Shown: positions 1 to 64,000 of the stretch, in pieces
Layout of the letters: each line of letters starts with the position of its first letter
Position numbering within the stretch: position 1 is the stretch's first letter
From: Flavobacterium ovatum
Lineage (GTDB): Bacteria; Bacteroidota; Bacteroidia; Flavobacteriales; Flavobacteriaceae
DNA length: 64,000 nucleotides
Assembly: GCF_040703125.1 (NCBI RefSeq)
Contig: NZ_CP160035.1
Span: forward strand, 2,941,001 to 3,005,000
Direction of reading: 5' to 3'
Position numbers and translations under genes: made by a program
The notes under the pieces: model-generated
What the model was told of the DNA's origin: nothing
Databases searched by the model: none
Seen by the model: the letters and a program-made list of their open reading frames with translations, nothing else

Positions 1-1137
1 TTTTACACCAATCATTTCACCGCGACTCAATCGCACTAAATTGCATAGTAGAATAGGGTTTTCATCTCCATTTTTCCAAGTGCATAACATTCTCACTTCT
101 ACTTTTATTTTGCCTTCAGGAGCTTGTAGAATCGGGAAGTAATTTACTTTTTTCTGTAGGATATAAAGTTCTTTCTCAACGACGGATTCAATATCTTCTC
201 TCTTTACATGAAAAATAACACCTGAACCAGAGAAAGAGAAGAGTGGTTTTAATACATAGTTTTCTAAATCATCTGGAATTTTTTTTAATTCGCTTAATAA
301 AGTTGTTTCAATGAAATATTTCCCTTTGAGGAGCGGAAGAATAAATTTACTAATTCTAAAAAACCAATTGGGGTGTCCCGCCCATTCCACATCTAATTCG
401 TCAGTGAAGTGGAAATTCAATTGTAAGTCGGTTCTTGCGTTTAGTTCGTCAAAAATTACTCGATTGTAGATTCGTTTAATTAAAACATCAATACCTTTTT
501 CATTGGTGTAAAACAATTGATTGTCTTTCTTGATAACCTCAGTAACACAGACAAAGTTGACACCCAAGTCCCTTTTACAATAATAAAAATCAATTTTTGT
601 ATTTTGTTTTTCAGGCTCAATTTCGAGTAGAATTACATTTTCTTTTGGGTGGCCGTTGCAAATAACTTCCTCGAGAGTTTTTAGATATTCATCATTCGTA
701 ATTTTGTTTACAAAAGGAGAAAATTCACTTAAAAAGGGATACTGATTTGTGAATTTTTCAAATAAATTATTTTGATAATTAAACAAAGAAGGGAATCCTT
801 GTACTTCAATTAATTTAGGAATCACCTGTCCTTCTTCTTCACAAATTCCAAAATCTATCGCAATAAAGTTAGTGTGATTGTCTTCGTTAGGCACTCTATT
901 ATTTAGTTCTAATGATTTGTTTGTAAGTTGTTTGAAGTTGTTACTCTTAATTAAAGCTATAACTTCATTGGAGCCTTCAATTAATTGTGATTTTAATTCT
1001 TTTGAAATAAAAAAAGGAGTTTCTCCGACTCTAAAAGTTGGGGAGTAATCAAAGTCAGAGGTAACATCAATTTTTAGATTTCGATATTTTTCTTCTGAAA
1101 ATTCGGCATTGAATTGTTCCCTATATTTCGCAATCAT
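1..1137 (-). CDS. ATP-grasp-like protein of an amidoligase operon (3' end cut off)
   Basis: This is an open frame of 379 codons from an ATG at 1137 that runs off the left edge with no stop, so the C-terminus is missing. The product starts MIAKYREQFNAEF. Residues around LIKRIYNRVIFDEL, a glycine-rich LKPLFSFSGSGVIF segment, and a following basic/acidic strand (KVEVRMLCTW) resemble the core of ATP-grasp ligases, perhaps the circularly permuted kind related to glutathionylspermidine synthase. It would then join a carboxylate to an amine using ATP. It lies 15 nt downstream of the amidotransferase gene and is the last visible gene of a leftward operon with a YbdK-type ligase, a second ATP-grasp enzyme and an esterase. 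Coding status is certain. The ATP-grasp assignment is by eye and moderate, and the substrate is unknown. Confidence 0.65.
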   Translation of the reverse strand, partial: MIAKYREQFNAEFSEEKYRNLKIDVTSDFDYSPTFRVGETPFFISKELKSQLIEGSNEVIALIKSNNFKQLTNKSLELNNRVPNEDNHTNFIAIDFGICEEEGQVIPKLIEVQGFPSLFNYQNNLFEKFTNQYPFLSEFSPFVNKITNDEYLKTLEEVICNGHPKENVILLEIEPEKQNTKIDFYYCKRDLGVNFVCVTEVIKKDNQLFYTNEKGIDVLIKRIYNRVIFDELNARTDLQLNFHFTDELDVEWAGHPNWFFRISKFILPLLKGKYFIETTLLSELKKIPDDLENYVLKPLFSFSGSGVIFHVKREDIESVVEKELYILQKKVNYFPILQAPEGKIKVEVRMLCTWKNGDENPILLCNLVRLSRGEMIGVK

Positions 1138-1152
1138 ACAAAGGTAATTTAC

Positions 1153-1986
1153 TTAATTGGACATAATTTTTTTAGTTTTCATCAAATCATTTACTGCAAT
1201 TCGAAGAAAATTTGGAATCAATGTTTCGTTAGTTTTATAAATTTTATCATCGTCTAATAAGTCCTCTAACATGTTTCTAAATTTTCTTTTCCCTTTCATT
1301 TTTCGGATTTTATCTTTGGCTTCCTTATCTCTTAAATGAGCAACAAAACTAATAGGATCTGCTTCAGGGTGAAATTGTGTTCCAACGAAATAATCGGTGA
1401 ATCGAACCGCCATTATGGCTCTTTCATATTGAACATAGTCTCTTATTTTTTCTAAGGAAAGTATTTTGGCACCTTTCTTTTTAAAAATAGTTAGCTTGGG
1501 TTGTACTACTTGATAATCTCTGGAGTCAATCGCATAAAAAGGGTCGTCTAGGCCTTCAAATAAAGGATCTATTTTACCTTCGGGAGTTTTATGGATAGTC
1601 ATTACGCCAAAAGAAGTGCCTTTTCTTTTGGTGATTTCAGCCAAACCAAAATGTTTACAAGCCATCTGAAACGAATGGCATATAAATAGCATATGTTTTT
1701 TTACTGAACTCTCTTGATTCCATTTCGTGAGTTCATCAATAAATTTATAATATTTAATTTCCCAATTTCCATCTCCTTCTAATGGGTTTCCAGGGCCCCC
1801 AGTAGAGATGTAAATGTCATATTTTTCAATTTCGGGCAATTCACATTTAGAACGTACATCAAAAATGTCAAACCTAACCAAAGGTGAAAATCGATTAACT
1901 ATTTCAATAATGCATCGCATTCCTTGATTGGGTTGGCCATCATACATATCTAAAATGGCCATCCTGATTGATTTCTTATTATTCAT
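1153..1986 (-). CDS. Class I glutamine amidotransferase-like protein
   Basis: A 277-residue GATase class I domain. The putative triad is visible: nucleophile Cys103 in LFICHSFQ, and His206/Glu208 in GTQFHPEAD. An oxyanion-type loop, STGGPGNP, lies near residue 62. The family hydrolyses glutamine to ammonia for a partner synthetase, or cleaves gamma-glutamyl bonds. The nucleophile context is CHS rather than the common GxCxG, so its substrate may differ from glutamine. An ATG at 2010 would add MFYFKYHK. The ATG at 1986 (MNNKKSIRMAIL) is preferred because the next residues begin the first beta strand of the fold. It sits 42 nt after the YbdK-type ligase and 15 nt before the ATP-grasp-like gene, so it is probably co-transcribed and may feed or edit the ligase products. 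Confidence 0.85.
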   Translation of the reverse strand: MNNKKSIRMAILDMYDGQPNQGMRCIIEIVNRFSPLVRFDIFDVRSKCELPEIEKYDIYISTGGPGNPLEGDGNWEIKYYKFIDELTKWNQESSVKKHMLFICHSFQMACKHFGLAEITKRKGTSFGVMTIHKTPEGKIDPLFEGLDDPFYAIDSRDYQVVQPKLTIFKKKGAKILSLEKIRDYVQYERAIMAVRFTDYFVGTQFHPEADPISFVAHLRDKEAKDKIRKMKGKRKFRNMLEDLLDDDKIYKTNETLIPNFLRIAVNDLMKTKKIMSN

Positions 1987-2028
1987 TTTGTGGTATTTAA
2001 AATAAAACACAAATATAAGGTATTATTT

Positions 2029-3135
2029 TTAGAGACCTTTTGTGAACTGATTGGTGATAAAATCAACAACTTTCTTTAAGTCTTTAGTTTCTTCGTAAAC
2101 AGCTAATTGCTGCGCTGCACCTGTACCGTTTTTTAAAATTTCATGGACATAATTGATATGTTCTCGACTACCTAATTCGTCAACTACATCATCAATAAAG
2201 TCAAGTAATTCATGTATTAAAATTCTAGTTTCAACTTCTTTTTGAAGTCCAAAATCAATCATATGCCCTTCGATTCCGTAGCGTGCTGCTCTAAATTTAT
2301 TTTCTTTTATAAGTGCCAGTCTATAAATATTGAAACTCATATTACCTTGATTCATTCGGTATAATTTGGCTACAACAGCTTGAATTACAGATACAATACA
2401 CATGGTTTCTTCTACTGTTAAACTCATGTCACAAATACGAAACTCAATGGTGTCATAAAATGGGTGTAAACGTAAGTCCCACCAGATTTTTTTAGGATTG
2501 TCGATACATTTGGTTTTAACTAAAGTATCCAGAAAATTATCATAAGCAGCTAAACATTCAAAATATTCAGGCAATCCCGTTCTTGGGAATTTATCAAATA
2601 CTTTGGTTCTGTATGATTTATAACCTGTTTGTCTTCCTTCCCAAAAAGGGGAATTAGTGGAGAGCGCAAAGATATGAGGTAAAAAATAACAAGCTTGATT
2701 CATTAATTGTAGCCCTATTTCTCTATTTTCAATACCCACATGACAGTGCATTCCAAATATCAAATTGGATCGTGCTGCATCTTGTAATTCATTGACAATA
2801 TTGTGATATCTAGGGTCGTCTGTAATGAGTTGGTCTTGCCATTTGGCAAAAGGATGTGTGCCAGCTCCACCTACAATTAATTCTTGATTGGCAGCCAATT
2901 CCACTATTTTAGAGCGTAAAAATTTAATTTCACTTTCAGCTTCTTGTACGTTATTGCAAATATTAGTTCCTACTTCGACAACAGATTGGTGCATTTCCGC
3001 CTTTACTTGTTCTTTTAGTAAGGTTTTTGCTCCATCCACAATTTTGGACAAATGCGAACGTAGATCTCTAGTTTCAGGATCAATAATTTGATATTCCTCT
3101 TCAACACCAAGTGTGAAAACTGGTAATTTTTTCAT
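2029..3135 (-). CDS. Carboxylate-amine ligase, YbdK / GCS2 family
   Basis: This 368-residue protein belongs to the glutamate-cysteine ligase family 2 (YbdK type, COG2170). The hallmark N-terminal GVEEEYQIID lies at residues 10-19, where the acidic residues bind metal-ATP. Further family features are the GMHCHVGI stretch and the WWDLRLHPFYDTIEFRICD block. Members ligate glutamate or another carboxylate to an amino group using ATP. YbdK of E. coli has only weak gamma-glutamylcysteine ligase activity, so annotating this as a glutathione enzyme would be unsafe. No glutathione synthetase of classical type is adjacent. Its neighbours are two ATP-grasp-type proteins, an amidotransferase and an esterase, which suggests a dedicated amide-bond pathway. 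The length is normal for the family. Confidence 0.9.
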   Translation of the reverse strand: MKKLPVFTLGVEEEYQIIDPETRDLRSHLSKIVDGAKTLLKEQVKAEMHQSVVEVGTNICNNVQEAESEIKFLRSKIVELAANQELIVGGAGTHPFAKWQDQLITDDPRYHNIVNELQDAARSNLIFGMHCHVGIENREIGLQLMNQACYFLPHIFALSTNSPFWEGRQTGYKSYRTKVFDKFPRTGLPEYFECLAAYDNFLDTLVKTKCIDNPKKIWWDLRLHPFYDTIEFRICDMSLTVEETMCIVSVIQAVVAKLYRMNQGNMSFNIYRLALIKENKFRAARYGIEGHMIDFGLQKEVETRILIHELLDFIDDVVDELGSREHINYVHEILKNGTGAAQQLAVYEETKDLKKVVDFITNQFTKGL

Positions 3136-3190
3136 TTTTGGAAAAATAAATATAAATTTATAATTGGTTCGCTTTTTGGGTTGATAGTTA

Positions 3191-4138
3191 TTATTTCTGT
3201 AGGATAGCTTCTTTAATAAAGTTACCCCAAGTTAGGTTAATTTTTCCGAATTTCTGTTTTTTTGCGGCTGTAATTGCCATTTTCGCAGCTTCTTCAACTA
3301 CCCATTCAAAATTTCCAGCACCAACAGAGGTTATTTCTGCATCTGGTGCTGGATTTCCAAAATCAATTGCATAAGGAATTCCGTCACGTACAGCAAATTC
3401 TACGGTATTAAAATCATATCCTAAGCCTTTGCATAAACGTATGGTGTAGTCTTTTATAGTCGCTAATAATTTTTTATCGGTAGGAGGCCCGTCGTGAACG
3501 TACCTTAAATGGTGTGGGTTTCTAGGTTCGTATTGCATAATTCTAACTGCTTTACACCCCAAACAATACACTCTAAAATATTCTGTGAATACAATTTCTT
3601 CTTGAAGCATCATAACTAGTTGTCCTGTTTCTTGATGCTTTTCCCAAAATTCTTCTTTGTTTTCAAGTCGATATACGTTTTTCCATCCACCTCCAGAGTA
3701 TGGTTTCATATAGGCTGGAAATTGTATATAGTCAAATATTCCTTCCCAATCCATAGGATATTTTAAGTTTCTAAAGGAAGTAGTACTCGTGTCATCGGGA
3801 TGTTGTGCAGATGGTAAAATGACAGTTTTAGGTAAAGGAACACCTAGAGTATCAGCTAGTGCATTGTTGAAAAATTTATCATCAGCACTCCACCAAAAGG
3901 GGTTGTTAATTACATTAGTACCTGTCAAAGCAGCATTTTTCAAAGCAGCTCTATAAAAAGGGACATCATGTGAAATACGATCTATAATAACGACATATTC
4001 TCCTCCTTTGTTTTGAATAACTTTGTCAATTGAGACCGCTTCTGCTATAATCCCTTTTTCATTTTTCGAATTTACTCTGTCGATAAATGCTTGTGGGAAA
4101 CTGTTTTCCATTCCAAATAAAATACCTATTTTTTTCAT
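3191..4138 (-). CDS. ATP-grasp ligase (RimK / D-Ala-D-Ala ligase-like)
   Basis: A 315-residue protein with a recognisable ATP-grasp order: an N-terminal Rossmann-like part (KKIGILFGMENSFPQ), the NNPFWWSADDKFFNN segment leading into the central domain, a glycine-rich ATP loop (YMKPYSGGGWKNVYR), and the metal-binding end (TVEFAVRDG, then AIDFGNPAPDAE). Such enzymes activate a carboxylate as acyl phosphate and couple it to an amine, for example in peptide tags or glutathione-like molecules. The gene is 26 nt downstream of the esterase and 55 nt upstream of the YbdK-type ligase on the same strand. The pair of distinct ligases suggests two successive couplings. The substrate cannot be read from the sequence. 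Confidence 0.85.
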   Translation of the reverse strand: MKKIGILFGMENSFPQAFIDRVNSKNEKGIIAEAVSIDKVIQNKGGEYVVIIDRISHDVPFYRAALKNAALTGTNVINNPFWWSADDKFFNNALADTLGVPLPKTVILPSAQHPDDTSTTSFRNLKYPMDWEGIFDYIQFPAYMKPYSGGGWKNVYRLENKEEFWEKHQETGQLVMMLQEEIVFTEYFRVYCLGCKAVRIMQYEPRNPHHLRYVHDGPPTDKKLLATIKDYTIRLCKGLGYDFNTVEFAVRDGIPYAIDFGNPAPDAEITSVGAGNFEWVVEEAAKMAITAAKKQKFGKINLTWGNFIKEAILQK

Positions 4139-4164
4139 AGTTATGTTGTTGTTATTTACTTGGG

Positions 4165-4881
4165 TTAATATTGAAATCGGATTCGGGATAAATAATGAGG
4201 AAACATCTCCTTCCAGACAGGCCAGTCATGTTCACGGTCTTGTCGAATGTCTAACCAATGTGATATATTTTTATTATTTAAAATTTTACTTAGTTTGAGA
4301 TTAGCGTCGTAACAAATATCCCAGTTAGATGTTCCTAAGGCTACGTCCATATTCCATAATTCATTGTCTTCAATTCCGTGTAAATAATCTTCAGGATTGT
4401 TGTAATATACATCATCATTATAAAAGCCATCCATAAAGCTTTTGATATTAAAAGCTCCGCTCATAGAAAAAAGATGGCTAACATATCCTGGATGTTTGAA
4501 GGCAAAATTGGCTGCGTGATAACCACCAAAACTACATCCAGCAACTACAACTTTACCAGAAACAGTGTTGTTTTTTACTTTTTCAACAATTTCATGACAA
4601 ATCATTTTATGATACAAAATATGATTAGTGATGCGATGAATCGGATAAATACTGGTATTATAAAAACTGTCTTTGTCAATACTATCAGGGCAATATATTT
4701 GAATCAGTCCTTGCTCAATATACCATCGGGCAGATTCAATCAATCCCATATCTTTATTTTCATGAAAACTACCCATTGAGGTTGGAAACAATATAACGGG
4801 TTGTCCAGAATGGCCAAAAACCAACATTTCAATCTCTCGACTTAAGTTAGGTGAATACCATTTGAAATATGCTTCTTTCAT
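4165..4881 (-). CDS. Putative esterase, alpha/beta-hydrolase fold (COG4947 type)
   Basis: A 238-residue cytoplasmic alpha/beta hydrolase with no signal peptide. The nucleophile elbow is GCSFGG with Ser117. A likely oxyanion loop is LFPTSMGSF near residue 31, and the C-terminal REHDWPVW supplies the probable catalytic His218. The family resembles the D-family of putative esterases. It is the first gene of the leftward amidoligase operon, with the following ATP-grasp gene 26 nt away, so it may cleave or transfer an ester or amide in that pathway, or proofread a ligase product. About 150 nt upstream carries no gene and is the likely promoter region for the whole operon, though no clear TAnnTTTG box was found there (nearest TATACTTG). 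Confidence 0.85.
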   Translation of the reverse strand: MKEAYFKWYSPNLSREIEMLVFGHSGQPVILFPTSMGSFHENKDMGLIESARWYIEQGLIQIYCPDSIDKDSFYNTSIYPIHRITNHILYHKMICHEIVEKVKNNTVSGKVVVAGCSFGGYHAANFAFKHPGYVSHLFSMSGAFNIKSFMDGFYNDDVYYNNPEDYLHGIEDNELWNMDVALGTSNWDICYDANLKLSKILNNKNISHWLDIRQDREHDWPVWKEMFPHYLSRIRFQY

Positions 4882-5033
4882 GCTTTTTGTTTCAACAAGT
4901 ATAGTGAAAAAAGTATAGCAAAAAACCTTTTTATGTTTAACTTATAATCACCTTTTCGATAAAAATAAATAAGTTTATAAAAGTTTATAAAAGTGCGATT
5001 TGGGTTAAAACAGATCTGTAAAATTAAAGGCTG

Positions 5034-5435
5034 TCAAACGGAAGAATTTTCAAATAGTTGTACTTGACTTTTCAATCGTTCAATGAGTAAATTCATCATT
5101 CGCTTGTTTAGGCTTGATGAATTTTTAATATAGGTAACGTATTCCTCAACAGTAAACAATGCAATCACCATTCCTTTTAGTGCATTCCTGAATTTAATGT
5201 CTTTTTGAATCGCATTTTCAATAGTAAATAATTTTTTTTCTATTGATTGCGAATAAAAATCAATTTTATTCTTAGAAATGTAATTATGAAAAGATGCCAC
5301 AAATAAATCATTTTGTAATTTTAAAACGGGGCGTAGCACTTGATTTTGAAAAATTTCATCTGAGGAAGATTCTGTGCTGATTGTTCCAATTGATTCCCCT
5401 CTAAACTCTTTTAAAAATAGATCTCTTTGGTTCAT
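5034..5435 (-). CDS. Conserved hypothetical protein (133 aa)
   Basis: A soluble, mostly helical 133-residue protein that begins MNQRDLFLKEFRGESIGTI and has no signal peptide or membrane segment. I recall similar flavobacterial proteins carrying the automatic name 'glyoxalase', but I see no vicinal-oxygen-chelate metal motif here, so that name is not supported. The gene reads leftward, 153 nt upstream of the esterase that heads the amidoligase operon. It diverges from the thioesterase gene at 5501 across a 65 nt gap, so it may have its own promoter. Function unknown. Confidence 0.7.
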   Translation of the reverse strand: MNQRDLFLKEFRGESIGTISTESSSDEIFQNQVLRPVLKLQNDLFVASFHNYISKNKIDFYSQSIEKKLFTIENAIQKDIKFRNALKGMVIALFTVEEYVTYIKNSSSLNKRMMNLLIERLKSQVQLFENSSV

Positions 5436-5500
5436 TTTTTATTTAAAATTAACGAAAAAAACTTAAGCAAGTTGTATTTTAGCATTATAAAATAAATTTA

Positions 5501-5887
5501 ATGAGATTTCATACAAGAAAGTGGGTAAAGCCCCAAGACTTAAATCCAAACGGAACATTATTTGGAGGACAATTATTAGCATGGATAGATGAAGAGTTGG
5601 CATTATATTCTATTATTCAATTAGAAAATTCGAGAGTAGTTACCAAATCAATGTCAGAAATTAATTTTCGGAGTTCTGCTAAGCAGGGAGATGTTATAGA
5701 GATTGGTATTGCAGTGGTGAAATTTGGACACACATCACTCACCTTGAAATGCGAGGTACGTAATATGATGACTCGTGAAACCATTATTACCATTGATGCT
5801 ACAACTATGGTTAATTTAGGGACTGACGGGAAACCAAAAGCACATGGGAAAACAAAAATTGAGTTTGTTAAAGATCGATTGGAATAA
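5501..5887 (+). CDS. Acyl-CoA thioesterase, hotdog fold (YciA/BACH-like)
   Basis: A 128-residue single hotdog domain. The segment PNGTLFGGQLLAWIDEELAL at residues 17-36 is the hotdog-helix region of acyl-CoA thioesterases, with the catalytic-type acidic residue in AWIDE. The strands that follow (VTKSMSEINFRSSAKQGDVI) fit the family. Such enzymes hydrolyse medium- or long-chain acyl-CoA to free acid and CoA in the cytosol, usually as a hexamer. The length is typical of the short single-domain type. The gene stands alone, diverges from the hypothetical gene at 5034-5435, and ends at a strong bidirectional terminator shared with the convergent DUF3817 gene. Confidence 0.88.
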   Translation: MRFHTRKWVKPQDLNPNGTLFGGQLLAWIDEELALYSIIQLENSRVVTKSMSEINFRSSAKQGDVIEIGIAVVKFGHTSLTLKCEVRNMMTRETIITIDATTMVNLGTDGKPKAHGKTKIEFVKDRLE

Positions 5888-5888
5888 A

Positions 5889-5943
5889 ATAAAAAAGTTC
5901 TAATTTGTATCTTTGTGAATACAAATTAGAACTTCATTTTTTT
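5889..5943. terminator. Bidirectional intrinsic terminator with 15-bp perfect stem
   Basis: The arms at 5896-5910 and 5919-5933 are perfectly complementary over 15 bp around an 8-nt loop, with an A-run on the left and a T-run on the right. It lies between the convergent thioesterase and DUF3817 genes and can stop transcription from both sides. Confidence 0.85.
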
Positions 5944-5956
5944 GTAAATAAAAATA

Positions 5957-6241
5957 TTAAGCAGTTGCTAAATATTTTTTATCAATATAAAACGTTCCAA
6001 AAGGAATTAATGATGCGGCTAGAATGATACCAAATGTTTTCCAATCCCAGTTTTGAGCATTTTTTAATAAAATAGCTAAACCAATATATCCAATAAATAA
6101 AATACCATGACTCATTCCAATTGGATATAATAAAGTGTGGTACAATTCTTTATGAGTAGGTTTGATAAAAAGCATATTTGAAAATAAAACCAAATATGAA
6201 ATTCCTTCTAGTATAGCTGTAATTTTAAAAATTTTGAACAT
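5957..6241 (-). CDS. DUF3817 membrane protein
   Basis: A 94-residue integral membrane protein with about three hydrophobic segments: ITAILEGISYLVLFSNMLF, the HGILFIGYIGLAILL region, and a C-terminal GIILAASLIPFGTFYID. The conserved E-G-I-S-Y near the start and the MSHG motif fit DUF3817 (YdzA-like). Function is unknown for the family. An upstream ATG at 6265 would add MHRIKKII. The ATG at 6241 (MFKIFKITAILEG) matches the usual start of the family and is preferred. It converges on the thioesterase gene and shares its terminator. Confidence 0.8.
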   Translation of the reverse strand: MFKIFKITAILEGISYLVLFSNMLFIKPTHKELYHTLLYPIGMSHGILFIGYIGLAILLKNAQNWDWKTFGIILAASLIPFGTFYIDKKYLATA

Positions 6242-6336
6242 GATGATTTTTTTAATTCGGTGCAAAAATAAGTAATATCGTTGGGTTGAATACCATAAGT
6301 TGAACTAATTTAACGTTGTTTTTGTAATTTTTAATT

Positions 6337-6864
6337 ATGAGTAAGAGAGATTTAAAAAAATATTTGTCGGAATTGAATAAAGTACAACTCGAAGAACAAA
6401 TTTTGGAGTTGTATGAAAAATTCCCTCCAGTTAAGGTGTACTATAATTTTGTATTCAATCCCAAAGAAGATTCCTTATTACAGGAAAGTAAGCTGAAGAT
6501 TTCAAATGAATACTTTCCTGTAAAATCATCGGGAAGGAAGAGTAAACCAAAAATGCGCCGTTCAGTTGCTCAAAAATATATTAAGCAATTTATACTTTTG
6601 GGAGTAGATCCGTTTGTAATAGCAGATTTAATGCTCTATAATATTGAAATAGCACAAACATTTTCAGCAGAAAACACCATCAAGCAGGAGCTTTTTTATA
6701 AAAGCATCCTCAATTCATTTGAACAAGTGGTACAATTTGTCATTGCAAATGGCATTTTTACAGAATTTAAAGGAAGAATAATCACTATTTATAATGAAAC
6801 TTTGATGCAAAAATGGAGAAATCAAGCGCAATTTAGTGCGATTATTGAGTCATTTGATTACTAA
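6337..6864 (+). CDS. DUF6155 family protein
   Basis: A soluble 175-residue protein that begins MSKRDLKKYLSELNKVQLEEQ, followed by the YNFVFNPKED block and a basic stretch (SSGRKSKPKMRRSVAQKY) before a helical C-terminal half. These match my recollection of DUF6155, a small family of Bacteroidota and Bacillota with no assigned role. There is no signal peptide. It is followed after 105 nt by the helicase at 6970, probably as a separate unit. Confidence 0.75.
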   Translation: MSKRDLKKYLSELNKVQLEEQILELYEKFPPVKVYYNFVFNPKEDSLLQESKLKISNEYFPVKSSGRKSKPKMRRSVAQKYIKQFILLGVDPFVIADLMLYNIEIAQTFSAENTIKQELFYKSILNSFEQVVQFVIANGIFTEFKGRIITIYNETLMQKWRNQAQFSAIIESFDY

Positions 6865-6969
6865 ATCAATTATAATTCCTATTTATTAGAAGATTCTGCA
6901 TCTTTTTGTTTAAATATGACGGTTTACCTGTTTTTTAGCCGTATTTTTGCAAAAAATCAATATTAGATA

Positions 6970-8541
6970 ATGGTTGAAAACATTTTAGAAGTAGAAAAAG
7001 AAGATAGAAAAGAACTTTATGCATATCAGAAGGGCGATATCGATGCCATTTTTGATCGTATAGATAATGGACCTAAGCAACATCACTTACTTTATCAACT
7101 TCCAACAGGTGGTGGAAAGACGGTGATTTTTTCTGAAATTGTTCGTAGATACATTTCAAAACATGATAAGAAAGTTGTCGTGTTAACGCACAGAATCGAG
7201 TTGTGTAAGCAAACATCCAAAATGCTAAAGGGGTTTGGTGTGAAAAACAAAATAATCAATAGTAAGGTAAAAGATCTTCCTGACCAAAATGAATTTTCTT
7301 GTTTTGTTGCTATGGTTGAAACTTTGAAAAACCGTATTAACGATGAAAAACTACATTTAGATAATATAGGTTTAGTAATCATTGATGAAGCGCATTACAA
7401 TTCCTTTAGAAAACTATTAAGTTCTTTTAAAAACGCCTTCATATTAGGAGTTACAGCAACACCGCTGAGTTCTAATATTAAGTTACCAATGCATCAAAGT
7501 TATGATGAATTGATTGTAGGGGATACTATTGCGTCCTTAATCGATCAAGGCTTTTTGGCAAAAGCAGTAACGTATAGTTATGATGTAGGATTAACCTCTT
7601 TGAAAGTTGGTATAAACGGAGATTATACCGTTAAATCATCGGATGATTTATATACCAATACTCTCATGCAAGAGAAATTACTGCATGCTTATACTGAAAG
7701 GTCTATGGGGAAAAAGACTTTGATTTTTAATAACGGAATTAACACGTCACTATATGTTTACGAAACATTTAGAGAAGCAGGATATCCCATTCGTCATTTA
7801 GATAATACGAGTAGCACCGAAGAAAGAAAAGAAATTTTACATTGGTTCAAACATGCACCCGATGCAATTTTGACCTCTGTTGGAATTCTTACTACGGGTT
7901 TTGATGAACCTACAGTTGAAACAATTATCCTTAATAGAGCAACTAAGTCATTGACTTTATACTATCAAATGATTGGTCGTGGTTCTCGTAAATTACCTAA
8001 AAAGGATGAGTTTTCAGTAATCGATTTAGGAAATAATGCAGCTCGATTTGGACTTTGGAGTGAACCTGTCAACTGGCAACATATTTTTAAATCACCTGAA
8101 TTTTACCTTGAAAATTTACGTGAGGATTCGGAAATCGAATTACATTTTAAATACACGATGCCACCAGAATTGCGTGCAAAATTCAGCAAAACGGCAGATG
8201 TGGGTTTTGATGTGGATGAAGAACACAAACTAGCTATTGCTCAAAATTCACGTTCTAAGGTAGTTCTTGAAAAATCTTTGGATCAGCATGCGGGAATGTG
8301 TGTGGATAATACTGAGGAATTGAGGGATGCTAGAATGTTATCCAAAGAGCTTGCTGCCGATATAGAATGTCGTATCAAACGTTATTCTAAATGTTTGAGT
8401 CAGTGTAGTAAAAACTACCGTGAATGGTTAGTTGAAGATTACACCTTGAAATTAACCTTATTAATAGGTAAAAAATACAGAGAGAAAATATTACGTGAAA
8501 TAGAAGAAGAGGAAGAAGAAGAAAATGAAAATGAAGATTAA
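6970..8541 (+). CDS. Superfamily 2 DEAD/DEAH helicase (RadD/Ssl2-like)
   Basis: A 523-residue SF2 helicase of the COG1061 type. Visible motifs in order: Walker A in LPTGGGKTVIF (around residues 45-55), motif II IIDEAHYN, motif III GVTATPL, and in the second RecA domain motif VI QMIGRGSRKLP. The C-terminal 130 residues are specific to this protein and end in a run of glutamates. Relatives unwind DNA in repair or restart of stalled forks (RadD). It is followed 44 nt later by a DEAD-box RNA helicase. I considered a defence role because such helicases occur in defence islands, but no nuclease or methylase is next to it. An upstream TATTTTTG (6942-6949) could be a -7 box, without a good -33 partner. 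Confidence 0.88.
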   Translation: MVENILEVEKEDRKELYAYQKGDIDAIFDRIDNGPKQHHLLYQLPTGGGKTVIFSEIVRRYISKHDKKVVVLTHRIELCKQTSKMLKGFGVKNKIINSKVKDLPDQNEFSCFVAMVETLKNRINDEKLHLDNIGLVIIDEAHYNSFRKLLSSFKNAFILGVTATPLSSNIKLPMHQSYDELIVGDTIASLIDQGFLAKAVTYSYDVGLTSLKVGINGDYTVKSSDDLYTNTLMQEKLLHAYTERSMGKKTLIFNNGINTSLYVYETFREAGYPIRHLDNTSSTEERKEILHWFKHAPDAILTSVGILTTGFDEPTVETIILNRATKSLTLYYQMIGRGSRKLPKKDEFSVIDLGNNAARFGLWSEPVNWQHIFKSPEFYLENLREDSEIELHFKYTMPPELRAKFSKTADVGFDVDEEHKLAIAQNSRSKVVLEKSLDQHAGMCVDNTEELRDARMLSKELAADIECRIKRYSKCLSQCSKNYREWLVEDYTLKLTLLIGKKYREKILREIEEEEEEENENED

Positions 8542-8585
8542 TCTCCATTCTAAAAAATAATTCACACTAAAACAATAACATTCAA

Positions 8586-9923
8586 ATGCCAAAACAATTC
8601 TTAGATTTAGGAATTTCAGCACCAATTCTAAAAGCAATTACCGAATTGAACATTGTTGAACCTACAGAAATTCAACAAAAAACAATTCCGTTACTTTTAA
8701 GCAACACTACTGATGTAGTGGGAATTGCTAAAACAGGAACTGGTAAAACTGCCGCGTTTGGATTACCATTGTTGCAACTTATTGATACAAATAATTCAGC
8801 CGTTCAAGCTGTAATTTTAGCACCAACTAGAGAATTAGGTCACCAAATTTTCAAGAACTTAGAGTTATTTGTTAAATATTCGCCTGAAATTTCAATTGCA
8901 GCTACTTGCGGTGGAATTCCTATCAAACCACAAATGGAACGATTACAATCCACGACTCATATTGTGGTTGCTACTCCGGGACGTTTAATTGATTTGCTAG
9001 AACGTAAAGCAATTGATTTATCAGCAACTTCATTTTTAGTCCTTGATGAGGCTGATGAGATGGTAACTATTTTAAAAGAAAGTTTAGATATAATAGTTGC
9101 TGCTTTGCCCAAGGTACACAAAACCATTCTATTCTCAGCAACTATGCCTGGAACAATTAAACAATTGATTCAGAATTACTTGAATAAGAATGTGGTGCAA
9201 GTAAGTGCTAATATGGAAACAATAGGGAATCAAGGAATTGATCACCAATATATTGTAGTAGATCCCATTGAAAAACTAGATGTTTTGATGCATTTTTTAA
9301 ATAGCAAAGAAGGAGAAAGAGGAATTATCTTTTGTAAAACCAAAGCTGCGGTTAATAAATTAGCTAAAAATTTAGCAATTAATCGTTTTTCATCAGGTGC
9401 TATTCATGGAAGTTTGAGCCAAGGAATTCGTGATAGAATCATGGAACAATTTCGTGAAGGACATATCAATATATTAGTTGCAACAGATTTAGCAGCTAGA
9501 GGAATTGATGTCAAAGAAGTATCTTATGTGGTTAATTATCATTTGCCAGATGTGTATGAAGCCTATGTACACCGAAGTGGTCGTACAGCTAGAGCAGGAG
9601 CAAAGGGACTTTCGTTAACGGTATTACAACAAGAAGAAGTAAAAGAAATAGCTGATTTTGAAAAAGAATTGGGAATTAAATTCAATCTTTTTCAGAAACC
9701 ATCAGAAACTAGTATTGAAAATAATAACACCTTATTATGGGCAAAACAAATTTTTAAAACTAAACCGAATCACGATGTTGATTCTGAATTAAAATCGAAA
9801 ATTAAAACCATTTTTCATCATTTAACCAAAGATGAATTGGTAGAAAAAATTTTAGCTAATTATTTGCTGCAAAATAAAAACACACCCACAGAGAAACCTG
9901 TAAAAAAATTAAAAAAGAACTAA
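8586..9923 (+). CDS. DEAD-box ATP-dependent RNA helicase
   Basis: A 445-residue DEAD-box helicase. The Q motif (DLGISAPILKAITELNIVEPTEIQ) is followed by Walker A AKTGTGKTAAF, motif Ia APTRELG, motif II DEAD in LVLDEADEM, motif III FSATMPG, and in the C-terminal RecA domain IIFCKTKAAVNKL, ATDLAARGID and motif VI HRSGRTARAG. The C-terminal tail is short and basic (KPVKKLKKN), without the RNA-binding domain of DbpA/CsdA. It is expected to remodel RNA in ribosome assembly or decay, including at low temperature. It is followed after 29 nt by the NADH dehydrogenase gene and may share transcripts with both neighbours. Confidence 0.92.
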   Translation: MPKQFLDLGISAPILKAITELNIVEPTEIQQKTIPLLLSNTTDVVGIAKTGTGKTAAFGLPLLQLIDTNNSAVQAVILAPTRELGHQIFKNLELFVKYSPEISIAATCGGIPIKPQMERLQSTTHIVVATPGRLIDLLERKAIDLSATSFLVLDEADEMVTILKESLDIIVAALPKVHKTILFSATMPGTIKQLIQNYLNKNVVQVSANMETIGNQGIDHQYIVVDPIEKLDVLMHFLNSKEGERGIIFCKTKAAVNKLAKNLAINRFSSGAIHGSLSQGIRDRIMEQFREGHINILVATDLAARGIDVKEVSYVVNYHLPDVYEAYVHRSGRTARAGAKGLSLTVLQQEEVKEIADFEKELGIKFNLFQKPSETSIENNNTLLWAKQIFKTKPNHDVDSELKSKIKTIFHHLTKDELVEKILANYLLQNKNTPTEKPVKKLKKN

Positions 9924-9952
9924 AAACCCAAAATTATACTAAAAAAGAACAT

Positions 9953-11233
9953 ATGGAAATCGTAATTATCGGAGGTGGTTTTGCAGGAATGAATGTTGCA
10001 AAAGAGCTATTAAATCAAGATGGAGTTCATGTAACTTTAGTTGATAAAAATAACTACAATTTTTTTCCACCCCTTATATATCAAGTTGCAACAGCTTATT
10101 TAGAGCCTTCAAGTATTAGTTATCCTTTTCGTAAATTTTTTGCAGGTAAGAAGAATTTACAATTTCGTTTAGGTGAATTTCAAGAAGTTATTCCAGCCGA
10201 AAATAAAGTTATTTTAAGTAATGGTGAATTGTTTTACGATCAATTGATTTTTGCTACGGGCGCTGAAACCAGTTATTTTGGAATGGAGAACGTTAAAAAG
10301 AACGCCATCCCAATGAAAACATTGAATGATGCTATTGTCATGCGTAATACTTTGTTGAAAAATTTAGAAAAAGCTGCAATTACCAAGGATATTCGAAAAA
10401 GACGTAAATTATTAACAGTTGTTGTAGCGGGTGGTGGTCCTACTGGAGTTGAAATATCAGGAATGTTTGCTGAAATGCGTAAGAATATTTTTTTGAAAGA
10501 GTATCCAGAATTAGGAACAACAGCTAGTAATATTTATTTAGTTGACGGTGCTTCAGCTTTGTTAACCCCGATGAGTAAAAAATCTCAAGAAGATACATAT
10601 AAAGCGATTACAGAACTTGGAGTTATAGTAAAATTAAATAATAATGTAGTGGATTATGTAGATGACACTGTATATTTTGCTAATGGAGAAACAATTCAAA
10701 CTAAAAATTTAATTTGGGCTGCAGGTGTTACCGCTAGAGAATTTAAAGGAATATCTACAGATTGTTATGGTCGCGGAAAACGTTTAAAAACAGACCCTTA
10801 TAATAAAATCGAGGGTACTGAAAACATTTATGCTATTGGAGATACTTGTATTCAGTTTAATGATCCAAGTTTTGCTCAAGGACATCCACAAGTTGCACAA
10901 GTAGCAATTCAACAAGGAATTAATTTAGCTAAAAATTTCAAGCTAAAATTAAATAACAAAGTGTTAGTACCTTTTATCTATAATGATAAAGGAGCCATGG
11001 CAATTATTGGGAAAAATAAAGCAGTTGTTGATTTACCCAAACCTGAAATGCATTTCAAAGGGTTCTTTGCCTGGATAATTTGGTTATTTATTCACTTAAT
11101 TTCATTGATAACGTATAGAAATAAAGTGAAAACATTCTATAACTGGATGGTAGCTTATTTTTCAAAAGACAATTCATTACGAATGATTATTAGACCCGAT
11201 AAAAAAGCACCAAAAACTGTGACGGAAATATAA
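9953..11233 (+). CDS. Type II NADH:quinone oxidoreductase (NDH-2)
   Basis: A 426-residue flavoprotein. The N-terminal FAD-binding dinucleotide fold is IIGGGFAGMNVAKEL, and the second (NADH) fold is VVVAGGGPTGVEISG near residue 160. The FAD-closing motif appears as NIYAIGDTC. The C-terminal region has a hydrophobic stretch (FFAWIIWLFIHLISLITYRN) expected to anchor the enzyme to the inner membrane. NDH-2 passes electrons from NADH to menaquinone without pumping protons. The length fits the family. The gene ends at a good terminator at 11256-11300 that separates it from the convergent exporter. Confidence 0.9.
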   Translation: MEIVIIGGGFAGMNVAKELLNQDGVHVTLVDKNNYNFFPPLIYQVATAYLEPSSISYPFRKFFAGKKNLQFRLGEFQEVIPAENKVILSNGELFYDQLIFATGAETSYFGMENVKKNAIPMKTLNDAIVMRNTLLKNLEKAAITKDIRKRRKLLTVVVAGGGPTGVEISGMFAEMRKNIFLKEYPELGTTASNIYLVDGASALLTPMSKKSQEDTYKAITELGVIVKLNNNVVDYVDDTVYFANGETIQTKNLIWAAGVTAREFKGISTDCYGRGKRLKTDPYNKIEGTENIYAIGDTCIQFNDPSFAQGHPQVAQVAIQQGINLAKNFKLKLNNKVLVPFIYNDKGAMAIIGKNKAVVDLPKPEMHFKGFFAWIIWLFIHLISLITYRNKVKTFYNWMVAYFSKDNSLRMIIRPDKKAPKTVTEI

Positions 11234-11255
11234 CAATTTGTTTTTGTTAAAATAT

Positions 11256-11300
11256 AAAAAAACCAATTAAGGACTCATAAAAGTATTTAATTGGTTTTTT
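11256..11300. terminator. Intrinsic terminator, bidirectional
   Basis: A 10-bp stem (11261-11270 with 11287-11296), extended by flanking A and T runs, lies between the convergent NDH-2 and exporter genes. Confidence 0.85.
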
Positions 11301-11335
11301 AGTTATTATACGTAGCCTCAATAATTTTTATAGGA

Positions 11336-12529
11336 CTACTTCTTGATTTTAATAGTTTTTTTTCCAATTTGGAGTATCATTAATGCAGTAATTGTGGTAG
11401 TTGACATGATCATAACCATAGGAACTATAGAGTCAGTTACAAATGCACTTACAGCAAAAGAAGCAATTGCTCCTAAACCTAATTGTATGGCTCCCATCAA
11501 TGCAGATGCACTTCCTGTATTTTTGGTAAAAGGGGCCAAGGTAAGCCCTGTAGTATTTGGGTTTGAAATACCTAAACATCCTAAAAATAAAAATAATAAA
11601 GCAATAGTTTCATACAATCCTAATAAGTTATTGAGAGCTGTAATTAAAAAAACAATACTAATAAGGGATTGAGTTGCTAAAGCAGTAAAGACCATTTGTT
11701 CACTTGAGAATTTCCTTAATAAAAGTGAATTAAGTTGGCTGGCTCCAATAAAACTGACAGACATAAAAGCAAAAATCCATCCATAAGTTTTAGCATCAAC
11801 CTCATAGATATCCATAAAAAGAATAGGAGAGGCTGCTACGTATGTAAATAAACCCGAAAAGGAAATTGCACCAGTAAAAGCATAAGTGTAAAACTGAGGT
11901 TCTCTAAGGACCTTTAGAAAATTATGGATTATAGGTTTTGGCTTTAACGAAATGGACTCATCTGGAATGTAAGTGTTTGGTAATCCTAATTGTGCCGCAG
12001 CCAAGATTATTAAACCAAGAAGCATTAAAATAAAAAATACGGCTTGCCAACCAAATCCTGCCGTTACATAACCTCCTACAGTAGGAGCTAGCATTGGAGA
12101 TAGTCCTACAACGAGCATTAACATTGAAAATACTTTTGGTATCTCTTTAACAGGAAACAAATCTCTGACCATTGTAATTGATGTTACAGTAGCTGCGCAA
12201 CTTCCAACTGCTTGAATAAACCGTAATCCTATAAAAGTATCTATATCTGTTACAAAAATACATCCCAAAGAAGCGAATATATAAACTAATAAGCCAACAA
12301 ATAGTGGGGTTTTTCTACCATAACGATCTAATAGAGGTCCATACAGTAATTGTCCCGCTGAAATTCCAATAAAATAACTAGATAAAGTCATGGCAACGTT
12401 AGCTACACTGGTATCCAGGTCTTTTGCAATTCCTGAAAAACCAGGTAAATACATGTCTATAGAGAATGGACCAAGAGCGGTAAGTGACCCTAAAATTAAA
12501 ATTGTTTTGAATTTATTAGACTTTATCAT
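11336..12529 (-). CDS. Bcr/CflA family multidrug efflux MFS transporter
   Basis: A 397-residue, 12-helix major facilitator. The Bcr/CflA signature is clear: GSLTALGPFSIDMYLPGF at the first helix, then LYGPLLDRYGRKTPLF, the loop 2-3 motif of MFS drug/H+ antiporters, and MLAPTVGGY in helix 5. It is predicted to export drugs or metabolites such as sulfonamides, bicyclomycin or cysteine using the proton gradient. A TTG at 12553 would add eight residues. The ATG at 12529 (MIKSNKFKTILILGS) is the better start because helix 1 follows directly. It is a single-gene unit with a gene-free region upstream. Confidence 0.88.
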   Translation of the reverse strand: MIKSNKFKTILILGSLTALGPFSIDMYLPGFSGIAKDLDTSVANVAMTLSSYFIGISAGQLLYGPLLDRYGRKTPLFVGLLVYIFASLGCIFVTDIDTFIGLRFIQAVGSCAATVTSITMVRDLFPVKEIPKVFSMLMLVVGLSPMLAPTVGGYVTAGFGWQAVFFILMLLGLIILAAAQLGLPNTYIPDESISLKPKPIIHNFLKVLREPQFYTYAFTGAISFSGLFTYVAASPILFMDIYEVDAKTYGWIFAFMSVSFIGASQLNSLLLRKFSSEQMVFTALATQSLISIVFLITALNNLLGLYETIALLFLFLGCLGISNPNTTGLTLAPFTKNTGSASALMGAIQLGLGAIASFAVSAFVTDSIVPMVMIMSTTTITALMILQIGKKTIKIKK

Positions 12530-12826
12530 TAAATAGTTTTTTATTTGCGACAAGAAACACTTTTACAAATCATTAAATTTTTTTTTATTGAAATGGGATT
12601 GTAAAAAAGTTTTTTTAATTTTTATATAACTGAAAACAAAATGTTAATGATGTGTTAAAATAAAGGAATGAATTAAACCAAATGATGTTTACGTATTCTA
12701 ACTTCTAAATGTTTTAAAAATAATTTTAATAGTTTAAAATCCAATATTTAAAAGTTGTAGTCGTATACAGTTTATTTTAATTTTTTAAATAACATTTTAG
12801 AAGAGTAATATTCATTGGTTGGTTTG

Positions 12827-12868
12827 ACGGTTCACCTTATTTATTTAGGGTGAATCGTTTTTTTTTAT
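12827..12868 (+). terminator. Orphan intrinsic terminator
   Basis: A 10-bp stem with one G-T pair (12827-12836 with 12848-12857) is followed by a nine-T run. No + strand gene lies in the preceding 1.5 kb. Confidence 0.7.
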
Positions 12869-12891
12869 TTTAAATCTTCCATTTTTTAGTA

Positions 12892-12925
12892 AAAAAAAAG
12901 CTGTCTAAAATAAGACAGCTTTTTT
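12892..12925. terminator. Intrinsic terminator after the KTSC gene
   Basis: Arms AGCTGTCT and AGACAGCT enclose a 6-nt loop, flanked by an A-run and a T-run, 24 nt past the stop of the leftward gene at 12949. Confidence 0.85.
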
Positions 12926-12948
12926 ACTATAATTTCTCAGATATTTAC

Positions 12949-13389
12949 TTAATCTTGATTGATTGTTTTTCTGTAAGGAAAAGCATTGAAAATATGTCTT
13001 TTAGCAAAACGACCTGGAGATTCAGCATTAACCATTTTTACATAGGTTGCTTTTGGTACACTGATATATTCATATACACTACCATTAGAAAAATTAACGA
13101 TTAATCTACCTTCTACAAATTTATAATCTGTAATGGTTGCAGTAGTAGTAGTTTCAGTATATTCAGGTAAATTAGCTTTGATAGTTTCAGGATTGATACT
13201 CACTAAAAAATGGTAAGCTTCAATAATTTTTTTACTATTTTCTTCTGCTTCTTTAAGACCCGCATCATCACCTTGAAACTTATCAGGATGTGCATCTTTC
13301 ATCGAATTACGATAAATGGTTTTTAGATCTTTTAATTGTACTGTTTTATCTACATTAAGTAGTTTGCGGTATTCAACTATTTTTTTCAT
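12949..13389 (-). CDS. DnaJ-like domain fused to a KTSC domain
   Basis: A 146-residue protein with two recognisable parts. Residues 1-70 read as a J-domain, with the diagnostic HPD at residues 34-36 inside SMKDAHPDKF, preceded by LKTIYRNSM. Residues 90-146 match the KTSC domain: a strand-rich segment (LIVNFSNGSVYEYISVP), then the ATYVKM and AESPGRFAKRHI stretch. J-domains stimulate DnaK ATPase. KTSC is named after the lysyl-tRNA synthetase C-terminus where it also occurs, and its function is unclear. The fusion suggests a DnaK co-chaperone with a specific client or nucleic-acid partner. TACCTTTG on the minus strand at 13461-13468 may be its -7 box. Confidence 0.8.
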   Translation of the reverse strand: MKKIVEYRKLLNVDKTVQLKDLKTIYRNSMKDAHPDKFQGDDAGLKEAEENSKKIIEAYHFLVSINPETIKANLPEYTETTTTATITDYKFVEGRLIVNFSNGSVYEYISVPKATYVKMVNAESPGRFAKRHIFNAFPYRKTINQD

Positions 13390-13546
13390 AAATTATGGTA
13401 ACTGCTTGTCTATTAGTATGAAATTATTATTTTTTAAATTTCAAAATCAACAATTTTTTGCAAAGGTACAATTTTTTTTAGGTTTTAGGTGGTGTTCTAA
13501 AAAATAATAAAAAAGAGTTTTTTTATCGTAGTAATTTTATATCTGT

Positions 13547-13774
13547 TTAAGATTGTTCAGGTTTGTTATTCGCTTTGTCAAATCTTTTTGATTTTTTAGG
13601 ATATTTTTTAAAGCTAATGTCGCTAGGATTTTCAATGATTGATTTTATAGTAATCATGTCACCTACAACATGTTTAGCCATAACCATTTTGTAATCTAAA
13701 AGATATTCTCCACAAAAGAAATTGTTGTTTTCATCTTTTTCAATTACACCTGTATAAATTCCTTTTTGTAACAT
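13547..13774 (-). CDS. Small hypothetical protein (75 aa)
   Basis: A 75-residue soluble protein starting MLQKGIYTGVIEKDENNNFF, with a strand-rich first half and a basic C-terminal tail rich in Lys and Ser. No known domain is recognised. The first half, with its Gly/Val strands and MITIKSI, could be a small beta-barrel. Codon usage looks native. A TAACTTTG on the minus strand (13816-13823) lies about 40 nt upstream and may be a -7 box. The gene lies between the KTSC protein and the divergent gene at 13876. Confidence 0.6.
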   Translation of the reverse strand: MLQKGIYTGVIEKDENNNFFCGEYLLDYKMVMAKHVVGDMITIKSIIENPSDISFKKYPKKSKRFDKANNKPEQS

Positions 13775-13875
13775 TTGTTTCTTTTTTTAAGTTTTGTCTA
13801 TTTCTATTATTGTCGCAAAGTTAATCATTTGAAAGGACTAATTTTCTGTTTCGTTCCTTCTTGTTATATTTGCCT

Positions 13876-14433
13876 ATGGAAAAAAAATTCAGACCTAGTC
13901 CAAATTCGTTTAAGAATACTTTTTGTGTCTTTAAAGAGGTTTTAATTGATGAAATTAAAGGACTCCAGTCACAATTTCAAAGTAAAGCAGGAAGTTCGTA
14001 TTATTATACTTCCAAAGGGATGTATAGATTGTCAAACCATTGGGGGAGATTAGCCAATAGTAAATGGAGATTAACTGCATTAGAAACTGCTTCGGAATCT
14101 AAAAATAAATTAGGTTTTGCTTTATGGGAAGAATTTTATCCTGACAATGCAGAGGAGGAATTATATTTTATTGAGGTAGATTATTTAAAAAACACAGTGA
14201 ATTACCAACATAAGAATAGTATTAGTTATGACGATAAGGCTATTTTACGCACAAGTTTTGAAACTACTAAAAAAATAAAACAAATTAGAAATTTACAACA
14301 ACTTTCTTCATGGGCAAAATATTTTGAATATGAAGATATTGATGTACTGCGTAAAAGAATAATTGAAGTTTTAGTCTATACTAATCGAAATTTAGATGAA
14401 ATCAAAGGGGAGATATTAAAAGAGCAGACCTAA
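13876..14433 (+). CDS. Hypothetical protein (185 aa)
   Basis: A soluble 185-residue protein rich in aromatic residues, starting MEKKFRPSPNSFKNTF. It includes YYYTSKGMYRLSNHWGRLAN and FALWEEFYPDN. I do not recognise a family. The ATG at 13876 is chosen, as the longer frame from the TTG at 13861 adds an unlikely LYLP extension. A perfect TATATTTG sits at 13865-13872, only 3 nt before this ATG, which is too close for an ordinary leader (see findings). The 3' end overlaps the convergent response regulator by 4 nt. Confidence 0.65.
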   Translation: MEKKFRPSPNSFKNTFCVFKEVLIDEIKGLQSQFQSKAGSSYYYTSKGMYRLSNHWGRLANSKWRLTALETASESKNKLGFALWEEFYPDNAEEELYFIEVDYLKNTVNYQHKNSISYDDKAILRTSFETTKKIKQIRNLQQLSSWAKYFEYEDIDVLRKRIIEVLVYTNRNLDEIKGEILKEQT

Positions 14434-14825
14434 TTATTATTAGCTATTAAAACTAAATCTTCAAGTTTTATTGGTTTTGACATATAGCCCAGGATTAATT
14501 TATTATTTTTTGCTTTTTCTTTGTCATCCGCTGCAATAGAAGAACTGGAAATGTAAATGGGTATATTACGCATTAATTGAGGGTTGATTTTTGCAATTTC
14601 ATCCATGAAGCCCCAGCCGTCCATTATTGGCATTTCAATGTCTAATAATATAATGTCAGGTATATTACAGTTGTTTTCTAACGATTTATTAAGAGCAGTA
14701 AAAGCTTCTTTACCATCAGAAAAAGTAGATATTGAAGAAAATAATTCTGATTTATTAATTATTTTTTTCATAATAATTTTGTAAATGGGATCATCATCAA
14801 CTACCCAAATTGTTTTCTTTATCAT
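14430..14825 (-). CDS. Single-domain response regulator (CheY-like)
   Basis: A 131-residue receiver domain with nothing after it. The acidic pocket is D10-D11-D12 in VVDDDP, the phospho-acceptor is Asp62 in LLDIEMPIMDGW, and the conserved lysine is Lys117 in MSKPIK. It has no DNA-binding output domain, so it probably acts by protein contact or as a phosphorelay intermediate. Its start overlaps the 3' end of the histidine kinase gene by 4 nt, which indicates translational coupling and a cognate pair. Confidence 0.92.
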   Translation of the reverse strand: MIKKTIWVVDDDPIYKIIMKKIINKSELFSSISTFSDGKEAFTALNKSLENNCNIPDIILLDIEMPIMDGWGFMDEIAKINPQLMRNIPIYISSSSIAADDKEKAKNNKLILGYMSKPIKLEDLVLIANNN

Positions 14826-17179
14826 GAGATGTAAATTTTAAATGTAGTTCCAATATTGACTTGACTCTCGATCATTATTTTTCCGCCCATTGCATCTATT
14901 TGATTTTTAGTAATAAATAACCCAATCCCTCTTGATTCAGGATTATTACTAAACGTTTTAAACATACCAAATATTTTAGATCCATTTTTTTCTAAATCAA
15001 TTCCTATTCCATTGTCTGAAATTTGAAGTGTTTTTTTGTTATTTTCAGTTGACATCGAAATTGAAACCTCAGGTTTTCGGTTTGGATGCCTGTAACGAAT
15101 AGCATTTGAAATTAAATTATACAAAATACTTTCTAAGTAAGCCGGATTATATATTACTTCTACATCTTCGTTTATAGTAGAAACGACACTAACTTCTTGA
15201 GATTTTATTTTATTGGAAAGAATTCTTAAAGTATTGTCAATATATTGCTTTAAGTTTATGTTTTCAGTAACTAACCCGATGTTAGATTGTATATTAACTA
15301 CTTCGTTCAGGTTTTCTAATGTTTCATTTAAAGCATTAGATACCCTTTTTAATAATTGAACATATTCTTTGGTTTCTTCTTCAGATTCTGAAGTTTCCAA
15401 TAAGTCCATTAAAGACGAAATATTACTTGTATGGGATCTTAAATTATGCGAAATAATATAGGAGAAATTTAATAAACGCTTATTTTGTTCTGTTACTAAT
15501 TTGAATGAATTATTTAAGTCGTTCTGAATTTCCTTAGTTTTAGTAATATCAATCATAATTCCACGTAGTAATACTGTTTTACCATTTTCAGTGATTACAT
15601 TCACAATATCTCTAAGCCATATTGTATTACCGTTTTTGGCTATAATTCGATATTCAAAATCATGATCTGAATTTTTAGCCGTTTTTTCACAACAATAATT
15701 TAAAACGGAGTATTTGTCATCAGGATGAATATGATTTTCCCAAAAATTAGGAGTAGATAACCATTCTTCAGAAGTGTATCCCAAAATATCTTTTACTTTT
15801 TTACTGACAAAAGTAAAATTGAAGGTATCAGCACTACATTCCCAAACGATTCCGTCAATAGTATTTATTAAAGATTCGATTCTTTTTTGGTATTCATTAG
15901 ATTTTTGCTCAGCAATCTTACGTTTGGATATATTCTCAATGATAGAGATATAGCTGGATTCTTCATCGTTGGTTTTTAATAAATGTGATACAGTAAGTTT
16001 AACCCAAATAATAGCTCCATTTTTCTTAAAATATCTTTTTTCTAAAGAATATTTATTAATCAAACCATTTTTGAGTTTTTCTAAATACTCTAAATCTTTT
16101 TCTAAATCCTCTGGATGTGTAATGTCTTTGAAACTTTTGCTTTTTAATTCCTCTTGAGTGTATCCAAGCAGTTCACAAAATTTAGTATTCATTTCGATAA
16201 ATATTCCAGAATCTTTCTTAACATTTGCCATACCAACAGCAGCTTGTTCAAAAAAAGCTTTAAATTTTAGTTCACTATTAAGGAGGTTGTCAGCCTGTTC
16301 AGCAACTAATAATCGTAATTTTGCAGGTTTTTCTAATACTGAAGCAGTAAAAAAACCAAAAAGAATAGATGTTATGAAACCAAATATAGAAATAACTATT
16401 AATTGAGAATCAAAATAGGAGTAAGAGTGCTTGTCTATTAAATATAATTTCCAATCTCCATCTGTTACAGTACTAGATACATAGTTTGATTTTAAAAAGT
16501 TTTTAGAGCCTTTTAAGTAAAATATTTCCTTTAGTGTGTTTGGGTCTTTTTTTGAAAGTTGAAGGTAGTATTTTGAGCTATCTGTGGGGTTAAGCTCAAA
16601 AAAATTCAATAATTTTTCTAAACGAATAACTACTGCAGAAAACCCCCAAAATTTATTGTTCTTATAAACAGGTAATCGGCCTACTATTCCTTTACCTCCT
16701 TGCAATAAATCAAATGGCCCAGCAAAGTACATTTTTTGATTTGCGATTGATTTTATAGCTTCTTTTTGGTGTTTTTTGGAATTTAATATATCTAATCCAA
16801 TTGCGGCTTTATTCTCTTCGTAAGGATAAACATACTTAATAACTCCATGTGGAACCAGTTGAACAGAATTAATATTTTGATTTGACGCTAAAAGTTTTTT
16901 AGAAATTGTATCAAAATTAACAGGGACTCCATTATCATTGATAGTCAAAGCAAGTGTTAATGTAGTAGTGTAACTATTTTTTAAAGATTTCTCAACATCT
17001 AGTTGAATAACTTTAAGGTAGTTATTCATCTCGTTTTGTTTTTCCTCTTTAACAATAGAATATTGCTGAAAAACAATGTAAGTTATTACTAAACTAAGAC
17101 ATAAGAAAATTATGAACCCAATTGTTTTTGGCTTGTTTAAAATATTTTTAGAAAGTACTGCTGTCAAAATTGAATTCAT
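14822..17179 (-). CDS. CHASE-PAS-PAS sensor histidine kinase
   Basis: A 785-residue membrane kinase. Helix 1 spans residues 20-38 and helix 2 about 257-280. Between them is an extracytoplasmic CHASE domain (core around residues 110-190, with ENKAAIGLDIL and GPFDLLQGGKGIVGRLPV). The cytoplasmic part has two PAS-PAC modules (about 305-425 and 430-550), each ending in an ENISKRK- or DITKTKE-type junction. The dimerisation helix follows, with His578 in YIISHNLRSHT, then a HATPase domain (NLISNAIRYRH, DNGIGIDL, SRGIGLFI). CHASE domains bind small ligands such as cytokinin-like compounds or peptides in known cases; here the ligand is unknown. The response regulator gene overlaps its stop by 4 nt. 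The kinase belongs to the HWE-free classical type. Confidence 0.92.
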   Translation of the reverse strand: MNSILTAVLSKNILNKPKTIGFIIFLCLSLVITYIVFQQYSIVKEEKQNEMNNYLKVIQLDVEKSLKNSYTTTLTLALTINDNGVPVNFDTISKKLLASNQNINSVQLVPHGVIKYVYPYEENKAAIGLDILNSKKHQKEAIKSIANQKMYFAGPFDLLQGGKGIVGRLPVYKNNKFWGFSAVVIRLEKLLNFFELNPTDSSKYYLQLSKKDPNTLKEIFYLKGSKNFLKSNYVSSTVTDGDWKLYLIDKHSYSYFDSQLIVISIFGFITSILFGFFTASVLEKPAKLRLLVAEQADNLLNSELKFKAFFEQAAVGMANVKKDSGIFIEMNTKFCELLGYTQEELKSKSFKDITHPEDLEKDLEYLEKLKNGLINKYSLEKRYFKKNGAIIWVKLTVSHLLKTNDEESSYISIIENISKRKIAEQKSNEYQKRIESLINTIDGIVWECSADTFNFTFVSKKVKDILGYTSEEWLSTPNFWENHIHPDDKYSVLNYCCEKTAKNSDHDFEYRIIAKNGNTIWLRDIVNVITENGKTVLLRGIMIDITKTKEIQNDLNNSFKLVTEQNKRLLNFSYIISHNLRSHTSNISSLMDLLETSESEEETKEYVQLLKRVSNALNETLENLNEVVNIQSNIGLVTENINLKQYIDNTLRILSNKIKSQEVSVVSTINEDVEVIYNPAYLESILYNLISNAIRYRHPNRKPEVSISMSTENNKKTLQISDNGIGIDLEKNGSKIFGMFKTFSNNPESRGIGLFITKNQIDAMGGKIMIESQVNIGTTFKIYIS

Positions 17180-17519
17180 GCTTTGATTAAAGTCTGTTTA
17201 ATCTGCCATATCATTCGGCTGACTTTTAATTTGAAGTATTTATGATAACAAATATACATATTAATGTATACACTAAGAAAGGAAGTCAAGATTTACTTTA
17301 CTTTTTTAACATTCACTTATCAATAAAAGAAGTGCATCGTATTGTTGTTTATTATTTAGGATTTCAATTTTTAGTATTATTTAAAACGATGTGTGATTTG
17401 ATTTGTGTATGTCTTAATTTACATTGAAATAAAATAAGAATTAATATATTTGCTACCGAACCACTTATCAAAAAACTAAAACCTTTGCATCTTAGTGCCT
17501 TTGAGGTAAAAATAAATAT
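17180..17519. other. Divergent intergenic region, kinase to kdsB
   Basis: These 340 nt lie between divergent genes. The only clear signal is the kdsB promoter at 17424-17452. A 61-codon frame at 17242-17427 overlaps that promoter, has no recognisable product and is not called. Confidence 0.6.
17424..17452 (+). promoter_or_regulatory. Bacteroidota-type promoter of kdsB
   Basis: TTG at 17424-17426, 18 nt spacer, TATATTTG at 17445-17452. This fits the -33/-7 consensus of the Bacteroidota primary sigma factor and leaves a leader of about 60 nt before kdsB. Confidence 0.7.
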
Positions 17520-18245
17520 ATGAAAATAATAGCAGTTATTCCCGCACGTTACGCTTCCACACGTTTTCACGCCAAACTCATGCAAGATTTGGGAGGAAAA
17601 ACAGTGATTTTAAGAACTTATGAAGCTGCTTTAAACACGCAATTGTTTGACGATGTTTTTGTGGTAACGGATTCTAATTTAATTTTTGATGAAATTATAA
17701 CTCATGGTGGAAAAGCCATAATGAGTATTAAAGAACACGAATCAGGGAGTGATCGTATTGCAGAAGCTATTGAAAGCATTGATGTAGATGTTGTTATCAA
17801 TGTACAAGGAGATGAGCCTTTTATAAACTCCGAACCATTAAAGGAATTGATTGAGGTTTTTAAAAATGATACAGCTAAAAAAGTAGACTTGGCTTCACTG
17901 ATGTTTGAGATTAAAGAGGAAGAAGAAATCAATAATCCTAATAATGTAAAAGTTGTTGTGAATCAAAATAACTTCGCCTTATACTTTTCTCGTTCGGTAA
18001 TTCCGTATCCGAGAGATCAAAATGTTGGAGTACGTTATATGAAACATATTGGGGTGTATGCCTTTAGAAGGCAGGCCTTGATAGATTTTTATCATTTACC
18101 CATGAAATCATTAGAAGCATCTGAAAAATTAGAGCAATTACGTTATTTGGAATTTGGAAAGCAAATCAAGATGATTGAAACTTCTCACGCAGGTATTGGT
18201 ATTGATACCAAAGAAGATTTAGAAAAAGCTCGGAAAATGATTTAA
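17520..18245 (+). CDS. kdsB: 3-deoxy-manno-octulosonate cytidylyltransferase
   Basis: A 241-residue CMP-Kdo synthetase, which activates Kdo with CTP for addition to lipid A. The N-terminal nucleotide-binding loop [15 protein letters not shown] is diagnostic; the usual PGK is replaced by HAK here. Also present are [21 protein letters not shown] with the metal-binding aspartate, and HIGVYAFRR. The length matches the family. The gene has its own promoter and ends 8 nt from the stop of the convergent methyltransferase-like gene. Its presence indicates a Kdo-containing lipopolysaccharide outer membrane. Confidence 0.95.
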
Positions 18246-18253
18246 ATACACTT

Positions 18254-18919
18254 TTAAAACATTTTTTCAATTACAATTAACTCATTATGCTTTTCCACTC
18301 TGGGAAGCGATTTAATACTAAAATTCTCCTTGTTGAAGCTAGAGATATAGGCCTCATTAAGGAGATTTTGTTTTTCGTCCAAAATCATAGTATTAAACAA
18401 GATGATTCCTTTGCTTTTAAGGATCAAGCAAATACGGTCTCTGAAATAAGATTCGTAAACAAAATTCGGCATTCTAATATCTTGAAAGATATCTACTATG
18501 ACTAAATCATATTTTTCTTTGGTTTTTAAAACAAATTCAAAAGCATCTTCAATAACAATATCTAATTGAGGTATTCTGTTAATGTTAAAGTATTTATTGG
18601 CTAATTCAATGATTTTAGGATCTATCTCTACGCCAGTTATTTTTCCATCATATTTTATTTCGTCTGTCAAAGTTTTAACAACACTTGCACCGGCGACACC
18701 AAGTACTAAAACATGGTCCATTGTTCTTATTTTTTCAAAACCAATATCTTTTAATCCTAGTTTTAGGAAATGTTGTAAGTGACCATAAGAATAATTAGTG
18801 TTTTCAGAATCAATTACCAATTCACCATTGTCCCAGTTAATATCAATTGATTTACTTACTTCTGATTTTTCAGAGTGAATGGTTACAGGGATAAAATAGC
18901 TTAGTAATTTTTTAAACAT
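18254..18919 (-). CDS. Spermidine-synthase-like methyltransferase fold protein
   Basis: A 221-residue class I methyltransferase fold of the spermine/spermidine synthase superfamily. Motif I is VLVLGVAGASVVKTL, followed by the acidic GVEIDPKIIELANKY and the VIVDIFQ motif after strand 4. The N-terminal 50 residues are short and strand-rich. Compared with true SpeE it lacks the usual catalytic-loop DHDPV-type block, so an aminopropyltransferase activity is doubtful. These proteins are often annotated fused/SpeE-like and their reaction is not known. It ends 8 nt from kdsB and is a single-gene unit. Confidence 0.8.
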   Translation of the reverse strand: MFKKLLSYFIPVTIHSEKSEVSKSIDINWDNGELVIDSENTNYSYGHLQHFLKLGLKDIGFEKIRTMDHVLVLGVAGASVVKTLTDEIKYDGKITGVEIDPKIIELANKYFNINRIPQLDIVIEDAFEFVLKTKEKYDLVIVDIFQDIRMPNFVYESYFRDRICLILKSKGIILFNTMILDEKQNLLNEAYISSFNKENFSIKSLPRVEKHNELIVIEKMF

Positions 18920-19000
18920 CAGTGATAGATTTTCTCAAAAATAAGTTTTAATTCTATATTTCTTGCAAAAAATTAACATAAAATACGAGTATTCGTGTTG

Positions 19001-19456
19001 TTATTGTTCAGGCAAGTAGGTTTTAAATGTTCCGTTTTTATAAAAAACAACCATTTTCTCTATTGCAGGTTCCGTTGTGTTTTGTGAATCAGGAATATGT
19101 ATAGTCTTGTTTTTCTCCTGTGTTGGAGCAGTAGTTTTTATTTTTTCAGAACTAAATAAATCATTTATTTTTTCAGTTTCTGGAACTTGAAGATTACTCT
19201 TGTTATCCGTAATTAAAGGTTCTTCATTTCTTTTTGGAAACTGTCCCTTTCCGTTTAAGATCCAATACAAATCTACTTCAGGGAACTCTTCTAGAATCTT
19301 TAGAATAAAGTCTAAACTGGGTTTATTTCTACCTGAAAGAAGGTGAGATAAACTAGAGCGTTGCACACCTATTTTATCTGCAAATGCAGAAGCGTTTAAA
19401 CTGTAGTAATCCAGTATAACCTCTAATCTTTTTATAAAATCATCTGTGTTTACCAT
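19001..19456 (-). CDS. XRE-family helix-turn-helix regulator
   Basis: A 151-residue protein. Residues 5-70 form a Cro/C1-type HTH: FIKRLEVILDYYSLNASAFA, then KIGVQRSSLSHLLSGRNKPS with the recognition helix, and LDFILKILEEFPEVDLYWIL with the conserved NGKG end. The remaining 80 residues are polar and probably disordered (Thr/Lys/Glu rich) with a final strand (KMVVFYKNGTFKTYLP). No toxin, protease or integrase partner is adjacent. Its own promoter region carries paired dyads that match dyads in front of the divergent carboxypeptidase gene, so it may repress both. Confidence 0.88.
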   Translation of the reverse strand: MVNTDDFIKRLEVILDYYSLNASAFADKIGVQRSSLSHLLSGRNKPSLDFILKILEEFPEVDLYWILNGKGQFPKRNEEPLITDNKSNLQVPETEKINDLFSSEKIKTTAPTQEKNKTIHIPDSQNTTEPAIEKMVVFYKNGTFKTYLPEQ

Positions 19457-19480
19457 TGTGAAATACTTTTGTTAATTCGG

Positions 19481-19531
19481 TTGTTACAAATGTAATCAAT
19501 TCAGTTGTAACAAGCAAAATTACAATTGCAA
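19481..19531. promoter_or_regulatory. Operator dyads over the XRE-gene promoter
   Basis: A perfect inverted pair, TTGTTACAA (19481-19489) and TTGTAACAA (19505-19513), has centres 24 bp apart. Within and beyond it are TTACAAATGTAA (19484-19495) and TTACAATTGCAA (19520-19531). The sites cover the -7 box and the spacer of the leftward promoter, the right place for autorepression. Confidence 0.55.
19487..19517 (-). promoter_or_regulatory. Promoter of the XRE regulator
   Basis: On the minus strand, TTG (19515-19517), 20 nt spacer, TACATTTG (19487-19494), followed by about 25 nt of leader to the ATG at 19456. Confidence 0.65.
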
Positions 19532-19715
19532 AACGATTTAAAACACATTTTACATATAAAGTTAAGCTTATTGTCGCGAACACTATAACATTGATTTACA
19601 ATTATTTAGTTACGATTAAATGAATTAGTAACATTTGTTAATTAGTGCATGGGAATAAGAAGGGGTTTCAGCTAATAATATGTTTACAAAATTAATTTTG
19701 ACGCTCAAATCATTG

Positions 19716-19753
19716 TTTACAATTGTAAAAATAAAGATGTTTACTTTTGTAAA
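19716..19753. promoter_or_regulatory. Operator dyads and -7 box before the M14 gene
   Basis: TTTACAATTGTAAA (19716-19729) is a perfect 14-bp palindrome. TTTACTTTTGTAAA (19740-19753) is its near copy 24 bp away and contains a TACTTTTG -7 box (19742-19749). A TTG at 19723-19725 gives a 16-nt spacer, slightly short. Confidence 0.55.
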
Positions 19754-19768
19754 TTAAATATTTGTATT

Positions 19769-20923
19769 ATGAATTTAGAACAATTGTTCACTGAAAATAA
19801 AGAACAATCTATAAATGGAAGGTATTTGACTTTAGATGAAGTTGAGCCACTTTTGAAGCAATTAAGTGAGATTGGTGAGTTGTCAATAATAGGTAAATCT
19901 GTTTTAGAAGAGTCTATTTATAAGTTTCAAATTGGGACTGGAAAAATCAAAATTTTTCTTTGGTCACAGATGCATGGTAATGAAAGTACAACGACTAAAG
20001 GTCTTTTTGATTTTTTTAATTTGTTGAAAAGCGATTCGGATTTAGCAAAGCAATTATTAGCTAATTTCACTTTTTGTGTACTACCAATGCTTAATCCTGA
20101 TGGCGCAAGATTGTACACTCGTGAGAATGCCAATAAAGTTGATTTGAATAGAGATTCTCAGGATTTGACTCAGCCTGAAAGTCAATTATTGCGTGAAACG
20201 TTTGAATTGTTTAAACCAGATTATTGTTATAATTTACATGATCAACGTACTATTTTTGGTGTAGATATGACCGGAGTCCCTGCAACTATGTCATTTTTAG
20301 CTCCTTCCTATAATGAAGAGCGGGAAGTAAATTATTCTAGGCTAAAAGCTATTGAGCTTATAGCTGGGATTAATGCCGTCTTACAGGAGTTTATCCCTGG
20401 TCAAGTAGGGCGTTTTGATGACTCCTTTAATATTAACTGCATTGGGGATACATTTCAACATCTAGGAGTGTCTACATTATTATTTGAAGCAGGACATTTT
20501 CAAGGTGATTATCAGCGTGAAATTACACGAAAATTTGTTTTCATGTCTTTATTGGCGAGTTTTAAGATACTTAGCGAAAACGATGTAGATCTTAAAGGAA
20601 TTGAAGATTATTTAATTATTCCTCAAAATAAGCAGTCTTTTTATGATTTTATATACAAAAACATAAAAATAAATTATGATGGTATTGAAAAAATAACGAA
20701 TTTTGCTGCACAATACAAAGAGGAATTAGTTAATGGTGTAATTGTTTTCAATGCCTATATTGTTGAGATTGGAGAATTAGAAAACCGCTTTGGTCATTTT
20801 GTTTATGATGCTAAAGGAGCAAAATATAGTGACGAAGAGGTGAATTTTCCACAATTAAACAAAAAAGCAAGTTTCTGTTTAGAAAATAATATTAAATTTG
20901 TTAATGGATTGATAAAAAAGTAA
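19769..20923 (+). CDS. M14-family zinc carboxypeptidase, cytoplasmic
   Basis: A 384-residue metallopeptidase of the zinc carboxypeptidase fold. Zinc ligands are His69 and Glu72 in SQMHGNEST and His157 in CYNLHDQR. The general base is probably Glu240 in LLFEAGHF. LPMLNPDG and RENANKVDLNRDS are typical substrate-pocket segments. There is no signal peptide, so it acts in the cytosol, probably on peptides, muropeptides or N-acyl amino acids. It diverges from the XRE regulator and shares its dyads, and is followed 76 nt later by the Lrp-type regulator. Confidence 0.88.
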   Translation: MNLEQLFTENKEQSINGRYLTLDEVEPLLKQLSEIGELSIIGKSVLEESIYKFQIGTGKIKIFLWSQMHGNESTTTKGLFDFFNLLKSDSDLAKQLLANFTFCVLPMLNPDGARLYTRENANKVDLNRDSQDLTQPESQLLRETFELFKPDYCYNLHDQRTIFGVDMTGVPATMSFLAPSYNEEREVNYSRLKAIELIAGINAVLQEFIPGQVGRFDDSFNINCIGDTFQHLGVSTLLFEAGHFQGDYQREITRKFVFMSLLASFKILSENDVDLKGIEDYLIIPQNKQSFYDFIYKNIKINYDGIEKITNFAAQYKEELVNGVIVFNAYIVEIGELENRFGHFVYDAKGAKYSDEEVNFPQLNKKASFCLENNIKFVNGLIKK

Positions 20924-20999
20924 TATTTTGCATCTGTTTTTCATTTTTATGTATATTTTTATACTTTGTAAGTGCTGATAATAAATTAATTAAAGAAAT

Positions 21000-21479
21000 A
21001 TGAGTAAGTTCCGTTTAGATGAAGTTGATCATCAAATTTTAGACATGTTAATTGATAACACTAGAGTACCTTTCACAGATATTGCGAAAAAGTTATTAAT
21101 TTCTGCTGGTACAGTACATGTTAGGGTAAAGAAGATGGAAGATGCTGGTATTATTATGGGCTCTTCTTTGGTTTTAGATTACGATAAACTAGGTTATTCA
21201 TTTATTGCTTACGTAGGAGTTTTTCTAAATAATACTTCTCAGACTAAATTTGTTTTAGAACGTATTAATGAAATCCCTTTTGTTACTGTTGCCTCAGTTA
21301 CTACAGGAAAATTTAATATATTTTGTAAAATTAGAGCAAAAGATACCAAGCATGCTAAAGATGTAATCTTTATGATTGATGATATTGACGGTGTATATAG
21401 AACTGAAACTATGATTTCTCTAGAAGAGAGCATTAACGACAAGAAGCGTTTGATGCATACTATCTTCAAAAACATGTAA
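21000..21479 (+). CDS. Lrp/AsnC-family transcriptional regulator
   Basis: A 159-residue regulator. The N-terminal winged HTH is DEVDHQILDMLIDNTRVPF plus AKKLLISAGTVHVRVKKME. The C-terminal RAM (ligand-binding) domain has the strand FIAYVGVFLNN and GKFNIFCKIRAKD. These regulators form octamers and respond to amino acids. The sequence resembles the flavobacterial Lrp type with VHVRVKKMEDAGII. The gene follows the carboxypeptidase and precedes ppc, and is closed by a terminator at 21505-21538, so it ends a unit. Confidence 0.92.
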   Translation: MSKFRLDEVDHQILDMLIDNTRVPFTDIAKKLLISAGTVHVRVKKMEDAGIIMGSSLVLDYDKLGYSFIAYVGVFLNNTSQTKFVLERINEIPFVTVASVTTGKFNIFCKIRAKDTKHAKDVIFMIDDIDGVYRTETMISLEESINDKKRLMHTIFKNM

Positions 21480-21504
21480 TTGACTTAAATGCTATATTTT
21501 AAAT

Positions 21505-21538
21505 ATAACCTTAAGTTAATTCTTGAGGTTATTTTTTT
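21505..21538 (+). terminator. Intrinsic terminator after the Lrp gene
   Basis: The stem AACCTTAAG / CTTGAGGTT with one G-T pair is followed by a seven-T run. It separates the Lrp gene from ppc. Confidence 0.8.
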
Positions 21539-21567
21539 ATAAACCCATCAAAAAAATAAAATAATAT

Positions 21568-24153
21568 ATGTACATACACCCTAAAATTGAGCGATTTAAC
21601 CAAAATGTTCTTTCGAAATACAATATATATAATAGTGTTTTTATAACCTTACCATTTGACTCAATCGATAATACTGGAGTAATGCTTCCTTTGTTTACTG
21701 ATGTATGTGAAACTGGATTTAAAAAACAAGAAACTCCAAAAGAAATTATGGAGTTCTTTTCTAATAAATATTTACACAGCAATAACGAAAAAGATAAAAT
21801 TGATTTGATGTTTCGTTTTATTCAATATATTGAACGTCAAATTGTTTTGTTTGATGCAGTTGAAGATGCTTCTTTTTCTGTAGTGAATAATATGGAAGGA
21901 AGAGGTTCTTTGAGAGATATTAAAGAAAAGGCAGATGCTAAAGGAAAACAAGAAGAATTAATTGAATTCTTTAAGAATTTCAATGTTAGAACTGTTTTAA
22001 CGGCACATCCTACTCAGTTTTATCCCGGGGCTGTTCTGGGTATTATCAATGATTTAACTGAAGCAATAAAAGAAAATGATTTATTAGGAATCAAACAACT
22101 TTTAGCTCAATTAGGAAAAACACCTTTCATTAAAAATGAAAAACCAAATCCTTTTGATGAAGCTGTTAGTTTGATTTGGTATCTTGAAAATGTTTTTTAT
22201 CCTACTTCTAGTGATATGATCCATTATCTTCAAAAAAATGTTTTTCCTGGACAAACAGTTGAGAACCCAATTGTGAAATTAGGTTTCTGGCCTGGTGGTG
22301 ATCGTGATGGAAATCCGTTTGTAACTACTGAAATTACTTTGAAAGTTGCAGAGCGTTTGAGGTTGTCTATTTTGAAATGTTACTACATTGAAGTTAGACG
22401 TCTGAAAAGAAAGCTTACGTTTTTCAATGTGGATACATTAGTAGCCGAATTAGAAAGTAAATTATACCGTTCTGTTTTTTATTCTCAAGGTGAGATTTTT
22501 ATCACTTTGGATGAGTTGAAAGCACAATTAAATAAAATCAGAAGTATTGTTATTGAACAACATCAATCTTTGTATTTAGATGAATTAGAATCGTTGATTA
22601 TTAATGTTAATCTTTTTGGATTCTATTTTGCTACTTTAGACATTCGTCAAAATAGTAGAATTCACGATTCGGTTTTTAGAGATATTTTTGATTTTTACCA
22701 AAAAACAAATCCTTCTGTTTTTCCTGCTAACTATTATGACTTAACAGAGGCTGAAAAATTTGAAGTTTTAGCTAATGTAAAAGGGAACTTGGATTCAAAA
22801 GATTTTGATAACGAGATGACTCGTGCTACTATTGAGTCTGTACAAGCAATTAAAGTAATTCAAGCTAAGAATGGTGAAGAAGGGGCAAATCGTTATATTA
22901 TTAGTAATAACGAAAGTGCTTTGAATGTAATGGAAACATTGGCGTTGATTCATTTGCAGGACTGGGAAAAACCAACGGTAGATGTGATTCCTCTTTTCGA
23001 GTCAGTAGATGACTTGTTGGACGCTCATAATATTATGGAAAAGTTATATACTAATCCAATGTATGCTGGTCATTTGAAAAGCAGAGGTAATATTCAAACT
23101 ATTATGTTAGGTTTTTCTGACGGCACAAAAGATGGTGGTTATTTAATGGCTAACTGGAGTATTTATCAAGCAAAAGAATCTTTGACAGCAATTTCTAGAA
23201 AATACAATGTTGAAGTAATATTCTTTGATGGTCGTGGTGGACCACCTGCTCGTGGAGGAGGAAAAACACATAAATTCTATGCATCTCTAGGTCCAAAGAT
23301 TGAAAATAAAGAAATTCAAATTACGGTTCAAGGACAAACTATTAGTTCTAACTTTGGTACTCTAGATTCTTGTCGTCATAACTTAGAAAACTTATTGAGT
23401 GCAGGTGTTACTAATCAAGTATTTAATAAAAATAAAAATATTTTTGCTCCAGAAGACAAAGTGGTGATGGATAAGCTATCCCGTTTAGGATATGAGAAAT
23501 ATTTGAATTTCAAAAATCATCCAAAGTTCATTCCTTATTTAGAACAAATGAGTACTTTGAAATATTATGCTAAAACCAATATTGGAAGTCGTCCGTCTAA
23601 AAGGAGTAAATCAGCACAATTAGATTTCAAAGATTTAAGAGCGATTCCGTTTGTAGGTTCTTGGAGTCAATTAAAACAAAACGTTCCTGGTTTTTACGGA
23701 GTTGGTGCTGCATTAAAGCATTATGAAGAAGCCGGAGAATGGGATAAGGTACAAGCGTTGTATGATAATTCTATGTTCTTTAGAACCTTGTTAGAAAATA
23801 GTATGATGTCATTGGCAAAATCATTTTTCCCATTAACAGCATACATGAAAAACGATCCTGAATTTGGTGAATTTTGGCAAATGATTTACGATGAATTCTT
23901 GGATAGCAAGCGTTTATTATTGAAAATCGCAGGTCATAAAGAGTTAATGGAGAACTATCCTGATGGTAAAGCTTCAATTGACATAAGAGAACGTATTGTG
24001 CTGCCTTTGTTAACTATACAACAATATGCATTGCTAAGAATTAACGAATTAAACAAAGAGAGTGTTCCAGACGAAGCTTTAATTAAAGTATATGAAAAAA
24101 TCGTTATGCGTTCCCTTTTTGGAAATACAAACGCAAGTAGAAATTCAGCGTAA
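21568..24153 (+). CDS. ppc: Phosphoenolpyruvate carboxylase, divergent
   Basis: An 861-residue enzyme that adds bicarbonate to PEP to make oxaloacetate. Family motifs are TAHPTQ with the catalytic His147, GFWPGGDRDGNPFVT, and ATLDIRQNS. The glycine-rich loop is FFDGRGGPPARGGGKTHKF. In the classic enzyme this reads FHGRGG followed by a GRGG segment, so a His is replaced by Asp here while both arginines remain. The C-terminus ends RNSA instead of the near-universal QNTG. The gene thus belongs to a divergent branch found in Bacteroidota. Activity is likely but regulation may differ. It is followed after 10 nt by the DinB gene. Confidence 0.9.
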   Translation: MYIHPKIERFNQNVLSKYNIYNSVFITLPFDSIDNTGVMLPLFTDVCETGFKKQETPKEIMEFFSNKYLHSNNEKDKIDLMFRFIQYIERQIVLFDAVEDASFSVVNNMEGRGSLRDIKEKADAKGKQEELIEFFKNFNVRTVLTAHPTQFYPGAVLGIINDLTEAIKENDLLGIKQLLAQLGKTPFIKNEKPNPFDEAVSLIWYLENVFYPTSSDMIHYLQKNVFPGQTVENPIVKLGFWPGGDRDGNPFVTTEITLKVAERLRLSILKCYYIEVRRLKRKLTFFNVDTLVAELESKLYRSVFYSQGEIFITLDELKAQLNKIRSIVIEQHQSLYLDELESLIINVNLFGFYFATLDIRQNSRIHDSVFRDIFDFYQKTNPSVFPANYYDLTEAEKFEVLANVKGNLDSKDFDNEMTRATIESVQAIKVIQAKNGEEGANRYIISNNESALNVMETLALIHLQDWEKPTVDVIPLFESVDDLLDAHNIMEKLYTNPMYAGHLKSRGNIQTIMLGFSDGTKDGGYLMANWSIYQAKESLTAISRKYNVEVIFFDGRGGPPARGGGKTHKFYASLGPKIENKEIQITVQGQTISSNFGTLDSCRHNLENLLSAGVTNQVFNKNKNIFAPEDKVVMDKLSRLGYEKYLNFKNHPKFIPYLEQMSTLKYYAKTNIGSRPSKRSKSAQLDFKDLRAIPFVGSWSQLKQNVPGFYGVGAALKHYEEAGEWDKVQALYDNSMFFRTLLENSMMSLAKSFFPLTAYMKNDPEFGEFWQMIYDEFLDSKRLLLKIAGHKELMENYPDGKASIDIRERIVLPLLTIQQYALLRINELNKESVPDEALIKVYEKIVMRSLFGNTNASRNSA

Positions 24154-24163
24154 TTAATATAAG

Positions 24164-24679
24164 ATGAAGATAAGCGAATTAAATACTACGGAATATTCGA
24201 ATTATTTTTTGACTTATATCAATGCACTAGAAAATGAGGATTTGATTGAAGACTTAGAAATAAGTCTTCATCAATTCATCAAATTTGTGCAAAATATTCC
24301 AATGGAAAAATTTGATTTTCGATATGCCGAAGGGAAATGGACGATCAAAGATATTATTCAGCATTTGATTGATGTTGAAAGAATATTTTCTTATCGCGCC
24401 ATGAGAATTTCAAGAAATGACCAGACCGCTTTGCCTGGTTTTGATGAAAATAATTATATTATCAATACCAATGCAAATGCTAGAGGAATTCAGGATCTGT
24501 TAGCTGAACTGTCTGCTGTTCGATTTTCTACTTTATTTTTGTTTAAAAGTTTATCTCAAGAACAATTAATTATAAAGGGAACTGCATCAGGTTCGACTGT
24601 TTCTGTTAGAGCATTAGGGTTCTTGATCATTGGACATCAAAAACACCATCAAAACGTTTTTCAAGAACGCTATTTATAA
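24164..24679 (+). CDS. DinB family protein
   Basis: A 171-residue four-helix-bundle protein of the DinB/YfiT superfamily. The metal-binding histidines fit His in IQHLIDVERIF (helix 2) and the HQKHH cluster in LIIGHQKHHQNVFQ (helix 4), with the GKWTIKDIIQH segment preceding. Members are metal-dependent transferases, often using bacillithiol or mycothiol, or are uncharacterised. It starts 10 nt after ppc and probably shares its transcript. It ends at the strong terminator 24699-24735. Confidence 0.85.
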   Translation: MKISELNTTEYSNYFLTYINALENEDLIEDLEISLHQFIKFVQNIPMEKFDFRYAEGKWTIKDIIQHLIDVERIFSYRAMRISRNDQTALPGFDENNYIINTNANARGIQDLLAELSAVRFSTLFLFKSLSQEQLIIKGTASGSTVSVRALGFLIIGHQKHHQNVFQERYL

Positions 24680-24698
24680 TTTAAATTATTAAAAAATA

Positions 24699-24735
24699 CA
24701 AGCCACGAATTTTTCTAGATTCGTGGCTTTTTTTA
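24699..24735. terminator. Bidirectional intrinsic terminator
   Basis: A stem AAGCCACGAAT / ATTCGTGGCTT with T- and A-runs lies between the convergent DinB gene and recQ. It overlaps the last 3 nt of recQ. Confidence 0.88.
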
Positions 24736-26847
24736 TGCGGTATTTTCTTTTAAAATTATAGATAAGCTCAATCGGATTTTGTCATAAGAAATCTGTCCTT
24801 CAAAATGATCGAAATAAGGTTTTAAAGCTGTTGGACTTTCAAGCAGAATTTTTGCTTTTGCAATTTTATCAACTTCTTCTTTGGTTACAAATTGGTATAA
24901 ATCTATAGAAACTCCGTCTTCATATAATTTAGCAATATGTGACATGATTGTACTTAATCCAAGATTGCGTTTTTCGGCAATTTCTATAACGGTTAATCCA
25001 CTTTGAAACATAGATAAGGTTTCTTTGTAAGTTGTTGATGCCTTTTTTTGTTGTATCACTTTGGTTTTATGAAAATCAATAACAGCATTGATAAAAATGG
25101 TACCGTATTTTTCTAATTTGGCTTTTCCAACTCCGTCAATGGCGATTAGTTCATCCTCACTCATTGGGCGATGCGTTTCGATTTCACGCAAAACAGCATC
25201 ACTAAAGATGACGTAGGCAGGAACCTTGTCTTTTTTTGAAATGTCATAACGAATGATACGCAATATTTCAAATAAAGAATCTTTCTTTGGCTTGGTAGTT
25301 TTGGTTTCCTTGACTTTTCCTTTTTCTGTAATTTCTTTTTGTACGGTAGTTAATTGAACTTTTTCACCATTAAACAAAACCTCATGGGCTAGAGTCGTAA
25401 GTTTTATTTGGTTTTTTAGATGAAAAGCAATTTCGCAATACCCTTGATTAATTAATTGAATAATGTATTGGTTCCAATCGAACCAAGACACGTCAGTTCC
25501 AATGCCGTAGGTTTTGAGATTTTGATATTCTTTTTCAATAATATATGCATTTTTAGAACCTCTTAAAAAATCAACAATTATAGGAAGTGGTTCTGATTCT
25601 TTTAATCGTATGATAGCGGATAGTGCTTTTTGTGCCAGAATTGTTCCGTCAAAAAAAGCGGGTGGATTTTTACAGACATCACAATTACCACAATTTTCGG
25701 TTACAATTTCACCAAAATAGGAAAGTAATATTTTTCGACGGCAACTTACGGCGTCTGCATATTGCTTCATGCGCTCCAATTTGGACAACTGCACTTCGGA
25801 ATTCAAACCTTGTGAAGCAAATTTTTGTAACTGAATCACATCGCCATAACTTTCGAACAAAACTGTTTCAGAAGGTAGTCCATCTCGTCCAGCACGACCA
25901 ATTTCTTGGTAATAGCCTTCAATGTTTTTAGGAAGGTTATAATGGATTACCCAGCGCACATTAGATTTGTCAATTCCCATTCCAAAGGCAATTGTTGCAC
26001 AAACTACTTGGCAATCATCATTAATAAATTCGTCCTGAGTTTTGGCTCTAGTATTATTACCTAGTCCTGCATGATATGCTTTGGCATTGATGCCTGTTTT
26101 TTGCAACTTCTCAGCAAGTTCTTCAGTGGTTTTACGACTTAAACAATAAATTATTCCACACTCATTTGGTTTTTGAGTGATAAAATCTATAATTTGCTTG
26201 ACTCTGTCTAAAGCAGGACGAACTTCCAAACTTAAATTTTTCCTATCGAAAGAAGAAATCGAAACTACGGGGTCAGTTAGATTCAGTTGCTGACTAATGT
26301 CTTCGCGTGTTGCTTTGTCGGCTGTGGCGGTTAAGGCTAGAATTGGAGTAGAAGGGAAGCGCTTTTTAAGATATCCTAAATTAGTATAGGCTGGTCTAAA
26401 GTCGTGTCCCCAAGACGAAATACAATGTGCTTCGTCAATAGCTATTAAACTTACGGTGATTTGCTTGAAGGTGTTTTCTAGATAAGACAAACTTTCTGGA
26501 GCTACATAAACTAGTTTTATTTTTTGACTAATAATGTTCTCAATATGTGCCTGCTGTTCTACACTAGATTGACTACTGTTGATGTAACAAGCTTCAATTC
26601 CGTTGGCTTTTAAGCTGTCTACCTGGTCTTTCATCAAAGCGATTAATGGCGAAATCACAATGGTTATCCCAGGAAATAGTAATGCTGGCAATTGAAAACA
26701 AATTGATTTTCCTCCACCAGTTGGCATAATTGCTAAAGCATCCTTTCCTGTTAAGATAGAATTAATAATTTTTTCTTGATTTGGTCTGAATTTTTCAAAA
26801 CCAAAATTATCTTTAAGCGTATCGTGAAGCAGGGCGGAAGTTATCAT
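24733..26847 (-). CDS. recQ: ATP-dependent DNA helicase RecQ
   Basis: A 704-residue 3'-5' DNA helicase for recombination and fork repair. Walker A is MPTGGGKSIC (residues 41-50), motif II DEAH at 138-141 followed by the RecQ aromatic loop (SSWGHDFRP), and motif VI QEIGRAGRDG. The RecQ zinc-binding region shows cysteines in SCRRKILLSYF and NCGNCDVCKN. The HRDC domain is near residues 530-610 (IETHRPMSEDELIAIDGVG), with a further C-terminal helix-rich wHTH-like extension. The length is longer than E. coli RecQ and normal for Bacteroidota. It is a monocistronic leftward gene, and the acidic-protein gene upstream ends at its own terminator. Confidence 0.93.
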   Translation of the reverse strand: MITSALLHDTLKDNFGFEKFRPNQEKIINSILTGKDALAIMPTGGGKSICFQLPALLFPGITIVISPLIALMKDQVDSLKANGIEACYINSSQSSVEQQAHIENIISQKIKLVYVAPESLSYLENTFKQITVSLIAIDEAHCISSWGHDFRPAYTNLGYLKKRFPSTPILALTATADKATREDISQQLNLTDPVVSISSFDRKNLSLEVRPALDRVKQIIDFITQKPNECGIIYCLSRKTTEELAEKLQKTGINAKAYHAGLGNNTRAKTQDEFINDDCQVVCATIAFGMGIDKSNVRWVIHYNLPKNIEGYYQEIGRAGRDGLPSETVLFESYGDVIQLQKFASQGLNSEVQLSKLERMKQYADAVSCRRKILLSYFGEIVTENCGNCDVCKNPPAFFDGTILAQKALSAIIRLKESEPLPIIVDFLRGSKNAYIIEKEYQNLKTYGIGTDVSWFDWNQYIIQLINQGYCEIAFHLKNQIKLTTLAHEVLFNGEKVQLTTVQKEITEKGKVKETKTTKPKKDSLFEILRIIRYDISKKDKVPAYVIFSDAVLREIETHRPMSEDELIAIDGVGKAKLEKYGTIFINAVIDFHKTKVIQQKKASTTYKETLSMFQSGLTVIEIAEKRNLGLSTIMSHIAKLYEDGVSIDLYQFVTKEEVDKIAKAKILLESPTALKPYFDHFEGQISYDKIRLSLSIILKENTA

Positions 26848-26877
26848 TCAGTAAAGTAAAAAAAGTATAATACAATA

Positions 26878-26914
26878 TAAAAAAAAAGGAACTCAATGTG
26901 GAGTTCCTTTTGTA
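26878..26914 (-). terminator. Intrinsic terminator after the acidic-protein gene
   Basis: A 10-bp perfect stem, AAAGGAACTC / GAGTTCCTTT, with an A-run on its left (a T-run on the minus strand). Confidence 0.82.
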
Positions 26915-26928
26915 TTTAAGAGAAGAAA

Positions 26929-27327
26929 TTAATCTTCGTCATCGTCATCGTCGTCATCTGAACTATTTCTGTCGTCTGAATCTTCGTCATCGTCATCCAA
27001 ATCTGGTTTATCATGATTATCATCTTCGTCATCGTCATCATCTACGTCATCGTCCATATCCACACCTTTAATCGGAGTGATTGGTTCGATTTCATCATCT
27101 ATTTCATCATCTTCATCATAATTTTCGATTCTGTCTGCTAATTTGGTACTCACTTTTACTAAATAAATAGTGTCTTCAGTGCGTACTTCCACAGCTTCAA
27201 TCAATTCGTTTTTAGCATTTCTAAAACGAATGATATCTGAATCATCGTAGCCATCAGGGAAACGTTCCACTAATAGGTTTAAAATTTCGTTTGTAAGTTT
27301 TACGTAATCAACAATTACTCTTTTCAT
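26929..27327 (-). CDS. Acidic-tailed hypothetical protein (132 aa)
   Basis: Residues 1-70 form a small ordered part (MKRVIVDYVKLTNEILNLL, then a strand pair EAVEVRTEDTIYLVKV). Residues 73-132 are almost entirely Asp/Glu, with runs such as DDDVDDDDDEDD. The DNA of the tail is a GAT/GAC-rich tandem repeat that can change length by slippage. Flavobacteria carry similar short proteins next to polyamine genes. The function is not known; the tail could bind polyamines, metal ions or basic proteins. It follows the deoxyhypusine-synthase-like gene by 9 nt and is thus probably co-transcribed with it. Confidence 0.75.
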   Translation of the reverse strand: MKRVIVDYVKLTNEILNLLVERFPDGYDDSDIIRFRNAKNELIEAVEVRTEDTIYLVKVSTKLADRIENYDEDDEIDDEIEPITPIKGVDMDDDVDDDDDEDDNHDKPDLDDDDEDSDDRNSSDDDDDDDED

Positions 27328-27336
27328 AATGATATT

Positions 27337-28308
27337 CTATAAATCTAATAAATAAGCAAAAATTAATGGAGCTACAATCGTAGCATCTGATTCAATAATA
27401 AACTTAGGCGTTTTAATATCTAACTTACCCCAAGTTATTTTTTCGTTTGGAACTGCTCCTGAATAGGATCCGTAACTCGTTGTAGAGTCAGAAATTTGAC
27501 AGAAATAACTCCAAAATGGAATATCATGCATTTCCATGTCTTGGTACAACATTGGAACTACACAAATTGGGAAATCACCTGCAATTCCACCACCAATTTG
27601 GAAAAAACCAATTCCGTTAGCACTATTTTTCGGATACCAATCTGAAAGGTAAACCATGTATTCAATACCGGATTTCATGGTAGAAGCTTTTAATTCTCCT
27701 TTGATTACATATGAAGCAAAAATATTACCCATCGTACTATCTTCCCATCCTGGAACAATAATAGGCAGGTTTTTCTCTGCTGCAGCATACATCCAGCTAT
27801 CCTTTAAATCAATTTCATAATATTCTTCCAGTACACCTGATAGCAACATTTTGTACATGAACTCATGAGGAAAGTAACGTTCCCCTTTGTCGTCAGCGTC
27901 TTTCCAAATTTTAAAAATATGTTTTTGTAAACGTCTGAACGCTTCGTGCTCAGGGATACAAGTATCAGTAACTCTATTTAATCCTCTTTCTAATAAATCC
28001 CATTCGTCTTGAGGAGTTAAATCTCTATAGTTAGGTACTCTTTCATAGTGAGAATGTGCTACTAAGTTCATAATGTCTTCTTCAAGATTAGCTCCTGTAC
28101 AAGAAATGATTTGAACTTTGTCTTGACGAATAATTTCAGCAAATATTTTACCAATTTCTGCAGTACTCATGGCACCAGCCATACTAACCATCATTTTAGC
28201 ACCATTGGCTAATTGTTGTTCGTATGCTTTTGCTGCATCTACTAAAGAGGCTGAATTGAAATGCAAATAATGCTTTTCTATAAATTGGCTAATAGGTCCC
28301 TTGCTCAT
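27337..28308 (-). CDS. Deoxyhypusine synthase family protein
   Basis: A 323-residue member of the deoxyhypusine synthase fold. The NAD-site segments QIISCTGANLEEDIMN (residues 66-81) and FQIGGGIAGDFPI (236-248) are present. The active lysine is Lys295 in ITWGKLD, matching the WGK of eukaryotic DHS. Bacteria lack eIF5A, so the substrate must be something else. Bacterial members are thought to transfer the aminobutyl group of spermidine or putrescine to a small amine, for example making homospermidine. It lies 98 nt downstream of arginine decarboxylase and 9 nt upstream of the acidic protein, and forms a polyamine unit with them. Confidence 0.88.
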   Translation of the reverse strand: MSKGPISQFIEKHYLHFNSASLVDAAKAYEQQLANGAKMMVSMAGAMSTAEIGKIFAEIIRQDKVQIISCTGANLEEDIMNLVAHSHYERVPNYRDLTPQDEWDLLERGLNRVTDTCIPEHEAFRRLQKHIFKIWKDADDKGERYFPHEFMYKMLLSGVLEEYYEIDLKDSWMYAAAEKNLPIIVPGWEDSTMGNIFASYVIKGELKASTMKSGIEYMVYLSDWYPKNSANGIGFFQIGGGIAGDFPICVVPMLYQDMEMHDIPFWSYFCQISDSTTSYGSYSGAVPNEKITWGKLDIKTPKFIIESDATIVAPLIFAYLLDL

Positions 28309-28406
28309 TATTATTTTTTTTAAAGATATTAAAATAGAACATTTGAAAAGGATTCTATTTTCAAATGTAAAGATTTTTTAATTTAACTATGTACTAAATT
28401 GAATTA

Positions 28407-29804
28407 TTATTTGTTGTAACCTAAAATTTTTAGAACATCATCTGAGGTTTGTTGCTCAGAAAAAATTTCAGTCCCAATAATACCGTTTTCATCTCTGTCA
28501 ATCAAGATATGTTTGGGTTGAGGAATCAAACAGTGGTGTAATCCTCCATAACCACCAATAGTCTCTTGGTATGCACCGGTATTGAAAAAACCAATATACA
28601 GTGGTTTTTCTTTGTTATATTTAGGTAAATAGATGGCGTTCATGTTTTGCTCTGAGTTGTAATAATCATCACTATCACAGGTCATACCTCCTAATAAAAC
28701 TCTTTCATAAGTATCATTCCAGCGGTTTATAGCTAGCATGATAAAACGTTTGTTAATTGCCCAAGTGTCTGGCAAAGTGGTGATGAAAGAAGAATCGATC
28801 ATGTTCCATTTTTCTCTATCGTTTTGTTGTTTTTGATACAAAACTTGATAAATAGCGCCACCGCTTTCACCTACTGTAAACGAACCAAACTCTGTAAATA
28901 TATTGGGAACATCAACTTCGGCCTCGTCACAAGCTATTTTAATTTGATTGATAATTTCATCAATCATGTATTGATAATCATATTCAAAAGTCAATGAATT
29001 TTTGATAGGGAAACCACCTCCAATATTCAATCCATCAAGTCCTGGACATTCTTTCTTAAGTGCAATGTAGACTTTGATACATTTGACTAATTCGTTCCAG
29101 TAATACGCATTGTCATTTATTCCAGTATTAATGAAAAAGTGCAACATTTTCAGTTCTAATTTTGGATTATCCTGAATTTGTTTTTTATAAAAAGTGACAA
29201 TATTTTTATATCCAATACCTAATCTAGAAGTGTAGAATTCAAACTTAGGCTCTTCCTCTGCAGCAATACGAATTCCTATTTTGAATTTCCCTTTAATTTC
29301 TGCTTGAAGTAAGTCTAATTCTTCATAATTATCAATAATTGGAATAGTATTTTTATGTCCATGATTGATCAGTCTTGCAATATTTTCTATATATTGATCT
29401 CTTTTAAAACCATTACAGATTACATATGTACTTTTGTTGATTTTACCGTTTTGTAATAATTTTTCAACAATATTAATATCAAAAGCGGATGAAGTTTCAA
29501 TATGAATGTTATTTTTGAATGCTTCATTCATAACGTATTCAAAGTGAGAGCTTTTGGTGCAGTAGCAATAGTAATATTTAGCCTCGTACTTGTTTTTTTC
29601 CATCGATTTACGAAACCAATTTTTCGCTTTATTGATGTTATTTGAAATTTGAGGTAAATAAGTAAATTTTAATGGAGTGCCGTATTGTTCCACTAATTTC
29701 ATTAAATCAATGTTATGAAATTGAAGATTGTCCTTGTTTAAAGTAAATTCTTCTTGTGGGAAATAGTAGGTTTGATTGATTAAGTCTGAATATTTTGTAT
29801 TCAT
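28407..29804 (-). CDS. speA: Arginine decarboxylase (fold III, PLP-dependent)
   Basis: A 465-residue alanine-racemase-fold decarboxylase. The PLP lysine is probably Lys84 in YCYCTKSSHFEYV. LNIGGGFPIKNS forms the glycine loop for the PLP phosphate, and FTEFGSFTVGESGG follows. The C-terminal GGMTCDSDDYYNS carries the catalytic-type Cys and substrate-binding Asp, with GAYQETIGGYGG near the end. It should convert arginine to agmatine, the first step of polyamine synthesis; a diaminopimelate- or ornithine-type substrate is the alternative. No agmatinase gene adjoins it. It has its own promoter about 240 nt upstream and a long leader holding a small ORF. Confidence 0.85.
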   Translation of the reverse strand: MNTKYSDLINQTYYFPQEEFTLNKDNLQFHNIDLMKLVEQYGTPLKFTYLPQISNNINKAKNWFRKSMEKNKYEAKYYYCYCTKSSHFEYVMNEAFKNNIHIETSSAFDINIVEKLLQNGKINKSTYVICNGFKRDQYIENIARLINHGHKNTIPIIDNYEELDLLQAEIKGKFKIGIRIAAEEEPKFEFYTSRLGIGYKNIVTFYKKQIQDNPKLELKMLHFFINTGINDNAYYWNELVKCIKVYIALKKECPGLDGLNIGGGFPIKNSLTFEYDYQYMIDEIINQIKIACDEAEVDVPNIFTEFGSFTVGESGGAIYQVLYQKQQNDREKWNMIDSSFITTLPDTWAINKRFIMLAINRWNDTYERVLLGGMTCDSDDYYNSEQNMNAIYLPKYNKEKPLYIGFFNTGAYQETIGGYGGLHHCLIPQPKHILIDRDENGIIGTEIFSEQQTSDDVLKILGYNK

Positions 29805-29861
29805 TTTTAGTTTATTTTTTTTTAAAGAATGATTTAATTATGTTGTAAATTATTCTAAAAT

Positions 29862-30041
29862 TCAAACTCTAATATTGGCATAAATAATCTGAAGTTTTTT
29901 ATTCTCCATTTTTAAATACTGAAAAATATCAAAAATAAAGTTACCACTAATAGAGTAGAAACACTTCAATAAACTCAAAAAGGATCTATTGTTTTGACGG
30001 TCACTAGTGTTTTTTTTTCTCTGTTCTTGATTTGTTTTCAT
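29862..30041 (-). CDS. Possible leader ORF of arginine decarboxylase (59 aa)
   Basis: A 59-codon frame on the minus strand begins MKTNQEQRKKNTSDRQNNRS and ends YANIRV, with a stop 57 nt before speA. Its ATG lies 5 nt after a TACATTTG -7 box, so the mRNA would start at or near it. It is rich in Lys, Asn and Ile, as is any translated AT-rich stretch, and I recognise no family. It may be a leader peptide, a coincidental frame or a small protein. Confidence 0.25.
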   Translation of the reverse strand: MKTNQEQRKKNTSDRQNNRSFLSLLKCFYSISGNFIFDIFQYLKMENKKLQIIYANIRV

Positions 30042-30046
30042 TGCGG

Positions 30047-30078
30047 CAAATGTAAAAAATATTATATACGTAATGCAA
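30047..30078 (-). promoter_or_regulatory. Promoter of the speA unit
   Basis: On the minus strand, TTG (30076-30078), 21 nt spacer, TACATTTG (30047-30054). It lies between the aroB stop and speA and predicts a leader of roughly 235 nt. Confidence 0.6.
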
Positions 30079-30098
30079 TCCTTTTTGGTAAAAAATAA

Positions 30099-31178
30099 TT
30101 AAGATTGATAATCGTTGAATGCATTAAGAATCAATTCATTTTCAACTGTTTGATTGATGATAATCTTTCCAATACCGTCAATCAAGGCAAACTGAATTGT
30201 TCCATATTCATTTTTTTTGTCATGAATCAATAATTCTAGGATTGGATCGATGTCTTTTTCTTCAAAACTGATATCTTCATAGATTGATTTTAATGTAGTT
30301 TTTATCTGATTGAACTCGTCCTCATTGATTAAGTTTTTGTTCAAAGAAATATAACTTTCCAAAATCATTCCCACAGCGATTGCTTCACCGTGTAGCAAAG
30401 TAGTTTTATTTTCGTTTTCCAAAAAGTAACTTTCGATTGCGTGACCTAAAGTATGACCAAAATTCAAAGCTTTCCTAAGGTTTTTTTCAGTTGGGTCTTG
30501 GGTTACAATTTCATTTTTGATTTCAACAGAACGGAAAATTAATTCGTCTAATTGTGAAAAATCAATTGTTTTTATGTCTAAAAACTGTTCCCAGTATTTT
30601 TTGTCGTAAATCAATCCATGTTTTAGCATTTCGGCTAAACCCGAACGCATTTCGTTTTGCGGGACAGTTTCAAGATATTCAGTATCTACAATAACCATTT
30701 TAGGCAAGTTGAAAACTCCAATTTGATTTTTCAAGTTTCCTAAATCAACTCCATTTTTACCACCTACTGAAGCATCCACCATAGATAATAGAGTAGTAGG
30801 AATGTTAATGAAATCAACACCACGCTTGAAAGTAGAAGCTACAAAGCCTCCCAGATCAGTTACTACACCACCACCAAGATTTATGACAAGTGTTTTTCTG
30901 TCCCCACCTAGCTCTGTTAATACATTCCAAATTTGGACGCAAGTATCAATATTTTTATTGATCTCGCCTGCTTCAAATTCGATTATTTCAATAGTTAAAT
31001 CTGTCTCTACAAGCGGAAGGAACTTAGGCAAACAATATTCATTGGTATTGCTATCAACTATGATAAATAAATTAGAATATTTATTTTCTTTTAAATGTAA
31101 ATTTAAAGCTTCATATCCCTTTTCGTTAAAGTGGATAGGATGGTCAACGGCTTGTATTGTGTTGGTTTGTAATGACAT
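30099..31178 (-). CDS. aroB: 3-dehydroquinate synthase
   Basis: A 359-residue NAD- and zinc-dependent enzyme for the second step of the shikimate pathway (DAHP to 3-dehydroquinate). Motifs: GGGVVTDLGGFVASTFKRG, then PTTLLSMVDASVGGKNGVD with the catalytic lysines, and zinc ligands Glu in MRSGLAEMLKHGLI, His in LNFGHTLGHAIE and His in LLHGEAIAVGM. The N-terminal Rossmann part contains FIIVDSNTNEY. The length is normal. It is transcribed leftward toward speA, which has its own promoter. Upstream are 278 nt without a gene before proline dehydrogenase on the other strand. Confidence 0.95.
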   Translation of the reverse strand: MSLQTNTIQAVDHPIHFNEKGYEALNLHLKENKYSNLFIIVDSNTNEYCLPKFLPLVETDLTIEIIEFEAGEINKNIDTCVQIWNVLTELGGDRKTLVINLGGGVVTDLGGFVASTFKRGVDFINIPTTLLSMVDASVGGKNGVDLGNLKNQIGVFNLPKMVIVDTEYLETVPQNEMRSGLAEMLKHGLIYDKKYWEQFLDIKTIDFSQLDELIFRSVEIKNEIVTQDPTEKNLRKALNFGHTLGHAIESYFLENENKTTLLHGEAIAVGMILESYISLNKNLINEDEFNQIKTTLKSIYEDISFEEKDIDPILELLIHDKKNEYGTIQFALIDGIGKIIINQTVENELILNAFNDYQS

Positions 31179-31456
31179 AACTATTATATAATTAGCAATT
31201 TCGAATAAAAATTAAATTCTTAGTAAACATTGTCTTAATCAAAAGATATGTTGGCTTTATTTCTTCTTTTATGATTAAAAAGAACCAAGTGCTTGTCCTA
31301 AAAAAGTTTTGCAAATCTAAGGTTTTTTTGATTTTATATGGACGAAACTGAAAAAATAAGCACTTTTATTTATACTTGAATTTTATTTAATATAAAAAGA
31401 AAGATTGTACTGAAATATTCCAACAAATGGTTATTTTTAGTTAAAATTTCAATGAA

Positions 31457-32626
31457 ATGGATGATTTTTTTAAAAATACAGAAGTTGCATTTGCATTAAA
31501 AACAGATACAGAACTCGAAAGAGCTTATTTTCTTTTTAAAATGATTGCTAATGAGCCTTTAGTTAGAATTGGAACTGCAGTTACTAATTTTGCTCTCAAA
31601 GCCCATTTACCAGTTGAAGGCTTGATTCGTGCCACAGTTTTTGATCACTTTTGTGGTGGAATTAATGAAGTAGATTGTCTGGAAGTGGTCGATAAAATGT
31701 TTACTAAAGGAGTTTCTTCCGTCTTAGATTTTTCAGTGGAAGGAAAAGAAGAGGAGGCACAGTTTGAATCTGCAACCCAAATGATTTTAAAGACGATAGC
31801 TTTTGGCAAAGAAAAGTTAGCAATTCCCTTTGCTGTGTTTAAACCTACTGGAGTTGGTAGATTGATTTTGTTCGAAAAAGTATCCTCCAATACAATGCTA
31901 TCTAATCAAGAACAAGAGGAATGGAAAAGGGTAGAGGCACGTTTTGATTTAATTTGTAAAACAGCTTTTGAGTCTGGAGTTTCCTTGTTAATAGATGCTG
32001 AAGAGAGTTGGATGCAAAATGCTGCTGATGATTTGATTCTGGAAATGATGCGAAAATACAACAAAGAACAAGCCATCATCTTTAATACGATGCAAATGTA
32101 CCGTTGGGATCGACTGGATTATTTGAAAAAATTAAGAGATTATTCGGAGGAAGAAGGATTTTATATTGGTGTTAAATTAGTCCGTGGAGCGTATCTTGAA
32201 AAAGAAAGAGATAGAGCCGAGGAATTAAAATATCCTTCACCCATTTGTGTTACAAAAGAAATCACGGACCATAATTACAATAACGCCCTAGTTTTTTTGA
32301 TTGAAAACTCATCAAAAATGTCATTATTCCTAGGTACTCACAACGAACAAAGTTGCTACCTCTTAATAGAATTGATGAAACAAAAAGGAATTGAGTCTAA
32401 TCATTTTAAAATTTGGTTTGGACAATTATATGGCATGAGTGATCATATTAGTTACAATTTAGCAGAACAAGGTTATAATGTTGCTAAATATTTACCTTTT
32501 GGCCCTGTAAAAGATGTTATGCCGTACTTAATTCGGCGTGCAGAAGAAAATACTTCTGTATTGGGGCAAACTAACAGGGAGTTAAGATTATTAAAAACGG
32601 AACGGGAACGTAGGAAAAAAAAATAG
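31457..32626 (+). CDS. Proline dehydrogenase (monofunctional PutA)
   Basis: A 389-residue FAD enzyme that oxidises proline to pyrroline-5-carboxylate and passes electrons to the quinone pool. The TIM-barrel motifs are GVKLVRGAYLEKERDRAE near residue 240, FLGTHNEQS, FGQLYGMSD, and the C-terminal YLPFGPVKDVMPYLIRRAEEN block with two arginines that bind the proline carboxylate. There is no aldehyde dehydrogenase domain, so P5C dehydrogenase must be encoded elsewhere. Upstream, 278 nt separate it from aroB in the opposite orientation. It converges on the ABC exporter. Confidence 0.93.
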   Translation: MDDFFKNTEVAFALKTDTELERAYFLFKMIANEPLVRIGTAVTNFALKAHLPVEGLIRATVFDHFCGGINEVDCLEVVDKMFTKGVSSVLDFSVEGKEEEAQFESATQMILKTIAFGKEKLAIPFAVFKPTGVGRLILFEKVSSNTMLSNQEQEEWKRVEARFDLICKTAFESGVSLLIDAEESWMQNAADDLILEMMRKYNKEQAIIFNTMQMYRWDRLDYLKKLRDYSEEEGFYIGVKLVRGAYLEKERDRAEELKYPSPICVTKEITDHNYNNALVFLIENSSKMSLFLGTHNEQSCYLLIELMKQKGIESNHFKIWFGQLYGMSDHISYNLAEQGYNVAKYLPFGPVKDVMPYLIRRAEENTSVLGQTNRELRLLKTERERRKKK

Positions 32627-32635
32627 TATAAAAAA

Positions 32636-32663
32636 AGCTCTAATAATTTTACATATTAGAGCT
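32636..32663 (-). terminator. Hairpin terminator of the ABC exporter gene
   Basis: A 10-bp perfect stem AGCTCTAATA / TATTAGAGCT with an A-run to the left (a T-run on the minus strand). It is weaker on the + strand, where only a broken T-run follows. Confidence 0.6.
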
Positions 32664-32685
32664 GTTATATTTTAAATATTAAAAT

Positions 32686-34476
32686 TTAAGAATGACTAAA
32701 CTGTAAGTTACTTAAATTTTTATAAATTCCATTTTCAAGATTTATTAATTCTTGATGTGTTCCTTGTTCAGAAATTCTTCCGTTGTCCAATACTAATATT
32801 TGATCTGCAGAACGAATAGTAGAGAGTCGGTGTGCAATTATGATACTGGTTCTTCCTTGCATCAAAATTTCTAAAGCTTCCTGCACTAGTTTTTCGCTTT
32901 CACTGTCCAATGACGAAGTAGCTTCGTCTAGGATTAAAATACTAGGGTTTTTAAGCAAAGCACGAGCAATGGCAATACGTTGTCTTTGACCACCAGAAAG
33001 TTTAATTCCGCGTTCTCCTACGATTGTTTCAAATTTCTCTGGAAAACCTTCAACAAAGTCAAATGCATTCGCTTGTTTGGCAGCAATCAAAATTTCATCA
33101 TTGGTAGCATTTGGCTTTCCATAAGCAATATTTTCTCTGATAGTTCCCCCAAAAAGAATCACATCCTGAGGGACGATACTCATATTACCACGTAATTCTT
33201 CAAGGTCATAGTCATAGATATTCTTGCCATCAATAATAATGGCGCCACTTTCAATATCATAAAAACGTAATAGCAAGGATGCAATAGTTGATTTACCAGC
33301 ACCAGAAGGACCTACAACGGCAATTTTTTGTCCAAAACTAGCAGTAAAATTAACATTTTTTAAAACCTGAATTTCTTTACGAGAAGGATAGCTAAAAGCA
33401 ACGTTCTTAAAACTAACCGTTCCTTTTATTTTTTCAACTGGATTAGGATTCGGTTTTGTGTTGATATTTTCAGGTGTTTCGTCTAATAATTCAAAAACAC
33501 GTTCAGTAGCTCCAACTGCTTTTTGAATTTGTGCATACATTTCGGCAATTCCACCAAAAGAAGCACCGATAAAAGTAGTATATAAAATAAATGAAATTAA
33601 ATCACCCACACCTTCAACTTCCCCTTTAATAGTCAAAGTGATACCGTACCAAACTACAGCAACCACACAACCAAAGAGGCAAAGAATAATAAAAGAAGCA
33701 AAATAACCTCTGTATTGACCACCTTTTATGGCAATGGCAACAATTTCTTTGATTTTGTTTTTATAACGTTCCAATTCATACCATTCATTAGCGAAAGATT
33801 TTACATTCGTAATCCCTTGTAAGGTTTCTTCAACAATTACTTGGCTTTCGGCTACTTTATCTTGAGTCATTTTGCCATACTTGCGAATGAATCTACCGAA
33901 AATAACCGCAGCAACTGCCACTACAGGAACAATGCAAAGCATCATAATTGTTAGGTTAGGGCTAATGCTTCCTAAAATAATGAATCCACCAATAATCAAA
34001 ATGAATTGGCGTAAAAATTCAGCTATAGTTGTGGTAAGTGTATCTTGTAATTGTGAAATATCTGCACTGATGCGGCTGTTCAATTCGCCCACACGTTTTT
34101 GAGAGAAAAACGACATGGGGAGTTTTATTAGGTTTTCATACAATGCAAAACGGATATTCGATAAAGTGTTTTCAGTAAAGTTGACAAATAACGAAATTCT
34201 GAAAAACGAAAAAACAGCTTGAAGAACTAAAATCCCCATTAAAGCCAATGCTATTTCGTTAGCTTTATTTAAATCTTTATTAGAGACACAGTCTACAAGC
34301 ATTCCCATTAGTTTAGGAAAGGCTAGGGCAGTAGCGCTGGTTAATAATAAAAAGACCAAACCAACAAAAAATTTCCATTTTTGATTTTTGGAGTATTTAA
34401 AAATTCGTAATGCTTTGTGGAGAGAACTTGAATTTAATTTCGCTTTGGGTAAATCATTTTCTTTAAAACGAGCCAT
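32686..34476 (-). CDS. ABC exporter, fused membrane and ATPase domains (MsbA/BmrA type)
   Basis: A 596-residue half-transporter that functions as a homodimer in the inner membrane. Residues 35-330 contain about six membrane helices (type IV exporter fold). Residues 350-590 are the ATPase, with Walker A VGPSGAGKSTIAS, the signature LSGGQRQRIAIARALL, and Walker B ILILDEATSSLDSES, followed by the H-loop (IIIAHRLST). The substrate is a lipid, drug or peptide, not deducible. The TM region is rich in small residues and has no protease domain, so it is not a bacteriocin exporter. It converges on proline dehydrogenase. Confidence 0.92.
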   Translation of the reverse strand: MARFKENDLPKAKLNSSSLHKALRIFKYSKNQKWKFFVGLVFLLLTSATALAFPKLMGMLVDCVSNKDLNKANEIALALMGILVLQAVFSFFRISLFVNFTENTLSNIRFALYENLIKLPMSFFSQKRVGELNSRISADISQLQDTLTTTIAEFLRQFILIIGGFIILGSISPNLTIMMLCIVPVVAVAAVIFGRFIRKYGKMTQDKVAESQVIVEETLQGITNVKSFANEWYELERYKNKIKEIVAIAIKGGQYRGYFASFIILCLFGCVVAVVWYGITLTIKGEVEGVGDLISFILYTTFIGASFGGIAEMYAQIQKAVGATERVFELLDETPENINTKPNPNPVEKIKGTVSFKNVAFSYPSRKEIQVLKNVNFTASFGQKIAVVGPSGAGKSTIASLLLRFYDIESGAIIIDGKNIYDYDLEELRGNMSIVPQDVILFGGTIRENIAYGKPNATNDEILIAAKQANAFDFVEGFPEKFETIVGERGIKLSGGQRQRIAIARALLKNPSILILDEATSSLDSESEKLVQEALEILMQGRTSIIIAHRLSTIRSADQILVLDNGRISEQGTHQELINLENGIYKNLSNLQFSHS

Positions 34477-34616
34477 TGAGTTATTTTTTTGTTACAAATG
34501 TACTATAATATAGTTAGTACAAAAAAAACTATTCTCTTATGATTTTCTTAATTTGTTGTTATTGAGCAACAAAGGAAAAAAGGTTGTTTTTTTATTCATT
34601 TATTTTTAAAAAACAG

Positions 34617-34646
34617 TTGCAAATACAAAATCTAGTGTTATATTTG
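34617..34646 (+). promoter_or_regulatory. Promoter of tRNA-Val
   Basis: TTG (34617-34619), 19 nt spacer, TATATTTG (34639-34646). The transcript would start about 30 nt before the tRNA. Confidence 0.75.
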
Positions 34647-34684
34647 CACACGCAATCACACAATGATAGCGACCTAGTAAAACA

Positions 34685-34759
34685 GGGCGATTAGCTCAGC
34701 TGGTTCAGAGCACCTCGTTTACACCGAGGGGGTCGGGGGTTCGAACCCCTCATCGCCCA
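34685..34759 (+). tRNA. tRNA-Val (anticodon TAC)
   Basis: A 75-nt cloverleaf. Acceptor GGGCGAT pairs with ATCGCCC, discriminator A. The anticodon stem CCTCG / CGAGG encloses TTTACAC with anticodon TAC (Val, reading GUA and other GUN codons). The T-loop is TTCGAAC, with a G-T pair in its stem. The 3' CCA is not encoded: the sequence continues CAAAAACT. It has a promoter upstream and an intrinsic terminator downstream, so it is a single-tRNA transcription unit. Confidence 0.95.
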
Positions 34760-34760
34760 C

Positions 34761-34794
34761 AAAAACTTCAACAGAAATGTTGGAGTTTTTTTTT
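34761..34794 (+). terminator. Intrinsic terminator after tRNA-Val
   Basis: Stem AACTTCAACA / TGTTGGAGTT (one G-T pair), loop GAAA, then a nine-T run. Confidence 0.88.
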
Positions 34795-34805
34795 GCGCTA
34801 ATTTG

Positions 34806-35204
34806 TTATTCCTTAAAATCAATCGATAACGAGTTTACGCAAAAGCGTTCACCAGTTGGAGTAGGGCCATCATTAAAAACGTGACCTAGATGTCCACCAC
34901 AATTGGTACACACGATTTCAGTCCGAATCATACCGTGTGTTTTGTCAAGCACATTTTTTACTTTTCCTGGTATAGCTTCATCAAATGATGGCCAACCGCA
35001 ATGCGCATCAAATTTTGAGTCACTTTCGAATAATTGCTCTCCACAAGCGCCACAACAATAGATACCCTTTTCGTAATGGGAGTTATAAGCTCCTGTGTGA
35101 GCGTATTCCGTACCTTTTTGTCGTAAAATTCGATATCTTTCTTCGCCTAATTGTTCTTTCCATTCGGCTTCTGTTTTTTCAATTGGATATTTCATTGTAT
35201 TCAA
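34806..35204 (-). CDS. msrB: Peptide-methionine (R)-S-oxide reductase
   Basis: A 132-residue MsrB that reduces methionine-R-sulfoxide. The catalytic Cys is in GERFCVNSLSI near the C-terminus, preceded by the HVFNDGP stretch. Two CxxC pairs bind structural zinc (CCGACGEQ and CTNCGGHLGH). KFDAHCGWPSFDEA is a diagnostic block. A second in-frame ATG three codons in (MKYPIEK) is an alternative start. There is no signal peptide, so it is cytosolic. MsrA is not in the window. It precedes the sensor kinase by 20 nt, both leftward, with the kinase upstream. Confidence 0.95.
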   Translation of the reverse strand: MNTMKYPIEKTEAEWKEQLGEERYRILRQKGTEYAHTGAYNSHYEKGIYCCGACGEQLFESDSKFDAHCGWPSFDEAIPGKVKNVLDKTHGMIRTEIVCTNCGGHLGHVFNDGPTPTGERFCVNSLSIDFKE

Positions 35205-35224
35205 ATTTAATGGTGAAAAATAAA

Positions 35225-36292
35225 TTAAACGGTTTTTATTGGTAGCTTAAAATAAAAATTAGAACCCTCATTTAAAGTGCTTTTTAAACCAATTGAACCT
35301 TTGTGTAAATCTACAATTTGTTTTGCAATCGCTAAGCCAAGACCTGTACTGCTTTCGCCTTGCGTTGGCTGGGTACTTGATTTTTGAAAATAATAAAATA
35401 ATTTTTCCTGTTCATTTTGAGGTATTCCTTTGCCTTGATCGATAATTTCGGTTACTATAAAGCCTTCTTTTTGAGATACTTTTACAATGATTTTACCTCC
35501 AGAATAAGAAAACTTAATAGCATTAGAAAGCAAATTACTAGTTACTTCACTCAAATAATGATCATCAAACAGCAATATAGCTAATTGTGAATCAGTCTCA
35601 AGATGAATATTGATACTTTTGTTTTTAGCTATTATTTGGTTGTAAATTATCTGTTTTTTTATAAAATCAATATAATTGTGTGTTTCAATTTTTAAATCTA
35701 TTTTCCCTGATTCAATTACAGAAACATTTAATAAATTCTTTAAAACTCCCAGAGTATTTGAGCTTAAATCTTTAATGATTTGTAAGCCTTCGTTAATGTC
35801 TTCTTCAGTATTTTCTAGTTTGTTTTCGATTAATAAATCAGAAAAGGCGTAAATTGAAGCAATTGGATTAGCTAAATCATGAGCGGCAATACCAATGAAT
35901 TTATTTTTCTCAAGGTTCAATTCATTTAGTTTTTTATTGACTAACCGAATTTTTCTTTCTTTTTCTTTAAATCTAAAAAATAATAAACCTATGGTAAGAT
36001 AAATGGCAAAACGAACAAATGAATTCCAAATTGGAAAAAAAACATGAGATAATATAACATTTGAATACTCAGAATATGACCAAGAAATAGCCGCAATTGT
36101 TGCACATAGGAATATTTCTTGAATTTGAACTTTGTTATGTAATGACAGTAGTACAATTGGCCCTATATAAAACAACGAGAATGCCATTTCTGTACCAGTA
36201 TTATAATCTATAACTCCAATTGTTAAAATAAAAATTACAGCAAGTACTGTGTTTATAGTCCGATTGTTTTTAATAAATTTTAAAATTACCAT
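35225..36292 (-). CDS. Membrane sensor histidine kinase
   Basis: A 355-residue kinase. Residues 13-105 hold about three to four hydrophobic segments (helix 1 TINTVLAVIFILTIGVID) with only short loops, so it probably senses a membrane-derived signal. A coiled linker (about 108-130) leads to the dimerisation helix with His138 in IGIAAHDLANPI. The ATPase domain shows LLSNAIKFSYSGG (N box), IDQGKGIPQNE and STGLGLAIAKQI (G boxes). No partner regulator is adjacent. It reads leftward into msrB and has its own promoter at 36369-36399. Confidence 0.9.
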   Translation of the reverse strand: MVILKFIKNNRTINTVLAVIFILTIGVIDYNTGTEMAFSLFYIGPIVLLSLHNKVQIQEIFLCATIAAISWSYSEYSNVILSHVFFPIWNSFVRFAIYLTIGLLFFRFKEKERKIRLVNKKLNELNLEKNKFIGIAAHDLANPIASIYAFSDLLIENKLENTEEDINEGLQIIKDLSSNTLGVLKNLLNVSVIESGKIDLKIETHNYIDFIKKQIIYNQIIAKNKSINIHLETDSQLAILLFDDHYLSEVTSNLLSNAIKFSYSGGKIIVKVSQKEGFIVTEIIDQGKGIPQNEQEKLFYYFQKSSTQPTQGESSTGLGLAIAKQIVDLHKGSIGLKSTLNEGSNFYFKLPIKTV

Positions 36293-36819
36293 AAATCATT
36301 AAGTTTGATATTCTGTATAAAAACGATACTAATTATTATTTGTTATGCTTTTATATTAATTTTTTAGACAAAAGTACGTTATACAAATAGGTCTTCCAAG
36401 ATAATTTGGATAACATTAAAACCATTTAACAGATAAGTTTCCAGGTTACTTAAATCTCCTTTTCAACCTATTTAATTTTATTATTTAAAGATTAAAGTCC
36501 GTTTCTTGAATATTTTTCAAAAACATTCTTTGTTTTAAGAGAATGTGAGAACGGTAAACATCTTCTATTTTGTCTATAATTATAATAAAATGTAGATTAT
36601 TTTGATATAAATAGGTGTGATTCGTACAATTTTCAAATGATTACGACTGTTTTTTGATTATTTATTAAAATTATTATTTAGTTTTTGTTTTCTTAATTTT
36701 TCACTAAATTTAAAAAAAGATAATAGTGGTAATTTTATTAACCATTTGAGATATTAACATTTGCATACTGAGATCTTTTAATTTTTTATTATTGATATGA
36801 ATTGTATTAAACTGTTGAA
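36293..36819. other. Divergent 527-nt region, kinase to glycogen genes
   Basis: No gene is supported here. It is very AT-rich. It contains the kinase promoter (36369-36399, minus). Toward glgA I found no clean TTG/TAnnTTTG pair, so the start signal of the glycogen operon is not identified. Confidence 0.6.
36369..36399 (-). promoter_or_regulatory. Promoter of the sensor kinase
   Basis: On the minus strand, TTG (36397-36399), 20 nt spacer, TACTTTTG (36369-36376), giving about 70 nt of leader before the ATG at 36292. Confidence 0.65.
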
Positions 36820-38235
36820 ATGGAAATAATTCATATAAGTGCGGAATGTTATCCTGTCGCGAAAGTAGGAGGCTTAGCGGATGTAGTAGGTGTTTTATCA
36901 AATTACCAATATAAGAGAGGGCATTCAGTAAAAGTGGTCATTCCTTGTTATGAAACGGAATTTATCCAAAAAAATGAATTTGAAACTGTCTTTTGGTCAC
37001 AAGTACAATTAGGGCAATTCCATTTCCCTTTTAGTGTACTTAAAGGAATTAATAATGATTTAGGTTTTGACTTATACCTTATAGCTATTCCCGAACTTTT
37101 TGACAGGGCTGATATTTATGGGTATAAAGATGATATAGAACGATTTTTAGCTTTTCAAAAAGCCTTTTTAGATTGGTTAGCTACTCGTAAGGAACTCCCT
37201 GAAGTTATTAATTGTCATGACCATCATACATCGCTTATTCCGTTTATGATGACTTATGGTAGGCAATATGAAAAGCTTAAAGAAATTCCAACATTATTGA
37301 TTGTACATAATGCCTTGTATCAAGGACAATTTGGTTTTGATAAACTCAACTATTTTCCAGATTATGATTTGTATAAAACTCATATTTTAGAATGGGGTGG
37401 TTGTATTAACTCACTTGCTGTAGGATTAAAATGTGCTAGAGCTATTACTACAGTTTCGCCCAATTATTTGAATGAAATAAATGATTCAGGAAATGGATTA
37501 GAAATTTTATTCAATCAAGTTCGCTACAAATCCAAAGGAATATTGAACGGAATTGACAATGAAACTTGGAATCCTGAAAATGATAGTAAGATAGAATTTA
37601 ATTATTCGATTAAAAATCATCACATTGGGAAGCAAAAAAATAAAGAAAAATTATGTGATTTATTTGATTTAGATCCAAATAAACCACTTTTTAGTTTTGT
37701 AGGAAGGCTATTTGAAGAAAAAGGAATAGACTTGTTGTGTGAATTTTTAAAAAAAACAACAAAGGAAAACGCTAGAAAAATTAATATTCTTATATTGGGC
37801 TCAGGAAATAAAGAAATTGAAGATCAATTAAGCAAGTTATTAACTGAATTTAAAGGAAATTACAATGTTTACATTGGCTTTAATGAAGATTTAGCACATT
37901 TGATTTATGCTGGTTCGGACTTCCTACTAATACCTTCTCGTATGGAATCATGTGGGTTAAATCAAATGTATGCTTATCGTTATGGTGCAATTCCTGTAGT
38001 AAGAAGTACTGGAGGCTTAAAAGATACTGTTGTAGATATTAGTGAAGATGGTTGTGGAATATGTTTTGATCAAGCAACTGTAACTGATATTGAAATAGCT
38101 ATTGGTAGAGCTGTAATATTGTATAAAGACCAAGAAAAAGTAAATTCAATTATAAAATCAGGAATGATGCTCGATTATTCCTGGGAAAATGCATATCAAG
38201 AATATTTAAAAATGTATAATTTAATAATAAAATAA
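36820..38235 (+). CDS. glgA: Glycogen synthase (GT5)
   Basis: A 471-residue GT5 glycosyltransferase that extends alpha-1,4-glucan from ADP-glucose. The N-terminal HISAECYPVAKVGGLADVVG (KVGGL binds ADP-glucose) is diagnostic. The C-terminal Rossmann domain carries FVGRLFEEKGIDLL, PSRMESCGLNQMYAY and RSTGGLKDTV. Length is normal. It begins the rightward glycogen module and is followed after 3 nt by glgC, so the two are translationally linked. Confidence 0.95.
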   Translation: MEIIHISAECYPVAKVGGLADVVGVLSNYQYKRGHSVKVVIPCYETEFIQKNEFETVFWSQVQLGQFHFPFSVLKGINNDLGFDLYLIAIPELFDRADIYGYKDDIERFLAFQKAFLDWLATRKELPEVINCHDHHTSLIPFMMTYGRQYEKLKEIPTLLIVHNALYQGQFGFDKLNYFPDYDLYKTHILEWGGCINSLAVGLKCARAITTVSPNYLNEINDSGNGLEILFNQVRYKSKGILNGIDNETWNPENDSKIEFNYSIKNHHIGKQKNKEKLCDLFDLDPNKPLFSFVGRLFEEKGIDLLCEFLKKTTKENARKINILILGSGNKEIEDQLSKLLTEFKGNYNVYIGFNEDLAHLIYAGSDFLLIPSRMESCGLNQMYAYRYGAIPVVRSTGGLKDTVVDISEDGCGICFDQATVTDIEIAIGRAVILYKDQEKVNSIIKSGMMLDYSWENAYQEYLKMYNLIIK

Positions 38236-38238
38236 AAG

Positions 38239-39519
38239 ATGAAAGCGAAAAAGAAAAATGTGATTGCAATTATTCTAGGTGGTGGTCAAGGTTCAAGGTT
38301 GTATCCTTTAACTGAAACGAGGTCGAAGCCTGCTGTGCCGATAGGAGGTAAATATAGATTAGTTGACATTCCAATTTCTAATTGTATGAATTCAGACATT
38401 TATAGAATGTTTGTATTGACACAATTTAATTCGGCTTCGTTGAATAAACATATCAAAAACACCTATGTTTTTAGTGCTTTTAGTCAAGCTTTCGTAGATA
38501 TTCTTGCTGCAGAACAAACTGTAGACAACCCAAATTGGTTTCAAGGTACTGCAGATGCTGTACGTCAATGTATGCCTCATTTTTTAAATCATGATTTTGA
38601 TTATGCTCTAATTCTTTCTGGAGATCAATTATATCAAATGGATTTGAATGAAATGATTGAAGAACATATCAAAAAAGACGCTGATATCTCCATAGCTACT
38701 TTACCTGTAAATGATAAAGATGCACCAGAATTTGGTATATTAAAAACTAATAGTGATAGTTTTATTGAATCTTTTATCGAAAAACCAGCTAAAGAATTAT
38801 TGCCAGACTGGACATCTGATGTAAGTGATCAAATGAAGTCTGAAGGCAAACATTATTTGGCTTCTATGGGGATTTATATTTTCAACAGACAGCTGTTGGT
38901 AGATTTGATGGCTAATCAAGAAACCAAAGATTTTGGAAAAGAAATTATCCCTCAAGCAGTACTAACAAATAAAGTACTGAGTTACCAATACGAAGGGTAT
39001 TGGACAGATATTGGTAATATTGATTCTTTCTTTGAAGCAAATATTGGTTTGACAGATGATGTTCCTCAATTTAATTTATTTGACAATGATAATAAAATTT
39101 ACACAAGACCAAGGATGTTGCCTCCTTCAAAATTTCAAAATACAAAACTTGATCGTTCGTTGATTTCTGAAGGTTGTATTTTGAATGCTAAAGAAATTAC
39201 AAAATCGGTTATCGGAATTCGTTCTAGAATCGGTAAAGATACTGTGATACAAAATTGTTATGTTATGGGTAGCGATATTTATCAAAGTATAGAGGAAATG
39301 GAAAATGATAAAAACAATAATACTACGCTAGTCGGTATTGGTGAAAGATGTTTTATCAAAAATGCTTTGATTGATAAAAATAGTCGCATAGGAAATGATG
39401 TTTACATCAGTGGTGGTGATCACTTGGAGAATACTACAAATGAATTGTATTGTATTAAACAAGGAATTGTAGTAATTAAAAAAGGAGTTACAATACCAGA
39501 TAATTTTATTATTAAGTAA
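38239..39519 (+). CDS. glgC: Glucose-1-phosphate adenylyltransferase
   Basis: A 426-residue ADP-glucose pyrophosphorylase. The N-terminal GGGQGSRLYPLTETRSKPAV is the nucleotidyltransferase signature, with LSGDQLYQMDLNEM as the metal site and GYWTDIGNIDSFFEAN later. The C-terminal part is a left-handed beta-helix with hexapeptide repeats (IIPQAVLTNKVLS followed by RSRIGKDTVIQNCYVMG). It makes ADP-glucose for GlgA, the committed step, normally under allosteric control. It lies 3 nt after glgA and 56 nt before glgE. Confidence 0.95.
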   Translation: MKAKKKNVIAIILGGGQGSRLYPLTETRSKPAVPIGGKYRLVDIPISNCMNSDIYRMFVLTQFNSASLNKHIKNTYVFSAFSQAFVDILAAEQTVDNPNWFQGTADAVRQCMPHFLNHDFDYALILSGDQLYQMDLNEMIEEHIKKDADISIATLPVNDKDAPEFGILKTNSDSFIESFIEKPAKELLPDWTSDVSDQMKSEGKHYLASMGIYIFNRQLLVDLMANQETKDFGKEIIPQAVLTNKVLSYQYEGYWTDIGNIDSFFEANIGLTDDVPQFNLFDNDNKIYTRPRMLPPSKFQNTKLDRSLISEGCILNAKEITKSVIGIRSRIGKDTVIQNCYVMGSDIYQSIEEMENDKNNNTTLVGIGERCFIKNALIDKNSRIGNDVYISGGDHLENTTNELYCIKQGIVVIKKGVTIPDNFIIK

Positions 39520-39575
39520 TATTCCTTTATCTCCAAAAATAAATTATAAAATTAGACTAGATATAAATTTATAAA

Positions 39576-41510
39576 ATGCAGAATCAAACCAGAATAGTAA
39601 TAGAAAATGTTTCACCTCAATTAGACGGTGGAGCATTCGCAATAAAGAGAATTGTTGGTCAAACAGTACGCGTAACTGCGGCTGTTTTTGCAGATGGCCA
39701 TGACGTTATTGAGGCTTGTGTGAAATACAAACACGAGAATGAAGATAATTGGCAAGAAGTACGAATGATTCCTACTCATAATGATGAATGGTACGCGGAT
39801 TTTAAAGTCGAAAAACAAGGAAACTATAGTTATTTTGTTCAAAGTTGGGTAGATTATGCTCTAAACTGGCAACATGGTACAGATCGAAAAATCCAAGACA
39901 ATCAATATGTAAAGTCAGAATTGCTAGAAGGAGCAGAATATGTAAATGCGATTCTTGAGATGGCAACACATGATGAAAGAGGATATTTGGGACATCTTGA
40001 ATATTTATTAAAAACAGAATCTGAGTATAATCAGGCGATTCCTGAAGTTACTTCCGAGAGATTAACACAAATTTTCAAAAAATACCCAAGTCGTTTATTA
40101 GCTAATCAATCACAAGAACTGAAAGTATATGTAGATCGTAAAAAAGCATTATTTAGTACTTGGTATGAGTTTTTTCCACGTTCCGCTTCAGAAGAAGATG
40201 GTAAGCATGGAACATTCAAAGACTGTGAAAGATTACTACCCAGAGTAGCTCAGATGGGATTTGATACTTTGTATTTCCCACCGATTCATCCTATAGGAGA
40301 AGTGAATAGAAAAGGTAAAAACAATGCTACTAATGCAGAAGATGGTGATGTGGGTTCCCCTTGGGGAATTGGATCTGCTAAAGGCGGCCATAAATCTACG
40401 CACCCTGAATTGGGGTCTATAGATGATTTCAAACAATTAGTCAAAAAAGCACAAGATTGGGGAATTGAGGTAGCTATGGATTATGCTTTGCAAGCAGCTC
40501 CAGATCATCCATATGTGAAAGATTTTCCACAATGGTTCAAATGGAGACCTGATGGAACGGTACAATATGCTGAAAATCCACCAAAAAAATACCAAGATAT
40601 TCAACCTATTTATTTTGAAAGTTCCGACTGGAAAAATTTATGGAAAGAATTATTGGACGTGGCTTTATTTTGGATTGAAGATTGTAATATAAAAATATTT
40701 AGAGTTGATAATCCGCATACTAAACCCTTTTACTTCTGGGGATGGTTGATAGGTGAAATCAAGAAAAAACATCCAGATGTTCTCTTTTTAGCCGAAGCTT
40801 TTACGCGTCCTAAAATTATGAATGAGTTGGCTAAACAAGGCTTTAGTCAATCTTATACTTATTTTACTTGGAGAAATTCAAAAGCGGAGCTAACAGAATA
40901 TGTTACAGAGTTAACACAATCAGAACAAAAAGAGTTTTATCGTCCTAACTTTTGGCCAAATACTCCTGACATCAATCCTTTTGCATTGCAAAGCGGAAGT
41001 GAGTCAATGCATTTACAAAAGTATTTCCTTGCTGCAACCTTAAGTTCTAGTGTTGGGATATATGGGCCTGTATTTGAATACAGAGTTTCTGAACCAATGG
41101 CTCATGGGAAAGAAGAATATCTAAATTCTGAGAAATATGAGGTTTACAAATGGGATTGGACGATACAGAATAAGATAACTCGATTGATTACCAAAATCAA
41201 CCAAATTCGTAAAGAACAAGCTTCATTACAGCAAACCAATAACATTATTTTTTGTGATACTAATAATGAGAATATTATGGCTTATTACAAGTATGATGAT
41301 GATTTACAAAATAAAACGTTGATGGTTGTCAATTTAGATTCTTCAAATTCACAACAAGGGTCGGTGAGACTTCCTATTGATAAATTAGGAATTAATCCTG
41401 TACACATCGTTGATTTGATTACAGGGAATAGTTATCTTTGGGATAAGGAGTGGAATTATGTAGATATAAGCCCAGATTTACCTTTTCATTTGTTCAAAAT
41501 TCAACAATAG
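39576..41510 (+). CDS. glgE: Alpha-1,4-glucan:maltose-1-phosphate maltosyltransferase
   Basis: A 644-residue GH13_3 enzyme that transfers maltosyl from alpha-maltose-1-phosphate to glucan ends. The N-terminal domain starts RIVIENVSPQLDGGAFAIK, typical of GlgE. In the barrel, the nucleophile Asp is in KIFRVDNPHTKPFYF and the acid/base Glu in LFLAEAFTRPKIM. The C-terminal EYRVSEPMAHGKEEYLNSEKYE is also characteristic. It sits between glgC and glgB. No trehalose synthase, maltokinase or GlgM that would make its donor is in the window. Confidence 0.93.
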   Translation: MQNQTRIVIENVSPQLDGGAFAIKRIVGQTVRVTAAVFADGHDVIEACVKYKHENEDNWQEVRMIPTHNDEWYADFKVEKQGNYSYFVQSWVDYALNWQHGTDRKIQDNQYVKSELLEGAEYVNAILEMATHDERGYLGHLEYLLKTESEYNQAIPEVTSERLTQIFKKYPSRLLANQSQELKVYVDRKKALFSTWYEFFPRSASEEDGKHGTFKDCERLLPRVAQMGFDTLYFPPIHPIGEVNRKGKNNATNAEDGDVGSPWGIGSAKGGHKSTHPELGSIDDFKQLVKKAQDWGIEVAMDYALQAAPDHPYVKDFPQWFKWRPDGTVQYAENPPKKYQDIQPIYFESSDWKNLWKELLDVALFWIEDCNIKIFRVDNPHTKPFYFWGWLIGEIKKKHPDVLFLAEAFTRPKIMNELAKQGFSQSYTYFTWRNSKAELTEYVTELTQSEQKEFYRPNFWPNTPDINPFALQSGSESMHLQKYFLAATLSSSVGIYGPVFEYRVSEPMAHGKEEYLNSEKYEVYKWDWTIQNKITRLITKINQIRKEQASLQQTNNIIFCDTNNENIMAYYKYDDDLQNKTLMVVNLDSSNSQQGSVRLPIDKLGINPVHIVDLITGNSYLWDKEWNYVDISPDLPFHLFKIQQ

Positions 41511-41579
41511 TCAAGCTATTAATAACGATGACATTACTTCTAAAAAGTAGTAACGTTTAAGAAAAATAAACCAAAAAAA

Positions 41580-43490
41580 ATGAATAAAGTACAAACACAT
41601 TCTCTTTTTACCGATTTTGATATAGATTTATTTAAAGCTGGAAAGCATTTCAGATTATATGAAAAATTAGGTGCACATCTTATTGAAGTGGACGGAGTAA
41701 AAGGAGTTTATTTCGCTGTTTGGGCACCTACCGCTCGCTCAGTTTCAGTTGTTGGTGATTTTAATTACTGGATTCAAGGAGAACACCAATTACAAGTACG
41801 CTGGGATTCCTCTGGAATTTGGGAAGGATTTATTCCCAATATTGGAAAAGGAACAACCTATAAATATAAAATACAATCTGATAACGGCGGAATTATTACC
41901 GAAAAAGCAGATCCTTTTGCTTTTTATTGTGAAAAACCACCACATACGGCTTCTGTAGTTTGGGATTTAGACTACAAATGGGATGATTCCAAATGGATGA
42001 AAACCAGAAAAGACCACAATGGTCTAGATAAGCCTTACTCAGTTTATGAAGTTCATTTAGGATCTTGGAAACGTCATGGCAAAGAGAATCGTTTTTTAAC
42101 TTATTTAGAATTTGCTGAGGATTTAGTGGATTACGTTAAAGAAACAGGTTTTACACACATAGAATTTATGCCAGTAATGGAATATCCTTATGATCCATCA
42201 TGGGGTTACCAATTGGTTGGTTATTTTGCGCCAACTTCTCGTTTTGGGAATCCACAAGAATTCATGGTTTTGGTTGATAAATTACACCAGGCTGGAATTG
42301 GAGTTATTATGGATTGGGTTCCTTCTCATTTTCCTGATGATGCTCACGGTTTAGGATTTTTTGACGGATCAAATCTATACGAACATCCCGATCGTAGAAA
42401 AGGATATCATCCTGATTGGAAAAGTTTGGTATTTAACTATGGACGTAACGAAGTTCGCTCGTTCTTAATTAGTAATGCTATCTTTTGGTTGCAACATTAC
42501 CATGTTGATTCCCTACGTGTAGACGCAGTTGCATCTATGTTGTATTTAGATTATTCTAGAGAAGAAGGAGAGTGGGAGCCAAATGAATTTGGTGGTAGAG
42601 AGAATCTAGACACCATCAGTTTCTTAAAAGAGTTTAATGAAGCCGTTTATTCTAATTTTGAAGGAGTTCAAACAATTGCAGAAGAAAGCACTTCGTTTCC
42701 AATGGTTTCTAGGCCTACATTTGTAGGTGGATTAGGTTTTGGAATGAAATGGATGATGGGTTGGATGCATGATACTTTAGACTATTTCCAAAAAGAGACG
42801 GTTTATAGAAAATACCACCAGAATGACTTGACTTTTTCTATGACCTATGCTTTTACTGAAAATTTCATGTTGCCTCTTTCACATGATGAAGTGGTGTATG
42901 GTAAACATTCAATTGCTGGAAGAATGCCCGGTGATGAATGGCAGAAATTTGCCAACCTGAGATTACTTTATGGCTATATGTTTACACACCCTGGTACAAA
43001 ATTATTGTTCATGGGGTCTGAATTTGGTCAAAGCGCGGAATGGAATTTTGAGGAAAGTTTAGATTGGCATTTATTACAATATCCGTTCCATGAGGGGATT
43101 AAAAAAGTTGTTACTGATTTGAATGGTTTATATAGATCGGAACCTGCATTGCATGAAAAGCAATTTAGTCCAGAAGGATTTGAATGGATCAATTATTCAG
43201 ACCATCAAAATGCGGTGATGTCTTATATCCGAAATGGAAATAATCCAAAAGATAGTGTCATAGTAGTTTGTAATTTCACACAAGTGGTTAGAGAAAATTA
43301 TAGAATTGGTTTACCTAGAAAAGGAAAATTGACTGAAATTTTCAATAGTGATGATGTGATTTACGGTGGTAGTGGTATGGTTAATCCAAATAAAATTACG
43401 ATTGAATCTTCTCCTTACGACGGTAGAGATTTTTCAGCAGCAGTAACATTACCACCATTAGCAGTAATTGCTTATAAAATTTCAAAATAA
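41580..43490 (+). CDS. glgB: 1,4-alpha-glucan branching enzyme
   Basis: A 636-residue GH13 enzyme that creates alpha-1,6 branches. The N-terminal CBM48-like domain includes YFAVWAPTARSVSVVGDFN. The barrel has IEFMPVMEYPYDPSWGYQ, GIGVIMDWVPSHFP, the nucleophile Asp in VDSLRVDAVASML, the acid/base Glu in TIAEESTSFP, and LPLSHDEVVYGK. The length corresponds to the shorter type lacking the long N1 domain. It comes 69 nt after glgE and completes the synthesis set with glgA, glgC and glgE. Confidence 0.95.
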   Translation: MNKVQTHSLFTDFDIDLFKAGKHFRLYEKLGAHLIEVDGVKGVYFAVWAPTARSVSVVGDFNYWIQGEHQLQVRWDSSGIWEGFIPNIGKGTTYKYKIQSDNGGIITEKADPFAFYCEKPPHTASVVWDLDYKWDDSKWMKTRKDHNGLDKPYSVYEVHLGSWKRHGKENRFLTYLEFAEDLVDYVKETGFTHIEFMPVMEYPYDPSWGYQLVGYFAPTSRFGNPQEFMVLVDKLHQAGIGVIMDWVPSHFPDDAHGLGFFDGSNLYEHPDRRKGYHPDWKSLVFNYGRNEVRSFLISNAIFWLQHYHVDSLRVDAVASMLYLDYSREEGEWEPNEFGGRENLDTISFLKEFNEAVYSNFEGVQTIAEESTSFPMVSRPTFVGGLGFGMKWMMGWMHDTLDYFQKETVYRKYHQNDLTFSMTYAFTENFMLPLSHDEVVYGKHSIAGRMPGDEWQKFANLRLLYGYMFTHPGTKLLFMGSEFGQSAEWNFEESLDWHLLQYPFHEGIKKVVTDLNGLYRSEPALHEKQFSPEGFEWINYSDHQNAVMSYIRNGNNPKDSVIVVCNFTQVVRENYRIGLPRKGKLTEIFNSDDVIYGGSGMVNPNKITIESSPYDGRDFSAAVTLPPLAVIAYKISK

Positions 43491-43707
43491 ACAAACTTGA
43501 TTCGTTTGATTATTTGAACTCAGTTTAATTATAACATCTTTATCGTATCACTACTTATTTTAATTAATAAATGGTGATATGATATTTTTGTTTTACATCA
43601 TTAATTAATGATACTATTTTTACCAATAAAGCCTTTAATTAAAGTGAGGTAACTGAGAATATTTGTAAATTTGAACCTTACAATAAGAGTCTTAAAATAA
43701 TTAGTAT

Positions 43708-46107
43708 ATGATTACAAATACAGAACTAGAATATAAGGGGGATTTATATCCATCAAAAATAATTTCCCATGAACACGAAGTAGATTCTGTTTATTTTTAC
43801 ACCAATAATAGTGTTATTCTAAAAGTTACAATATTAAGAGATAGCATGTTACGTTTTAGGTATACCACCAAAGGATATTTTAGTAATGATTTTTCATATG
43901 CAATAGATGAAAATCATTCCCATGGGTATAATTTTCTTGAAGTTGATGAAAAAGCAACTTACTTTCAGATTAAAACAAGTAAAGTTATTTGTAAAATCCA
44001 AAAAGATGATCTTCGAATTTCTATTTTAGATATTGAAGGAAAAGTTATTTTAGAGGATGAGTTGGGTTTTCACTGGGAAGAAAGTTACGAGTTTGGTGGA
44101 AACATAGTTAAGATGAGTAAAGCTTCCAGGGATGGAGAATCTTTCTACGGACTTGGGGATAAAGCGACTCAAATGAATCTAAAAGGAAAGAGATTAGAAA
44201 ACTTTGCCACAGATCAATATGCATATCAAAAAGACCAAGAGCCGCTTTACAAAGTAGTTCCATTTTATATTGGATTACACAATAAACAATCATACGGGAT
44301 ATTCTTTGACAATACTTTTAGAACAAATTTTGACTTTTGTCATGATCGAAGAAATGTGACTAGTTTTTGGGCTGAAGGAGGGGAAATGAACTACTATTTT
44401 ATTTATGGGCCTAAAATGCAAGACGTTGTGGTTTCCTATACTGATTTAACAGGGAAACCAGAATTACCGCCTTTGTGGACTTTAGGCTTTCACCAATGTA
44501 AATGGAGCTATTATCCAGAGAGTAATGTCAAAGAAGTAACAGCAAAATTTAGAGAACTTAAAATTCCATGTGATGCTATCTATTTGGATATTGATTACAT
44601 GGACGGTTTTAGGTGTTTTACTTGGAACAAAGAATATTTTCCAGATCCAAAACGAATGGTTTCAGAATTAGCCGCTGACGGTTTTAAAACAGTAGTTATC
44701 ATTGACCCTGGTATAAAAATAGACAAGGAATATTCAGTTTATCAAGAAGCGCTGGCTAAAGATTATTTTTGTAAAAGAGCCGATGGTCCTTATATGAAAG
44801 GAAAAGTGTGGCCCGGAGAATGTAATTTTCCAGACTATACAAATCCTGAGGTTAGAGAGTGGTGGGCAGGATTATTTAAAGAATTAGTTGCAGATATAGG
44901 AGTAAAAGGAGTTTGGAATGATATGAATGAACCTGCCGTTATGGAAGTCCCTAATAAAACATTCCCAATGGATGTTCGGCATGATTATGATGGTAATCCA
45001 TGTAGTCACAGGAAAGCGCATAATATTTATGGTACGCAAATGGCAAGAGCAACTTATCATGGTATGAAGAAATTTGCTTACCCAAAACGACCTTTTGTGA
45101 TTACGCGTTCAGCCTATTCTGGAGCACAACGTTATACTTCGTCATGGACAGGTGATAATGTCGCCACTTGGGAGCATTTATGGTTAGCTAACATTCAAGT
45201 TCAACGTCTAAATATTTCAGGAATGGGATTCACAGGTTCTGATATAGGAGGATTTGCAGAACAACCTACGGGTGAATTATACGCTCGTTGGATTCAATTG
45301 GGAGTATTTCATCCATTTTGTAGAACGCATTCTTCCGGTGATCACGGAAACCAAGAACCTTGGGCATTTGACGAAGAAGTAGTCGATATTACACGAAAAT
45401 TTATAAATCTCCGTTACCAATTACTCCCATATCTATATACTATGTTCTGGCAATATATTGAAGATGGAATTCCGATGTTGAAACCTTTGGTTTATTTTGA
45501 TCAAGAAGATATACAAACACATTATCGTAATGACGAATTTATTTTTGGTAATCAGATTTTGGTTTGTCCAATTTTAGAACCTAATTCTTTAGGTAGGAGA
45601 ATGTATGTCCCTAGAGGTCAGTGGTATAATTATTGGACTAATTCTTTGTTAAAAGGAGGGAAAGAAAAGTGGGTAGATTCAAAATTTGATGAAATCCCTA
45701 TTTTTGTAAAAGCAGGTGCCATTATTCCAAAATATCCTGTGCAACAATATGTGGGTGAATTAGATTTTGACGAATTAACTCTAGACTTATATTATAAAGA
45801 AGGAGTTGAAAAATCTGTAGTTTATGAAGATGCTCAAGATGGGTATGATTACAAAAAAGGACGATTCAGTTTCTTGTCTTTTCAGGTTACAGGTAAGGAG
45901 AACGAATTAATAATTCAGTTGCATAAAGACGGGAAATACGAAACAAATTATTCTAAATATAAAATTAACTTAATTGGTTTGCCTTTTAAAGTGAAAAATA
46001 TTGAAATTAACAATGAAAAGATAGTTTTTGAAAAAAAAACATTAGTAAAAGAAAATTATCTGATTGTGCCTAAGGAGTTTAATGTATTGCATATTATTGG
46101 GGAATAA
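43708..46107 (+). CDS. GH31-family alpha-glucosidase
   Basis: A 799-residue GH31 enzyme with no signal peptide, so probably cytosolic. The catalytic nucleophile is the Asp of KGVWNDMNEPAV, and the acid/base Asp is likely in SWTGDNVATWEHLW. Other family blocks are LWTLGFHQCKWSYYPE, DIDYMDGFRCFTW and GMGFTGSDIGGFAEQP. The N-terminal 240 residues form the beta-sandwich, and the C-terminal 150 form a second sandwich. It hydrolyses alpha-glucosidic bonds of maltose or glycogen oligomers. It follows glgB by 217 nt, which hold a possible -7 TAAATTTG (43666-43673), so it may have its own promoter. Confidence 0.92.
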   Translation: MITNTELEYKGDLYPSKIISHEHEVDSVYFYTNNSVILKVTILRDSMLRFRYTTKGYFSNDFSYAIDENHSHGYNFLEVDEKATYFQIKTSKVICKIQKDDLRISILDIEGKVILEDELGFHWEESYEFGGNIVKMSKASRDGESFYGLGDKATQMNLKGKRLENFATDQYAYQKDQEPLYKVVPFYIGLHNKQSYGIFFDNTFRTNFDFCHDRRNVTSFWAEGGEMNYYFIYGPKMQDVVVSYTDLTGKPELPPLWTLGFHQCKWSYYPESNVKEVTAKFRELKIPCDAIYLDIDYMDGFRCFTWNKEYFPDPKRMVSELAADGFKTVVIIDPGIKIDKEYSVYQEALAKDYFCKRADGPYMKGKVWPGECNFPDYTNPEVREWWAGLFKELVADIGVKGVWNDMNEPAVMEVPNKTFPMDVRHDYDGNPCSHRKAHNIYGTQMARATYHGMKKFAYPKRPFVITRSAYSGAQRYTSSWTGDNVATWEHLWLANIQVQRLNISGMGFTGSDIGGFAEQPTGELYARWIQLGVFHPFCRTHSSGDHGNQEPWAFDEEVVDITRKFINLRYQLLPYLYTMFWQYIEDGIPMLKPLVYFDQEDIQTHYRNDEFIFGNQILVCPILEPNSLGRRMYVPRGQWYNYWTNSLLKGGKEKWVDSKFDEIPIFVKAGAIIPKYPVQQYVGELDFDELTLDLYYKEGVEKSVVYEDAQDGYDYKKGRFSFLSFQVTGKENELIIQLHKDGKYETNYSKYKINLIGLPFKVKNIEINNEKIVFEKKTLVKENYLIVPKEFNVLHIIGE

Positions 46108-46197
46108 GAAAAATAACAATATTGAAACATTTGAGTTTAATTTTGCAAATAGAATATCCATTATTGTCGTATTTTTGTTAAAATAAAAATAAATATC

Positions 46198-47016
46198 ATG
46201 AAAAAACATTCACTATTAATAGGAATTTGCTCATTAGGATTATTATTCTCGTGTGCAACTAATCCACTCACAGGAAAGAAAACGTTAAATTTTGTTTCGA
46301 ATAGTGAGCTTTTTCCTTCAGCTTTTCAACAATACGGTGAATTCTTAAAAGAAAACAAAGTCATTTCGGGTACAACAGATGCAAGAAGAGTAGAAAATGT
46401 AGGTGTTAGAATAAAAGGAGCAGCCGAAAGGTATTTAGCTTCTTTGGGACAGACTGAATACTTAAAAGATTATCGTTGGGAATATAAATTAGTCGAAAGC
46501 AAAGATATTAATGCTTGGTGTATGCCAGGAGGTAAAATAGTTGTCTATTCAGGGATTATGCCTATTGCTAAAAATGATGCAGGACTAGCAACTGTTATGG
46601 GTCACGAAGTTTCTCATGCTTTGGCTAATCATGGAGCACAACGTATGAGTGCTTCACAAATTCAATCACTTGGCGCAGTTGGTGTTGCAGTTGCTACAGG
46701 AGGTCAAAGTGCCGAAAAACAGCAAATGTGGCAACAATATTACGGTATTGGATCTCAAGTAGGAGGTATGTTGCCGTTTAGTCGTAGTCATGAAACAGAA
46801 GCTGATAAAATTGGATTAGTATTAATGGCTATTGCGGGTTATAATCCAGAAGAATCCATTGATTTTTGGACTAGAATGTCAGCTAATTCAGGAGGTCAAG
46901 CTCCAGCAGAAATGCTAAGCACGCACCCTTCTGATGCTACTAGGATTGCAAACCTTAAAGCTATGGTACCAGAAGCAAAAGCAATTGCTGCTAAATTTGG
47001 AGTTAATTTTAAATAA
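46198..47016 (+). CDS. M48-family metallopeptidase, lipoprotein
   Basis: A 272-residue secreted protease. The N-terminus is a lipoprotein signal: MKKHSLLIGI then a hydrophobic stretch ending LLFSC, with Cys19 as the lipidated residue. The zinc site is HEVSH at residues 136-140 (GHEVSHALANHG). The third ligand is probably a Glu in SHETEADKIGLV. It resembles the LoiP/BepA-type M48 family and probably degrades misfolded outer-membrane proteins in the periplasm. It has a TATTTTTG box at 46170-46177 and ends at a terminator at 47037-47064. Confidence 0.9.
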   Translation: MKKHSLLIGICSLGLLFSCATNPLTGKKTLNFVSNSELFPSAFQQYGEFLKENKVISGTTDARRVENVGVRIKGAAERYLASLGQTEYLKDYRWEYKLVESKDINAWCMPGGKIVVYSGIMPIAKNDAGLATVMGHEVSHALANHGAQRMSASQIQSLGAVGVAVATGGQSAEKQQMWQQYYGIGSQVGGMLPFSRSHETEADKIGLVLMAIAGYNPEESIDFWTRMSANSGGQAPAEMLSTHPSDATRIANLKAMVPEAKAIAAKFGVNFK

Positions 47017-47036
47017 AAAAAAATTAAAAGTTATAG

Positions 47037-47064
47037 AGCCAATTCGAAAGAATTGGCTTTTTTT
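47037..47064 (+). terminator. Intrinsic terminator after the M48 protease gene
   Basis: Stem AGCCAATTC / GAATTGGCT with a GAAA loop, then a seven-T run. Confidence 0.9.
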
Positions 47065-47110
47065 GTACAACAATAGTAAATATAAGAATTATCTAAATAA
47101 AAGAAGCAAT

Positions 47111-48439
47111 ATGTCAATTTTACAAAAAGGAGATAAGAAATTACTAAATGCTTGGGCATTTTACGATTGGGCAAATTCCGTTTACACACTTACTATTGCA
47201 TCGGCTATTTTTCCTATTTTTTATGATGCGCTGTTTACAGAAGGTAATCATTATATTGATGTTTTTGGACTACATTTAAAAAACTCTGCTTTAATTAGTT
47301 TTGTTACGGCCATAGCATTTTTGGTGGTTTCGTTTATTTCTCCGTTGTTATCTGGTATAGCGGATTATGTGGGTAATAAAAAGACATTTATGAAGTTTTT
47401 TTGTTATTTGGGAGCTTTTTCATGTATGGGATTATATTGGTTTGAATTAGAAAACATATACTCCAGCTTAGTATTTTATTTTTTAGGATTAATTGGCTAT
47501 TGGGGGAGTTTGGTATTTTATAACTCCTATCTTCCAGATATTGCTTTTCCAGAACAACAAGACAAGATAAGTGCCAAAGGATATTCATTAGGATACATTG
47601 GTAGTGTTTTGTTATTGGTAATCAATCTAGCAATGATTATGAAGCCAAAGTTTTTTGGAATATCAGGAACAGAGGGAGAAGCTGCAATGAAAGCAATGCG
47701 GTATTCATTTGTAATGGTTGGTGTTTGGTGGATAATATTTAGTCAATATTCCTATTATTATTTACCGAAGGGAAATAAAGAATCACAAAAAAAAATCACC
47801 AAAGCAATTTTCTTTAATGGCTTTAAAGAGCTTAAAAAAGTTTGGCATTTACTTTCGGATAATATTCGATTGAAAATGTATTTAAAAAGCTTTTTTGTTT
47901 ATAGTATGGCGGTACAAACCGTAATGTTGGTCGCAACTTACTTTGGTGCTCAAGAAATTCAATGGTCATCAAAAGAAGAAAGTACCATTGGATTGATAAT
48001 CTGTATTTTGTTGATACAATTGGTAGCGGTTTTAGGCGCAATTTTGACTTCGAAAGCTTCAGGAAGATGGGGGAATATTCCAACCTTAATTGTTATAAAT
48101 ATCGCTTGGGTACTATTTTGTATGCTCGCTTATTTTATAACTTTGCCTATGCATTTTTATATCATGGCAATTTATGCAGGACTCGTTATGGGTGGAGTTC
48201 AATCTTTGTCGCGCTCAACTTATTCAAAATTATTACCAGAAACAGAGGATACTGCATCCTTTTTTAGTTTTTATGACGTTGCTGAGAAAATTGGAATTGT
48301 TATAGGGATGCTAGTGTATGGGTTAATTGACCAAATCACAGGAAGTCCTAGATTTGCAATTGTATTTTTAGCTGTATTTTTCATAACTGGAGTCTTATTA
48401 TTATATAAGATTCCTAAAAAATCAGAATTAATAGTTTAA
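47111..48439 (+). CDS. UMF1-family MFS transporter
   Basis: A 442-residue transporter with about 12 hydrophobic segments. The first block KKLLNAWAFYDWANSVYTL is typical of the UMF1/Atg22-like group, followed by ISPLLSGIADYVGNKK and GGVQSLSRSTYSKLLP, a strong match to that family. It probably exports a small metabolite such as amino acids. The long open frame starts at 46934 inside the protease gene, but the real start is the ATG at 47111 (MSILQKGDKK). The gene ends at the terminator 48457-48493. Confidence 0.88.
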   Translation: MSILQKGDKKLLNAWAFYDWANSVYTLTIASAIFPIFYDALFTEGNHYIDVFGLHLKNSALISFVTAIAFLVVSFISPLLSGIADYVGNKKTFMKFFCYLGAFSCMGLYWFELENIYSSLVFYFLGLIGYWGSLVFYNSYLPDIAFPEQQDKISAKGYSLGYIGSVLLLVINLAMIMKPKFFGISGTEGEAAMKAMRYSFVMVGVWWIIFSQYSYYYLPKGNKESQKKITKAIFFNGFKELKKVWHLLSDNIRLKMYLKSFFVYSMAVQTVMLVATYFGAQEIQWSSKEESTIGLIICILLIQLVAVLGAILTSKASGRWGNIPTLIVINIAWVLFCMLAYFITLPMHFYIMAIYAGLVMGGVQSLSRSTYSKLLPETEDTASFFSFYDVAEKIGIVIGMLVYGLIDQITGSPRFAIVFLAVFFITGVLLLYKIPKKSELIV

Positions 48440-48456
48440 ATTTAAAACGCAGTAGG

Positions 48457-48493
48457 CAATCGTTATGGTATTATGGCATAATGATTGTTTTTT
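48457..48493 (+). terminator. Intrinsic terminator after the MFS gene
   Basis: An 11-bp stem (CAATCGTTATG / CATAATGATTG, one G-T pair) with a 9-nt loop and a T-run. Confidence 0.75.
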
Positions 48494-48616
48494 ATATTAA
48501 AAATATTAATATAATAATACGTTAGTATTTGATTTCCAGTTAAATAAATTACACTATATATTAACTTTGTCATTAAACGACGTTTTGTTTGGTGACAAAA
48601 TGACTTAAATACAATT

Positions 48617-51067
48617 ATGTCAAATCATAAAATAAGTACTATTGACAATCTGTCACTTCAGGAAATTGATTCACAAGCGGAATTAATCCCATTATTGACT
48701 CCCGAGGACGAGGAGGAAATGATGAATGAAGTTTTACCTGAAACAATACCAATTCTTCCGTTACGAAATATGGTTTTGTTTCCGGGTGTTGTTATCCCAA
48801 TAACTGCTGGCCGTGATAAATCAATCAAATTGATTGATGATGCCAATGCAGTTGGAAAAATTATTGGAGTTGTAGCTCAAATCGACGAAGAGGTAGAAGA
48901 GCCTAATAAAAATGATATCCATAAGATAGGTACCGTTGCCCGAATTTTACGTGTTTTAAAAATGCCTGATGGAAACACTACAGTAATTTTGCAAGGGAAA
49001 AAGCGATTCGAAATAACAGAAGTTATTTCTGAAGAGCCTTATATGACTGCTACTATCAAGGACATTATTGAAAAAAAACCGAAGGGTAAAAACACAGAAT
49101 TCTTAGCAATTTTGGATACGGTTAAAGATGTGGCAATTGAAATTATAAAAGAAAGCCCTAATATTCCAAGCGAAGCAACTTTTGCGATTAAGAATATTGA
49201 AAGTCAGTCTTTCTTAATCAATTTTGTAACTTCAAATCTGAATCTATCAGTTAAAGAAAAACAAGAATTGTTAGCTATTAATAATTTAAAAGACAGAGCT
49301 TTAGAAACTTTAAAATACATGAATCTTGAGCTACAAAAATTAGAACTCAAGAATGATATTCAATCTAAAGTACGTTTTGATTTAGATCAACAACAAAGAG
49401 AATATTTTCTTCATCAACAAATGAAAACCATTCAAGAAGAATTGGGTGGTGTTTCACAAGAAGAAGAAATGGATGAGATGTTGGTGAAGTCAAAAACTAA
49501 AAAATGGGATGAAAAATGCCAACAACATTTTGAAAAAGAATTATCTAAAATGAGACGTATGAACCCTCAGGCTCCTGATTTTGGAATTCAAAGAAATTAT
49601 CTAGAGTTATTATTGGAATTGCCTTGGAATGAGTATTCAAAAGATAATTTTGACTTAAAACGTGCGCAAAAAATTTTAGATAGAGATCATTTTGGCTTGG
49701 AAGATGTTAAGAAAAGAATGATAGAGCATTTGGCAGTTTTAAAATTGCGAAATGATATGAAATCGCCTATCATCTGCTTGACAGGACCTCCAGGTGTAGG
49801 TAAAACCTCAATAGGTCGTTCCGTTGCAGAGGCTTTAGGAAGAGAGTATGTACGTATTTCTCTAGGGGGGCTGCGTGATGAAGCTGAGATTCGTGGTCAT
49901 AGAAAAACCTATATTGGAGCTATGCCAGGTCGTATTATTCAAAGTTTAAAAAAAGCAGGAACTTCAAATCCAGTTTTTGTTTTGGATGAAATAGATAAAT
50001 TATCTAATAGTAATCAAGGAGATCCTTCCTCTGCTTTATTGGAGGTTTTAGATCCGGAACAGAACAATTCATTTTATGATAATTTTGTGGAGTTAGGATA
50101 TGATTTATCAAAGGTCATGTTTATTGCTACTTCCAACAATATGGCGGCAATTCAACCAGCTTTGAAAGACCGTATGGAAGTCATTAAAATGTCGGGATAT
50201 ACTATTGAAGAAAAAGTTGAAATAGCGAAGCAACATTTGTTTCCGAGACAGTTAAAAGAACACGGACTTACTTCCAAAGATTTGACTATTGGAAAAAAAC
50301 AATTGGAAAAAATCGTAGAAGGTTATACACGTGAATCAGGAGTTCGTGGTTTGGAAGCTAAAATCGCCCAAGTGATACGTAATGCTGCCAAGTCAGTAGC
50401 GATGGAGGAAGAGTACAATAAAAAAGTCACAGATGCTGATATTATTCAGGTTTTAGGCGTGGCGCGATTAGAAAGAGATAAATACGAGACAAATGATGTT
50501 GCAGGTGTTGTAACTGGTCTAGCTTGGACGAGTGTAGGCGGTGATATTTTATTTATTGAATCTTTAATTTCTCCAGGAAAAGGGGGGATGACAATTACAG
50601 GGAACTTAGGCACTGTAATGAAAGAATCGGCTACGATTGCATTAGAGTATATTAAAGCAAATACCGAATTACTAGGATTAAATCCTGAGATTCTAACAAA
50701 ATATAACATCCATATTCACGTGCCTGAAGGAGCGACTCCTAAGGATGGACCAAGTGCTGGAATAGCAATGTTGACTTCAATAGTTTCTTTGTTTACTCAA
50801 AAAAGAGTGAAGAAAAATATTGCTATGACCGGTGAGATTACACTGAGAGGAAAAGTGCTTCCAGTAGGAGGAATCAAAGAAAAGATTTTGGCTGCCAAAA
50901 GAGCAAATATTAAAGAAATTATCCTTTGTCATGAAAATAAAAGTGACATTGATGAAATTAAACCAGAATATATTGAGGGTTTGACCTTTCACTATGTTAA
51001 AGAAATGTACGAAGTGTTGGAGATTGCAATTACCAATCAAAAAGTAAAAAACGCTAAAACCCTTTAA
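48617..51067 (+). CDS. lon: ATP-dependent protease Lon
   Basis: An 816-residue AAA+ serine protease that degrades misfolded and regulatory proteins. The N-terminal substrate domain includes ILPLRNMVLFPGVVIPITAG. The AAA+ domain has Walker A GPPGVGKTSIG, then the loop LGGLRDEAEIRGHRKTYIG. The protease domain has catalytic Ser713 in KDGPSAGIAM and Lys756 in LPVGGIKEK, which matches the Ser/Lys pair 43 residues apart in E. coli Lon. It has a possible -7 box (TAACTTTG, 48562-48569) upstream and a terminator downstream at 51096-51144. Confidence 0.95.
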   Translation: MSNHKISTIDNLSLQEIDSQAELIPLLTPEDEEEMMNEVLPETIPILPLRNMVLFPGVVIPITAGRDKSIKLIDDANAVGKIIGVVAQIDEEVEEPNKNDIHKIGTVARILRVLKMPDGNTTVILQGKKRFEITEVISEEPYMTATIKDIIEKKPKGKNTEFLAILDTVKDVAIEIIKESPNIPSEATFAIKNIESQSFLINFVTSNLNLSVKEKQELLAINNLKDRALETLKYMNLELQKLELKNDIQSKVRFDLDQQQREYFLHQQMKTIQEELGGVSQEEEMDEMLVKSKTKKWDEKCQQHFEKELSKMRRMNPQAPDFGIQRNYLELLLELPWNEYSKDNFDLKRAQKILDRDHFGLEDVKKRMIEHLAVLKLRNDMKSPIICLTGPPGVGKTSIGRSVAEALGREYVRISLGGLRDEAEIRGHRKTYIGAMPGRIIQSLKKAGTSNPVFVLDEIDKLSNSNQGDPSSALLEVLDPEQNNSFYDNFVELGYDLSKVMFIATSNNMAAIQPALKDRMEVIKMSGYTIEEKVEIAKQHLFPRQLKEHGLTSKDLTIGKKQLEKIVEGYTRESGVRGLEAKIAQVIRNAAKSVAMEEEYNKKVTDADIIQVLGVARLERDKYETNDVAGVVTGLAWTSVGGDILFIESLISPGKGGMTITGNLGTVMKESATIALEYIKANTELLGLNPEILTKYNIHIHVPEGATPKDGPSAGIAMLTSIVSLFTQKRVKKNIAMTGEITLRGKVLPVGGIKEKILAAKRANIKEIILCHENKSDIDEIKPEYIEGLTFHYVKEMYEVLEIAITNQKVKNAKTL

Positions 51068-51095
51068 AATAGAAAAGTTTTATAGTTTGTGTTTG

Positions 51096-51144
51096 AAACC
51101 AAAATTAGGGCTTTTAGTTAAGTTTCTAATTTTGGTTTTATTTT
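51096..51144 (+). terminator. Intrinsic terminator after lon
   Basis: A 13-bp perfect stem (AAACCAAAATTAG with its complement at 51126-51138), a 17-nt loop and a T-rich end. Confidence 0.75.
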
Positions 51145-51239
51145 ATTATTTGATTTTCAATAAAAAAGCAAGTAATTATAGTATAATAATTTTATCTTCG
51201 CAACCGCGTTTTACTTAAACCATTAGAGAAATTCAAAGC

Positions 51240-52259
51240 ATGTTTAAAAGGCATTTAATTTATTTGTTTTTATTTGTTTATTCTTTGTCTTATTCGCAAA
51301 TAGGGGGTAAGAGTGTGTATCAATTTTTGAACTTGGTGACTTCGCCAAGACAAGCAGCACTTGGTGGTAAAACAGTCACTTTATATGATGAAGATGTAAA
51401 TCAAGGAATTTTTAATCCTGCCTCGATCAATCCTGAGATGCATAATCATTTAGCAATAAACTACGGAAATTATTACGGAGAAGTGACTTATGGAACGGCT
51501 TCTTATGCATATACTTATGACCGTCATTTACAGACTTTTCATGCTGGAGTTAACTATGTTAATTACGGTAATTTTGAAGGTTATGATGAAAATGGTCAAC
51601 AAACGGCTTCTTTTACTGGAAGTGAAATAGCATTGTCAGGAGGATATTCATATAATGTCCCGTATTCAAATTTGCATATAGGAGCAAATGCTAAATTGAT
51701 ATCTTCAAGCTTAGAGACCTATTCATCATTAGGTGGAGCTTTAGATTTAGGGGTGATTTATATTGATGAACAAAACGATGTGAACTGGGGATTCGTAATT
51801 CGTAATATAGGAACACAATTCACTACCTACTCAGGCATTAAAGAGCAATTGCCTTTAGAGATTATATTTGGAGTTTCGCAAGAATTAGAGCATGTCCCTA
51901 TTCGTTGGCATTTAAATTTAGAAAACTTACAGCAATGGAATATATCATTTTCTAATCCTGTTAGAGCTGAATCTTCTTTTGATGGAACTACAAAGGAGGA
52001 AAAAATTTCGTTTTTAGGAAACACTTTTCGACATGTGATATTGGGTGCTGAATTGTTTCCTCAAAAAGCTTTCAACTTGCGAGTGAGTTATAATTTCAGA
52101 AGAGCTCAAGAATTAAAAATAGTAGAACAGCGTAATTTTTCTGGTTTTTCACTAGGTTTAGGATTAAAGATGAATAAATTAAAATTCAATTATTCTTATT
52201 CTAGATATACCTTGGCAGGAAATACAAGTTTATTTGGGTTAACCATTAATTTTCAATAA
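51240..52259 (+). CDS. porQ: Type IX secretion system protein PorQ
   Basis: A 339-residue outer-membrane beta-barrel of the type IX secretion system. A signal peptide is visible at residues 1-19 (HLIYLFLFVYSLSYSQ). The mature start GGKSVYQFLNLVTSPRQAAL, the FNPASINPEMHNHLAINYGN block and alternating aromatic strands are the PorQ/PorP-like pattern. PorQ is required for efficient T9SS secretion and interacts with the shell of the translocon. It ends 6 nt before cmk, so the two are translationally coupled. The neighbours porQ, cmk and rpsA are conserved together in Bacteroidota. Confidence 0.88.
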   Translation: MFKRHLIYLFLFVYSLSYSQIGGKSVYQFLNLVTSPRQAALGGKTVTLYDEDVNQGIFNPASINPEMHNHLAINYGNYYGEVTYGTASYAYTYDRHLQTFHAGVNYVNYGNFEGYDENGQQTASFTGSEIALSGGYSYNVPYSNLHIGANAKLISSSLETYSSLGGALDLGVIYIDEQNDVNWGFVIRNIGTQFTTYSGIKEQLPLEIIFGVSQELEHVPIRWHLNLENLQQWNISFSNPVRAESSFDGTTKEEKISFLGNTFRHVILGAELFPQKAFNLRVSYNFRRAQELKIVEQRNFSGFSLGLGLKMNKLKFNYSYSRYTLAGNTSLFGLTINFQ

Positions 52260-52265
52260 TATATT

Positions 52266-52952
52266 TTGACTTCAAAAATAACTATAGCAATAGATGGATT
52301 CTCCTCTACAGGTAAAAGTACTTTGGCTAAACAATTAGCTAAAGAATTAGGATATGCATATGTAGACACTGGAGCTATGTATCGAGCGATTACACTTTTT
52401 GCAATGCAAAATGGGTATATCAACAATGATTTTTTTGATAAAGAATCATTAATACATAGTTTATCCTTCATTCGCTTGCGGTTTAAATTTAGACCCGAAT
52501 TAGGATTTGCAGTTATGATTCTTAATGATATAGATGTTGAGAGTGAAATTCGCACTATTGAGGTTTCTGGATTTGTGAGCAAAATTGCTGAAATTGATGA
52601 AGTTCGAGCGAAACTTGTCGAACAGCAACAAGAAATGGGGAAGGGCAAAGGAATTGTAATGGACGGTAGAGATATAGGTACTGTAGTTTTTCCAGAAGCC
52701 GAATTGAAATTGTATATGAATGCCAATGCACAAACTAGAGCGCAACGTCGTTTTGATGAGTTGGTTTCTAAAGGTGATACCGTTACTTTTGAAGAAGTAT
52801 ATAACAACGTAGTAGAGAGAGATTATATTGATACCCACAGAGCCAATTCTCCGTTGGTAAAAGCAGTTGATGCCATTGAAATTGATAACTCGGCTATGAC
52901 TAGAGGAGAACAATTTTCTTTTGTTTTGGATTTGGTAAAGAAAATAATCTAG
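52266..52952 (+). CDS. cmk: Cytidylate kinase (TTG start)
   Basis: A 228-residue kinase that makes CDP from CMP (dCDP from dCMP). The P-loop is AIDGFSSTGKSTLAKQL (residues 8-24), with YVDTGAMYRAI following. GIVMDGRDIGTVVFPEA is the nucleotide-binding strand. Only a TTG at 52266 gives a start that keeps the P-loop close to the N-terminus; an in-frame stop lies 9 nt upstream, so the TTG start is required by the sequence. It follows porQ by 6 nt, probably by translational coupling, and precedes rpsA, a common pairing in bacteria. Confidence 0.93.
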   Translation: MTSKITIAIDGFSSTGKSTLAKQLAKELGYAYVDTGAMYRAITLFAMQNGYINNDFFDKESLIHSLSFIRLRFKFRPELGFAVMILNDIDVESEIRTIEVSGFVSKIAEIDEVRAKLVEQQQEMGKGKGIVMDGRDIGTVVFPEAELKLYMNANAQTRAQRRFDELVSKGDTVTFEEVYNNVVERDYIDTHRANSPLVKAVDAIEIDNSAMTRGEQFSFVLDLVKKII

Positions 52953-53006
52953 TTTTTTTATCTAATACACTGAAGGAAAACGTAATTATAAAAATAATTA
53001 GTTATG

Positions 53007-53110
53007 AATTAGCCCTGATTGAGCTGGTATCCTCGTAGCGTAGCGGAGAGATAAAGGCGAAAGCAGGAGGTGGAGTTGTACTAAAAACGAGAGTGTTCTG
53101 CTCCTAAATA
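53007..53110. repeat. Candidate flavobacterial intergenic repeat
   Basis: A GC-richer block between cmk and the rpsA promoter. It begins with TTAGCCCTGATTGAGC and ends TTCTGCTCCTAAATA. The middle contains TATC-CTC/GAG-GATA complementary arms around a CGTAGCGTAGCG loop. The beginning and end look like a repeat I remember from many flavobacterial genomes. Family membership is from memory. No second copy is in this window. Confidence 0.45.
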
Positions 53111-53164
53111 TTCAAATAGTTGTTTTAAAATGCAATCTTAAGCAGTGATTATAAGTAGTTTGTT

Positions 53165-53194
53165 TTGTAGTTAGGAAAAAAAGTTTTAATTTTG
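53165..53194 (+). promoter_or_regulatory. Promoter of rpsA
   Basis: TTG (53165-53167), 19 nt spacer, TAATTTTG (53187-53194). It leaves a leader of about 110 nt in which S1 might act on its own mRNA. Confidence 0.72.
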
Positions 53195-53312
53195 CACACC
53201 TTTTGGTGAATAAGAGTTTCCACTAGGTATCAATTAATTATACAAACAACTTCTGTTGTTTTCTATCATTCAAGAAACTCAAGAGAGCGCAGAATACAAA
53301 TTTTTAATCAGC

Positions 53313-55088
53313 ATGTCTGAACAAATCCAATCACAAGAAGAGTTTTTAGCAAATTTCAACTGGCACAATTTCGAAGAAGGAATTGATATCGTTGATGAAA
53401 AACACTTACAAGAATTCGAAGAATTAGTATCAAAAACTTTTATCGCTACTGACCAAGAAGAAGTAGTAGATGGTACTGTTGTTAGAATTACAGATAGAGA
53501 CGTTATCGTTGATATCAATGCAAAATCGGAAGGTGTTATTTCGTTGAACGAATTCCGTTACAACCCAAATTTAAAAGTTGGTGATACTGTTGAAGTATTA
53601 ATCGATATCCGTGAAGACAAAACTGGACAACTAGTTTTATCTCACAGAAAAGCACGTACTATCAAATCATGGGATAGAGTTATCGCTGCAAACGAAACAG
53701 GTGAAATCGTTAATGGTTTTGTAAAATGCAGAACTAAAGGTGGTATGATCGTTGACGTTTTCGGAATTGAAGCGTTCTTACCAGGATCTCAAATTGATGT
53801 TAAACCAATTAGAGATTACGATGTTTACGTAAACAAAACAATGGAATTCAAAGTTGTGAAAATCAACCACGAATTTAAAAACGTTGTTGTATCTCACAAA
53901 GCGCTTATTGAAGCGGATATTGAAGTACAGAAAAAAGAAATCATTGGTCAATTACAAAAAGGACAAGTATTAGAAGGTGTTGTTAAAAACATTACTTCTT
54001 ATGGTGTCTTTATTGACTTAGGTGGAGTTGATGGATTGATTCACATTACTGACCTTTCTTGGTCTAGAATCAACCACCCATCTGAAGTTCTTGAATTAGA
54101 TCAAAAATTAAATGTTGTAATCCTTGATTTCGATGATGAGAAAACAAGAATTCAATTAGGATTGAAACAATTAAACGCTCACCCTTGGGATGCTCTAGAT
54201 GCTAAATTAGCAATTGGAGACAAAGTAAAAGGTAAAGTAGTTGTAATCGCTGATTACGGTGCTTTCATCGAAGTTGCTGAAGGTGTTGAAGGTTTGATCC
54301 ACGTTTCTGAAATGTCATGGTCTACTCATTTACGTTCTGCTCAAGATTTCGTAAAAGTAGGTGATGTTATCGAAGCTCAGATCTTAACTTTAGATAGAGA
54401 CGATCGTAAAATGTCATTAGGTATCAAACAATTATCTCAAGATCCTTGGACTGATATCACTTCTAAATATCCAGTAGGTTCTAAACATTCTGGTATCGTT
54501 AGAAACTTTACAAACTTTGGTATCTTCGTAGAACTTGAAGAAGGAATTGATGGATTAATTTACATCTCTGACTTATCTTGGACTAAGAAAATCAAACACC
54601 CATCTGAATTTGTAAATGTTGGTGAAAAACTTGATGTAGTAGTATTAGAATTAGATGTTGATGGACGTAAATTATCTTTAGGTCACAAACAAACTACTGC
54701 TAATCCTTGGGATCAGTATGAAGCTTCATTCGCTGTTGGAACTATCCACAACGGAGAAATTTCTGAAATTGTTGACAAAGGAGCTACTGTAGAATTTGGT
54801 GAAGACATCGTTGCTTTCATTCCAACTCGTCACCTTGAAAAAGAAGACGGTAAGAAATTGAAAAAAGGTGAAACTGCTGATTTCAAAGTAATTGAGTTCA
54901 ACAAAGAATTCAAAAGAGTTGTTGCTTCTCATACTGCTATCTTCCGTGAAGAAGAAGAGAAAAATGTAAAAGCTGCAACTGAAAATACTTCATCTCCATC
55001 TGCTAACGCATCTGCGTCTACTTTAGGTGATAGTAATGATGTATTGGCTGCATTGAAAGCTAAAATGGAAAAATCAGAGAAAAAATAA
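53313..55088 (+). CDS. rpsA: 30S ribosomal protein S1
   Basis: A 591-residue protein made of six S1 RNA-binding domains. Repeating cores are visible: DGTVVRITDRDVIVDINAKS, IVNGFVKCRTKGGMIVDVFG, LEGVVKNITSYGVFIDLGG, VKGKVVVIADYGAFIEVAEG, HSGIVRNFTNFGIFVELEE and HNGEISEIVDKGATVEFGE. It guides mRNA to the ribosome in Gram-negatives. The long frame could begin at 53256, but the ATG at 53313 (MSEQIQSQEEF) is the start because the upstream residues have no family counterpart. A disordered tail (SSPSANASASTLG) precedes a basic end. Highly expressed: codons differ visibly from neighbours (few rare codons). Confidence 0.97.
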   Translation: MSEQIQSQEEFLANFNWHNFEEGIDIVDEKHLQEFEELVSKTFIATDQEEVVDGTVVRITDRDVIVDINAKSEGVISLNEFRYNPNLKVGDTVEVLIDIREDKTGQLVLSHRKARTIKSWDRVIAANETGEIVNGFVKCRTKGGMIVDVFGIEAFLPGSQIDVKPIRDYDVYVNKTMEFKVVKINHEFKNVVVSHKALIEADIEVQKKEIIGQLQKGQVLEGVVKNITSYGVFIDLGGVDGLIHITDLSWSRINHPSEVLELDQKLNVVILDFDDEKTRIQLGLKQLNAHPWDALDAKLAIGDKVKGKVVVIADYGAFIEVAEGVEGLIHVSEMSWSTHLRSAQDFVKVGDVIEAQILTLDRDDRKMSLGIKQLSQDPWTDITSKYPVGSKHSGIVRNFTNFGIFVELEEGIDGLIYISDLSWTKKIKHPSEFVNVGEKLDVVVLELDVDGRKLSLGHKQTTANPWDQYEASFAVGTIHNGEISEIVDKGATVEFGEDIVAFIPTRHLEKEDGKKLKKGETADFKVIEFNKEFKRVVASHTAIFREEEEKNVKAATENTSSPSANASASTLGDSNDVLAALKAKMEKSEKK

Positions 55089-55110
55089 TTCTCAGAATTT
55101 CTTAAATATT

Positions 55111-55142
55111 AAAAACCTCACAATTTGTGAGGTTTTTTTTTG
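55111..55142 (+). terminator. Intrinsic terminator after rpsA
   Basis: Stem AAACCTCACAA / TTGTGAGGTTT, then a nine-T run. Confidence 0.88.
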
Positions 55143-55205
55143 TTTAAAAATGTAACAATTGAAATATAAATCCTAAATTTCAGCCATAAATATAAATACA
55201 GAATC

Positions 55206-55673
55206 ATGGAAGAAAATAGTACTGAAATCGGACTAAAAAAGAATTTTGAATTATCAGATGAAGCACAAGGATTCTTGAAGGAAACTGCCAAATGGGGATA
55301 CTTTTTATCTATTTTGGGTTTTGTGTTCTTAGGACTTATGGGGGTTTTAGCTTTATCTATTGGAACCATTTTTGCTAAGTTTAACAGTTTTGGTGGTGGA
55401 ATGAATCCAATGATGGGAAGAGGAACAGGTTTCTTTTCGGCAATATATATTGTGATTGCTTTACTGTATTTTTTTCCAATCTATTATTTGTTTCAATTTT
55501 CTTCTAAAATAAAGAATGCCTTCAAGTTTAATGACAACGAGCAATTAAATGCTTCTTTTGAATACTTGAAATCACATTATAAATTCATGGGAATATTAGC
55601 TTTGGTTTTTGTATCCTTTTATGGAGTTGTCTTTTTTATGACTTTTATAGTTGGAATAATTTCTGCTATGTAA
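55206..55673 (+). CDS. DUF5362 membrane protein
   Basis: A 155-residue protein with three membrane segments, around residues 33-55 (YFLSILGFVFLGLMGVLALS), 78-98 and 125-150. The N-terminus (MEENSTEIGLKKNFELSDE) is polar and the linker carries a Gly/Met-rich FGGGMNPMMGRGTG loop. This fits DUF5362, a family of unknown function in Bacteroidota. It is a single-gene unit, flanked by terminators on both sides. Confidence 0.8.
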   Translation: MEENSTEIGLKKNFELSDEAQGFLKETAKWGYFLSILGFVFLGLMGVLALSIGTIFAKFNSFGGGMNPMMGRGTGFFSAIYIVIALLYFFPIYYLFQFSSKIKNAFKFNDNEQLNASFEYLKSHYKFMGILALVFVSFYGVVFFMTFIVGIISAM

Positions 55674-55698
55674 AATTTAAATCATTTTTTTTTCTAAC

Positions 55699-55733
55699 CT
55701 CCAATCCTATCTTTAGGATTGGAGATTTTTTTT
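55699..55733 (+). terminator. Intrinsic terminator after the DUF5362 gene
   Basis: A 10-bp stem CTCCAATCCT / AGGATTGGAG with a T-rich end. Confidence 0.85.
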
Positions 55734-55860
55734 AAAATTATTTTACATATAAGTCATTGACTCATAGCGTAAAATAAAATAACTACTGTTTTTTCTGCTT
55801 TTTTTAAATCCAAATCGAGAGTTGTAGCGTAAATGACTGTATAACTTAATAATTAAAATT

Positions 55861-56415
55861 ATGAAAACGAGAAAATTTTTATCAGTAGCATTTTTAGCAT
55901 TAGTATTCGGAGCAACATCTTTCGCTCAAAAAACAAAAATGGTAGGTGGAGCCGAAATGTTTCCAACTAAAAACATTGTAGAGAACGCGGTAAACTCGAA
56001 AGATCACACCACACTAGTAGCAGCTGTGAAAGCAGCAGGATTAGTAGAGACCTTACAAAGTAAAGGACCATTCACCGTTTTTGCCCCAACTAATGCCGCT
56101 TTTGAAAAATTACCAATGGGAACTGTAGAGACTTTGCTTAAACCTGAAAACAAAAAAATGTTACAAACTATTTTAACGTACCATGTAGTTGCTGGAAAAA
56201 TGAGTTCCAAAGACATTATGAAAGCAATCAAAATGGGTAACGGAAAAGCAACCTTAAAAACGGTAAGTGGTGGGACATTAACGGCTTGGATGAAAGGAAA
56301 AAAATTATACATCACCGACGAAAAAGGTGGAATGTCAATGATTACAATTGCTAATGTGAATCAATCTAACGGGGTTATTCATGTTGTGGATACCGTTGTT
56401 TTACCAAAAGCATAA
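55861..56415 (+). CDS. Secreted fasciclin (FAS1) domain protein
   Basis: A 184-residue secreted protein. Signal peptide: RKFLSVAFLALVFGATSFAQ, cleavage after the Ala-Gln region near residue 22. The FAS1 domain covers about residues 33-184, with GPFTVFAPTNAAFEKLP (H1 box), YHVVAGKMSSKDI, and the final NGVIHVVDTVVLP (H2 box). FAS1 proteins mediate adhesion or bind hydrophobic ligands. Periplasmic or surface location is expected. It is a single gene ending at a bidirectional terminator at 56434-56467. Confidence 0.93.
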   Translation: MKTRKFLSVAFLALVFGATSFAQKTKMVGGAEMFPTKNIVENAVNSKDHTTLVAAVKAAGLVETLQSKGPFTVFAPTNAAFEKLPMGTVETLLKPENKKMLQTILTYHVVAGKMSSKDIMKAIKMGNGKATLKTVSGGTLTAWMKGKKLYITDEKGGMSMITIANVNQSNGVIHVVDTVVLPKA

Positions 56416-56433
56416 TACAAAATTTTATCCATC

Positions 56434-56467
56434 AAAAAAGCCAATTCTCTTCAGAATTGGCTTTTTT
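56434..56467. terminator. Bidirectional intrinsic terminator
   Basis: Stem AAAAAGCCAATTCT / AGAATTGGCTTTTT between the convergent fasciclin and pheT genes. Confidence 0.9.
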
Positions 56468-56488
56468 GTATTTATAGGAGTCAGTAAA

Positions 56489-58909
56489 TTATCTCAAACT
56501 TGCTCCTAATTCAGTTTCGAAATTAACTTGTAATTTACTCATGATTTTATCAATCTGTACATCAGTTAATGTTTTTGTACTGTCTTGAATAGTAAAACTC
56601 AAAGCGTATGATTTTTTACCTTCTGGTAATTTTTCACCTTCATAAACATCAAATAAATTGATGTTTTTCAATAATATTTTTTCAGTTTTCTTCGCCACTG
56701 TATAAATTGAGTCATAGCTTACTGCTTGATCAATTAATAAAGCTAAATCTCGTCGTACCTCTGGATATTTAGGAATATCAGTATATTTTATTTTTAATGA
56801 AATTGCTTTCAAAATGGCATCCCAATTAAAGTCTGCATAAAACACTTCTTGTTTGATCCCAAAGTGTTTCAAAATTGATTTTTTAACCACACCAAATTCA
56901 ACTAAAGCATTGTGACCAGTACCAATTGCAATTCCTTCTGAAAACACATCTGAAGTCACTGGTGAGTTCAATGTTTTTGTAATTCCTAGTCGAGCTAATA
57001 CCGCCTCAACATATCCTTTGAATAGAAAAAAGTTCGATGGTGACTGATTATTTGTCCAACTTTCGCTGTTGCGATTTCCAGTTTGAAACAAAGTCAAGTG
57101 TTTTTGTTCTTCAAAACCCGACAAAAATTTATGATAGGTTTTTCCGTATTCAAACAATTTCAAATCGTTATTTCTACGGTTGATGTTATAGGAAACAGCC
57201 TCTAAACCTGAAAATAATAAGGACTGACGCATCGTTGCTAAATCATTACTCAATGGGTTTAACATCGTTACATTATGTTCTTCTTTCAAATTCTCTGAAA
57301 GTTTTACATAATCTGCTGTTGTCAATGAGTTGGCCATCATTTCATGAAAGCCTTGTGAGTTTAATTGTGAAGCTACAATGTTTTGAAGTTTATAATCTTC
57401 ATTTCTTGGTGCATTGCAAACCGTAGCGTTCAATTTTCCCGAAAAACCAATATTGTTGTACCCATAGACTCTCAAAATCTCTTCGATAACATCAATTTCT
57501 CTTTGTACATCTACACGGTATGCCGGAATCGTTAATCCTAAACCAGCTTCAGAAACGCTATTTATTTTGATGTCCAAAGAAGCTAATATTTGCTTAATCG
57601 TATCTTTTGGTATTTCTTGACCAATGATTTTCTTAACATTACCAAAGCTTACAAAAACCGTAAAATCCTCAATTTTCTTTTGGTAAATATCACTTACATC
57701 TGATGTAATCTCACCACCAGCCACTTCTTGAATCAAGATTGCTGCACGTTTCAAGGCATAAGCGGTAATTGTAGGGTCAATTCCTCTTTCAAAACGGAAA
57801 GAAGCATCTGTACTTAACTGATGTCTTTTAGCCGTTTTACGAATGCTTACTGGATTAAAATAGGCACTTTCTAAAAATATGTTTTTGGTATGTTCTGTAA
57901 CTCCTGAATTTTTACCTCCAAAAACTCCTGCAATACACAAAGGTCCTTTTTCGTCACAAATCATCAAGTCTTCTTCATGAAGCGTGCGTTCAATATCGTC
58001 AAGGGTTGTAAATTTAGTTCCTGAAGGAAGTGTTTTTACAATGATTTTGCCATTGATTTTTGAAGCATCAAAAGCATGAAGTGGTTGCCCTAAATCATGT
58101 AAAACATAATTGGTCACATCGACAATATTGTTTTTTGGAGTAATTCCAATCGCTTTCAAACGGTCTTGCAACCAAGAGGGCGAAGGTTTTACTGTAATTC
58201 CAGATATAGTAACACCACAGTAACGAGGCGCAAGCGTAATATCTTCAATTTTAGTATCAATTTTCAACGTACGCATATCCACTCTAAAATTAGAGATAGA
58301 AGGCGTAATCAATTCCGTATTGATTCCTTTTTGCATCAATCCCGCTCTCAAATCACGAGCAGTACCCATGTGACTCATGGCGTCAGCACGGTTTGGCGTC
58401 AATCCAATTTCGAAAACTTCATCATTTTCGACTTTAAAAACTTTGGCAACAGCAATTCCAGGAACTAAAGTATCGTCGAGAACCATAATTCCGTCGTGAC
58501 TCTGTCCAAGACCTAATTCATCTTCAGCGCAAATCATTCCGAAGCTTTCTTGACCACGAATTTTTCCTTTTTTAATGGTAAAAGGATTTCCTTCGGCATC
58601 ATATAATATAGTTCCAATAGTCGCAACAGGTACTTTTTGTCCCGCAGCTACATTGGCAGCGCCACAAACCACTTGTATTGGCGCCTCAGCACCAATATCA
58701 ACAGTCGTCACTTTCAAACGGTCAGCGTCTGGATGTTGCTCACAAGTCAAAACATGTCCTACAACAATTCCTTCTAGTCCACCTTTTATGGATTGGTATT
58801 TATCTACACCTTCTACTTCAAGACCCAAATCTGTAAGTAAGTGTGATACTTCCTCTGATTTCCAGTCGGTTTTAATGAATTGTTTAAGCCAATTATAAGA
58901 TATCTTCAT
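56489..58909 (-). CDS. pheT: Phenylalanine--tRNA ligase beta subunit
   Basis: An 806-residue beta subunit of the (alpha-beta)2 Phe-tRNA synthetase. In order: N-terminal MKISYNWLKQFIKTDW, tRNA-binding (EMAP-like) domain about residues 40-150 (VVGHVLTCEQHPDADRLKV), B3/B4 editing domain (220-400), B5 domain (410-480), the central catalytic-like module, and the C-terminal anticodon-binding FDX-ACB domain (YPEVRRDLALLIDQAVSY). Length matches the family. pheS is not in the window, so the two subunits are encoded apart, as is common in flavobacteria. A clear promoter lies directly upstream. Confidence 0.97.
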   Translation of the reverse strand: MKISYNWLKQFIKTDWKSEEVSHLLTDLGLEVEGVDKYQSIKGGLEGIVVGHVLTCEQHPDADRLKVTTVDIGAEAPIQVVCGAANVAAGQKVPVATIGTILYDAEGNPFTIKKGKIRGQESFGMICAEDELGLGQSHDGIMVLDDTLVPGIAVAKVFKVENDEVFEIGLTPNRADAMSHMGTARDLRAGLMQKGINTELITPSISNFRVDMRTLKIDTKIEDITLAPRYCGVTISGITVKPSPSWLQDRLKAIGITPKNNIVDVTNYVLHDLGQPLHAFDASKINGKIIVKTLPSGTKFTTLDDIERTLHEEDLMICDEKGPLCIAGVFGGKNSGVTEHTKNIFLESAYFNPVSIRKTAKRHQLSTDASFRFERGIDPTITAYALKRAAILIQEVAGGEITSDVSDIYQKKIEDFTVFVSFGNVKKIIGQEIPKDTIKQILASLDIKINSVSEAGLGLTIPAYRVDVQREIDVIEEILRVYGYNNIGFSGKLNATVCNAPRNEDYKLQNIVASQLNSQGFHEMMANSLTTADYVKLSENLKEEHNVTMLNPLSNDLATMRQSLLFSGLEAVSYNINRRNNDLKLFEYGKTYHKFLSGFEEQKHLTLFQTGNRNSESWTNNQSPSNFFLFKGYVEAVLARLGITKTLNSPVTSDVFSEGIAIGTGHNALVEFGVVKKSILKHFGIKQEVFYADFNWDAILKAISLKIKYTDIPKYPEVRRDLALLIDQAVSYDSIYTVAKKTEKILLKNINLFDVYEGEKLPEGKKSYALSFTIQDSTKTLTDVQIDKIMSKLQVNFETELGASLR

Positions 58910-58930
58910 TTTGTGTTTTTTTCAAGATTG

Positions 58931-58960
58931 CAAATATAAACATTGTCAACCGAGGTTCAA
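58931..58960 (-). promoter_or_regulatory. Promoter of pheT
   Basis: On the minus strand, TTG (58958-58960), 19 nt spacer, TATATTTG (58931-58938). The leader is about 20 nt. Confidence 0.75.
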
Positions 58961-59039
58961 AGTTATTAAACCCACTTTTTCTGATTATTCCCAATCATTT
59001 TTAGGAGTACAGCAATTGGTTTATTTAGGAAAGTAGGCA

Positions 59040-59170
59040 CCTGCCATTTGCTACAAGCTTTACGGTTTTAAACCCTTTTTCTGAGGTGTTGCAGGAGCTT
59101 CTTTCAGTCGCTCTGCAACACCAAGAAAAAAGTGGTTTTCATCCCCTAAAGACTTTTCACGGCTGTCAGG
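59040..59170. repeat. Long imperfect palindrome, repeat-like element
   Basis: Inner arms GGTGTTGCAG (59085-59094) and CTGCAACACC (59113-59122) are perfect. Outward, AAACCCTTTTTCT faces AGAAAAAAGTGGTTT, and the distant ends CCTGCC and GTCAGG also align with interruptions, so nearly the whole 131 nt can fold on itself. It is richer in GC than its surroundings and lies between the pheT promoter and the LprI-like gene end. No ORF. Possibly a miniature mobile repeat or double-stranded RNA hairpin. Confidence 0.5.
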
Positions 59171-59219
59171 ACTAGGAGCGAGAGTTGGTATTTTTTTAAG
59201 ACGATTTTTAAGTAGTGAT

Positions 59220-59765
59220 TTATTTTTTTATTAAAGCGTCATAATAATTAAAAACCGCAATGGTTCTTTGAATTACTATATCAGAGTAAGAAGCCGTTGC
59301 GATATTTGATTGAATTGTTCCGCCACCAGAATACTGTTCTTTTGTCAAAGTGTTTATGAGTTTTGCTTCAGTATCCCGGAAAACTAACCACGATTTTTGA
59401 GCTTTAATAAGTACTTTTTTGTCGTTTACATTCAGTGACTTCAATAGTTTGTAATAATACCTATTCATCAATTTATCGTATGAATTAGTTTTCTCCATTA
59501 CTGTAGTATTCATGCCAAATGTAGTGTAATCAATATCCATTCTTTTGGAAACTAATTGCTCAATACGAAAAGTATCTATCGAAAACTCGATTTGTTCAGC
59601 AGTAAATTCTTTTTTTAAAAGCATTAATTTTAAAGCAGGAACTTCTTTGTCAATTTCTGTATTTAGTTTTAGTAAAATCTGTGGTGATATTTCTTTTGGA
59701 CCATTATTTTGGCTAATAAGAACAGTTATGGTAAAGAAAAATTGGAATAAAAAAACATGTTTCAT
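59220..59765 (-). CDS. LprI-like (DUF1311) secreted protein
   Basis: A 181-residue protein with an N-terminal hydrophobic signal (MKHVFLFQFFFTITVLIS). The C-terminal half, with YYYKLLKSLNVNDKKVLIKA, QKSWLVFRDTEAKL and GGGTIQSNIATASYSD, follows the lysozyme inhibitor LprI / DUF1311 pattern, though the cysteines typical of that domain are missing. The role is thus uncertain; an envelope-located protein is likely. It starts 20 nt after the bestrophin stop on the same strand, so recG, bestrophin and this gene may form one unit. Confidence 0.75.
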   Translation of the reverse strand: MKHVFLFQFFFTITVLISQNNGPKEISPQILLKLNTEIDKEVPALKLMLLKKEFTAEQIEFSIDTFRIEQLVSKRMDIDYTTFGMNTTVMEKTNSYDKLMNRYYYKLLKSLNVNDKKVLIKAQKSWLVFRDTEAKLINTLTKEQYSGGGTIQSNIATASYSDIVIQRTIAVFNYYDALIKK

Positions 59766-59785
59766 AACATAAACTTATTTAAAAA

Positions 59786-60649
59786 TTAAATCAATTCCTC
59801 CACATGCTTCTTGATATTCTCTGCTATTTTTCGAGTAGGTAAGTCATTGTCATCATGTCCAAAAGGCTCTTCGATTTCTTCGGCAATTAATTCTAAACTT
59901 GCCAAAACATAAAATATAAAAACAACGACTGGAACTACAAAATATCCCAAATTAAAAACATATCCAAAAGGCAAAGTCATCACGTAGAAAAAGATAAACT
60001 TCTTCAAGAAAACACTATAAGAATAGGGTATAGGGGTGTTTTTTATTCGCTCACAAGCACCACAAATATCGGTAAAAGATTGGATTTCGCTATTGAGAAT
60101 AATCAACTGATCACCAGTTATTTTTTGCCTTTTGTATAAATCATTGATTCTCATAAACATCATTTTGGCTACTTGATTCGGACGATGTGTATGATGATTT
60201 TCCGGAAAAGAAATTTCATCGAATAATTGTTTACCTGTTTCTTCATCTTTTAAATGTTTATTTAAAATAGAAGTGTAACTCGGAATCATTTTTCTAAAAA
60301 AAGCTTTATCTTTTTCATCTTCCAAAATTGCATGTAATTTTATCGCCAAATTCCGACTGTTGTTGACCAAAGCACCCCATAATTTACGACCTTCCCACCA
60401 ACGGTCGTAAGCCGTATTAGTTCTAAAGACCAATAACAACGAAATCACAAATCCCAACATGCCGTGCATCATCGAGATGTTCTTAACATGGCTATCATCT
60501 GGTAAATTCCAATATTCCAGTTCGAGATAAGCCACACTTGCTGAATACAGTCCAATGACTACCATCAATACAAACAATTGACGAAAAGTATCGGCTTTGT
60601 GGAAACGAAAAATAAAAATAATCCAGTCTTTAGGGTTGTAACTTATCAT
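59786..60649 (-). CDS. Bestrophin-family ion channel (UPF0187)
   Basis: A 287-residue membrane protein with four hydrophobic helices (near residues 25-45, 60-80, 205-225 and 230-250). RTNTAYDRWWEGRKLWGALV and CERIKNTPIPYSYS are the conserved bestrophin segments, with EEPFGHDDNDLPTRKI near the C-terminus. Bacterial members form pentameric, cation- or chloride-conducting channels of the inner membrane. It starts 4 nt after recG ends and is probably co-transcribed, with no obvious functional link. Confidence 0.92.
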   Translation of the reverse strand: MISYNPKDWIIFIFRFHKADTFRQLFVLMVVIGLYSASVAYLELEYWNLPDDSHVKNISMMHGMLGFVISLLLVFRTNTAYDRWWEGRKLWGALVNNSRNLAIKLHAILEDEKDKAFFRKMIPSYTSILNKHLKDEETGKQLFDEISFPENHHTHRPNQVAKMMFMRINDLYKRQKITGDQLIILNSEIQSFTDICGACERIKNTPIPYSYSVFLKKFIFFYVMTLPFGYVFNLGYFVVPVVVFIFYVLASLELIAEEIEEPFGHDDNDLPTRKIAENIKKHVEELI

Positions 60650-60653
60650 GTTT

Positions 60654-62759
60654 TTAACTTATATAATTCCAAATATTCTTCTTTTTGGTCAGTTCAAAAT
60701 AGATGCTTTTGATAATTGCATTTTCTGGTTTTGCCAAGGGTTTATCATCAGTAAGAACACGTTGCGCATGATTACGCGCTAGAGCTAAAATATCTTTATC
60801 TCTAACAATATCAGCAATTTGCAGGTTCAAAATACCACTTTGCTGGGTTCCCATCAAGTCTCCAGGACCTCGGAGTTTCAAATCGACTTCGGCAATTTCA
60901 AAACCGTCATTCGTTCCTACCATCGTTTCCATTCGGACTTTACTGTCGGAGCTCATTTTGTGGCTTGTCATCAAGATACAATAACTTTGTTCAGCACCAC
61001 GCCCCACACGGCCGCGCAATTGATGAAGTTGTGAAAGTCCAAAACGTTCCGCACTTTCAATAATCATCACGCTGGCATTGGGAACATTAACTCCAACTTC
61101 AATCACTGTTGTGGCAACCATAATATTGGTTTTTCCTTCCGAAAAACGTTTCATTTCGGCATCTTTATCAGCGGGTTTCATCTTTCCATGCAAGATCGAA
61201 ATCGAGTACTGTGGTAACGGAAAATCACGAGAAATACTTTCGTATCCATCCATCAAATCCTTATAATCCATTTTCTCCGATTCTTGAATCAACGGATACA
61301 CAATATAAATTTGGCGTCCCAAAGCTATTTCGTCTCTCAAAAACTTCCAGACTTTCAAGCGGTTGCTATCGTAGCGATGCACGGTTTGAATGGGTTTTCG
61401 ACCTGGTGGCAATTCGTCAATCACGGAGATATCTAAATCACCGTACAAACTCATCGCCAATGTTCTCGGAATAGGAGTGGCAGTCATTACTAAAATATGA
61501 GGAGGAATCAAGTTTTTACGCCACAAACGCGCACGTTGTTCTACTCCAAAACGGTGCTGTTCATCAATTACCGCCAAACCTAAATTCTGGAATTTCACCT
61601 TGTCTTCCAACAAAGCATGTGTACCGATTAAAATTTGTAAACTACCGTTTTCAAGCTCTTCGTGAATGATTCTTCGAGCGGCAATTTTGCTAGAACCCGT
61701 TAATATTTTGATGTTTAAATTCAGCTTGTTAGCCAATTCCGAAAGTCCTATAAAGTGTTGATTAGCCAAAATCTCAGTTGGTGCCATCAAACACGCTTGA
61801 AAGCCATTATCTATAGCCAACAAAATACTCATAAACGCCACTATTGTTTTCCCAGAACCTACATCTCCTTGCAGTAAGCGGTTCATTTGGGCATTACTGC
61901 CCATATCAGTTCGAATTTCTTTTATAACTCGTTTTTGCGCTCCTGTGAGACTAAAAGGCAAGTGATTTATATAAAAATCATTGAATAGATCACCAACTTT
62001 GGTAAATGGATGCCCTTTTATTTTGTGTTTCTGAATTAAGTTTTTCAGAATCAATTGAATCTGAATATAAAACAATTCTTCAAATTTCAAACGGTATTCG
62101 GCTTTCGCCAAAGTATCCGTACTTTTAGGGAAATGAATATTGAACAAGGCTTCACGTTTAGAAATCAGCTTCAACTCTTCAATTAAGTAATCTGGTAAAG
62201 TCTCTGTAAATAAAGCTTTTGACTCGATAAAAAGTTGTTGCATCAACTTATTCACTGTTCGATTGGTTATACCACGATTAGCCATTTTCTCGGTTGAAGG
62301 ATAAACAGGTTGCATGGCAGAACGCAGACTTTGCTGGTGCTCTGTGAGTAACTCAATTTCGGGATGCGCCATATTAAATGCGCCGTTAAACGAAGTACAT
62401 TTTCCAAAGATCACAACCACTTCATTGAGCTTCAAAGATTCCTTAATCCATTTTTGACCTTGAAACCAAACTAATTCCATTTGCCCAGTATCATCTACAA
62501 AACTAGCCACTAAGCGTTTTTTGTTCTTGCCAAATTCGACCGTTTTTATATGGATTATTTTTCCTATAATTTGGACTTCGGCAGTAGTGTTTTGTAGTTC
62601 GTTGATTTTATAATATCGGGTGCGATCAATATATCTGTTGGGATACAAATTAATCAAATCTCCATACTTATGGATCCCTAATTCCTTCCTAAAAAGCTCA
62701 CCCCTGCTAGGACCAACGCCTTTGAGGTATTCGATAGGAGTGAGGAGAAGATTGTTCAT
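60654..62759 (-). CDS. recG: ATP-dependent DNA helicase RecG
   Basis: A 701-residue branch-migration helicase. The N-terminal wedge domain (residues 1-230) begins with LLTPIEYLKGVGPSRGELF and contains the OB-fold. Helicase motifs: Walker A LLQGDVGSGKTIVA, motif II IDEQHRFGVEQR (DEQH), motif III VMTATPIPRTLAM, and motif VI QLRGRVGRGAEQSYC. It remodels stalled forks and Holliday junctions. Length is normal for the family. It is the first gene of a likely unit recG-bestrophin-LprI. A terminator at 62951 separates it from the region on the right. Confidence 0.96.
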   Translation of the reverse strand: MNNLLLTPIEYLKGVGPSRGELFRKELGIHKYGDLINLYPNRYIDRTRYYKINELQNTTAEVQIIGKIIHIKTVEFGKNKKRLVASFVDDTGQMELVWFQGQKWIKESLKLNEVVVIFGKCTSFNGAFNMAHPEIELLTEHQQSLRSAMQPVYPSTEKMANRGITNRTVNKLMQQLFIESKALFTETLPDYLIEELKLISKREALFNIHFPKSTDTLAKAEYRLKFEELFYIQIQLILKNLIQKHKIKGHPFTKVGDLFNDFYINHLPFSLTGAQKRVIKEIRTDMGSNAQMNRLLQGDVGSGKTIVAFMSILLAIDNGFQACLMAPTEILANQHFIGLSELANKLNLNIKILTGSSKIAARRIIHEELENGSLQILIGTHALLEDKVKFQNLGLAVIDEQHRFGVEQRARLWRKNLIPPHILVMTATPIPRTLAMSLYGDLDISVIDELPPGRKPIQTVHRYDSNRLKVWKFLRDEIALGRQIYIVYPLIQESEKMDYKDLMDGYESISRDFPLPQYSISILHGKMKPADKDAEMKRFSEGKTNIMVATTVIEVGVNVPNASVMIIESAERFGLSQLHQLRGRVGRGAEQSYCILMTSHKMSSDSKVRMETMVGTNDGFEIAEVDLKLRGPGDLMGTQQSGILNLQIADIVRDKDILALARNHAQRVLTDDKPLAKPENAIIKSIYFELTKKKNIWNYIS

Positions 62760-62950
62760 TTATTATTAACGATTTTTTATTTCAGATTTAGGAGTTGAAT
62801 GACATCTTAGGAATATTCCCTGTTTTTCAAGCCATCTTACTTGTAAATCTATTAAAAAACGAAGATAGTTTTTTAATAGCGATTTTGAAAATTAGAATCT
62901 ACAGAATTTATTACAGATGAAACGTAGATAATGTAAAAAAACAAAACAAT

Positions 62951-62986
62951 AAAGCCTCGTTTGTCAACAAAATCAAACGAGGCTTT
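62951..62986. terminator. Intrinsic terminator beside the acetate-transporter remnant
   Basis: A 13-bp stem, AAAGCCTCGTTTG / CAAACGAGGCTTT, with a 10-nt loop. Confidence 0.8.
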
Positions 62987-63008
62987 TAGTAGTTGTATAA
63001 AGTATATT

Positions 63009-63252
63009 TTAGTAAGGAAGTACTCTTTTATTTTTCATTTCTTCAAGTAATTCGGCACCTGCAAAGGTTTTTTCTCGTTTGAAAGCTAAAATTCCAGCAA
63101 TAATTTGTGCTATACCACCATAAAATATCCCCATGGATAAGATTACAGCGCTAACAGGAAAGAATCCTAAATTGTGAAGGTTGAGTAAAATTGTTGTCAT
63201 TCCAAAACCCATCAAGTACAAGGGGAGCTGGGTTTGCTAATTTGTTTTCCAT
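63009..63252 (-). pseudogene. Broken GPR1/FUN34/YaaH acetate transporter gene
   Basis: Reading leftward, an ATG at 63252 gives MENKLANPAP, the start of the YaaH/SatP acetate channel family. Within a CCCC run the frame shifts by one base, after which the correct family sequence resumes as YLMGFGMTTILLNLHN and MGIFYGGIAQIIAG (the first membrane helices) in another frame. After KREKTFAG the protein jumps to ELLEEMKNKRVLPY and stops. Intact members have about 190 residues with six helices, and from memory end in a NE..G..VLP type tail, so roughly 100 residues of the middle are missing in frame. The gene thus has a 1-base frameshift and an internal deletion. A terminator still follows it. Confidence 0.75.
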
Positions 63253-63469
63253 AAATAGTTGATTTGGTTAGTCTTTTTCAAAATAAGTTTTATTTTGTTA
63301 TTTCCTAAAAAATTACCGTAAATACTAAGAAAAAGCATGAAAAAACACGGACTAAACTTTGGTTTCGCATAGTATTAGCTTTTTAGTTCAGGAATGAAAA
63401 CAAAGAAAATTAATGTCCTTATGTGTTTCGATAAAAAGTGAATATCTTTGAGCAAATAAATTTTATAAA

Positions 63470-64000
63470 ATGACAACTCACTTAGCTTTACTTCGAGGAA
63501 TTAACGTATCTGGTCACAACATGATTAAAATGGAGGCATTGAAAAGCTGTTTGGAAGCTGTTGGTTTTCAAAATGTAGTAACATATATTCAGTCTGGAAA
63601 TGTTTTTGTAGACTCCGAAGAAGAAAATGCACCTAAAGTAGGTTTTCTAATCAAACAGGAAATTTTCAAGGTATTTGGTCATGAAGTACCTGTTATTGTG
63701 ATTAATAAATCAGATTTGGCTGCTTGTTATACTAACAACCCTTTCTTGAAAGAGAAAGAAGCAGACACTAAAAAATTATATGTGGCTTTTATCTCTACAG
63801 CTTTACGAACAGATAGTATTAATGATTTAAGGATTAGTCAATTCAAACCTGATGAAGCGAGTATTGATGAAAATCGTATTTTTATTAAATATGCAGTTGG
63901 TGCTGGAAAAACTCGTTTTGACCAAAAGTATATCGAGAAGAAACTGAACGTTTCGGCTACGATTCGGAATTGGAATACCGTTACGCAGTTGTTAAAAATG
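63470..64000 (+). CDS. DUF1697 protein (3' end cut off)
   Basis: An open frame of 177 codons from the ATG at 63470 to the edge. The start MTTHLALLRGINVSGHNMIKM is the highly conserved DUF1697 beginning, followed by TYIQSGNVFVDSEE and KYAVGAGKTRFDQKY, with RNWNTVTQLL near the edge. Intact members are about 180 residues, so only a few are missing. Its function is unknown; the fold is small and soluble. TATCTTTG at 63443-63450 may be its -7 box, without a clear -33. Confidence 0.88.
   Translation, partial: MTTHLALLRGINVSGHNMIKMEALKSCLEAVGFQNVVTYIQSGNVFVDSEEENAPKVGFLIKQEIFKVFGHEVPVIVINKSDLAACYTNNPFLKEKEADTKKLYVAFISTALRTDSINDLRISQFKPDEASIDENRIFIKYAVGAGKTRFDQKYIEKKLNVSATIRNWNTVTQLLKM

Follow-up and report, generated by a model that had tools for sequence, protein, structure and literature searches.

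Neighbourhoods that mix ATP-grasp, GCS2 and GATase proteins with hydrolases and peptidases were reportedly described by Iyer and co-workers in 2009 as amidoligase neighbourhoods, and were predicted to synthesize small peptides. The class is defined by the conserved co-occurrence of several amidoligases with hydrolases or peptidases. GCS2 enzymes form gamma-glutamyl amides, and class I GATases canonically place their nucleophile in the context C-x-G-x-Q. Pseudopeptide synthesis free of NRPS is also found in the fungal E-64 pathway, in which, according to PMC12568646, Cp1B is partnered by an ANL-type ligase and an oxygenase and has the active-site residues R-x-D ... E-x-N. The operon analysed here likewise shows conserved co-occurrence of several amidoligases with hydrolases and peptidases. 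Among the matches listed in a literature search of titles and abstract openings, nothing pointed to this operon, and a keyword search of PMC4431377 and PMC8939145 gave no match.

Layout of the locus

The window, meaning the whole 64,000-nucleotide stretch of the Flavobacterium ovatum genome under analysis, begins with five genes on the reverse strand. All five are called from open frames. The first gene, A (4165..4881, 238 aa), encodes an esterase-like alpha/beta hydrolase, and B (3191..4138, 315 aa) an ATP-grasp ligase that is weakly RimK-like. They are followed by C (2029..3135, 368 aa), a YbdK/GCS2 carboxylate-amine ligase, D (1153..2010, 285 aa), a stand-alone enzyme of class I GATase fold, and E (1..1137), a second ATP-grasp ligase, of glutathione synthetase/GspS/YgiC fold. 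The gaps A–B, B–C, C–D and D–E are 26, 55, 18 and 15 nt, in agreement with the first-pass annotation, which had described five leftward genes separated by 15–55 nt. Judged by the relatives of D, its start is probably the ATG at 1986 and not the GTG at 2010.

Gene E is open at the window edge. Its full frame (L002:11947-13137, 396 aa) has its final 54 bases to the left of the window, and 0.7 kb lie between its end and the next leftward gene, so the operon seems not to extend left, as had earlier been thought possible. A scan for promoters and terminators found signals no more common than in shuffled sequence. Across loci, genes were called by script with a crude open-frame method.

On the 5' side of A, after a gap of 152 nt, an open frame on the same strand (F, 5034..5435) encodes a 133-aa protein with no assigned family; its match to DUF6943 (E-value 0.011) is under the cut-off. 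F was found in 22 of the 80 best-scoring loci of at least 587, and in 2 of 60 loci of an even sample of the phylum, the window genome counted. It is possibly an extra operon gene in Flavobacterium.

Families and folds of the encoded proteins

The gene calls of the first-pass annotation are supported. C and D score above Pfam cut-offs, and A, B and E match their families below cut-off. C exceeds three curated cut-offs (PF04107, 197.8 versus 21; TIGR02050, 290.4 versus 176.4; NF010039, 518.9 versus 371), and its profile matches YbdK (1r8g) at an E-value of 4.3e-67 over positions 5–340. D contains the class I GATase domain PF00117 (38.2 versus 22.8), and the NCBIfam equivalogs that it matches are all under cut-off. 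The Cys-His-Glu triad of D (C111/H214/E216) is unchanged in 23 of 23 aligned sequences. The nucleophile context in these 23 is C-H/Y-S-F/Y-Q and not C-x-G-x-Q, and D is therefore named here a GATase-fold enzyme rather than a proven amidotransferase.

Single-sequence searches of A, B and E against solved structures gave no match, and profiles were more successful. The best match of the A profile is 5vol, a putative esterase (E-value 4.6e-9); alpha/beta hydrolase families match A with every score under cut-off, the nearest being PF00756 (21.4 versus 22). S117, D188 and H218 are unchanged in 18 of 18 aligned sequences and would form the catalytic triad. In the est2 profile, two subfamilies of esterases are combined.

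Both B and E of the window are below the curated cut-off of each family that they match. B matches the RimK family TIGR00768 at an E-value of 1.1e-6, with 28.2 bits against a cut-off of 143.4. The best solved matches of its profile are all ATP-grasp enzymes – biotin carboxylase (7.7e-5), pyruvate carboxylase, and D-Ala-D-Ala ligase (0.0095) – and E247, D259 and N262 are almost unvarying in 26 aligned sequences. No match to B was found among 72,556 plasmid records at an E-value of 1e-10.

E has the glutathione synthetase/GspS/YgiC fold over its whole length, at 12–15% identity to the top fold matches (glutathione synthetase/GspS/YgiC-YjfC). The Pfam family GSP_synth matches it under the cut-off (E-value 0.008, 15.7 versus 29.3), and is matched by 3 of 19 members of the E family at an E-value of 0.01. 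The motif E111-x-Q113 is present in 19 of 19 aligned sequences and D95 is invariant, while R-x-D has no conserved R, equivalence having been judged by eye. Lacking both the Asn of E-x-N, which Q113 replaces, and the Arg of R-x-D, E may differ in chemistry. A circularly permuted ATP-grasp protein, CPg, retains R134, D136, E148 and N150 in 10 of 10 sequences. A profile comparison of E with CPg is weak (E-value 0.0035, probability 9%); the alignment is collinear across 206 columns but gives no more than a lead. In locus L172 E carries a fused SSF symporter, and in L175 such a symporter is the adjacent gene.

A further ligase, G3, of the gene set est2-M17-G3, is encoded in a partner operon. Its profile matches the L-amino-acid ligases 4wd3 (RizA; 4.7e-25), 3vot (BL00235; 1.6e-14) and BacD (2.8e-11), and its BacD equivalog score is far under the cut-off (36.6 versus 850). 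Ligases of this kind couple free amino acids. A profile comparison of B with G3 is weak (E-value 0.0094, probability 4%). Aminopeptidases of two unrelated families, M17 and M29, are also present in the loci. Neither the near-constancy of hydrolase A nor the partner operon, which lies outside the window, is visible from the window sequence alone.

Conservation and co-occurrence

Seventy-one of the 80 best-scoring loci, from at least 587 in relatives, have A to E all together, loci cut by contig ends being scored as misses; this is a biased sample, made up of the best scores. In the even phylum sample the figure is 14 of 60. The two protein searches scored up to 8000 candidates each and listed 120. 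A lack of conserved co-occurrence, which the first-pass annotation had named as grounds for giving up the idea of one system, was thus not what was seen, and the five-gene set is confirmed as real and kept together in many Bacteroidota. Compared over 79 of 140 loci, the distance matrices of proteins A to E correlate with Pearson coefficients from 0.836 to 0.945, a range that has no unlinked control.

Among 148 sampled Bacteroidota genomes, 60 have B (about four in ten), 63 A, 52 C, 50 E, 40 D and 34 G3. B and E were searched at an E-value cut-off of 1e-3, and A, C, D and BshC at 1e-20; for CPg, G3 and hutH the cut-off was 1e-30, 1e-40 and 1e-150, respectively. Shared with B are 58 genomes for A, 50 for C, 48 for E, 40 for D and 34 for G3; A is carried by 58 of 60 genomes with B versus 5 of 88 without it (G014, G062, G081, G108 and G119). 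Either E or CPg is present in 58 of the 60. B spans 24 of the 33 sampled families, or 23 without the distant B of f13. Two genomes, G007 and G087, have a B of 32–34% identity and none of the other operon genes; these were judged to be distant paralogues and retained in every count based on 60. Further exceptions are G144, with C and E and neither A nor B, G004, with C alone, and G047, where a fragment of E stands alone, a 25-residue match that is counted.

The association with B holds within families, with stratified P values of 5.9e-10 for A (8 informative families) and C (7), 4.7e-9 for E (7), 7.1e-9 for D (5) and 4.2e-6 for G3 (5). Families f22 and f26 keep the operon genes at separate places, and A, B, C and E are all kept in 7 of 8 genomes of f22 and 4 of 4 of f26; the gene set is kept as a single system. 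D is absent from 20 of the 60 genomes with B and G3 from 26, so the core is at most A, B and E/CPg. C is absent from 10 of the 60, two of which carry E (family f5), and a gamma-glutamyl link is accordingly not universal.

In the window genome the partner operon lies after the his operon, and in family f22 hutH follows B. A link to histidine metabolism was dropped. Among the loci examined, adjacency to his was limited to the window genome and L104, and hutH, used as a control, had no within-family association with B (P = 1, four informative families only; by crude count, hutH is in 50 of the 60 B genomes and 57 of the 88 others).

Proposed function and alternatives

On balance, the operon probably encodes an ATP-driven assembly line that makes a small peptide-like (pseudopeptide) metabolite independently of ribosomes and NRPS enzymes and is equipped with hydrolases. 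The first-pass annotation had proposed a multi-ligase amide-forming pathway; this part of its interpretation is supported by the conserved order, by the fold of E and by a co-occurrence that persists in genomes with unlinked genes. In such a pathway C would form a gamma-glutamyl amide, E would activate a peptide carboxylate and then couple an amino acid or polyamine, and B would add a further amide, while the partner ligase G3 might provide or lengthen a dipeptide. D may break a gamma-glutamyl or glutamine amide, either as gamma-glutamyl hydrolysis or to give ammonia for B. A, a predicted and near-constant serine hydrolase or acyltransferase, would act on the product or an intermediate, and the M17 (or M29) aminopeptidase might recycle or trim the product. 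The system's own hydrolases would serve in release, editing or turnover. Points that weigh against this reading are the B genomes that lack C, D or G3, the genomes that break the association, the even sample with its 14 of 60 complete loci, the below-cut-off scores of B and E in the window, and the altered motif of E.

A rather unlikely alternative is reversible tagging, comparable to RimK or pupylation-like systems: a protein, lipid or envelope polymer would receive amino acids (one or several, glutamate for instance) from the ligases and lose them again through A, D and the aminopeptidase. The weak RimK likeness of B and the aminopeptidases of two unrelated families would suit it. None of the 58 complete sets lacks hydrolase A; this fits a reversible tag equally well and counts against the metabolite reading. 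Against tagging, no recurring target, LysW-like carrier or peptide gene was noticed by eye in the locus maps, the fold relatives of E act on small peptides, and G3-like ligases join amino acids that are free.

It is improbable that the product is glutathione, or a close thiol analogue, serving as the main low-molecular-weight thiol. The pairing of C (GCS2) with E recalls the glutathione synthesis pair, and M17 and D might serve degradation. However, BshC, of the bacillithiol route, is found in 147 of 148 genomes (144 above cut-off) whether the operon is present or not, so there is generally no thiol gap for it to fill; part of the known active-site motif is missing in E, and the extra ligases B and G3 would be superfluous. 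Replacement of a thiol was therefore set aside, though G109, the sole genome without a BshC match, has all five genes, A to E.

Amine or peptide catabolism or salvage, with C gamma-glutamylating and D deglutamylating as in a Puu-like uptake shuttle, is very improbable. C directly adjoins D in 73 of the 80 best loci of at least 587, and the SSF symporter of L172 and L175 would suit uptake, but the conserved set has no oxidase or dehydrogenase and its constant part consists of A, B and E/CPg instead of the C–D pair. That these are unrelated housekeeping genes merely sharing an operon is strongly disfavoured and barely credible. The separate gene places in f22 and f26 would suit it, but the same genomes still hold A, B, C and E (7 of 8 and 4 of 4), and A, C, D and E each show a stratified association with P < 1e-8.

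Returning to the metabolite reading, the wide spread of B suggests a basic metabolite and not a niche antibiotic. More tentatively, and doubtful as it stands, the system might make a metabolite or cofactor that has no name yet and occurs across the Bacteroidota alongside bacillithiol. It would be a pseudopeptide, glutathione-like and often gamma-glutamyl, with a synthesis and breakdown cycle of its own; two ATP-grasp ligases and a serine hydrolase would form the constant core that makes it, with E and the circularly permuted ATP-grasp interchanging. The core (A, B and E/CPg) and the partner operon form a minimal gene set for direct expression or deletion, which makes the question testable.

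Comparison with known systems

In its mix of families the operon is like the amidoligase neighbourhoods that Iyer and co-workers reportedly described. C resembles the YbdK/GCS2 carboxylate-amine ligases in its three family scores and in its match to 1r8g, and differs from them in sitting in a multi-ligase operon. G3 resembles the L-amino-acid ligases 4wd3, BL00235 and BacD by profile, and differs from BacD in its low equivalog score and in being tied to the A–E system. E shares the fold of glutathione synthetase/GspS/YgiC-YjfC, and is set apart by low identity, Q113 and the unconserved R. The logic of the operon is similar to that of glutathione synthesis and degradation, glutathione itself not being assumed as the product. 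In the E-64 pathway Cp1B is paired with an oxygenase and a ligase of ANL type (PMC12568646), whereas the partners here are a GCS2 enzyme, a RimK-like enzyme, an L-amino-acid ligase and hydrolases.

Layout and extent of the operon

Gene calling bore out the first-pass annotation of five leftward genes across positions 1-4881 of the window (G000:C1:2941001-3005000). All are on the minus strand, and in order of transcription they encode an esterase-like alpha/beta hydrolase (A), a weakly RimK-like ATP-grasp protein (B), a YbdK/GCS2 carboxylate-amine ligase (C), a class I GATase-fold enzyme (D) and a second ATP-grasp-like protein (E). The operon had been thought possibly to run past the left edge of the window; with the left flank added (locus L002), only E does so, its 3' end lying 54 bases outside. 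The next leftward gene, which reads as a TIM-barrel isomerase-like protein, ends 0.7 kb beyond E, so the operon probably ends at E. Ahead of A is a 133-aa protein without confident family (5034-5435), found in Flavobacterium-type loci.

The window's B and E score under every curated cut-off tried, and among the matches listed the relatives of B are mostly Flavobacterium where named. The alignment of C with YbdK (1r8g) covers most of its length. Residues C111, H214 and E216 of D were kept in 23/23 sequences, with an unusual nucleophile context, C-H/Y-S-F/Y-Q; S117, D188 and H218 of A were kept in 18/18. In B, E247, D259 and N262 were nearly invariant and are read as putative metal ligands.

Co-occurrence across genomes

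A, B, C, D, E, G3 (an ATP-grasp ligase of a partner operon) and CPg (a circularly permuted ATP-grasp ligase found in place of E) were each searched over the same 148 Bacteroidota genomes. B was found in 60 of these. All genomes with D (40/40) or G3 (34/34) also had B, as did 48/50 with E, 50/52 with C and 58/63 with A. CPg had 10 strong matches, in precisely those ten B genomes that lack E once G007 and G087 are left aside, and because it fills these, A, B and either E or CPg were present together in 58/60 B genomes. In the two remaining genomes, G007 and G087, the identity of B is just 32-34% and the other searched genes are all absent. A weaker CPg match (365 bits) occurs alongside a normal E in G137 (G137:C14:29363-30730).

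Association with B was tested family by family (GTDB), which keeps differences between families from producing the signal. P was 5.9e-10 for A, 5.9e-10 for C, 7.1e-9 for D, 4.7e-9 for E and 4.2e-6 for G3; the control, hutH (histidine ammonia-lyase), gave P = 1 in four informative families. The pattern was broken by five genomes with A but no B, by G144, which has C and E but neither A nor B, by G004, which has C only, and by G047, which has only a fragment of E. The genomes of families f22 and f26 have B, C and E at separate sites, yet 7/8 and 4/4 of them retain these genes together with A; this speaks for a common pathway rather than just a common promoter.

Conservation of gene order

A scan of the whole collection gave at least 587 loci. 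In the best 80, A (76/80), C (77/80), D (76/80) and E (75/80) were near B on the same strand, and all four were near B in 71/80, a figure biased upward since these loci are the best-scoring relatives. The genera include Flavobacterium, Algoriphagus, Belliella, Mucilaginibacter, Pedobacter, Dyadobacter, Polaribacter, Winogradskyella and Pontibacter, among others. The five genes were together in 14/60 loci of the even phylum sample; in the remainder, parts of the set were absent or relocated.

Several variants were seen. One open frame (L172:6636-9239) encodes a fusion protein, with an SSF sodium:solute symporter at residues 32-414 and E at 475-866, and in L175 a symporter gene is 18 nt upstream of E. 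In L043, L072 and L169, C and E have an M29 aminopeptidase gene between them. A histidine ammonia-lyase gene follows B in seven f22 loci (L062-L066, L069, L090), and the two of these genes that were scanned exceed the hutH cut-off. Among selected neighbours that were scanned, an Amidohydro_3 gene lies ahead of E in L176 (f22) and L182 (f25); L177 has an S10 carboxypeptidase-like gene after C.

The partner operon

Outside the window, 4 kb from E, on the opposite strand and convergent with it, are genes for an esterase (est2, L002:4038-5180), a leucyl aminopeptidase (M17, L002:5190-6611) and G3 (L002:6615-7829). By profile, G3 matches 4wd3 and 3vot, both solved L-amino-acid ligases, as well as BacD. 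G3 is inside 16/80 best-scoring loci, mostly convergent with E (e.g. L139, L171); in L053 and L055 the order est2-M17-G3-A-B-C-D-E runs on a single strand. A second group of loci has an est2-class gene divergent from A. The est2 profile merges two subfamilies, and est2 was therefore excluded from the statistics. At L199:10392-11360 and L201:4921-5910 the gene ahead of M17-G3 encodes another type of alpha/beta hydrolase, YheT-like when judged by eye. In the window genome the partner operon comes directly after histidine biosynthesis genes (L002:6-3918), an arrangement shared, among loci examined, only by L104.

Proposed pathway

The protein families suggest a route starting from free amino acids. 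G3 would join or supply a dipeptide, C would form a gamma-glutamyl amide, and B and E would each add one more amide, the acceptor for E being perhaps an amino acid or polyamine. D, M17 (or M29) and A may form the hydrolytic side – gamma-glutamyl removal or ammonia supply, trimming, and release or turnover. The order of steps is guesswork. C is missing from 10/60 B genomes, which rules out a universal need for the gamma-glutamyl group.

The near-constant hydrolase A would be compatible, too, with reversible tagging of a protein or polymer, but inspection of the loci by eye brought no recurrent target or carrier gene to notice. The proposed route from free amino acids has the logic of glutathione metabolism. 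Its product need not be glutathione, because BshC, a bacillithiol enzyme, is in 147/148 genomes, with or without the operon, and PMC6282198 reports N-methyl-bacillithiol detected in Polaribacter sp. MED152 and bacillithiol predicted for Bacteroidetes. The one genome without BshC, G109, has all of A-E; this absence is possibly a draft-genome gap.

The papers listed by literature searches, seen mostly as titles and the starts of abstracts, gave no description of the A-E set, and no prior description was found of the constant core, the partner operon or the ligase replacement. Neighbourhoods combining several amidoligases with hydrolases and peptidases are a known kind of system, reportedly described by Iyer et al. 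in 2009.
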